Virus record (IMG/VR): IMGVR_UViG_3300028608_000069
Span: 1 to 26,152 of that record
Length of the DNA: 26,152 bases
Source of the DNA: a virus
Direction: 5' to 3' (one strand)
Shown here in pieces: positions 1 through 26,152 of the stretch. Position 1 is the stretch's first letter. Every line of letters starts with the position of its first letter. Both the position numbers and the translations under genes were made by a program. Under the pieces are notes generated by a model, which saw only the letters and a list, made by a program, of their open reading frames with translations, ran no database searches and had not been told where the DNA came from.

Positions 1-102
1 GGTGCCGTACCCCAGCGGGTAGTCCTCGCCTCCGAGGCTGTAGCTCATGTGGTCCTGCCAAGTACCGGTCATCCGGTACCCGCTCCACGGGTTGAATGGC
101 AT
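1..102 (-). CDS. Endolysin, M23-like peptidase N-terminus (partial)
   Basis: Only the first 34 residues lie in the window; the gene continues past the left edge. The start is the ATG at 102-100, preceded by a repeated Shine-Dalgarno (GGAGAAGGAG) about 7 bases upstream. The visible protein contains GYRMTGTWQDHMSYSLGGED followed by a GYGT motif. This resembles the start of M23-type metallopeptidase domains in actinophage lysins, where H and GG-x-D belong to the zinc/active-site region. Its place directly downstream of the minor tail genes fits a lysis gene. It would cut peptidoglycan cross-links at the end of infection. The family call is inference from a short fragment; another cell-wall hydrolase, or a tail-associated hydrolase, is possible. 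Confidence 0.6.
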   Translation of the reverse strand, partial: MPFNPWSGYRMTGTWQDHMSYSLGGEDYPLGYGT

Positions 103-127
103 GATGTTTCTCCTTCTCCTTGGTGAT

Positions 128-1006
128 CTAGTCTGAGACGAGCAGGGGCCGCACGTAGCGAACGTGAAGCTGACCACGGCCAGACCCTGCCGGTCCCGTG
201 GTCTGGTGGACGTTCAGGGTTCCTGCGGAGCAGAGCAGCCGGAACAGCTGGTTGCCCTTGCTGGGCTGAGACCGGAACTCAGCCCCGATGGAAGTGATGT
301 ACGAGGAGCTCAGCAGGATGCCCGACAGGTTGCTCTGCCACTCGACCACCGATCCAGCGAGGTTGTTGAGGCGGACGTGATAGTCAGCCAGACCAGAACC
401 CGACCCCTGCACCGTGTACACAGCCAGATCGTAGAACCCCGGCTGCAGGATGGTGGGGCCGTACTGGTCGTACAGGAACCAGGAAGCGCCACCCTTGCGC
501 CGAACGTCACCGTTCCAGGCTGCGATGTAGTTGCCGGTCGTGGCCGCGAAGCCAGCTGTCGGGAACATGGAGATCTCCGGACCCAAGCCGGTCGGGTACC
601 ATCCGCTGGCAGTGCCAGCCACCAGCCCCGGCACAGCCAGACCGGCGAGGCCGGTGACTGCGTAGTACGACTCCTCCCATCCCAGGTCCGTGTTGAACCA
701 GCGGACCTTCCGGTTGGCGAGGGCCACACGCTGGGCGTCCGTGGAGGGCGATCCGTACCGGGTGTTCCGCGCAGACGTTGAGCCTCCCGCAGGGCCTCCC
801 TTGGAGACACCGTGTACGACCACCTTGCGGAGCGAGAGTTCGGTCCTCACGCGATCGCCAGGAGCCAGTGAGAGAGGGTCCACGAGCGAGTCGGGGATCA
901 GGGCCAGCGGGGCCGTGTCGCCATCGAGCTTGATGGAGAGTGGGTTGGTACCCATCACCGTCGCCCACTTGAACGACGTGATGTCCCGGATGTCGGTAAC
1001 GGTCAC
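128..1006 (-). CDS. Minor tail protein (tail tip or receptor-binding region)
   Basis: 292 residues. It starts at a GTG that overlaps the stop of the upstream tail gene (GTGA, 4 bases), implying coupled translation. Residues about 10-70 look like the small beta-barrel domain that opens many actinophage minor tail proteins: a W-x-T-V-like strand, PLSIKLDGD, then a GDRVRTEL strand and VVVHG. The remainder is glycine-, serine- and aromatic-rich, with alternating beta-type sequence ending in HVRYVRPLL, compatible with a trimeric fibre or carbohydrate-binding domain. Its position as the last structural gene before the endolysin fits a host-contact protein at the tail tip. The receptor is unknown, and a chaperone or assembly role cannot be excluded. 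Confidence 0.75.
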   Translation of the reverse strand: MTVTDIRDITSFKWATVMGTNPLSIKLDGDTAPLALIPDSLVDPLSLAPGDRVRTELSLRKVVVHGVSKGGPAGGSTSARNTRYGSPSTDAQRVALANRKVRWFNTDLGWEESYYAVTGLAGLAVPGLVAGTASGWYPTGLGPEISMFPTAGFAATTGNYIAAWNGDVRRKGGASWFLYDQYGPTILQPGFYDLAVYTVQGSGSGLADYHVRLNNLAGSVVEWQSNLSGILLSSSYITSIGAEFRSQPSKGNQLFRLLCSAGTLNVHQTTGPAGSGRGQLHVRYVRPLLVSD

Positions 1007-2820
1007 AGCGAGATCACCTCCTGGAGGGTGGACTTCATCAGCCCTTGGGCCGAGGTGTCAAGCTCGAGGCTGGTGATGACGTGGCGTGCGTCGACCCCTG
1101 CGCCCGAGTGCTCGAAGCGGACCACGTCGGAGACGCGGACGGGGATGGGCAAGTGCTCGATCTTCACCTGAGCCTGCACGGCAGACATTTGGATGAGGGT
1201 GGTCTGCGCACGCTTCTCGAGGAACGCGATGATCTGGGCGTTGGAGCCAGCGGGACACTCCACCGAGTCGAGCACGTGGGTGATCCACCGGCCCCGAGAA
1301 GGGTACGAGTAGGGGCTGGTCGGGTCCGTGTTGGTCCACGTGCCCGTGAGTGCAGCAGCGTCTCCGCCACCAGCAGCCTGGACCGCGATGACCTTGTTCG
1401 GAACCTCGAAGCTGTCCCGGTCTCGGGTCCAGTCCGGACGGTAGATCGACAGGTCGCCGTCACGCAGCTCGCGAGGGAAGCCCAGGACCTCGTAGATGAT
1501 GGAGCGGTCAGCAGGCAGGATGCGCGGGGTCGCCTTGAAGTTGCCGAAGCCATCCATCCAGAGCGAGTTGTACCCGGCCACATCCAGCAGGTCGTTGATG
1601 ATCTTGAGCTTGGTGGTGCCAGCCTCCCAGACCATGCCGCTCGATGTGGCCAGAGTGACCGACTCGTCGATGGCGATGAACTCGTCCGACGACGCCAGGA
1701 GGGTCCGCACCGTGGGCAGGATGAGAGTGCCTGCCGCCACTGCGTAGGCCTCCTCCACGGCGTCCTGTGCGGGCACCGTGCACCGGTCGAGAAGCTCGAT
1801 GGACCAGACACGTCCGGTGGCTGCCCACTCCTCGACCGCAGCCGACACCAGGAAGACCCCCAGCGGCGTCTCCGGCAGACCCTGGATGGAGCACACCGGG
1901 CGGACCCGCAGCGACTCCAGAGGGAGCTCACCGATGCGCAGCTTGCCCGACTCAGCGACTTCGAGGTCGATGACGCTGACCTTGCCGCTGCCCTTGACCG
2001 CTGCGTTCTGGGTCCAGCGGAGGGAGCCATCAGAGACACCGTCCAGGACACCGACGAGCTGGTCCACGCCGTTGGAGTGCTCGAGGACCTCCCACCGGTA
2101 CGTCGTGACCCGGTCACCGTACAGGACCTCCTGCGTGCTCAGGTCGCGAACAGGGATGGTGACGTACTCGGTGTATGCCGGGGTGTCGACCACCCAGACG
2201 TCCGGTCCAGGCTCGAAGTGGCCCTCCTCCGGGACGGTCTCGATCCAGGCTTCCTGGGTGACGGTGACATCCTTGAGCTCATGCCACGGGGTCTGCACGG
2301 TGCTCGACGATGAAGGGTTGTCGTACATCTCAGCAGACAGCCGAGCCGTAGCCCCAGTGGCGACGAACGCAGTGGTGGTGGCAGGGCCTCCGGTGGTACC
2401 CGACTGCGTGCCACTCTGGGCCGTACCGATCTGAAGGTGCGTGCGGGTAGCCCCGACGCTGCTCCGGATCAGGCCCGCCGAAGCCACGTACGACCGGCCA
2501 GGAGTGACAGTGATGTCTCGGTACAGTCGCGTCGCGGCCGTCGGGTTGACTGCCGTCGTAGCCCCAGAGACGGTGAGCCGGAGAGAGTAGTTGGGCGAAG
2601 CACCCTGTCGGGCGAGCGCGAAGCCCGTGGCTCCCGAGCCGTTAGCTGTCACCAGCTCACCCAGCCAGCCGGTCAGGACCGTCTCTGCACCGACCATCGA
2701 GAAGACGATCTCAGCATCGTGGGGGATGGTGTACTCAGGCTCGTCCACGACCCAGACATCGGGTCCAGGCTCCCAGTGCCCGACTTCGGGGTGTTCGATC
2801 GGGTAGATGATGTCAGCCAT
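1003..2820 (-). CDS. Minor tail protein with internal duplication and inserted beta domain
   Basis: 605 residues. The ATG lies one base after the stop of the preceding tail gene, with only weak Shine-Dalgarno sequence. Residues about 220-605 look like the phage minor tail (baseplate hub-like) proteins that follow Fn3-type tail proteins in actinophages: beta-rich modules with GVFLVSAAVEEW, WSIELLDRC and a C-terminal HVITSLELD strand. The N-terminal third is odd. The motif EPGPDVWVVD occurs twice, at residues about 17-26 and 203-212, flanking a stretch of about 170 residues. That stretch looks like a jelly-roll or carbohydrate-binding fold (ITVTPGRSYVASAG, ARLSAEMYD). It probably sits at the tail tip and helps adsorption. 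The exact domain family is not recognised with certainty. Confidence 0.8.
   Translation of the reverse strand: MADIIYPIEHPEVGHWEPGPDVWVVDEPEYTIPHDAEIVFSMVGAETVLTGWLGELVTANGSGATGFALARQGASPNYSLRLTVSGATTAVNPTAATRLYRDITVTPGRSYVASAGLIRSSVGATRTHLQIGTAQSGTQSGTTGGPATTTAFVATGATARLSAEMYDNPSSSSTVQTPWHELKDVTVTQEAWIETVPEEGHFEPGPDVWVVDTPAYTEYVTIPVRDLSTQEVLYGDRVTTYRWEVLEHSNGVDQLVGVLDGVSDGSLRWTQNAAVKGSGKVSVIDLEVAESGKLRIGELPLESLRVRPVCSIQGLPETPLGVFLVSAAVEEWAATGRVWSIELLDRCTVPAQDAVEEAYAVAAGTLILPTVRTLLASSDEFIAIDESVTLATSSGMVWEAGTTKLKIINDLLDVAGYNSLWMDGFGNFKATPRILPADRSIIYEVLGFPRELRDGDLSIYRPDWTRDRDSFEVPNKVIAVQAAGGGDAAALTGTWTNTDPTSPYSYPSRGRWITHVLDSVECPAGSNAQIIAFLEKRAQTTLIQMSAVQAQVKIEHLPIPVRVSDVVRFEHSGAGVDARHVITSLELDTSAQGLMKSTLQEVISL
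2179..2781 (-). repeat. Two direct copies of an EPGPDVWVVD module
   Basis: Copy one spans about 2737-2781 and copy two about 2179-2223, in the same gene and frame, coding GHWEPGPDVWVVD and GHFEPGPDVWVVD. The interval of 186 residues encloses a beta domain, suggesting that the domain was inserted with duplication of its flank. Confidence 0.7.
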
Positions 2821-2821
2821 G

Positions 2822-5044
2822 TCAGCTCGTCTCGGTCATCGTGAACGACAGGTCGCCTCGGGTGGCCTTGGTGTACTTGATGCTGCCCTTGGCCGTGCCG
2901 AAGACACGACGGCCGGACGAGTCACGGAAGCACGCCTTACCGGGCAGCAGCAGCACGTTCCTCAGGTCGGGGATCGGGGAGCCGAACCCCTCGAAGACGA
3001 AGGAGCTGACCTTGAGCTGCACGCTGGTCTCCACCCCGTAGAGGGCGATGGGCTTGACGCGGCCTGCGGCTGCGACGGTATCGCTGGCCACACTGAGCTG
3101 CTCGTCGACGGAGAGGTTGCCACCGAAGGCACCGACCACCGAGAAGCCGGGACCCTTGCTCAGGAACGCCTTGCGGCACTCCTCAGTGATCAGGCTGCCC
3201 GTGACCACCGTCTTCGCGCCCAGCGCGCTGATCGTGGTGACCGTGTAGACGTTGGTGCCGTGGATGGTCGGGGTCGTGTCGATGAAGGTCATGGGCGACA
3301 CCACCGGGTAGTCCAGCACGATGGTCTCCTCCGGGCCACCGTCGATCGACCGGGTGATCGTGAGCTTGGTAGCTGCGGCCTGCCCGCCACCAGGAGCGTC
3401 GACCGTGAGGCCGATCTGGCCCCAGCCGTTGTCCGGCAGGTACTCGAGGGTCACGACAGCGGGCACCGGGGCGAGGTAGACCACGTTGAAGGCGTTGGAG
3501 TCCCACGCCGACCAGAGGCCGTTCGAGTCCTGGACCCGTGCTCGGATGGTGTAGCTGGTCGCGTTCTGGACCGGTGTGGCCATCGTGATGCCGGTGAGGA
3601 TGGTCGACTCCAGCTCCTCCAGGAGAGCCGCACCCTGCAGAAGCTCGAGCTGAGCCTTGACGAAGGTGGCCGCTTCAGGCTGGGAGAACCCGACCGTGAC
3701 ACGCAGCGTGGCGTCGTTGACCGTGGCACCTTCGGCAGGAGCCGTAATGGTCGCCGTGGGCACCGTCTTGTAGGTGACCGTGCGCACCGTCGACCACGCC
3801 GAGGCACCGGTACCGTCAGCGCCACCAGTCGTCGCCGAACCCCACGTCCGCACGCGCGTCGACAGGGCCACATTCGCCGCGTAGGTGCTAGCCGCGATGG
3901 TCCGGCTTGCAGCGGTCGAGACGATCTTCCCGGAGGACGTCCAGGACGAGCCACCGTTCGTGGAGGACTCGAACTCGTATGCCGTCTGGGCGGTCGTGTC
4001 GATCGGGTTGTGAACCCAGCTGAAGACCAGCGGGGAGGCCTTGTCGGCGTATGCCCCCATCGCAGGGACGGTCGGCGCGTTCGGCGCAGCCAGGAGCTGA
4101 ACCGTGTTCGACGTGGCGTAGGCCGAGTACAGGGTGCCTGCCTTGGCCCGCACCCTGTAGACGTGCTGGAAGCTGGGGTTCGGCGCGACGTGTGTGTACG
4201 TCTGGACACCCGATGCGAGGGTCGCCAGCGCAGCGCCATCCCAGGTCGTGACTCCGCCGGTCACCGTGCCGTGCCACACCTCATGCTCGTGCTCGGTGTA
4301 GTTCACGTTCTCGGTGAACGTGGTGATGATGTCGAGGCCCGCGTTCTTGGCCGCGACCACGTTCGTCGGGACAGCCGGGGTCGTGTAGATCGGAGACGAC
4401 GCCGAGCTGAAGGCAGTGGTCCCAGCGGAGTTGCCTGCCCGTACCCGGTACTCGACCTTCTGGTTGGCCGCAGCCGACACCGTCACCGCACGCACGTTGC
4501 CGAGGCCGATGAGGTCCGTCCAGGCACCACCGTTCACACGGCTCTGGACGAGCGTGCTGGTCGGGGCACCGTTGGACGCGTGAGAGATGCTCCAGGCGAG
4601 GTTGATCTGGGTGTCCGACACGCGGGTCGCGGTCATGCCGGTCGGGGTGCCGGGGACGACCGTGAGCTGGGTCAGCCAGAAGCCACCACCAGCAGAGCCG
4701 TCGCCCAGCTCACCCCATGTGTTGTTGTCGTCGAAGAACGCCGAGCTGTCGAGGTAGCGCGAGCCGTCGGCGTTGTGCCCCACGGTCAGCGAGCCGTTGG
4801 AGCCGAGCGTCAGTGACGAGTAGGCACGGAAGTCGTACGACGGGATCGAGCCGGAGCCGGTGGCACCACCGATGTTGACGGACCAGCCGTGCGGGCCATC
4901 GGCCCACTTGCCCGAGCCGCTGCCCTTGACGAGTTCGAGCGACCATGAGATCTGCGAGGTGTTCGCGACGGCGTTGTAGCCGACCTCAGTGACCCAGAGT
5001 CGAAGTACGTACCCAGAAGCCAGACCTCCATCGAAGTTAGGCAA
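2822..5044 (-). CDS. Tail protein with fibronectin type III-like repeats
   Basis: 740 residues. The start is a TTG that overlaps the end of the tape measure gene by 8 bases. An AGGGGG Shine-Dalgarno lies 9 bases upstream and no better in-frame start is nearby. Residues about 1-125 form a Gly/Ser/aromatic beta domain (SQISWSLELVKGSGSGKW) resembling N-terminal domains of siphovirus tail proteins. Residues about 130-540 contain roughly four Fn3-like modules, recognised by P-x-x-P-T-x-(V/M) openings, TQINLAWS-type B/C strands and YRVRAGNSAG endings. The C-terminal 200 residues are another beta-rich region that ends in SIKYTKATRGDLSFTMTETS. Coming directly after the tape measure gene, it may combine distal-tail and surface-binding roles. 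The Fn3 modules probably give weak carbohydrate contacts on the virion. Confidence 0.8.
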   Translation of the reverse strand: MPNFDGGLASGYVLRLWVTEVGYNAVANTSQISWSLELVKGSGSGKWADGPHGWSVNIGGATGSGSIPSYDFRAYSSLTLGSNGSLTVGHNADGSRYLDSSAFFDDNNTWGELGDGSAGGGFWLTQLTVVPGTPTGMTATRVSDTQINLAWSISHASNGAPTSTLVQSRVNGGAWTDLIGLGNVRAVTVSAAANQKVEYRVRAGNSAGTTAFSSASSPIYTTPAVPTNVVAAKNAGLDIITTFTENVNYTEHEHEVWHGTVTGGVTTWDGAALATLASGVQTYTHVAPNPSFQHVYRVRAKAGTLYSAYATSNTVQLLAAPNAPTVPAMGAYADKASPLVFSWVHNPIDTTAQTAYEFESSTNGGSSWTSSGKIVSTAASRTIAASTYAANVALSTRVRTWGSATTGGADGTGASAWSTVRTVTYKTVPTATITAPAEGATVNDATLRVTVGFSQPEAATFVKAQLELLQGAALLEELESTILTGITMATPVQNATSYTIRARVQDSNGLWSAWDSNAFNVVYLAPVPAVVTLEYLPDNGWGQIGLTVDAPGGGQAAATKLTITRSIDGGPEETIVLDYPVVSPMTFIDTTPTIHGTNVYTVTTISALGAKTVVTGSLITEECRKAFLSKGPGFSVVGAFGGNLSVDEQLSVASDTVAAAGRVKPIALYGVETSVQLKVSSFVFEGFGSPIPDLRNVLLLPGKACFRDSSGRRVFGTAKGSIKYTKATRGDLSFTMTETS

Positions 5045-7421
5045 GGCTCACCACCCCCTGACGAGACTGGACTCGAATCGAGTCGACGATTGCGGAAGCG
5101 AGCGTGTTGATCGACTCCCTGGAAAGCGAGACTGCGGCCTGCTGCTGGCCCCGGTCGTTTGCAGCGAACGCATCGGTGATGGCACCGGAGATCAGCACCG
5201 GGTCCAGTGTGGCCTCGACCCGAGTGGCCGTGGTCGGGGTGTGCGTCCACGCCATCGTGGCCTGCACCTTCTGGGCCTCCATCATGACCTGACGGTTCAT
5301 GTCGGTGATGGGCTGGATGGCGTCGTCCTCGTTCTTCGTGACACCGAGGCCGATACCGGCAGGCAGCCACGCGCCGATCTCCTTCTCCATCCGCTTGGAC
5401 GGGGAGGCGATGCCGAAGAAGCTACCGATGTTTCCCATCACGTCGTCGACGAAGCCGGAGATGCGGCCCATGAGCCAGCCAGCCGCACCGGAGATGCCCT
5501 CCCAGATGCCTCGGACGATGTTGGTGCCGATGCTGACCACCTGCCCGACACCGTTCTGGAGAGCCTGCCAGATGCCGCTCAGGACCGTGCCGATGCCGCC
5601 CAGGACCGCGCCCATCGCCTGCGGGAAGCCCTTGGCCAGTGCGGTGATGATGGTGATACCGGCCTGAATGATCTGCGGGATGGCGTTGATGAGGGCACCG
5701 ACGATGCCGCCGATGATCTGGGGGATGGCCTGCACGATGGTGCTGATGATCTGGGGCAGTGCGCCGATGAGGGCGATGAGGAGGTCGATGCCAGCCTGGA
5801 TCAGCAGCGGGATGGCCGACAGCACTGCGGTGATGATCGCCGTGATGATCTGGGGCAGCGCAGTCACGATGGCCTGGATGATGGTGGGCAGCGCAGTCAC
5901 CAGCGAGGTGAGCAGCGTGATACCGGCCTGGATGAGCATCGGGATGCCCGTGGTCAGGAAGGTGATGATGGAGTTGATGATCATCGGGAGCGCGGCCACC
6001 AGTGCAACGATGACCTGAGGGAGAGCCTGCACCAGCCCCATGAAGAGCTGGAGGCCTGCGTTGAGGATCATGGGCAGGGCCGAGATCAGCCCGGTGACGA
6101 GGTTGGCGATCAGGATCGGCAGGGCCGCAACGATCTGCGGGATGGCAGCGAGGATGCCGTCCACCAGCCCCAGGATGAGCTGAAGGCCAGCCTCGATCAG
6201 CATCGGCGCAGCCGCGATGAGGGCCTGCACCATACCGAGGATACCCCCGACGATGGCGGGGATCAGGGTCGGTGCAGCCTGCGCCAGACCCTGTGCCAGC
6301 GAGACGACCGCCTGCACGCCTGCGGTGATCAGCTGAGGAGCCAGCGTGGCCACGGTCTGCACAAGCTGTACGATGCCCGGTACGAGAGCCTGCACGAGGC
6401 TGGGGAGCGCTGAGATGACACCCTGGATCAGACCGCCGACGAGGGCCACACCTGCATTGAGGATGGCCGGGATGGCAGCGGAGATGGCTCCGATCACGCT
6501 CTCCATCATGGTGCCCAGCTTGGGTCCGAGGGTCGCGATGTTGGCACCGATGTTCTCGATGACAGGCTGGATGTTGGTGATGACCAGCTCCAGCGAGTTG
6601 ATGACGTTGCCCGCCAGCGTGGCCACATCAGCATCCGCCGAGCCGAGGCCGGTGAGCAGGTTGGCGAAGCTGCCCTTCAGCATGTCGATCGAGCCGGAGA
6701 TGGTCTCGGTGGCTTCGCGGGCAGTCGTGCCAGTGATGCCCATCTTGTCCTGGACGGCACCGATGGCTGCGATGATCTGGTCGTAGCTAACCGAGTTCAG
6801 GGTGGTCGCGTCGACGGTGACGCCATCGGCCAGCACGCCGGAGTCGTTGACCAGTCGGGCCATCTCCTCGCGGGTGCCACCGTAGCCCAGCTTCAGGTTG
6901 TCGAGCATCGTGAAGTTCTGCTTCGCGAAGCCCTGATAGGCGTTCTGGATGTCGCCGATGTTGGAGCCGAACACCGCAGCGTTGTCCGACATGTCGGTGA
7001 TGGCCCGGTTCGCGATCTCGGCCGCAGCCGCAGAGTCGCCTCCCAGGCCCGAGATGAGCGCAGCGGAGAAGCTGGTCACCTGAGTCATGTAGTCGTTGGC
7101 GCTCAGACCCGCAGTGGCGTATGCCTGATCCGCGTATGCCTGCACCTTGGAGGCGGAGTCTCCGAAGAGCTTCTCGACACCACCCGTGAGCTGTTCGTAC
7201 TGGGCGTACTGGCCGACCACTCCGGCCACCAGTGCGCCACCAGCCGCAGCCGCCGCAGTGGCGAACCCGAGCAGTGCGGTCCCCGCACCCTTGAGTCCGC
7301 CACTGAGCGCGCTCGTCTTGGAGTCAGCAGCCGACGCACCGTCGCCGATGCCCGTGAGGCCCTTCTGGACCTGATCGGCACCGTCGAGTGAGACCTTGAT
7401 CTTCACGTCGTTGTCGGCCAT
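5037..7421 (-). CDS. Tail tape measure protein
   Basis: 794 residues. The ATG has a strong AAGGAGG Shine-Dalgarno 5 bases upstream. It is the longest gene in the block and lies directly after the tail assembly chaperones, the classic tape measure position. Residues 50-70 form an Ala/Gly-rich hydrophobic segment. Residues about 70-270 resemble the conserved tape-measure domain (YAQYEQLTGGVEKLFG, FAKQNFTMLDNLKLGYGG). Residues 317-602 consist of thirteen 22-residue hydrophobic units. The conserved C-terminal FGIASPSKRMEKEIGAWLPAG element follows. The family spans the tail lumen, sets tail length and assists DNA ejection. At about 0.15 nm per residue this implies a tail near 120 nm, an inference from the general rule. 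No lysin or peptidase domain is evident. Confidence 0.95.
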   Translation of the reverse strand: MADNDVKIKVSLDGADQVQKGLTGIGDGASAADSKTSALSGGLKGAGTALLGFATAAAAAGGALVAGVVGQYAQYEQLTGGVEKLFGDSASKVQAYADQAYATAGLSANDYMTQVTSFSAALISGLGGDSAAAAEIANRAITDMSDNAAVFGSNIGDIQNAYQGFAKQNFTMLDNLKLGYGGTREEMARLVNDSGVLADGVTVDATTLNSVSYDQIIAAIGAVQDKMGITGTTAREATETISGSIDMLKGSFANLLTGLGSADADVATLAGNVINSLELVITNIQPVIENIGANIATLGPKLGTMMESVIGAISAAIPAILNAGVALVGGLIQGVISALPSLVQALVPGIVQLVQTVATLAPQLITAGVQAVVSLAQGLAQAAPTLIPAIVGGILGMVQALIAAAPMLIEAGLQLILGLVDGILAAIPQIVAALPILIANLVTGLISALPMILNAGLQLFMGLVQALPQVIVALVAALPMIINSIITFLTTGIPMLIQAGITLLTSLVTALPTIIQAIVTALPQIITAIITAVLSAIPLLIQAGIDLLIALIGALPQIISTIVQAIPQIIGGIVGALINAIPQIIQAGITIITALAKGFPQAMGAVLGGIGTVLSGIWQALQNGVGQVVSIGTNIVRGIWEGISGAAGWLMGRISGFVDDVMGNIGSFFGIASPSKRMEKEIGAWLPAGIGLGVTKNEDDAIQPITDMNRQVMMEAQKVQATMAWTHTPTTATRVEATLDPVLISGAITDAFAANDRGQQQAAVSLSRESINTLASAIVDSIRVQSRQGVVSLA
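5616..6473 (-). repeat. Tandem 22-residue repeats in the tape measure gene
   Basis: Residues 317-602 form thirteen consecutive 22-residue units (66 bp each), with a 44-residue super-period most obvious in units beginning LPMILNAG, IPMLIQAG and IPLLIQAG. A typical unit is IPMLIQAGITLLTSLVTALP plus two residues. The repeat is at protein level; DNA copies have diverged. Confidence 0.75.
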
Positions 7422-7438
7422 GCTGCCCTCCTTCTGGT

Positions 7439-8400
7439 CTAGTTGCTGTCCGGCTGGGGGAGTGCTTCACCGTCGCGGGCACTGATCCAGTAGATCCCCA
7501 TCCGGGGGTCTGGCCCGTGTCCCTTGCCGTGTGCCTCGATCGCGGACTTGTTGGCCGTGTTCCACATCTCCTGCCCCTCAGCGATTGCCTGCTGGGCGGG
7601 ACACTCCATGGTGTAGGCCGTGTAGTCCTCGAGGGTCTCTTCCCTACCGAGTCTTGAGTTGTACAAGTGCTGGGCCAGCGGTCGCCCGCAGCCGGGGCAC
7701 TTGGCCTCCTTCAGATACTTCCACTGAGACACGATCTCCAGATCGAGCTCAGTCCAGGAGTCGGGGCTTGCGTCGTCAAGGAGGCGAACCGGCGGTCGCC
7801 CCGACTCCAGGGCCATGTCCAGCAGGAGAGCTAGACGCGGCCCGATTTCGTAGGGCGGATCGAGACCTCGCCCCCCGAGTTCTGCCAGGAGATGAAGTTC
7901 TGCACGACCGAATGCAGTGCCCCACCGGGCAGAACGGTCTTGGAGCCTCCACGGGAGGAGACCGACAGAGAGTCGGTGGTCAGCGGCTCGGGCTTCACCC
8001 AGACCTCGTCCTCCGGGAAGTCGTCCGGCTGCACCGGGTCCTCCCCGAACAGGCCGACGAAGGTCTTCGAGAGGACCGACTCGTACTGATCGATCGGGGT
8101 CATGCCGGTCTTACGGACCAGCGCCGACCACTCGTTCAGGTCGAGCTTCTCGAACTGGATGAAGATCGCGGATGCCTGCGGTCGGGTATCGGCCACACGC
8201 TGTTCGAGTTCGGCGATGTTGTCGCCGCCCAGGAAGGACTGTCCGACGATCGAGCGCATGGCCTTGGCCTCCGCGAGGTTCGCCTTGGCCTGCTCGTGCT
8301 CCGGAGAGTACTTGCTGCCGAGGTCGATCTCGAGGGTGAGGAGGTCCTTGCGGCGCTCCTCGACGACTGCCATGAGTTCTTCGTAGCTGCTGAATGCCAT
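7439..8400 (-). CDS. Tail assembly chaperone G-T fusion, made by -1 frameshift
   Basis: This is the long form produced when ribosomes slip one base back at GGGGGGC (7876-7870). Residues 1-177 come from the G frame (8400 to 7870). The second reading frame then re-reads base 7870 and adds 143 residues, giving 320 in total. The added part begins RGLDPPYEIG, runs without a stop through LALLLDMALE, and contains CPGCGRPLAQHL, a possible zinc knuckle seen in actinophage T domains. The T reading frame alone has an ATG at 7816, so it may be called as a separate 125-residue gene. G and G-T proteins coat the tape measure and recruit the major tail protein during tail assembly in the lambda model. Both forms are normally absent from virions. 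Confidence 0.85.
7831..8400 (-). CDS. Tail assembly chaperone, short form (G-like)
   Basis: 189 residues, with an AAGGAG Shine-Dalgarno 8 bases before the ATG. The protein is helical and charged (EELMAVVEERRKDLLTLEIDLG), then carries a segment typical of siphovirus G proteins (ASAIFIQFEKLDLNEWSALV, FVGLFGEDPVQPDDFPEDEV). It lies between the major tail and tape measure genes, the invariant position of this gene. Translation in the zero frame passes the slippery GGGGGGC and stops 13 codons later at TAG, giving the short form. Non-shifted G should outnumber the G-T fusion, because the ratio matters for tail assembly in lambda. Assignment rests on position, the frameshift and sequence character rather than on strong motif conservation. 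Confidence 0.88.
   Translation of the reverse strand: MAFSSYEELMAVVEERRKDLLTLEIDLGSKYSPEHEQAKANLAEAKAMRSIVGQSFLGGDNIAELEQRVADTRPQASAIFIQFEKLDLNEWSALVRKTGMTPIDQYESVLSKTFVGLFGEDPVQPDDFPEDEVWVKPEPLTTDSLSVSSRGGSKTVLPGGALHSVVQNFISWQNSGGEVSIRPTKSGRV
7870..7876 (-). other. Programmed -1 ribosomal frameshift site (GGGGGGC)
   Basis: On the minus strand the zero-frame codons TCG GGG GGC form the canonical X-XXY-YYZ heptamer G-GGG-GGC. A one-base backward slip gives GGG GGG and enters the open T frame, which stays open to 7439. The zero frame ends 39 bases downstream. The arrangement matches the G/G-T site conserved across long-tailed phages. No stimulatory structure was worked out. Confidence 0.85.
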
Positions 8401-8438
8401 TTCTCTGTCTCCTTGAGTGATGGGTTGGTGTGGCCCGG

Positions 8439-8939
8439 TCAGGCCACCAGTGCGACCGCGGTCTTGCTGCGGGCGAGCACGGTGATGTGGGCGGTGATGC
8501 CGACGAACGTGTTGTTCGCCTCGAGCGGGTCGATGGAGGTGATGATGACCTTCCAGACCCAGATGAAGTCGCCGACGATGGGTGCCGTGCCGACGGCCTT
8601 GCCGTCACGACGCCAGATGTAGACCGTCTGGCCGATCTTGAGCGACGTGATGAGCGTGGCGTCCGCCTGCCCCGTGGTCTTGATGACGAGGTCGTCGACC
8701 GAGTGGGTGGTGGAACCGGGGAGCTGCTCCGATGCCGGGTCGCAGAGCCAGTCGACGGTCTCGGCGTCCGAGGACGACGTGCCGTTGAAGGTCTGGATCG
8801 AGCACGAGAGGTCGGTGCCCGTGGCCGTCAGCTCGACGAGCGACGGAACCTCGATGTTCGCGATTGCCGGGGCGAGCCCGACCACGACGTTGCCACGGCT
8901 GATCTGCGTGGCAGGCTTCCATGCGGTGATGGGAGGCAT
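8439..8939 (-). CDS. Major tail protein
   Basis: 166 residues, with the ATG preceded by AAAGGA at a normal distance. The protein is Thr/Val/Ile-rich and beta-type (NIEVPSLVELTATGTDLSCSIQTF, FVGITAHITVLARS), as expected for the tail-tube fold shared by lambda gpV-like proteins. A middle segment contains VYIWRRDGKAVGT. Position is the strongest evidence: it follows the tail terminator and a small gene, and comes directly before the frameshifting chaperones. Hexameric rings of this protein would stack around the tape measure to form the tube. Length is within the range of small siphovirus tube proteins. No extra C-terminal immunoglobulin-like domain is present. Confidence 0.85.
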   Translation of the reverse strand: MPPITAWKPATQISRGNVVVGLAPAIANIEVPSLVELTATGTDLSCSIQTFNGTSSSDAETVDWLCDPASEQLPGSTTHSVDDLVIKTTGQADATLITSLKIGQTVYIWRRDGKAVGTAPIVGDFIWVWKVIITSIDPLEANNTFVGITAHITVLARSKTAVALVA

Positions 8940-8974
8940 TTGCTGTCCTTTCTAGACGTTATGCCGGTGGTGGG

Positions 8975-9259
8975 CTACTTGCTGGGCTTGGGCGTGGCCG
9001 ACTGGGTCTCGCCCCCCGTCGCTGAGAGAGCCGTGGGCTCGCCAGCAGGGTCGTTGGTAGGTGCAGGGCTACCCTGCTCCTCCGAGTCGTCCTGGGAGAC
9101 CCTCTTGGGCACGTACGAGAGCACGCTCTCGCCCGGCCGGAGGTCGCGGATCTTCCGCTCGGTGGTCGGATCGAAGTTCTCGTCCAGGGAGGCGTACCGG
9201 AGACCGGACTCCTTGCCCTCGACGACGATGCCGTGATCCGACGGCTTGATGTTGCTCAT
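8975..9259 (-). CDS. Small hypothetical protein between tail terminator and tail tube
   Basis: 94 residues. The ATG overlaps the upstream stop by 4 bases (ATGA), indicating coupled translation, so the longer in-frame extension upstream is not used. Residues 1-65 are charged and mixed (GIVVEGKESGLRYASLDENFDP, KIRDLRPGESVLSYVPKR). The last 30 residues are Pro/Ser/Thr/Glu-rich and probably disordered. No enzyme motif, membrane segment or signal peptide is visible. Its place within the head-tail to tail-tube gene string suggests a structural or assembly accessory role, but the sequence alone gives no specific function. Confidence 0.75.
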   Translation of the reverse strand: MSNIKPSDHGIVVEGKESGLRYASLDENFDPTTERKIRDLRPGESVLSYVPKRVSQDDSEEQGSPAPTNDPAGEPTALSATGGETQSATPKPSK

Positions 9260-9996
9260 TGGATTCCTCCTTGGTTGAGCTGTACGGTGACTTGTGACTC
9301 GTAGTGGCCCTCGACTTCGGCACCGTTGTACCCCATCGAGGCTGAGAGGGTGGTTCCCCTCACCCACGCACCCTGCAGAGTCTTGATCACAGCGAGCGCG
9401 AGATTGAAGCTGGCCTCCACGGATGCGCCGCAGGCGTAGACCGAGAACTGGAAGTTCCAGTCGACTGCGTCCCCGTTGAGGGCCAGCTCGTTGTCGGTGC
9501 CCACGTCCAGCGGTCGGGTGACCGTGTAGGGCAGGCCCGCACCAGTGGCGGGGTAGCCTTCGAAGTTCGAGACGCCGATGGGGGCAAGCTGCACGGTGAT
9601 GTCGTGGAGGAAGCTGTCGGTCGGGGGGATGACCTCCTCGTGCACCGGGTCACCGGTCACGTAGTCGAAGTAGCCATCCTTGGTGCCCTCACCGTAGATG
9701 TACAGGTAGCCCGTGCCGTCCTCATACATCGCGGTGGAGGTACCATCCGAGAGATCCGGGTACTGCACCGTTCCGGCACGCAGCTCGAGCGGGACGATGT
9801 ACGGCTCCGGAAGCTCATTCCAGTAGACGTAGATGCCAGTGGTGCTGGGACCCTCGATCCGCTCGGCGTCCAGCTGAATGCGCACGACCTGAGTCGTGAG
9901 GTCACGGGTCCACGTGATGGTCCCGGCCCAGCGACGGTAGAACGTAGACGTACCCGCTGCTACGTCGAAGGTGACGGACTCCTGCAGGATGCTCAC
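9256..9996 (-). CDS. Probable tail terminator protein with N-terminal extension
   Basis: 246 residues, GTG start overlapping the preceding stop (GTGA). The C-terminal half, from about residue 130, looks like a tail terminator: ITVQLAPIG, a mixed beta region, then FQFSVYACGASVEASFNLAL, an amphipathic helix, and a final beta strand SQVTVQLNQGG. Its position after the gp10-like neck protein and before the tail-tube gene also fits. The N-terminal 125 residues are additional, acidic and beta-rich (TDLSDGTSTAM-like and YLYIYGEG stretches), making the protein much longer than a typical terminator of 130-150 residues. It would cap the tail tube and join it to the head. The function of the extension is unknown. 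Confidence 0.6.
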   Translation of the reverse strand: MSILQESVTFDVAAGTSTFYRRWAGTITWTRDLTTQVVRIQLDAERIEGPSTTGIYVYWNELPEPYIVPLELRAGTVQYPDLSDGTSTAMYEDGTGYLYIYGEGTKDGYFDYVTGDPVHEEVIPPTDSFLHDITVQLAPIGVSNFEGYPATGAGLPYTVTRPLDVGTDNELALNGDAVDWNFQFSVYACGASVEASFNLALAVIKTLQGAWVRGTTLSASMGYNGAEVEGHYESQVTVQLNQGGIQ

Positions 9997-10334
9997 AGTC
10001 CCAGGTCACCTGCCTTGAGGAAGTCCTTGACATCCCGGTTCAGCCTGCGGGCAGCGGCGATGTGGAAGGGGCGAGCAGGCATCCGTGAGGTCCCGAGGGC
10101 CACATAGGGTGCGTAGTTGACGGTCGGGCCGATGAGGTACGCCTTGCCTGCCCTCTCGGACTGGGTCGAGTTGAGCATCGTGCCGGTGTCCACGGCGTGC
10201 ATGCCCTGGATCTCGTCCTTGACGTAGCCGAGACCGACCTGAGCCAGCGTGGCAAGCTGGCGGTCCGATACCGGGTCGACCTTGGCAGCGGCCATCGCGA
10301 AGCGGCTGGCGAGCTGGCCCATCGTGATGCTCAT
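9993..10334 (-). CDS. Neck / tail completion protein, HK97 gp10-like
   Basis: 113 residues. The ATG overlaps the upstream stop in ATGA. The sequence has the signature of the HK97 gp10-like family: an N-terminal helix, VDTGTMLNS at 48-56 and YAPYVALGTSRMPARPF at 74-90, followed by a C-terminal helix. In this family the Y-x-x-Y-x-x-x-G-T-x-x-x-P-A-R-P-F pattern is highly conserved. The protein connects the completed head to the tail, acting at the neck during assembly. It sits in the expected order between the head-closure protein and the tail terminator. Confidence 0.85.
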   Translation of the reverse strand: MSITMGQLASRFAMAAAKVDPVSDRQLATLAQVGLGYVKDEIQGMHAVDTGTMLNSTQSERAGKAYLIGPTVNYAPYVALGTSRMPARPFHIAAARRLNRDVKDFLKAGDLGL

Positions 10335-10735
10335 GCGATGTCCCCCTTGCCTTCCTGGTTGATGGTCTCGAAGTCGCTGGCGGTCGCCTTGCGGATCAGC
10401 GACAGGCCGTTCAGGCTGACCTTGTCGATGAGGAGTGTCTTGCCCACCAGCTCGGGCTCAGCGACGCACGTGATGACACGCACGGCGATGCCGGGGCTGA
10501 ACGGGGTGCCACGTGCGACCTTCACCGAGTAGATGGTCTCGGTGCGGGACTCGATGGCGTTCTCGAGGGTGGTGCTCTGGACGAGGCCCTCGATGGGATC
10601 GCCCACGGCCGTGAGAGGCCGGGTGACCTCGAAGCCGACCGTGTCAGGAGCGCCCACGGTGTAGATCTGGATGGTGTCGACGAGGGTAGCTGCGGCCATG
10701 AGCCGCCCAGCCTCAGCCAAGGTCTGTGTCGACAT
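10331..10735 (-). CDS. Head-tail connector / head closure protein
   Basis: 134 residues if translation starts at the ATG at 10735, with GGTGAG about 10 bases upstream. A GTG at 10750 would add five residues; its spacing to an upstream SD is poorer. The start overlaps the preceding gene by about 23 bases. The N-terminus is a short helix (TLAEAGRLMAAATLVDTIQIYT). The middle contains ATGs and beta strands around ETIYSVKVARGTPFSPG, then VRVITCVAEPELVGKTLLIDKV. This arrangement resembles the small connector proteins that follow the adaptor in actinophages and act as a head stopper. Assignment is from position and general form. Confidence 0.7.
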   Translation of the reverse strand: MSTQTLAEAGRLMAAATLVDTIQIYTVGAPDTVGFEVTRPLTAVGDPIEGLVQSTTLENAIESRTETIYSVKVARGTPFSPGIAVRVITCVAEPELVGKTLLIDKVSLNGLSLIRKATASDFETINQEGKGDIA

Positions 10736-11138
10736 TGTCACTGGACTCACCGCTTCCGTACGTCATCGGCACGCGCTGGACGTGCGGGGCGTCAGGGATG
10801 TAGATGAAGCCAAGCTGGCCTCCGCCAGTGGCGAGCATGATGGGGGACTGGCTGCGGTAGAACTCCTGCAGGGCCGACCAGTCCGGAGCGTCCACGGAGA
10901 TGCTGGTGCCCTCGCTGGAGCTTGAGCGAAGCACCGGCTGAGCCTTGAGGAAGCCGATGAGGTTCGTTGCAGCGAAGTAGATGTCGTATGTGGCCACGTA
11001 GCCGACTTCGCCGGGCCACACGTTGAGGGAGTCGGGGATGAGAGCGCCAGCCAGAGCCGCGTTCTTCATGCCATCGGTCAGGAGGGCATAGCCCGGCAGG
11101 CTGCTGAGCAGTGCGTTGAGATCGTCGATCGCGGCCAT
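10713..11138 (-). CDS. Head-tail adaptor protein
   Basis: 141 residues, with a strong GGAGG Shine-Dalgarno before the ATG. The N-terminal half is helical and hydrophobic (LNALLSSLPGYALLTDGMKNAALAGALIPDS-like, split by short turns), then VATYDIYFAATNLIGFLKAQ. The C-terminal part has LQEFYRSQSPIMLATGGGQL. This is the first gene after the capsid module and the hairpin at 11166-11196, the usual position of the adaptor that binds the portal ring. The assignment is positional. It is also possible that this is a connector of another subfamily. Confidence 0.65.
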   Translation of the reverse strand: MAAIDDLNALLSSLPGYALLTDGMKNAALAGALIPDSLNVWPGEVGYVATYDIYFAATNLIGFLKAQPVLRSSSSEGTSISVDAPDWSALQEFYRSQSPIMLATGGGQLGFIYIPDAPHVQRVPMTYGSGESSDNVDTDLG

Positions 11139-11165
11139 GTCACTTCCTCCTTCGATTGTCTGGGA

Positions 11166-11196
11166 GAGGGGCAGGCAGACCCGCTACCTGCCCCTC
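11166..11196 (-). terminator. Hairpin after the capsid module
   Basis: A perfect 10-bp inverted repeat (GAGGGGCAGG / CCTGCCCCTC) with an 11-nt loop lies in the 75-bp gap between the SAP-like protein and the next connector gene. It is not followed by a T tract in the leftward direction, so it is a weak intrinsic terminator at best. Partial termination would help keep capsid mRNA above that for downstream connector genes. Confidence 0.55.
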
Positions 11197-11213
11197 AACC
11201 CGCTGGCGAGATG

Positions 11214-11570
11214 TTACTCGGTGGTGCTGTTGTCCGCCTCGCGGAGGCGGTCGAGCTTCTCGGCCTTGGTGCCCGAGTGCGGGAGTTCCCGATCCTTGAG
11301 GAGCTCCGAGAGCTCGTCGCTGGAGAGGTCGTCGTAGGAGTCGACTTCCGCCGCACCTTCCACTTCCTCGACGGCCCGGTTCATGGCCGACTCGATCCGC
11401 TGTGCTCGGGCGAGGAACTCCTCGTTCCCGAGGCCGACACCCTTGGGTCGGGCCGCAGCCTTCGCCTCCTGTGCCGCCTTGGCGTTCTCCTCGATGGTGA
11501 CCGCTGCGCGCTCCTTGGCCTCAGCCCGAGCGGCGTCGTAGACGGCCTGCCCTTCCGGCTGCTGGCTCAT
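11214..11570 (-). CDS. SAP-like domain protein, capsid-adjacent
   Basis: 118 residues, ATG overlapping the stop of the major capsid gene (TGATG). Residues about 10-75 form a charged Ala/Glu-rich helix, likely coiled coil. Residues 79-112 (DDLSSDELSELLKDRE, then LPHSGTKAEKLDRL) match the pattern of a SAP-like helix-turn-helix DNA/RNA-binding motif, which has the form L-x-x-x-E-L-x-x-x-L-K-x-x-x-L-x-x-S-G-x-K-x-x-L-x-x-R-L. Small SAP or Rho-N-like proteins next to capsid genes are common in actinophages; the role is unknown. It may decorate or bind the packaged genome. That role is inference. Confidence 0.7.
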   Translation of the reverse strand: MSQQPEGQAVYDAARAEAKERAAVTIEENAKAAQEAKAAARPKGVGLGNEEFLARAQRIESAMNRAVEEVEGAAEVDSYDDLSSDELSELLKDRELPHSGTKAEKLDRLREADNSTTE

Positions 11571-12550
11571 CAGACGTCACCCACCGGCTGACCGTCGGCG
11601 TCCACCGGGTCGGTCGGGGCGAGGATGGCGAACGGGTAGTCCGTCGGCGCACCCCCGACACGTGCCGTCGAGTAGGCGGTCGCGAAGGCCACACGGAACT
11701 TGAAGCGCAGGGCCACCATGTCCCGCTCGGCGAGGTTGATGCCGCCGACCGTGGCCTCCGTGAGGAGCTTGACCTGCACGTCCTCGCGGATGCCGATGAC
11801 GACCGCGTTGGAGTCGCCCGCCAGGAGCGTCGCCACGTTGCGGTTCCAGCCGCCGTTCTTGACGTAGTTGAGGTCCTGGCCGTAGATCGACGGGGTCGAG
11901 CCGTCGCTCTTGAGGCCGTCGAGGTAGATCGGCTGGCCGTTGTCGTCCCGGAGGCCGCGCAGGCGGCGACGCAGGAAGCGACCGGTGAAGGCCGAGTCCA
12001 CGTCGAACTCGTCGTCCTCCACGAGGCCGAACACCTCGTTGATCTCGTCCGCGAGGTCGATCGACGCCGTGCCGTCGGGGCGGAGACCCTCGACCACGTA
12101 GTTCTCGGCGGCGATGGCACCGGGGATGAGGGCCGGGTCGGTCCAGGTCGTGGGCTTGTTGGTCCCGAAGAAGACCGCCGCGTCGAGGATGCGACCGAAC
12201 TCCTGCGACACCAGCGGGCGGACCTCGCCCCAGATGTCGAAGTCGCTGTCGGCGATGGTGTTCTCGTGCACCGGCACGATGACCGCCATCTCTTCGGCGA
12301 TGAGTTCCTTGTTGGTCCACGAGACCTTCGAGGTCGGCTTGACGCCGGTGCCCTCGGCGGCGGAACCGTCGGTGACCCAGCCTGCAGTCGGGAGGGCCGC
12401 GAGGACCGGCATGCGGCTCGTCGCCTTCGACATCCGGATGGTCCGGAACGCCGACAGCGCGGCCGACCCCGAGGTCTCCGGCTTGATGATCGAGTTGAGC
12501 TCCTGGGTGGCCAGGAGGGCCAGTGCGTCGGCCCGTGTGATGTCAGCCAT
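11570..12550 (-). CDS. Major capsid protein (HK97 fold)
   Basis: 326 residues. The ATG is preceded by AAGGAG 8 bases upstream. The protein has an Ala-rich N-terminal arm, an extended E-loop-like region (MPVLAALPTAGWVTDGSAAEG, a beta stretch), then the VSWTNKELIAEEMAVIVPVHENTIADSDFDIWGEV spine-helix pattern (here split by a turn) typical of the HK97 gp5-like family. The C-terminal half contains the A-domain (GIREDVQVKLLTEATVGG). It forms the icosahedral shell. A scaffold gene lies directly upstream and no protease is encoded nearby, so maturation may not involve N-terminal cleavage or may use another factor. That point is inference. Confidence 0.92.
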   Translation of the reverse strand: MADITRADALALLATQELNSIIKPETSGSAALSAFRTIRMSKATSRMPVLAALPTAGWVTDGSAAEGTGVKPTSKVSWTNKELIAEEMAVIVPVHENTIADSDFDIWGEVRPLVSQEFGRILDAAVFFGTNKPTTWTDPALIPGAIAAENYVVEGLRPDGTASIDLADEINEVFGLVEDDEFDVDSAFTGRFLRRRLRGLRDDNGQPIYLDGLKSDGSTPSIYGQDLNYVKNGGWNRNVATLLAGDSNAVVIGIREDVQVKLLTEATVGGINLAERDMVALRFKFRVAFATAYSTARVGGAPTDYPFAILAPTDPVDADGQPVGDV

Positions 12551-12592
12551 GTGACTGACTCCTTTCTGGCCCGGAGGCCTCTAGAGGGTGGT

Positions 12593-13141
12593 TCAGTTGC
12601 CCTTGAGTGCGGCCCGGATCAGGTCGTTGGGATCCGGCTTCTTGTCCGCAGGGGCCGCCGACTTGCTGCCAAGTGCGGTGGATGTGGCCGAGGGGTTGGC
12701 CCGGTTCCACTCCTTGACGAGGTCGGCGATGTCCTTGTCGGTCTCGAACAGGTCACGGGTGAACGTGCGGCTGTCGAGAGCCTTGCCGATGCCCACGGCC
12801 TGTGCGAACGCCTCGAGCCGGTCGTACCGGGTCTGGAGCGTCTCCAGGGCCTCCTGGGTCGGCCGCTTGTCCAGCTCCTCCTGGAGCTTGGTCGCCGTGG
12901 CGCTGTTGGCCCGCGCTTCGCTGAGCTCCTGCTTCTGCTCAGCGACCTTGGACTTGAGTGCGGAAAGCGACTTGACGAGCGGGTGCGACTCGGGGAGCTG
13001 CGTGCTGTCATCGACGGTGCTGGACTGCGAGTCTGCGTTACCCTCCGTTTCGGAGGTGCTGCTCTGCTGGTCCTGCTGGGACTGGTCCTCGTCCGTTTCG
13101 GTTGAGGTGTCCGTGGTGCTGGGGTTCTGCTCGGTAGCCAT
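12593..13141 (-). CDS. Capsid scaffolding protein
   Basis: 182 residues. It lies immediately upstream of the major capsid gene, the conserved scaffold position. Residues 1-50 are Ser/Thr/Gln/Asp-rich and probably disordered. Residues about 55-105 form a predicted coiled coil (SALKSKVAEQKQELSEARAN, LQEELDKRPTQEALETLQ). The C-terminal part is helical and ends in DPNDLIRAALKGN, a basic helix of the kind that contacts the capsid protein. It would direct coat assembly and then leave the procapsid. The first 95 bases of this gene overlap a second reading frame (see 13038-13235). Confidence 0.85.
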   Translation of the reverse strand: MATEQNPSTTDTSTETDEDQSQQDQQSSTSETEGNADSQSSTVDDSTQLPESHPLVKSLSALKSKVAEQKQELSEARANSATATKLQEELDKRPTQEALETLQTRYDRLEAFAQAVGIGKALDSRTFTRDLFETDKDIADLVKEWNRANPSATSTALGSKSAAPADKKPDPNDLIRAALKGN

Positions 13142-13235
13142 TTCGGCGTCCCTTTCGTAGTAGTTTGCCTGACTTGTGCCGGTCGCGCAAGCCTGTCTTT
13201 CCCTCGGCGCGTCGCCTAGCCTTGCTAGGGTTCAC
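13038..13235 (-). CDS. Possible small basic protein overlapping scaffold start (doubtful)
   Basis: A GTG at 13235 follows a strong AAGGAGG Shine-Dalgarno, 11 bases away. It opens a 65-residue reading frame that begins MNPSKARRRAEGKTGLRDRH and is very basic. The last third is encoded in another frame inside the start of the scaffold gene, which is unusual for these tightly packed genes. The first codons also contain a perfect 6-bp inverted repeat (CCTAGC-AAG-GCTAGG, 13215-13229). It may be a real small gene, a decayed one, or only a leader of the scaffold mRNA. No function can be assigned. Confidence 0.3.
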   Translation of the reverse strand: MNPSKARRRAEGKTGLRDRHKSGKLLRKGRRNGYRAEPQHHGHLNRNGRGPVPAGPAEQHLRNGG

Positions 13236-13259
13236 CCCGAGGTCTTCCTCCTTGGAAGC

Positions 13260-13997
13260 TCATGTCCGGGCCACACTTGGTGCCGCCGGATTGGTCTTGC
13301 CGCTCAGCGGGTCGCGCTGGGCTGCTGTCGTGGGTCCTGCCGAGGCCTTGGCCCTAGCGTTCCTAGCCTTCTGGTCGGCCCACTCGGGGTCCATGGTCAC
13401 TGAGCCGTCGGGCTGGAGCGTGCCCTTGTAGTTGACGCGGCTGCGCAGTGTGGGGATCGGGGTGCACCGTCCGTTGGGGTGGTCCCGGATGTTGCTGTCT
13501 GCGATGACCAGCCCATCCCGAGCCAGACACCACTCACACGTCCTCTTGGACTCCTCTGAGCCCCACACCATGACCAGTGCGGGCAACTCCTCGATGGAGC
13601 CGAACGCGTTCTTCCAGTAGGCGTTGGTGGTCTCGGTCCGGGCCAGCCTCTCCAGCTTCCGGTACGACTTGTCCATGCCTGCCTTGAACATGGCACGGGC
13701 AGCTTCGCGGGAGTTGAGGCCTGCGGTGATGCTGGCGCTGATCGCGGCCTGCTGCATCTCCTTGTAGATGGTCCCGATGTAGGGCGACAGCTCCAGGGTC
13801 TTCGGCACGGGGAAGTCGGCCAGAGCGCCCAAGCTGGCGACCTGCCCACCCTCCCTCTCGATGAGCCGCTGCGCACGCAGGGTGAAGTCCACGATCTTGT
13901 CCTGGAGGTCACGGCTGTCGAAGGCAAGCCCATTGACCCACCGGAGGTAGAGCTTCTTCAGCTCCCGCTCCAGCGAGCCAGTGGGGATGGTAGGCAT
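13260..13997 (-). CDS. MuF-like minor head / capsid morphogenesis protein
   Basis: 245 residues, ATG one base after the preceding stop. The central RLARTETTNAYWKNAFGSIEE (118-138, split by no gap) and later CEWC (154-157) with HPNGRC (173-178) form the Cys/His signature of the phage Mu gpF-like minor head family. The N-terminal 100 residues are helical; the C-terminal tail is Ala/Lys/Pro-rich. In SPP1 and Mu the homologue associates with the portal or capsid interior and is needed for efficient head assembly. The gene directly follows the portal gene in order, as usual, with two tiny genes between. Confidence 0.9.
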   Translation of the reverse strand: MPTIPTGSLERELKKLYLRWVNGLAFDSRDLQDKIVDFTLRAQRLIEREGGQVASLGALADFPVPKTLELSPYIGTIYKEMQQAAISASITAGLNSREAARAMFKAGMDKSYRKLERLARTETTNAYWKNAFGSIEELPALVMVWGSEESKRTCEWCLARDGLVIADSNIRDHPNGRCTPIPTLRSRVNYKGTLQPDGSVTMDPEWADQKARNARAKASAGPTTAAQRDPLSGKTNPAAPSVART

Positions 13998-13998
13998 C

Positions 13999-14121
13999 CT
14001 AGTGCTTCCGTTCCTTGTCGTGGGGCTGGATGTTGGTGTACTCGTGGAGCCAGATCCCGATCGCGCTGACGGCGAGCAGTGCTCCCACCAGGAAGCCGAG
14101 GATCAGGCTGAAGGGGTTCAC
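13999..14121 (-). CDS. Small single-span membrane protein
   Basis: 40 residues. The GTG start overlaps the stop of the preceding 47-residue gene in GTGA, so it is probably translated by coupling; no separate Shine-Dalgarno is obvious. Residues 4-24 (PFSLILGFLVGALLAVSAIGI) form one hydrophobic transmembrane helix, followed by the short polar tail HEYTNIQPHDKERKH. Longer in-frame upstream starts would run through the 47-residue gene in another frame and are not used. It could be a holin-like or envelope-associated microprotein, but it lies far from the lysis region. Function unknown. Confidence 0.7.
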   Translation of the reverse strand: MNPFSLILGFLVGALLAVSAIGIWLHEYTNIQPHDKERKH

Positions 14122-14261
14122 GAGATCTGCGAGCCGCTCTTGACGACCCCCGTGGGGAACGCCTCCTGGGCCTTGGCTTCGGCTTCGGTGCCATCTGCGG
14201 CCTCGCCGACCCACTGCTGCACTTGGCCGTCCACCAGCAGGCGGACCCTCCACGTACCCAT
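14118..14261 (-). CDS. Small hypothetical protein (47 aa) after portal
   Basis: The ATG shares one base with the portal stop codon (TGATG), and the end overlaps the next small gene by 4 bases (GTGA). The product starts MGTWRVRLLVDGQVQQW and continues with an Ala/Glu-rich helix ending TGVVKSGSQIS. The beta-hairpin-like opening and short helix suggest a compact fold. Its position between portal and MuF-like genes is shared with small genes of other actinophages. It has no recognisable catalytic motif. Confidence 0.7.
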   Translation of the reverse strand: MGTWRVRLLVDGQVQQWVGEAADGTEAEAKAQEAFPTGVVKSGSQIS

Positions 14262-15601
14262 CAGGCCCTCACCTTCTTGCGCTGGCCGGGGTTCTGGGCG
14301 TAGGACGCGACCTGCCCCGGTGTGGCCGGAGTGCCGACCTGTCCCGTGGCGGTCATGTCAGTGGGAGCGTTCGGGTCGTCCACGTTGGGAGCGGGAGGTG
14401 CCTCTTCCTCCTCGTAGTCGTCCAGGTCGACCCCAGGAGTCACAACCTCAGCGATGTAGGCCAGCGGGTAGCCCATCGTGCTGAGGGCGATGCCGTGGGC
14501 GTCCAAGGCCTCCTGGAGGAGGTCGTCACCGGTGTTCCAGAACTCGTACACCTTGACCTCCTTGCCGTTCTTGTCCTTGTCGGTGCCGGTCTTCTCGACC
14601 CCAAGGGTCTCAGCGAGGCGCTCCAGCTCAGGCTCGAGGTCCTCGCGCATGCGGGCGATCTTGTTGTTGTAGCGCTTGCTGAGGACCTTCAGGGCCACAC
14701 CCGTGGGAGGCGTGCCGGTCCCAGGCTTGAAGTAGTGCGCCGGGATGCCGAAGCTCTGGGGGATCTTGTCGATGATGCTGTCGTGGTAGCCGATCATGTC
14801 CGCGATGGTCGGGGGCTGGAGCTGGCCGAAGGGTCCCTCGCTGGACGTGGTGAAGATGCGGCCACTTGCCCCGGCTGCCTTCTCCTCGGTCATGGCACGC
14901 TGCTCGGGGGCGACAGGCATGTACGGGTTGGACGGGGCCTGCTGGAAGTTGAGGAGGTACCAGAAGGGCCGTGCGTACATCTCTGCCACGACGGTCTGGT
15001 CGATGATCGAGTGGTTCACGCGGTCCTGGAGGGCCTGGAGCGAGCCGCCGAAGCCCCTGTCGTCCAGGGCGAAGCGGAACAGCTCGTTGCCGGTCTTGGT
15101 CTCGACGAACTCGTAGCCCTCGGGGGTGGCTGCGGTGAAGTCGTCGGGGATGTCCTTGGCGTACAGCTTGCTGACCCCGCTGCTGTCGACGAAGGTCAGG
15201 AAGTCCTTCATCTCCTTGAGGCTGCGGGTCCAGATGGCCGTGATGGTCCACTGCCCGTCGCTCATCATCTCGTAGTGCTCGGGGAAGTGAGGAGTGCCCG
15301 CGGAGTCCACCACCACCGGGCACTCCCCACGTGAAAGGAGCGGCACCAGCACGTTGCTGAAGCCCCTCAGCTCTTCGGGTACGGGGACGAGGTTCTCCGC
15401 GTACAGGTCGATGATGGTCTTGTAGACGTTCTCGCTGGTCTCCTGCTTGGACAGCTCGGGGAACGCCTCGGCAACGTACTCGTTCCAGTCCTTGCCGTGC
15501 AGGGCGAAGGACATCTTTCCGTTGTAGTACTGGGTGAAGGTGGGAGGGGTCCTGTTGATCAGGTGCCGCTCCACCACCGTCATGTTGTTGTCGTCAGCCA
15601 T
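14261..15601 (-). CDS. Portal protein
   Basis: 446 residues. The ATG follows a GAGGAG Shine-Dalgarno 8 bases away and lies 4 bases after the terminase stop. The order terminase-portal-MuF is standard. The sequence has typical portal features: an N-terminal helical region, a long central segment with RVNHSIIDQTVVAEMYARPFW and FGQLQPPTIADMIGYHDSIIDKIP (the wing/stem area, split here), then the GIPAHYF and ALKVLSKRYNNKIARMREDLEPELERLAE helix. A disordered acidic/proline-rich tail ends in GQRKKVRA. Twelve copies would form the ring through which DNA is packaged. It matches the SPP1 gp6-like portal class in general pattern. Confidence 0.92.
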   Translation of the reverse strand: MADDNNMTVVERHLINRTPPTFTQYYNGKMSFALHGKDWNEYVAEAFPELSKQETSENVYKTIIDLYAENLVPVPEELRGFSNVLVPLLSRGECPVVVDSAGTPHFPEHYEMMSDGQWTITAIWTRSLKEMKDFLTFVDSSGVSKLYAKDIPDDFTAATPEGYEFVETKTGNELFRFALDDRGFGGSLQALQDRVNHSIIDQTVVAEMYARPFWYLLNFQQAPSNPYMPVAPEQRAMTEEKAAGASGRIFTTSSEGPFGQLQPPTIADMIGYHDSIIDKIPQSFGIPAHYFKPGTGTPPTGVALKVLSKRYNNKIARMREDLEPELERLAETLGVEKTGTDKDKNGKEVKVYEFWNTGDDLLQEALDAHGIALSTMGYPLAYIAEVVTPGVDLDDYEEEEAPPAPNVDDPNAPTDMTATGQVGTPATPGQVASYAQNPGQRKKVRA

Positions 15602-15605
15602 TGCC

Positions 15606-17033
15606 CTAGCTCCTCATCTGGAAGTAGTCAACACGGGCCTGATTGAGGGCCTGCGTCAGTGCGTCCACGTCGTCGTCGTTCTTGCCGAAGGGGAAGTCCC
15701 GGAACTCCTGGAACATGCCCTCATCGTAGACCGTGTCCAGCACGGCCACGTTGCCCTCGTCCACGGTGGGCTGTGCTGCCAGCGCGCGGACTTCCTTGCT
15801 GCCCTCAGGCGACACGGGCTTGATCAGAGCGGCACGCTTGCGCAGCGTGTTCAGCATGGCAGCCCCGTTCGCCTTCTTCTCGACGTAGATGCGGCTGGTC
15901 TGGGGCCAGCGGGCTGACATCCTCAGGATGGCACTCACGCTCTCCGTGAAGGTCAGGCGCTCATGCACCCGGTCCACCAGCACGAACTTCCTGCCGATGA
16001 TGGCGTACACGTGTCCGGCCACATAGCTGCCCGTGGCGCGCTTCTTCCGGGCGTCCGTGTCGATGTCGCCGAACGTGAGGTCCCACGACTGGATGATGAG
16101 CGCGCGGTCCAGAGTCGACATGACCTTGGTGTTGGGGTCCTGGTAGACCACAGCCTCCCACGGCACCACGTCGATCTTGTCTGCGTTGATGTAGCTCCCG
16201 CCAGTGACTTGGGGGTCACCTTGGTAGAGTGCCTGCCAGACGTAAGTGCCCACGGCCCTCTTGATGAGGTTCCAGGAGCGCTCCGACCGGTTCTGCACTG
16301 ACGGGAGCCATTCCCCGACATTACGGCCAAGGAGGTCGTCCTCCGAGACCGCCTGAGCGGGGATGTTCACGTAGGTGGCACCGAGCACGTCGGGCTTCAC
16401 TACGTGGCTGATGAGATCATCCTTGTGCCACCGGGTGGCGATCACGATGATCTGGCTGAGGTTGGACATACGGGTCATGACCACGGAGGAGAACCACTCC
16501 ACGGTCGTCTCACGGATCAGCTCGGACTGAGCTTCCACCATGTCCTTGATGGGGTCGTCGATGACGGTCAGGTCAGACCGGAAGCCTGTCATGGCCGAAC
16601 CTCGACCGGCTGCCAGGAGTCCGCCACCTTCTCGAGTCTCCCAGCGCTGAACGTTCGAGCTTCCAGCGGCCAGAGGGGTCCAGTGGCGCACCAGCCCACG
16701 GATCTGGCGAGAGACCGCGTTCGCACGGGCTTGGCTGTACGTCGCGTAGACGACCTTGAGCCACGGGTTCCGGATGAGCTGCCATGCGATGTAGTGGACG
16801 ATCCAGGTGGTCTTGCCTTCCTGCGGAGGCGTTGAGTAGGCCACACAGCCGAGGGACGTGTCCAGTGCTTCCGGATCGATCGACTCGATCAGAGCCTTGG
16901 TGAGAGCGCTCTCGCGGATGCCGGACGCCTTGCAGAAGACTCCGAAGTCCTCCGAGATGTCCTCGTAGGTGTAGTCCTCGGGATCTACGAAGTCCAGGTC
17001 GTGCTCGAGCTGAGCCGTGGATTCATGACGCAC
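15606..17033 (-). CDS. terL: Terminase large subunit (ATPase and nuclease)
   Basis: 475 residues from the GTG at 17033, which has GGAGG 9 bases upstream. An in-frame ATG at 17057 lacks a Shine-Dalgarno and would increase overlap with the small subunit, so GTG is preferred. The ATPase has a Walker A-like element (STPPQEGKTT, 67-76), Walker B (LTVIDDP, 155-161) and coupling motif ATRWHKDD (199-206). The RNase H-like nuclease carries D318 (SWDLTFG), E385 (VEKKANG) and the Asp cluster 453-456 (KNDDDVDAL). The enzyme translocates DNA into the prohead and cuts the concatemer. All catalytic motifs appear intact. Confidence 0.95.
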   Translation of the reverse strand: MRHESTAQLEHDLDFVDPEDYTYEDISEDFGVFCKASGIRESALTKALIESIDPEALDTSLGCVAYSTPPQEGKTTWIVHYIAWQLIRNPWLKVVYATYSQARANAVSRQIRGLVRHWTPLAAGSSNVQRWETREGGGLLAAGRGSAMTGFRSDLTVIDDPIKDMVEAQSELIRETTVEWFSSVVMTRMSNLSQIIVIATRWHKDDLISHVVKPDVLGATYVNIPAQAVSEDDLLGRNVGEWLPSVQNRSERSWNLIKRAVGTYVWQALYQGDPQVTGGSYINADKIDVVPWEAVVYQDPNTKVMSTLDRALIIQSWDLTFGDIDTDARKKRATGSYVAGHVYAIIGRKFVLVDRVHERLTFTESVSAILRMSARWPQTSRIYVEKKANGAAMLNTLRKRAALIKPVSPEGSKEVRALAAQPTVDEGNVAVLDTVYDEGMFQEFRDFPFGKNDDDVDALTQALNQARVDYFQMRS

Positions 17034-17643
17034 GCTTCGCCACCTCCGCCGCAACATCGTCGGCGCTGAGGCCTGGGAACGCCTTGAGCAGGCGTGCGGT
17101 CTCGCGTGCGGTCTGCATGCGGATGCGGCGAGTGTCTACCTCTTCGGTGCCACCAGTGACTTCCTGAAGGAGACGGAGGATGGCGAGCAACTCCTGCTCT
17201 GCCCGGTGAAGCTCTGCGACCCACGGCGACACGCCGGAGGAGTGCTTCTTCTTGACGGTGGTGAACACGTCTTCACCGACCTCAGTGTCGGTGACTTCCT
17301 TGGAGTCCATCAGCAGACCGATGTGACGACCTCCGGAGCTGAGCTCAAGACGGAGGGCCAGGATGTCGGTCAGCTTGTTCCGAGCGAGCTTGGTGAGCTC
17401 CTCCTCGATGGAGATGCCGCTAGCGTCCGAGCTGATGCCCCATAGGGTCGCCGCCTGCTGGCTGGCTTCAGCGCGCTTCCCTGCTCGAACGCTAGCGGCA
17501 GTGCCTCCACCATGTGACTTGCAGACGGTCAGACCGGCAACGGCTGTCCGGCGGCACGGCTGACCCGCAGCCGTAGTGGCAGTACAGACACGGCGACGAG
17601 ACGACGGCTGGTCGTCCTGGTCGGCGCGCTGCGTGGGAGGCAT
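17023..17643 (-). CDS. Terminase small subunit
   Basis: 206 residues. The ATG at 17643 lies 6 bases downstream of a -10 box, so the transcript is probably leaderless; no Shine-Dalgarno exists. A TTG upstream in frame (17679) lacks support. The N-terminus contains CTATTAAGQPCRRTAVAG, then C-K-S-H-G-G-G, the cysteine/HGG pattern shared by many actinophage small terminases. Residues about 80-200 are helical (EELTKLARNKLTDILALRLE, ELHRAEQELLAILRLLQEV), suited to oligomerisation. It overlaps the large subunit start by 11 bases. It would recognise the packaging site and load the large subunit. DNA specificity is not visible. Confidence 0.8.
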   Translation of the reverse strand: MPPTQRADQDDQPSSRRRVCTATTAAGQPCRRTAVAGLTVCKSHGGGTAASVRAGKRAEASQQAATLWGISSDASGISIEEELTKLARNKLTDILALRLELSSGGRHIGLLMDSKEVTDTEVGEDVFTTVKKKHSSGVSPWVAELHRAEQELLAILRLLQEVTGGTEEVDTRRIRMQTARETARLLKAFPGLSADDVAAEVAKRAS

Positions 17644-17649
17644 GGCCCA

Positions 17650-17679
17650 AGCATAGCGCACCACCGATGCCTCAAGCAA
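17650..17679 (-). promoter_or_regulatory. Late promoter of terminase operon, leaderless
   Basis: On the minus strand: TTGCTT (17679-17674), 18-bp spacer, TATGCT (17655-17650), then six bases and the ATG at 17643. This puts transcription start on or within a base or two of the A of ATG. The box and spacing match the rightward promoters in this window (TTGCGC-18-TAAACT). Confidence 0.65.
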
Positions 17680-17682
17680 GCC

Positions 17683-17738
17683 GGGGACCAGAGATTCCCC
17701 CCAAATGACCCCTACATCACCTGGAATCCCTAGTCCCC
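17683..17738 (-). terminator. Leftward hairpin before late promoter
   Basis: Arms 17683-17698 and 17723-17738 pair over 16 bp in the leftward RNA, with two G-U wobbles. The opposite-strand RNA would have two A-C mismatches instead, which points to leftward function. The loop is 24 nt. It follows the 130-residue gene and directly precedes the -35 box of the late promoter, so it could insulate the terminase operon from upstream transcription. No T tract follows. Confidence 0.5.
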
Positions 17739-17752
17739 GTACACGGCCACAC

Positions 17753-18145
17753 TCAGCCGCGTCCTCCTTGCGCCGCAGCGAAGCCGACTCGAAGTGCCTC
17801 CTCCACCAGCTCCTGGACGATGACCCACTGCCCGCGTCCGAGGTTCATGCTCGACCTGTCGCAGATCTCCACTGCGAGGCCTGGAACGTCTCGATCGAAC
17901 CGGCCATACGGCGTCAGGATGTCGTCGTCCTGGACGTGGTGCCGATTGCTGAGGATCTCGTCACGCATGATGTACTGCGGCTGAGGCAGCGTGGCGGCGA
18001 TGTCCCGGAGCGACTGCTCCCGCTTCGCCTTCCGCTTCTGCTTCCGGCTGGGCTTCGGCCTCACCGGGTCTTCGTCGTCGAGACTGAAGACCTCCAGCTC
18101 TTCAGGCTGGTCGTAGAGAGCCGTCTCCTGCTCCTGCGTCGACAT
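17753..18145 (-). CDS. Hypothetical protein upstream of terminase
   Basis: 130 residues from the ATG at 18145. That ATG shares one base with the preceding stop (TGATG), so longer upstream starts are rejected. The N-terminus is acidic (TQEQETALYDQPEELEVFSL), followed by a strongly basic segment (RPKPSRKQKRKAKREQSLRD), then a mixed C-terminal domain (YGRFDRDVPGLAVEICDRSS, WVIVQELVEEALRV). The acidic/basic split suggests nucleic-acid or protein binding. Small genes of this type often precede terminase in actinophages. No family is recognised. Confidence 0.75.
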   Translation of the reverse strand: MSTQEQETALYDQPEELEVFSLDDEDPVRPKPSRKQKRKAKREQSLRDIAATLPQPQYIMRDEILSNRHHVQDDDILTPYGRFDRDVPGLAVEICDRSSMNLGRGQWVIVQELVEEALRVGFAAAQGGRG

Positions 18146-18465
18146 CAGATGTGCCAGTAGTGGTTCGGCGACACCGAGTAGTAGATCGGCACGATGAAGA
18201 GCGAGAAGATGCCGAGGACGACCCAGTGCAGGAGCCACGAGTGACCCTTCTGCTGGCGCACGTACTGCGCACCGTCACGCGAGGTCTTCATGGTGCCTTC
18301 CTTCCGGTGGGCGATGTTCCGCCGCTTGGACGTCTCCGCCTCCTGCTGCGCCCGGATCGCGTTGACCTCAGCCACCGTCAGCGGCTGGAAGGTCTCGGGC
18401 ATGTCGAGAGGCTCGAGGGTGAACGGATTGGGATGGCGAGCCGCAGCCGCCTTGTCGTTGCTCAT
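18145..18465 (-). CDS. Small membrane protein, first gene of the leftward block
   Basis: 106 residues. The ATG at 18465 has an AAGGAGTCC Shine-Dalgarno. Residues 1-70 are polar and charged, including PLTVAEVNAIRAQQEAETSK and RRNIAHRKEG. A hydrophobic segment near the C-terminus (LLHWVVLGIFSLFIVPIYYS) should form one transmembrane helix, with an aromatic tail NHYWHI. The cytoplasmic N-terminus and single span are inference. It is the first gene leftward from the divergent control region, so it is likely expressed from a promoter there. No holin or lysis motif is certain. Confidence 0.75.
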   Translation of the reverse strand: MSNDKAAAARHPNPFTLEPLDMPETFQPLTVAEVNAIRAQQEAETSKRRNIAHRKEGTMKTSRDGAQYVRQQKGHSWLLHWVVLGIFSLFIVPIYYSVSPNHYWHI

Positions 18466-18827
18466 CTTGGTGGACTCCTTGTGAGTATGATCAAATGTTG
18501 GGTTCGGCGGGGCGGTCTCGAAACTCGGCTCCACTGTCAGGCTGGCTTCTAGCGAAAAAGCAGTACAGGATCTAGTTGTGGTTACCGAGAGGGAGAGACC
18601 TCCCCGCCGACAACCCCAAGCTTGCCACACATGCCCGCAGCGCGCAAGCCCTAATCCATTTCCACTCAAGCGACACAGCGAACCACCGTACAGGCACCGA
18701 GCCAGTCCGCGGGTGTGCGCGATCGAGCGCCTCTGGCGCGGAGAGAGCGTGCATCCCATGAGCGGGCTGAGCGACAGTGTGCCGTGGTCACGGTGTGGGA
18801 GCGTCCCTGCTTCTCCCTCTCTCCCTG

Positions 18828-18857
18828 CCCCCACTTGCACCTTCGGTGCCGTGGGGG
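18828..18857. terminator. GC-rich stem-loop in the control region
   Basis: CCCCCAC / GTGGGGG (7 bp) encloses an internal loop and GCACC-TTC-GGTGC (5 bp). Rightward it is followed by a modestly T-rich stretch (TTGAAGAGTGTTT), leftward by purine/pyrimidine-rich sequence without a T run. It could stop stray rightward transcripts or act as an RNA structure. Confidence 0.45.
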
Positions 18858-18894
18858 TTGAAGAGTGTTTCCATTTCTATGTACGCGTGCGCGC

Positions 18895-18907
18895 GTCTTT
18901 TAAAGAC
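18895..18907. promoter_or_regulatory. Perfect palindrome GTCTTTTAAAGAC, operator candidate
   Basis: Six base pairs each side of one central base, AT-rich in a GC-rich surrounding, 22 bp upstream of the weak -35 box at 18929. The form suits a repressor dimer site. No second copy was noticed in the window. Confidence 0.3.
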
Positions 18908-18928
18908 TAGCAGCTAAAACTCTAGGAC

Positions 18929-18958
18929 TTGCGCTACGGCCACACCCTGTGCAATGCT
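18929..18958 (+). promoter_or_regulatory. Candidate early promoter for the first rightward operon
   Basis: TTGCGC at 18929-18934 is identical to the -35 box of four other rightward promoters here. With an 18-bp spacer the -10 would be AATGCT (18953-18958), a poor match. A GGCCG-ACCAA-CGGCC hairpin lies in the leader before the SD of the gene at 19013. Confidence 0.35.
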
Positions 18959-19012
18959 TGTGCCAGCGGGCCGACCAACGGCCTTAGCATCGACGCCTGA
19001 GGAGGCAACATC

Positions 19013-19261
19013 ATGACGAACGTGAACATCCGCATTGGCCAGCGTTGGATCGACGTCGACGTGCGGAACACGGACCGGGGCAAGACCGGACGCGCGAAGC
19101 CGAAGTACCGGGAGGTCGAGATCATCACCCTGCCGACCCTCTCGTCGCCGGGCACCATGAAGGTGATCAAGGCTCCCAAGCAGCCGCACAGCGTCGGCAA
19201 GCTGCGCGAGTTCACCAAGTCCAAGCTGATCGAGAACTACGCGCTCGTCGGTGGTGCCTGA
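19013..19261 (+). CDS. Hypothetical protein, first rightward gene
   Basis: 82 residues. The ATG has a GAGGAGG Shine-Dalgarno 7 bases upstream. The protein is basic and beta-like at first (NIRIGQRWIDVDVRNTDRGK, YREVEIITLPTLSS), then has a helical C-terminus (VGKLREFTKSKLIENYALVG). No known motif is recognised. It begins a five-gene operon with overlapping ends, running to 20392. Its position next to the control region suggests early expression. Function unknown. Confidence 0.75.
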   Translation: MTNVNIRIGQRWIDVDVRNTDRGKTGRAKPKYREVEIITLPTLSSPGTMKVIKAPKQPHSVGKLREFTKSKLIENYALVGGA

Positions 19262-19440
19262 TGGGTCTCCGCCTGAACGGGGACAGCCCCAAGTACATCG
19301 ACATCGTCTTCGAGGGCGAGATGCCCGAGCTGGTGTTCGTCGAGGTCGAGGACGACTACCGGAACAGCATCGCGGTCGGTCAGTGGATGGACCGCAAGAA
19401 CGGCCAGAAGGTGCTCAGGATTCGCAAGGAGGACATCTAG
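19261..19440 (+). CDS. Small hypothetical protein (59 aa)
   Basis: The ATG shares a base with the upstream stop (TGATG), so translation is coupled. The protein (MGLRLNGDSPKYIDIVFEGE, then LVFVEVEDDYRNS and WMDRKNGQKVLRIRKEDI) is short, acidic in the middle and beta-rich, suggesting a compact beta-sheet. Longer in-frame starts upstream would overlap the preceding gene entirely and are rejected. No function is recognised. Confidence 0.75.
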   Translation: MGLRLNGDSPKYIDIVFEGEMPELVFVEVEDDYRNSIAVGQWMDRKNGQKVLRIRKEDI

Positions 19441-19441
19441 G

Positions 19442-19756
19442 ATGTTTGTCAAGAAGTGTGACAACACCAACACGCACGACGCCCACGACCACACGGTGCA
19501 CTGGAGGAAGGCCGACCTGCCGATGCTCCTGCACCCCGAGCGCTACCCGGAGGAGTGGGACGCGAAGTACCGGTGTCCTGGCCTGTCGGTCGAGGCGTGG
19601 AACGTCGAGATGCTCCACGAGGACTGCACGCCGTGCGAAGCTGCTGCGGACATGGCGGTCGAGGCGTCCAGGAACAACGGCACCGAGTCTGAGGTGTGGC
19701 GTGAGCTCGGCCTCGACGAGCAGGTCCTGCACATGGCAGAGGTCCGTCGTGTCTGA
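19442..19756 (+). CDS. Small Cys/His-rich hypothetical protein
   Basis: 104 residues. AAGGAGG lies 9 bases before the ATG, inside the end of the previous gene. The N-terminus has C6 and several histidines (H11, H15, H17, H20), then C45, and a C62-T-P-C65 pair. These could bind zinc, though the spacing does not match a named finger. The middle and end are helical (AADMAVEASRNNGTESEVWR). It overlaps the start of the following gene by 8 bases. Function unknown. Confidence 0.75.
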   Translation: MFVKKCDNTNTHDAHDHTVHWRKADLPMLLHPERYPEEWDAKYRCPGLSVEAWNVEMLHEDCTPCEAAADMAVEASRNNGTESEVWRELGLDEQVLHMAEVRRV

Positions 19757-20039
19757 GCGGGCAGTGCGCGCTCTGGAGGTCTACGGCTCACACCGGTGGA
19801 ACGCGACCGCCCAGAAGTGCGCCTGCGGGGACTTCTTCCCGGCCACACTCCAGGGGAACGCGGACCACAAGCTGCACCGGATGGAGAAGGTGCTGGAGGC
19901 GGTCGACGCCATGCCGACGTTCTGCGACCAGTGCGCAGGACCGTACACCGAGATGCCGTGGCTGATGGAGCAGTACGGCGGACACTGGGACACGTGCCCG
20001 AACCGGGCCAAGGCAATCCTTCCGGAAGATGAACCGTGA
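19749..20039 (+). CDS. Small zinc-finger-like protein
   Basis: 96 residues from a GTG at 19749, with GAGG six bases upstream and an 8-base overlap with the previous stop. The opening HRWNATAQKCACGDFFPATL carries C24-x-C26, followed by H40 and H43, a pattern seen in small actinophage zinc-binding proteins. A second Cys set (C59, C62, C83) lies in CDQC and DTCPNRAK. A longer in-frame upstream extension crosses two other genes and is rejected. Probably binds zinc and perhaps nucleic acid; the role is unknown. Confidence 0.75.
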   Translation: MSERAVRALEVYGSHRWNATAQKCACGDFFPATLQGNADHKLHRMEKVLEAVDAMPTFCDQCAGPYTEMPWLMEQYGGHWDTCPNRAKAILPEDEP

Positions 20040-20392
20040 ACGCCGACAGGCGTGCTACAGGGCAGGTCTGCATCGAGCTCATGAAGGAGTGCTCGGAGTG
20101 GGGCGAGATGAGCGAGGCGTCCTACAAGGCTCTCGTCGCAGCCCTGGACACCATGCAGCGCGCCGAGTACTGGAGCCTGCGTAACCAGCTCCCTCACGAG
20201 GGCAAGAACGCCGGAACCGACACCAGCATCGCTATCTCACGTGTGGCCCTGCCAGCCCTGGAAGCGGCGAAGGAGGCCCTCAAGAAGGAGGACTACAACA
20301 CCGTAATCGACCAGCTCACCCTAGCAGTTACTACGAACGGCGAAGTTCCGAAGAAAACTTCGAAGAAAGGTTTGGCGAAAACCCGGAAGTGA
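20036..20392 (+). CDS. Hypothetical helical protein, last gene of first operon
   Basis: 118 residues, GTG start in a GTGA overlap with the preceding stop. It is largely alpha-helical (IELMKECSEWGEMSEASYKA, LDTMQRAEYWSLRNQL), with a basic C-terminus rich in Lys (KKTSKKGLAKTRK). The C-terminal codons also contain a 7-bp inverted repeat (20341-20362) and the -35 box of the next promoter (20372). So the coding end doubles as regulatory DNA. No domain recognised. Confidence 0.75.
   Translation: MNADRRATGQVCIELMKECSEWGEMSEASYKALVAALDTMQRAEYWSLRNQLPHEGKNAGTDTSIAISRVALPALEAAKEALKKEDYNTVIDQLTLAVTTNGEVPKKTSKKGLAKTRK
20341..20362 (+). terminator. Weak hairpin inside the 3' end of the preceding gene
   Basis: CGAAGTT / AACTTCG, 7 bp with an 8-nt loop, lies in the coding end of the gene ending at 20392 and just before the next promoter. 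It could give partial termination. AT content is higher than in nearby genes. Confidence 0.35.
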
Positions 20393-20400
20393 GCTAAACT
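20372..20400 (+). promoter_or_regulatory. Promoter TTGGCG-17-TAAACT
   Basis: -35 TTGGCG (20372-20377), 17-bp spacer, -10 TAAACT (20395-20400). The -35 lies in the loop of a small GGTTT / AAACC stem, echoing the cassette seen at later promoters. The sequence TTCTAAGTGTAAGG after the -10 is shared with the promoter at 21628. Confidence 0.65.
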
Positions 20401-20439
20401 TCTAAGTGTAAGGTTCAACCACCACCCAAGGAGCACATC

Positions 20440-20679
20440 ATGGCCGAGCACATCATCTTCAACGTTTCGACGAACCGTGGCTACTCCGCCGATCAGGTCC
20501 TCAACGAGACCATCACGCTGGCCGACCTGCTGGCAGCGGTCGAGCAGGCCATCGCGGACCACGGCGAGGACAAGAAGGTCGTCCTCCACAACGGCGACAA
20601 CTACGGTGCGGCCTACGGCGTGCTGACCCCTTGGGTCAACCTGTTCGAGCAGGAAGAAGTGGAGGAGGAAGACTTCTAA
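20440..20679 (+). CDS. Small acidic hypothetical protein
   Basis: 79 residues, single-gene unit. AAGGAG lies six bases before the ATG, preceded by a CAACCACCACC leader. The sequence contains ITLADLLAAVEQAIADHGED followed by KKVVLHNGDNYGAAYGVLTP, an alpha-beta arrangement, and ends in the acidic tail EQEEVEEEDF. No catalytic motif is recognised. It has its own promoter (20372-20400) and is followed by a stem-loop/promoter cassette. Function unknown. Confidence 0.8.
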   Translation: MAEHIIFNVSTNRGYSADQVLNETITLADLLAAVEQAIADHGEDKKVVLHNGDNYGAAYGVLTPWVNLFEQEEVEEEDF

Positions 20680-20693
20680 GATTGGGTTCGTCT

Positions 20694-20729
20694 GAAGTTG
20701 AGTAGGGGCTTGCGCCTCGCCTCAACTTC
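20694..20729 (+). terminator. Stem-loop with -35 box in its apex (cassette 1)
   Basis: GAAGTTGAG / CTCAACTTC (9 bp), a 2-by-2 internal loop, then GGGGC-TTGC-GCCTC. It follows the stop at 20679 and its apical TTGC is the start of the -35 TTGCGC. See the finding on repeated cassettes. Confidence 0.55.
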
Positions 20730-20738
20730 GGGCAAACT
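20710..20738 (+). promoter_or_regulatory. Promoter TTGCGC-17-CAAACT
   Basis: -35 TTGCGC (20710-20715) inside the hairpin apex, 17-bp spacer, -10 CAAACT (20733-20738), one base from the usual TAAACT. The leader contains an ACCACCAACCACCACCACAC tract before the SD of the gene at 20782. Confidence 0.6.
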
Positions 20739-20781
20739 TGAACTTACCACCAACCACCACCACACAGAGGGAGTCCACCAA

Positions 20782-21522
20782 ATGTCTGAGAAGAAGATCG
20801 ACCTCATCGCCCAGCTCCTCGCCAAGGCGGAGTCGACCACCCCGGAAGAAGCCGAAGCGCTCACCGAGGCCGCAGCCAAGATGATGGCCAAGTACATGAT
20901 CGATCAGGCCACCATCGACGCCCGTCGGGCCAAGAAGGGCGGGGCCACCGAGAAGATCGTGCAGAAGCAGCTCTTCTTCACCGGGGCCTACCGTGGCGAG
21001 CTGCTCCACCTCGCGACCTCCGTGGCCAACAGCCTCGGCACCCTGCGGGTCCTCCAGTCGACCACGTGGGAGAACGGCAAGAAGTTCGTGGCCTACATCA
21101 TCGGCTTCGAGTCGGACGTGGCGCAGGCCGAGGTCCTCATCAAGAGCCTCGAGCTTCAGGCCGCTGTCGCGGTCCGTGCCTTCTGGAAGGAGCACAAGGC
21201 TGAGAACGCTGGCCTGTCCTCCTACGACCAGGAGAAGGTCCGCCGGGGCTTCGTCCACGGGTTCGGGTCCGGTGCTGGTGTGCGGGTCTGGGAGAGCCGC
21301 AATCAGGCCGTCAGCGAGGCCAAGGTCGGCACTGAGCTGGTCCTCGTGGACCGCAAGGCCAAGGTCAACGACTGGGTCGACGAGCAGTACACCAACCTCC
21401 GCAGCAGCCGGGGCCGCAGCGCGACCGCCCACGGTGCGGCGAACCACGAAGGCTACAAGGCCGGGAAGAACGCCAACACCGGCGAGCGTGGCGTCACGCA
21501 GGGTCGGGGCATCAGCGCATGA
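20782..21522 (+). CDS. DUF2786 domain-containing protein
   Basis: 246 residues from the ATG at 20782 with GGGAG eight bases upstream; an upstream in-frame GTG would begin inside the promoter and is rejected. Residues 4-48 (KIDLIAQLLAKAESTTPEEA then ALTEAAAKMMAKYMIDQATI) match the DUF2786 family helical signature. The rest contains a beta-alpha core (YRGELLHLATSVANSLGTLR, FVAYIIGFESDVAQAEVLIK) and a basic C-terminal tail. These proteins are common in actinobacteria and their phages; the function is not established. It overlaps the next microprotein by 4 bases. Confidence 0.85.
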   Translation: MSEKKIDLIAQLLAKAESTTPEEAEALTEAAAKMMAKYMIDQATIDARRAKKGGATEKIVQKQLFFTGAYRGELLHLATSVANSLGTLRVLQSTTWENGKKFVAYIIGFESDVAQAEVLIKSLELQAAVAVRAFWKEHKAENAGLSSYDQEKVRRGFVHGFGSGAGVRVWESRNQAVSEAKVGTELVLVDRKAKVNDWVDEQYTNLRSSRGRSATAHGAANHEGYKAGKNANTGERGVTQGRGISA

Positions 21523-21608
21523 CCGACGCATCGTGGTTCAGCCTCGGGCTCATCGCCGGGGTGGTCATCACCATCGTGGTGGTCTGGCTCGGGGGTAGGC
21601 GTCCCTGA
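21519..21608 (+). CDS. 29-residue membrane microprotein
   Basis: The ATG overlaps the stop of the DUF2786 gene in ATGA. The product begins MTDASWFSLGLIAG, continues with a very hydrophobic Val/Ile-rich run, and ends WLGGRRP. It has the form of a single transmembrane helix with a positively charged C-terminus, probably inside the cell. It is too short for homology-based naming. The coupled start and good stop make it likely real. Its role could be membrane effect or protein partner; unknown. Confidence 0.6.
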   Translation: MTDASWFSLGLIAGVVITIVVVWLGGRRP

Positions 21609-21612
21609 AAAT

Positions 21613-21646
21613 AGTTGAGGGTGGGGCTTGCGCTCCACCCTCGACT
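21613..21646 (+). terminator. Stem-loop with -35 box in its apex (cassette 2)
   Basis: The arm starting AGTTGAGGGTGGGGC pairs with GCTCCACCCTCGACT for about 15 bp (two G-U wobbles), closing on the tetraloop TTGC. It starts 5 bases after the stop at 21608. The apex contains the -35 of the promoter. Confidence 0.6.
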
Positions 21647-21657
21647 TCAGGTAAGCT
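21628..21657 (+). promoter_or_regulatory. Promoter TTGCGC-18-TAAGCT
   Basis: -35 TTGCGC (21628-21633), 18-bp spacer ending TTCAGG, -10 TAAGCT (21652-21657). The following TTCTAAGTGTAAGG is shared with the promoter at 20372. The leader carries CACCACACCACCAC before the SD. Confidence 0.65.
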
Positions 21658-21701
21658 TCTAAGTGTAAGGCACCACACCACCACAACCCTAGGAGTCAAA
21701 G

Positions 21702-22043
21702 ATGTCGGACCTCACCCAGCAGCAGATGGACCGCTACAACGCACTCGAGGCCATGATGGACCTCCTCGTTCCCGGTACCTCCTACACCAAGGAGGAGCTC
21801 ACCGCCACCATCGACCAGATCATCGAGATGGCCGTCGAGGACCGCAACGAGGCCGTCGTGCGGGAGACCTACCTGGACCGCTACCCCGACCAGCGCACCA
21901 GCGAGTTCACGAACCAGCAGCTTCTCGCCGAGGCCGACCGGCTCGAGAACAAGGGCCTCGAGGACCTCGATCAGCTGGACAACATCCGGTACAACTTCGT
22001 CAAGACCGAGCTGCGCTACCGGGCGAACATCGGAATCCTGTAG
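21702..22043 (+). CDS. Hypothetical acidic helical protein
   Basis: 113 residues. AGGAG lies six bases before the ATG. The protein is mainly helical and acidic (QQQMDRYNALEAMMDLLVPG, IDQIIEMAVEDRNEAVVRET, LLAEADRLENKGLEDLDQLD). The C-terminus (NFVKTELRYRANIGIL) is basic. It forms a one-gene transcription unit between two stem-loop/promoter cassettes. No domain is recognised. Confidence 0.8.
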   Translation: MSDLTQQQMDRYNALEAMMDLLVPGTSYTKEELTATIDQIIEMAVEDRNEAVVRETYLDRYPDQRTSEFTNQQLLAEADRLENKGLEDLDQLDNIRYNFVKTELRYRANIGIL

Positions 22044-22050
22044 AAGAAAT

Positions 22051-22080
22051 GTGGGGGTGGGGCTTGCGCCTCACCCTCAC
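22051..22080 (+). terminator. Stem-loop with -35 box in its apex (cassette 3)
   Basis: GTGGGGGTGGGGC pairs with GCCTCACCCTCAC over 13 bp with two G-U wobbles, closing on TTGC. It lies 7 bases after the stop at 22043. This is the most regular copy of the cassette. Confidence 0.65.
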
Positions 22081-22093
22081 CTTCAGGTAAACT
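22064..22093 (+). promoter_or_regulatory. Leaderless promoter TTGCGC-18-TAAACT
   Basis: -35 TTGCGC (22064-22069), 18-bp spacer, -10 TAAACT (22088-22093), then six bases (TTCTAAC minus its first T) before ATG at 22100. Transcription would start at or next to the ATG, and there is no Shine-Dalgarno. Confidence 0.7.
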
Positions 22094-22099
22094 TCTAAC

Positions 22100-22279
22100 A
22101 TGACGAACCCCACCACCACCGACATCCGCCACCACCTCGTCGTGGACAACGGATGGGACGACCTCGAGGTCGACGACCTCCTCGCGAACAACGCCGACGT
22201 GGTCAACGCGGACGGCACCACCAGCGCCACCTACGAGCAGTGGGAAGAGCGCATCGCCAACGAGCCTGAGTCCAACTGA
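22100..22279 (+). CDS. Small acidic protein from leaderless mRNA (59 aa)
   Basis: The ATG begins six bases after the -10 box and no ribosome-binding site can fit. The protein opens MTNPTTTDIRHHLVVDNGWD and is acidic (DDLEVDDLLANNADVV, YEQWEERIANEPESN). Codons 4-7 use an ACC run like the leader tract of neighbouring genes. It is the first gene of a three-gene unit ending at 23058. Small acidic phage proteins often bind and inhibit host proteins, but nothing here shows a target. Confidence 0.75.
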   Translation: MTNPTTTDIRHHLVVDNGWDDLEVDDLLANNADVVNADGTTSATYEQWEERIANEPESN

Positions 22280-22306
22280 CTCACCACCACCGAAGGAGAA
22301 GAGATC

Positions 22307-22870
22307 ATGGCACGTGTGTACACCAAGAAGACCAGCCGCACCGAGCACATCTGCGGGCGGACCGGCCACGTCATCCCCAAGGGCGAGGGCTACTACGCAG
22401 CCGCACCCGGCTTCCGGGGCCGCGAGATCCACCGGTGCTTCCAGCACCCCTTCCGCCCCAGCGAGCTGGTGAGCGGCCTGCGGTCTCAGCCCCTCGCGGC
22501 GCTGGAGGCCCTGGAGGACAGCATCCCCAGCCTGGAGCAGGGCGACTACGACGGTCTGACCGGCCTGCTGGAGGAGTTCGCCAGCGAGGTCCGCAGCTAC
22601 GCCGAGGAGCGCCAGACGGCTCTGGACGCGTGGGAGAACGGCAACTCGCAGCTCGAGGAGCTGTACGAGACGGCGGAGAACGCGGCCAACGAGGCCGAGG
22701 AGATCCAGAACGATGTGGCCGAGTTCGACACCGAAGAGCCCACTCGCGACGAGTACGACGACGAGGACGAGTTCGAGGCCGAGCACAGCGACTGGGAGCA
22801 GGCCAAGGAGGAGCACTGGGACGAGACCGTCTCCAACGCTCTGGACGCCGCTCAGTCGATCGAGTTCTGA
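22307..22870 (+). CDS. Hypothetical protein with N-terminal Cys/His motif and coiled coil
   Basis: 187 residues, with AAGGAG eight bases before the ATG and a CACCACCACC leader. The N-terminus (TEHICGRTGHVIPKGEGYY, C16, H21, then H42-R-C44 and H47) looks like a small zinc-binding treble-clef-type module. Residues about 60-187 are helical and very acidic, including RQTALDAWENGNSQLEELYE and ENAANEAEEIQNDVAEFD, probably a coiled coil. Similar proteins occur in actinophages, usually unnamed. The zinc call is from residue pattern alone. Confidence 0.8.
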   Translation: MARVYTKKTSRTEHICGRTGHVIPKGEGYYAAAPGFRGREIHRCFQHPFRPSELVSGLRSQPLAALEALEDSIPSLEQGDYDGLTGLLEEFASEVRSYAEERQTALDAWENGNSQLEELYETAENAANEAEEIQNDVAEFDTEEPTRDEYDDEDEFEAEHSDWEQAKEEHWDETVSNALDAAQSIEF

Positions 22871-22872
22871 TC

Positions 22873-23058
22873 ATGGACATGGCCACACTCAGCCCGGCTC
22901 AGCAGACGTTCATCTGGCTCATCAAGGACACTGGCCCCGTGCACATCCCGCACTACCGGAAGGAGCTGAGGCGCACGGCCGAGTCCCTCCGCAAGAGGGG
23001 TATGGTCGTCATCACCCTGTCCGACGGAGGAACTTGGATTGTGGATTTGGTAAACTGA
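22873..23058 (+). CDS. Small winged-helix-like protein (61 aa)
   Basis: The ATG lies two bases after the previous stop without a clear Shine-Dalgarno, so translation is probably by reinitiation. An ATG two codons later is an alternative. The sequence TLSPAQQTFIWLIKDTGPVH, then YRKELRRTAESLRKRGMVVI and SDGGTWIVDL fits helix-helix-wing topology, as in small winged-helix DNA-binding domains or restriction of replication proteins. The fold suggestion is inference. The last codons overlap the -35 box of the next promoter. Confidence 0.65.
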   Translation: MDMATLSPAQQTFIWLIKDTGPVHIPHYRKELRRTAESLRKRGMVVITLSDGGTWIVDLVN

Positions 23059-23076
23059 AGCACCGTCAGGTAAACT
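23047..23076 (+). promoter_or_regulatory. Promoter TTGGTA-18-TAAACT
   Basis: -35 TTGGTA (23047-23052) lies in the end of the preceding gene, 18-bp spacer ending GTCAGG, -10 TAAACT (23071-23076), followed by TTCTAA as in the other copies. No stem-loop is present here. Leader tract ACCACACCACCACC precedes the SD. Confidence 0.6.
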
Positions 23077-23109
23077 TCTAATTACCACACCACCACCGAG
23101 GAGGACCAA

Positions 23110-23742
23110 ATGGACCGCCAGCAGCAGATCGCAGAAGCCCGCAAGGTTGACACCTTCATCGCGGAGAAGTACAACGAGTACTTCGCAGTCGTCGAGCGCA
23201 TCTCGACCATCCGCAAGGCCATCAAGGACTCGAACAAGAGCCTCTCCTGGACCCGCCACCCCGGTGCCAAGGAGTCCATCGAGCGCCGCATCGCCGGGTA
23301 CGAGGCCCAGATCGAGAGCCTCGAGGCCGAGCGCCAGCTCAAGTCGGACGCCTACATCGAGTCCGAGAAGCTCTACAAGGGCTGGAGCCGCTTCTTCCTG
23401 GTGCAGCACATCCACTCGAACACCCACTGCTCCTCCTTCCGCCCCACGACCCGCATCGGATGGCTCCCCAACGTGTCCGGCCTGACCGAGGCCGAGGCCG
23501 TCAAGGAGCACGGTGCCACCCTCTGCACCATCTGCTTCCCCTCCGCCCCGGTGGAGCTGACCACCAAGGCAGCCGACCCCGAGACCTGCACCGGCTCTGG
23601 CAGCTTCGTGAACCGTGAGCTCCCGAACCGGCTCGGCTTCTACTCGGGCAATTGGGGCACCTGCCCCGACTGCGGCGAGCGCGTCACGGTCGTTGGCTCC
23701 TCGGGTGTCAAGCTCCGGAAGCACAAGAACCCCAACTTCTAG
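23110..23742 (+). CDS. Hypothetical zinc-ribbon protein with coiled coil
   Basis: 210 residues; GAGGAGG precedes the ATG. Residues 1-90 are helical, including ERISTIRKAIKDSNKSL and RIAGYEAQIESLEAERQL. Residues 97-150 hold a conserved-looking motif (HIHSNTHCSSFRPTTRIGWL) followed by LCTICFPSAPVE. C139-x-x-C142 and C107 with H100/H102/H106 could bind metal. A second CPDC (C185, C188) near the C-terminus with H205 looks like a zinc ribbon. This architecture is widespread among actinobacterial and phage proteins; the function is unknown. Confidence 0.85.
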   Translation: MDRQQQIAEARKVDTFIAEKYNEYFAVVERISTIRKAIKDSNKSLSWTRHPGAKESIERRIAGYEAQIESLEAERQLKSDAYIESEKLYKGWSRFFLVQHIHSNTHCSSFRPTTRIGWLPNVSGLTEAEAVKEHGATLCTICFPSAPVELTTKAADPETCTGSGSFVNRELPNRLGFYSGNWGTCPDCGERVTVVGSSGVKLRKHKNPNF

Positions 23743-23750
23743 CAGGCCAC

Positions 23751-23770
23751 GGGGGAGGGAAACCTCCCCC
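23751..23770 (+). terminator. Perfect hairpin with GAAA loop
   Basis: GGGGGAGG-GAAA-CCTCCCCC, 8 bp perfect with a GNRA-type tetraloop, starting 8 bases after the stop at 23742. No T tract follows. It directly precedes a promoter, like the other hairpins here, but its apex does not include the -35 box. Confidence 0.65.
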
Positions 23771-23774
23771 CAGC

Positions 23775-23803
23775 TTGCGCTCTAGATCGAAGTCAGGTAA
23801 ACT
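23775..23803 (+). promoter_or_regulatory. Leaderless promoter TTGCGC-17-TAAACT
   Basis: -35 TTGCGC (23775-23780) in a small AGC-TTGC-GCT stem, 17-bp spacer, -10 TAAACT (23798-23803), then seven bases (TTCTAACT less its first T) to ATG at 23811. Confidence 0.7.
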
Positions 23804-23810
23804 TCTAACT

Positions 23811-23960
23811 ATGACGAACAACACCAACACTGACAAGGCCATCTGGAGCGCGACCAAGAAGTGGTTCAACTCCCTCAGCCCGGACGTCCAGTGGGGCGAC
23901 CTCGAGGAGTACCAGCGGGTTGATGCCCGCGAGATGTACCTCGAGACCCTGGAGGACTGA
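23811..23960 (+). CDS. Small acidic protein from leaderless mRNA (49 aa)
   Basis: ATG seven bases after the -10 box, no Shine-Dalgarno. The product begins MTNNTNTDKAIWSATKKWFN and continues SLSPDVQWGDLEEYQRVDAR. It is mostly helical. Its first seven residues resemble those of the leaderless gene at 22100 (MTNPTTTD), and both start ATGACGAAC, although the remainder is unrelated by eye. It is a single-gene unit, followed by a large stem-loop. Function unknown. Confidence 0.75.
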   Translation: MTNNTNTDKAIWSATKKWFNSLSPDVQWGDLEEYQRVDAREMYLETLED

Positions 23961-23967
23961 CCCAGAC

Positions 23968-24006
23968 CGGGTGGCTCCTAGCACTCGCCCAGCTAGGGGC
24001 CACCCG
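23968..24006 (+). terminator. Fifteen-bp stem-loop, probable terminator
   Basis: CGGGTGGCTCCTAGC pairs with GCTAGGGGCCACCCG over 15 bp (one T-G wobble), loop ACTCGCCCA. It begins 7 bases after the stop at 23960. No T tract follows. A second small stem GCCAC-TT-GTGGC (24006-24017) directly abuts it and carries the next -35 box. Confidence 0.7.
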
Positions 24007-24010
24007 CCAC

Positions 24011-24039
24011 TTGTGGCGAAAAGATCTATCGGGCATAAT
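24011..24039 (+). promoter_or_regulatory. Promoter TTGTGG-17-CATAAT
   Basis: -35 TTGTGG (24011-24016), 17-bp spacer, -10 CATAAT (24034-24039), a closer match to the general sigma-70 -10 box than the TAAACT family. A leader hairpin GCCGGT-GCCCCAT-ACCGGC (24047-24065) precedes the AAGGAGG of the gene at 24090. It drives the DNA-modification genes. Confidence 0.65.
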
Positions 24040-24089
24040 GGTACCAGCCGGTGCCCCATACCGGCCAAACGTCCAAGGAGGACACACAC

Positions 24090-24848
24090 ATGCTGCGCTG
24101 CGATTCTGACGATGTCGTGCTGGCTCTCGCCGATGCACCCATCGATCCCCGCACCGGGAACAAGGTGCTCTACTCGGTGAACTGGAGGGCGACCAACGAC
24201 TCCATGATCGGCGAGGTCAACCCGGACTGGGTCCGCCGTGAGCTGGACTGGTTCAACTCCGGCAGCGACAAGCTGGAAGACATGGAGGCCCCGGTGCCTG
24301 CCCTCTTCCAGGCGTGCGCTGGCACGGACGGCAAGGTCAACAGCGCCTACGGCCACATCCTGTTCAGCCCGACGTGGGACTACCCGCTCGTCCAGACCAC
24401 CCTCTACCAGCGGATCGTCGACACGTTCGTGGCGGAGGGTGCGGAGTCGCGGCACGGTGTGGCCATCATCTCCGACCGGGACATCCACGTGCTGGCCAAG
24501 GCCAACGGCCGGAACGACTTCATCTGCACGAACGCGCTCAACGTCATGATCGACCACGAGAACCGTGTGCACATCATCGCCCAGATGCGGTCGATGGACG
24601 CCGTGTTCGGCTACCGTGCGGACTACTCCATGTGGGACAGCCTCATGATCCGGCTCGTCTCCGACCTGAACAACCAGTCTCGCTTCGGCGGCACCGAAGG
24701 TGGCTCGGTCACCCGTGGCGACATCACGTTCCAGGTCGCCAACCTGCACGTCTACCCGCGTCACTTCGACCTGCTGGCCAAGTGGTCCGACGTGGTCTAC
24801 GACCGGCAGGAGGCCGCAGCACGGCACATCTGGAAGGGTGAGAAGTGA
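24090..24848 (+). CDS. dCMP hydroxymethylase-like protein (thymidylate synthase fold)
   Basis: 252 residues. The ATG has AAGGAGG 8 bases upstream; an upstream in-frame ATG is unsupported. The catalytic Cys is C146 (FICTNALN), the phosphate-binding R167-S168 with D170 lies in QMRSMDAVFG, and ANLHVYPRHF (218-226, split at the H220/Y222 pair) matches the D-x-H-x-Y-x-x-H element of thymidylate synthases. At the position of E. coli Asn177, which selects dUMP, this protein has D178 (GYRADYSMW). T4 dCMP hydroxymethylase has Asp at the same site. So it probably adds a hydroxymethyl group to dCMP, using methylene-tetrahydrofolate. A dCMP methylase is the main alternative. It lies two genes from a glycosyltransferase, which supports base modification. 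Confidence 0.8.
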   Translation: MLRCDSDDVVLALADAPIDPRTGNKVLYSVNWRATNDSMIGEVNPDWVRRELDWFNSGSDKLEDMEAPVPALFQACAGTDGKVNSAYGHILFSPTWDYPLVQTTLYQRIVDTFVAEGAESRHGVAIISDRDIHVLAKANGRNDFICTNALNVMIDHENRVHIIAQMRSMDAVFGYRADYSMWDSLMIRLVSDLNNQSRFGGTEGGSVTRGDITFQVANLHVYPRHFDLLAKWSDVVYDRQEAAARHIWKGEK

Positions 24849-24991
24849 TGAGCCCCTGGGACTACCTCGGCACGATCTTCAGCTACTTCCTCGTAGCGAT
24901 CTGCATCATCCTCATGGGGGTCGTCCTCTACGCGCTCCTGCTGGGCGTGTGGAACACCTTCGTCAAGAAGAACCAGCGGCACGACCGCTAA
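24848..24991 (+). CDS. Small membrane protein (47 aa)
   Basis: The ATG shares one base with the hydroxymethylase stop (TGATG). Residues about 8-36 are continuously hydrophobic (GTIFSYFLVAICIILMGVVL, then YALLLGVW), forming a single long membrane helix or a tight helical hairpin. The C-terminal NTFVKKNQRHDR is basic, probably cytoplasmic. It is cotranscribed with the hydroxymethylase. No known role; a link with base modification is not shown. Confidence 0.7.
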   Translation: MSPWDYLGTIFSYFLVAICIILMGVVLYALLLGVWNTFVKKNQRHDR

Positions 24992-24996
24992 CCGAC

Positions 24997-25034
24997 TGCT
25001 CCCCCGGTCTCTGTGGTGGTAGACCGGGGGAGCA
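24997..25034 (+). terminator. Perfect 14-bp inverted repeat
   Basis: TGCTCCCCCGGTCT pairs perfectly with AGACCGGGGGAGCA around a 10-nt loop. It begins 5 bases after the stop at 24991 and ends 18 bases before the next ATG. No T tract follows, so termination would be of the GC-only type; RNA processing or protection is also possible. No new promoter was found between it and the next gene. Confidence 0.6.
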
Positions 25035-25052
25035 CCCATCTAGGGGGACAGC

Positions 25053-25277
25053 ATGTCCAGGATCGTACAGCTCCACGGTGGTCCGTGGCACGGGCAGCAA
25101 GTGTCTGTCCCGTCCGGCCGCGACCACTTCCACATCATCATGCCGGTGCTGGATGCGCTCACCCGCACCCCAGAGCAGCCCACCCCAGTAGACACCAAGG
25201 AAGGCATCTACTCTCAGGTCGGCCACGCTGGCTGGATCAACGACTTCGAATGGGATGGATTTGTCACTCATGAATGA
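25053..25277 (+). CDS. Small hypothetical protein with GGP motif
   Basis: 74 residues; AGGGGG precedes the ATG by 5 bases. It opens MSRIVQLHGGPWHGQQVSVP, a pattern (L-H-G-G-P-x-x-G) widely seen in small actinophage proteins, and ends with beta-type WINDFEWDGFVTHE. Such proteins are usually unnamed and look like compact beta folds. It overlaps the following glycosyltransferase by 8 bases. The shared operon suggests a possible accessory role in modification, but this is inference. Confidence 0.75.
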   Translation: MSRIVQLHGGPWHGQQVSVPSGRDHFHIIMPVLDALTRTPEQPTPVDTKEGIYSQVGHAGWINDFEWDGFVTHE

Positions 25278-26152
25278 ACACCTCGCGCTGCTGCGCAAGT
25301 CCAAGACAAGCTGGGTCTACCCGATCTACGTGCCCAGCTACAACCGAGCCGGGTCAGCCCCGCTCCTGGAGATGCTGCGCAAGGCACCGAGCAGGATCCA
25401 GGACCGCGTCTACATCGTCGTGAGGCCCGCGCAGATCAGGAAGTACCAGCGTGCCTACCCGTGGGCCACCATCGTCCCAGAGGCGACCCCTGGGATCGGC
25501 CCGGCCCGAATGCGCTGCCTGATCGACGCAGACGAGCGTGGCTTCCAGAACATCGTGGTGCTCGACGACGACATCATCCACGTGAGCCTGCTGGAGCGGC
25601 AGGAGGAGAAGCAGCACACGCGTCGGTACAGCTCCAAGGTCTCCGGCATCACTGAGCCGCTCCTGCTGCTGCGCTCGCTCGCTGTCGGCTGCAAGATCGC
25701 TGGCGTCCTCTTTGAGCACGTTCCGGGGTTGGCCTATGGTGCGGCCCGAAACGCGCTCTTCAGCGGCGACGTGGATCCCTCAGTCGCTGCCACGATCAAC
25801 AGGGGATCGTTCCCGGCGTGCGTCATGTTCTTCGACGTGGACCGGTTCACGATGCGCAAGATGCCGAAGCCCTTCCAGTACCACGGGGAGGACCTCGCCA
25901 TGTTCCTGGACACGTTCGAGAAGGGCCAGCGCAGCTTCACGCTTCCTGGTGTGGCCTACGACCAGCACGGTGCGATCGAGACGACCATCCCGCTGGACCC
26001 GCAGGACGAGGTCGGCAGGCCACACCTGAACGACACCGAGAAGTACTACCCGCAGATGCACCCGTTCCTCCGAGTCAGCATGAAGAACAAGCTCGGCGGA
26101 GTGATGCGGATCGGGGTAAACTGGAGTCGGTGGTACAAGGCCACCGAGACCG
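25270..26152 (+). CDS. Glycosyltransferase, TET-associated-like (partial)
   Basis: 294 residues are visible and no stop occurs before the right edge. The ATG at 25270 overlaps the previous gene by 8 bases. The opening WVYPIYVPSYNRAG (15-28) is the first beta strand and loop of a GT-A fold. VYIVVRPAQIRKYQ, then TPGIGPARMR (73-82) and VVLDDDIIH (96-104) give the DxD-type metal site; HGEDLAMFL (205-213) is a likely catalytic or base-side element. The pattern strongly resembles the TET-associated glycosyltransferase family that modifies 5-hydroxymethylcytosine in phage DNA. Next to a hydroxymethylase it would glycosylate DNA. The sugar and linkage cannot be read from sequence. Confidence 0.75.
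   Translation, partial: MNEHLALLRKSKTSWVYPIYVPSYNRAGSAPLLEMLRKAPSRIQDRVYIVVRPAQIRKYQRAYPWATIVPEATPGIGPARMRCLIDADERGFQNIVVLDDDIIHVSLLERQEEKQHTRRYSSKVSGITEPLLLLRSLAVGCKIAGVLFEHVPGLAYGAARNALFSGDVDPSVAATINRGSFPACVMFFDVDRFTMRKMPKPFQYHGEDLAMFLDTFEKGQRSFTLPGVAYDQHGAIETTIPLDPQDEVGRPHLNDTEKYYPQMHPFLRVSMKNKLGGVMRIGVNWSRWYKATET

Follow-up and report, generated by a model that had tools for sequence, protein, structure and literature searches.

Why a virus should encode an enzyme with the fold of a thymidylate synthase (TS) and, shortly after it in the same direction, a glycosyltransferase is the question raised by the right end of IMGVR_UViG_3300028608_000069, the 26,152-bp viral contig that was analyzed over its whole length and is referred to here as the window. 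The initial annotation of this DNA had read the pair as a probable operon in which a hydroxymethylase and a DNA glycosyltransferase hypermodify cytosine, and that interpretation is supported by active-site residues, fold, membership in the TET-associated glycosyltransferase (TAGT) family and gene order. We consider it highly probable that the two genes belong to a cytosine-hypermodification pathway of the window phage.

All features of the locus lie on the plus strand. A Shine-Dalgarno sequence read directly from the DNA (AAGGAGGA, 24076-24083) precedes the putative dCMP 5-hydroxymethylase gene (24090-24848; ATG at 24090, stop at 24846-24848), which encodes a 252-aa protein of the T4 gp42 type. 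Its stop codon is overlapped by the start of a small membrane-type ORF of 47 aa assigned to phrog_4198 (24848-24991), which is followed by a 74-aa ORF of phrog_5300 (25053-25277), both found at the same position in relatives. For the glycosyltransferase gene (25270-26152; predicted GT-A fold, LDDD and GED motifs) the ATG at 25270 is the best start; here ATGAATGA runs over the stop codon (25275-25277) of the 74-aa ORF. The right edge of the window falls inside this gene, leaving the frame open after 294 aa; intact relatives measure approximately 309-320 aa. Hydroxymethylase and glycosyltransferase are therefore neighbors in one co-oriented run and not adjacent genes, being separated, as in relatives, by the two small ORFs. 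On re-reading the sequence, the 421-bp gap between the stop of the TS-fold gene and the glycosyltransferase ATG proved exact, residues C146, R167, D170, H220 and Y222 of the first protein were present where the initial annotation had placed them, and the motifs that it had named in the second were found from residue 73 (TPGIGPAR) and residue 98 (LDDD). Upstream of the hydroxymethylase gene, 20776-21522 and 23110-23742 encode conserved early phage proteins (phrog_421 and phrog_2433).

A megablast search with the window returned 195 phage records, 194 of which are Microbacterium phages, mostly at about 76% identity over the terminase, portal, capsid and tape-measure genes. The window belongs to a small siphovirus related to the Microbacterium cluster EA phages. 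These related Microbacterium phages form a large collection, most of them grown on one M. foliorum strain. Because the EA phages make up a single lineage, the number of records does not equal a number of independent events. The window runs opposite to the deposited genomes, with structural genes on the minus strand and early genes on the plus strand. On the early strand of the complete relative Eleri, the hydroxymethylase-like gp50 is followed by three small genes and the glycosyltransferase gp46, and then by the "thymidylate kinase" gp45, gp44, the MazG protein gp43, a helicase and DNA polymerase. Relatives of the TS-fold enzyme and of the glycosyltransferase were detected (E<=1e-5) in 191 and 174 Microbacterium phage records, respectively, which argues that the gene pair is not a product of chance. 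In scans for related loci a single-sequence query recovered few relatives, and an alignment-based scan succeeded.

The product of ORF 24090-24848 is, as judged from its sequence and modeled structure, a dCMP hydroxymethylase of the T4 gp42 type and not a thymidylate synthase. The profile check proposed in the initial annotation came out in its favor, the protein being placed beside T4 dCMP hydroxymethylase and away from the ThyA enzymes that form dTMP: the Pfam Thymidylat_synt profile gave 18.3 bits, below its cut-off of 24.3, and a PDB sequence search returned three T4 dCMP hydroxymethylase chain sequences (E 9e-25 to 6.7e-27), the only other match being the CMP hydroxymethylase MilA (E 0.027). 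An NCBIfam search yielded no usable match for either this enzyme or the glycosyltransferase. The top fold match of the AlphaFold2 model (pLDDT 90.3) was T4 dCMP hydroxymethylase (1b49; E 4.7e-21, TM 0.81/0.84), followed by MilA (E 6.5e-13) and then by thymidylate synthases of the ThyA type (E 1.6e-11 and weaker).

Residues that discriminate among members of the superfamily were compared on a MAFFT alignment with the T4, E. coli ThyA, SPO1 and RB69 enzymes. In the T4 dCMP hydroxymethylase structure, Cys148 is the nucleophile, Asp179 the cytosine determinant and Glu60 the activator of methylene-tetrahydrofolate, while Asp145 and Ser94 activate the water for hydroxymethylation and are reported to separate hydroxymethylases from thymidylate synthases (PMC6400193). 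At the discriminating sites the window enzyme carries C146 (nucleophile), D178 (cytosine), D143 and S85 (water) and E51 (folate); in full, its E51, S85, Y87, D143, C146, R167, D170, D178, H220, Y222 and R224 correspond to T4 E60, S94, Y96, D145, C148, R168, D171, D179, H216, Y218 and R220. The discriminating set is invariant in 27 aligned sequences, comprising the window enzyme and relatives from viral contigs. Among the aligned enzymes the whole set is common to the window and T4-type proteins only, with E. coli ThyA, the SPO1 dUMP hydroxymethylase and the RB69 5-hydroxy-dCMP synthase each failing at least one discriminating residue. This set is the strongest single evidence for assigning the protein as a dCMP hydroxymethylase, and together with the model it strongly suggests that the enzyme turns dCMP into 5-hydroxymethyl-dCMP (hm-dCMP). 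A tree placed the EA enzymes together (100/100) on the T4 side, which adds little beyond the residues because the RB69, SPO1 and ThyA branches are very long. T4 gp42 (PDB 1b49, 1b5d, 6a9a) thus shares with the window enzyme the TS fold and the full complement of catalytic, cytosine, water and folate residues, at 27-31% identity. It differs in some residues of the folate pocket, where the window has Trp47, Phe73, Cys76 and His122 in place of T4 Tyr56, Trp82, Val85 and Arg124, and in its carrier, that of the window enzyme being an actinobacterial siphovirus of roughly 40 kb.

The deposited labels "thymidylate synthase" and "ThyX", and the annotation of an adjoining gene as "thymidylate kinase", would favor a conventional ThyA or ThyX thymidylate synthase, raising the supply of dTMP, beside an unrelated glycosyltransferase. 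We regard this as very improbable and rejected it, as it is contradicted by residues and fold: the window has Asp178, Asp143 and Ser85 where E. coli ThyA has Asn177, Leu143 and Pro92, the Pfam ThyA score is under the cut-off, and T4 dCMP hydroxymethylase ranked first both by sequence and by fold. The label "ThyX", borne in GenBank by the ThyA-fold dCMP hydroxymethylases of Eleri (L002, 34621-35385) and Pikmin (L116, 3778-4587), is wrong in any case, since the protein has a ThyA fold and the ThyX fold differs from it. Also rejected was a dUMP hydroxymethylase of the SPO1 gp29 type, in which N194 stands against window D178; on the same alignment the SPO1 enzyme carries A100 at the Ser85 site.

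The two genes appear in the deposited annotation and in the literature that we found only as "thymidylate synthase/ThyX" and "glycosyltransferase". A 2020 Microbacterium phage genome paper and two genome announcements name TS/ThyX, thymidylate kinase, MazG or glycosyltransferase but draw no connection among these genes, and a search of the open literature, with subscription papers mostly outside its reach, returned no report of a modified base or modified DNA in any Microbacterium phage. If our interpretation is true, about 190 sequenced phages carry an unrecognized cytosine hypermodification and are mislabeled where their enzyme is called "thymidylate synthase" or "ThyX".

An enzyme of the TS superfamily can also act on dCMP in another way. 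RB69-like phages make 5-hydroxy-dCMP with such an enzyme, to which arabinose is attached directly, and the enzymes of RB69 and other Mosigvirus likewise have Asp at the 179 position (PMC13390438). That the window enzyme does the same, with the sugar joined directly to the ring oxygen, is nevertheless very unlikely. RB69 lacks the folate-activating Glu (Phe75, against Glu51 in the window) and has Thr114, Glu160, Asn186 and Phe226 where the window, as T4, has Ser85, Asp143, Asp170 and Tyr222. PDB entry 9iqc, whose title describes a riboflavin-dependent monooxygenase with dCMP and FAD, is matched by the RB69 protein over its full length (E 4.5e-162); the fold match of the window model to 9iqc was E 1.7e-9, against 4.7e-21 to T4 dCMP hydroxymethylase. 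In addition, a sugar gene cluster like that of RB69 was not seen in the Eleri annotation. The RB69-type product was rejected on these two grounds, the folate Glu that the window retains and the far weaker match to 9iqc. The two systems are alike in having a TS-superfamily enzyme that would act on dCMP with sugar transfer afterwards, and differ in the flavin-type enzyme of RB69 without the folate Glu, its arabinosyltransferase of predicted GT-B fold and its extra sugar genes.

Production of 5-methyl-dCMP by an XP12-like dCMP methyltransferase, which would also need an Asp for cytosine, we consider extremely unlikely, and a methyl group would offer the neighboring glycosyltransferase no hydroxyl. 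Asp143 and Ser85, reported to be needed for the hydroxymethylation water and absent from ThyA (PMC6400193), are invariant in the window enzyme and its relatives, and it was by this residue argument only that the methyltransferase was rejected.

The second gene, from 25270 to the window edge, encodes what its sequence and model identify as a TAGT. The initial annotation had proposed a DNA glycosyltransferase, and the protein indeed groups with Pfam TAGT and with the beta-glucosyl-HMC-alpha-glucosyltransferase family, not with surface glycosyltransferases. It scores 42.8 bits against Pfam TAGT (PF20691; cut-off 27.5), in a match limited to positions 1-104 of the 205-position profile. Its PHROG family is phrog_4519, and it also matches phrog_842 (beta-glucosyl-HMC-alpha-glucosyltransferase). 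GT-A enzymes are among the top PDB fold matches of its model (pLDDT 86.9), which resembles viral TAGTs, the top viral matches including the Klebsiella phage PKO111 beta-glucosyl-HMC-alpha-glucosyltransferase; a PDB sequence search with the protein returned nothing meaningful. D99-D101 of the DDD motif are invariant in aligned relatives. When profiles were compared, the Citrobacter phage Moon TAGT matched with 96.1% probability (E 3e-9), at about 23% identity, and in this T-even phage the TAGT gene lies directly 3' of the dCMP hydroxymethylase gene.

By analogy with the TAGT family, the enzyme would transfer a sugar onto hydroxymethylcytosine (hmC) in DNA. T4 beta-glucosyltransferase is absent from 21 relatives, mostly of complete-genome size, in a search to which the T4 and Moon controls responded, so transfer of the first sugar is probably the work of the TAGT. 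No alpha-glucosyltransferase was found in the same number of relatives in a search run without a positive control. The remark in the initial annotation that the window has no TET extends to these 21 relatives, in which none was found either, by a search in which no positive control responded. The TAGT appears to be the sole DNA glycosyltransferase and probably places the first sugar directly on hmC, unlike the TAGT of T6. The T2/T6 enzyme (beta-glucosyl-HMC-alpha-glucosyltransferase) belongs to the same Pfam family, PF20691, and has the same GT-A fold, but that of T6, according to a 2026 survey, attaches the second glucose once a different enzyme, an alpha-glucosyltransferase, has acted (PMC13216743). 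The window lineage, with no beta-glucosyltransferase and no alpha-glucosyltransferase detected, should add the first sugar with its TAGT. Phage TET-TAGT systems are similar in that the TAGT is expected to glycosylate hydroxymethylcytosine; here, in contrast, hmC would arise at the nucleotide level through dCMP hydroxymethylase, and no TET was found. The same survey reports solitary TAGTs in 288 of 753 phage genomes, flags them as potentially novel transferases and leaves their product open (PMC13216743). The window lineage resembles these phages in having a TAGT without alpha- or beta-glucosyltransferase, and differs from those described there in that partner genes predicted to make the hmC substrate are identified.

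A kinase and a pyrophosphohydrolase had been anticipated beyond the right edge, and relatives carry both genes beyond the position that corresponds to this edge, outside the window itself. An ORF for a P-loop kinase (GPDxxGKS/T) starts -9 to +18 bp from the glycosyltransferase stop in 19 of 19 related loci, and the kinase was present in all 22 relatives tested. Its relatives were detected in 191 records, every one of a Microbacterium phage, a figure that equals the TS count (totals compared, not record by record). As a Pfam search gave no match and the best PDB sequence match (E 0.35) is insignificant, specificity of the kinase for hm-dCMP is a guess. After the kinase come a phrog_4086 gene and a MazG-like pyrophosphohydrolase, which in Eleri matches Pfam PRA-PH; such MazG-like genes are also found in phages that do not belong to the group, and MazG is therefore not peculiar to this pathway. 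In the relatives viewed, the phrog_4086 proteins, Eleri gp44 (L002, 31803-32582) and its equivalents, are encoded after the kinase and before MazG. The gp44-like protein has no Pfam match and is possibly part of the pathway.

We propose that the pathway proceeds in four steps. The TS-fold enzyme would use methylene-tetrahydrofolate to convert dCMP to hm-dCMP, as residues and fold strongly suggest. The P-loop "thymidylate kinase-like" enzyme, its gene seen in relatives only, would then phosphorylate hm-dCMP, and the MazG-like pyrophosphohydrolase may remove dCTP, so that the phage DNA polymerase would incorporate hm-dCTP. The TAGT would next move a sugar from a host nucleotide-sugar to hmC in the finished DNA, as its family membership implies. 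Finally, by analogy, DNA bearing sugar-hmC would resist host restriction enzymes, the modification probably acting as an anti-restriction shield. We infer modified cytosine in virion DNA, the identity of the sugar, the specificity of the accessory enzymes and shielding from restriction.

Across the lineage the TS-fold enzyme, the kinase, the gp44-like gene and MazG are constant, and the sugar gene varies, with one TAGT in most members. The Kojivirus phages PrincePhergus (L006, 4546-6654) and Guetzie (L115, 4001-6077) keep hydroxymethylase, kinase and MazG, and a TAGT was not found anywhere in either genome; these two are predicted to be bare-hmC phages. Since some relatives lack a glycosyltransferase, the pathway does not depend on glycosylation. 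Retention of the other genes in Kojivirus without any TAGT would also agree with window phage DNA that contains (mostly) unglycosylated hmC and a TAGT that acts elsewhere, e.g. on a host surface polymer, as would the fact that we found no literature description of a TAGT as the first glycosyltransferase on nucleotide-level hmC. We think this unlikely, given the family membership of the enzyme, the conserved TS-glycosyltransferase-kinase order, the matching TS-TAGT neighborhood in T-even phages, and the occurrence of tandem and divergent TAGTs exactly at the slot between TS and kinase. Tandem pairs lie between hydroxymethylase and kinase in QuadZero (L007, 4042-5936) and Mercedes (L118, 2588-4491), where a disaccharide modification is possible, and divergent TAGTs occur in Juanyo (24.7% identity) and Chepli. 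Pikmin gp45 (L116, 5642-6529), an unannotated 295-aa protein at the glycosyltransferase position, has an LDDD motif and a sub-threshold TAGT score of 17.4 bits; BLASTP against the window glycosyltransferase showed no meaningful similarity.

This variation fits a constant hmC module combined with an exchangeable sugar module. We see about an even chance that the TAGT serves as both the first and the sole DNA glycosyltransferase for hmC made at the nucleotide level, with an undescribed sugar or linkage, in a lineage series that runs from bare hmC (Kojivirus) through a monosaccharide (one TAGT, including the window phage) possibly to a disaccharide (QuadZero and Mercedes), with the divergent TAGTs of Juanyo, Chepli and perhaps Pikmin possibly moving other sugars. 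If the proposed pathway is right, comparing the published relatives that have zero, one or two transferases would readily show which addition a solitary TAGT makes. All 16 contigs that had been selected for an EA-type hydroxymethylase contained a TAGT, which, the EA phages being one lineage, represents one association and not sixteen, and none was found in 50 contigs, many of them fragments, with other dCMP hydroxymethylases. These 50 were tested from among the many further viral contigs (L052-L114) that encode T4-type dCMP hydroxymethylases, at 32-38% identity.
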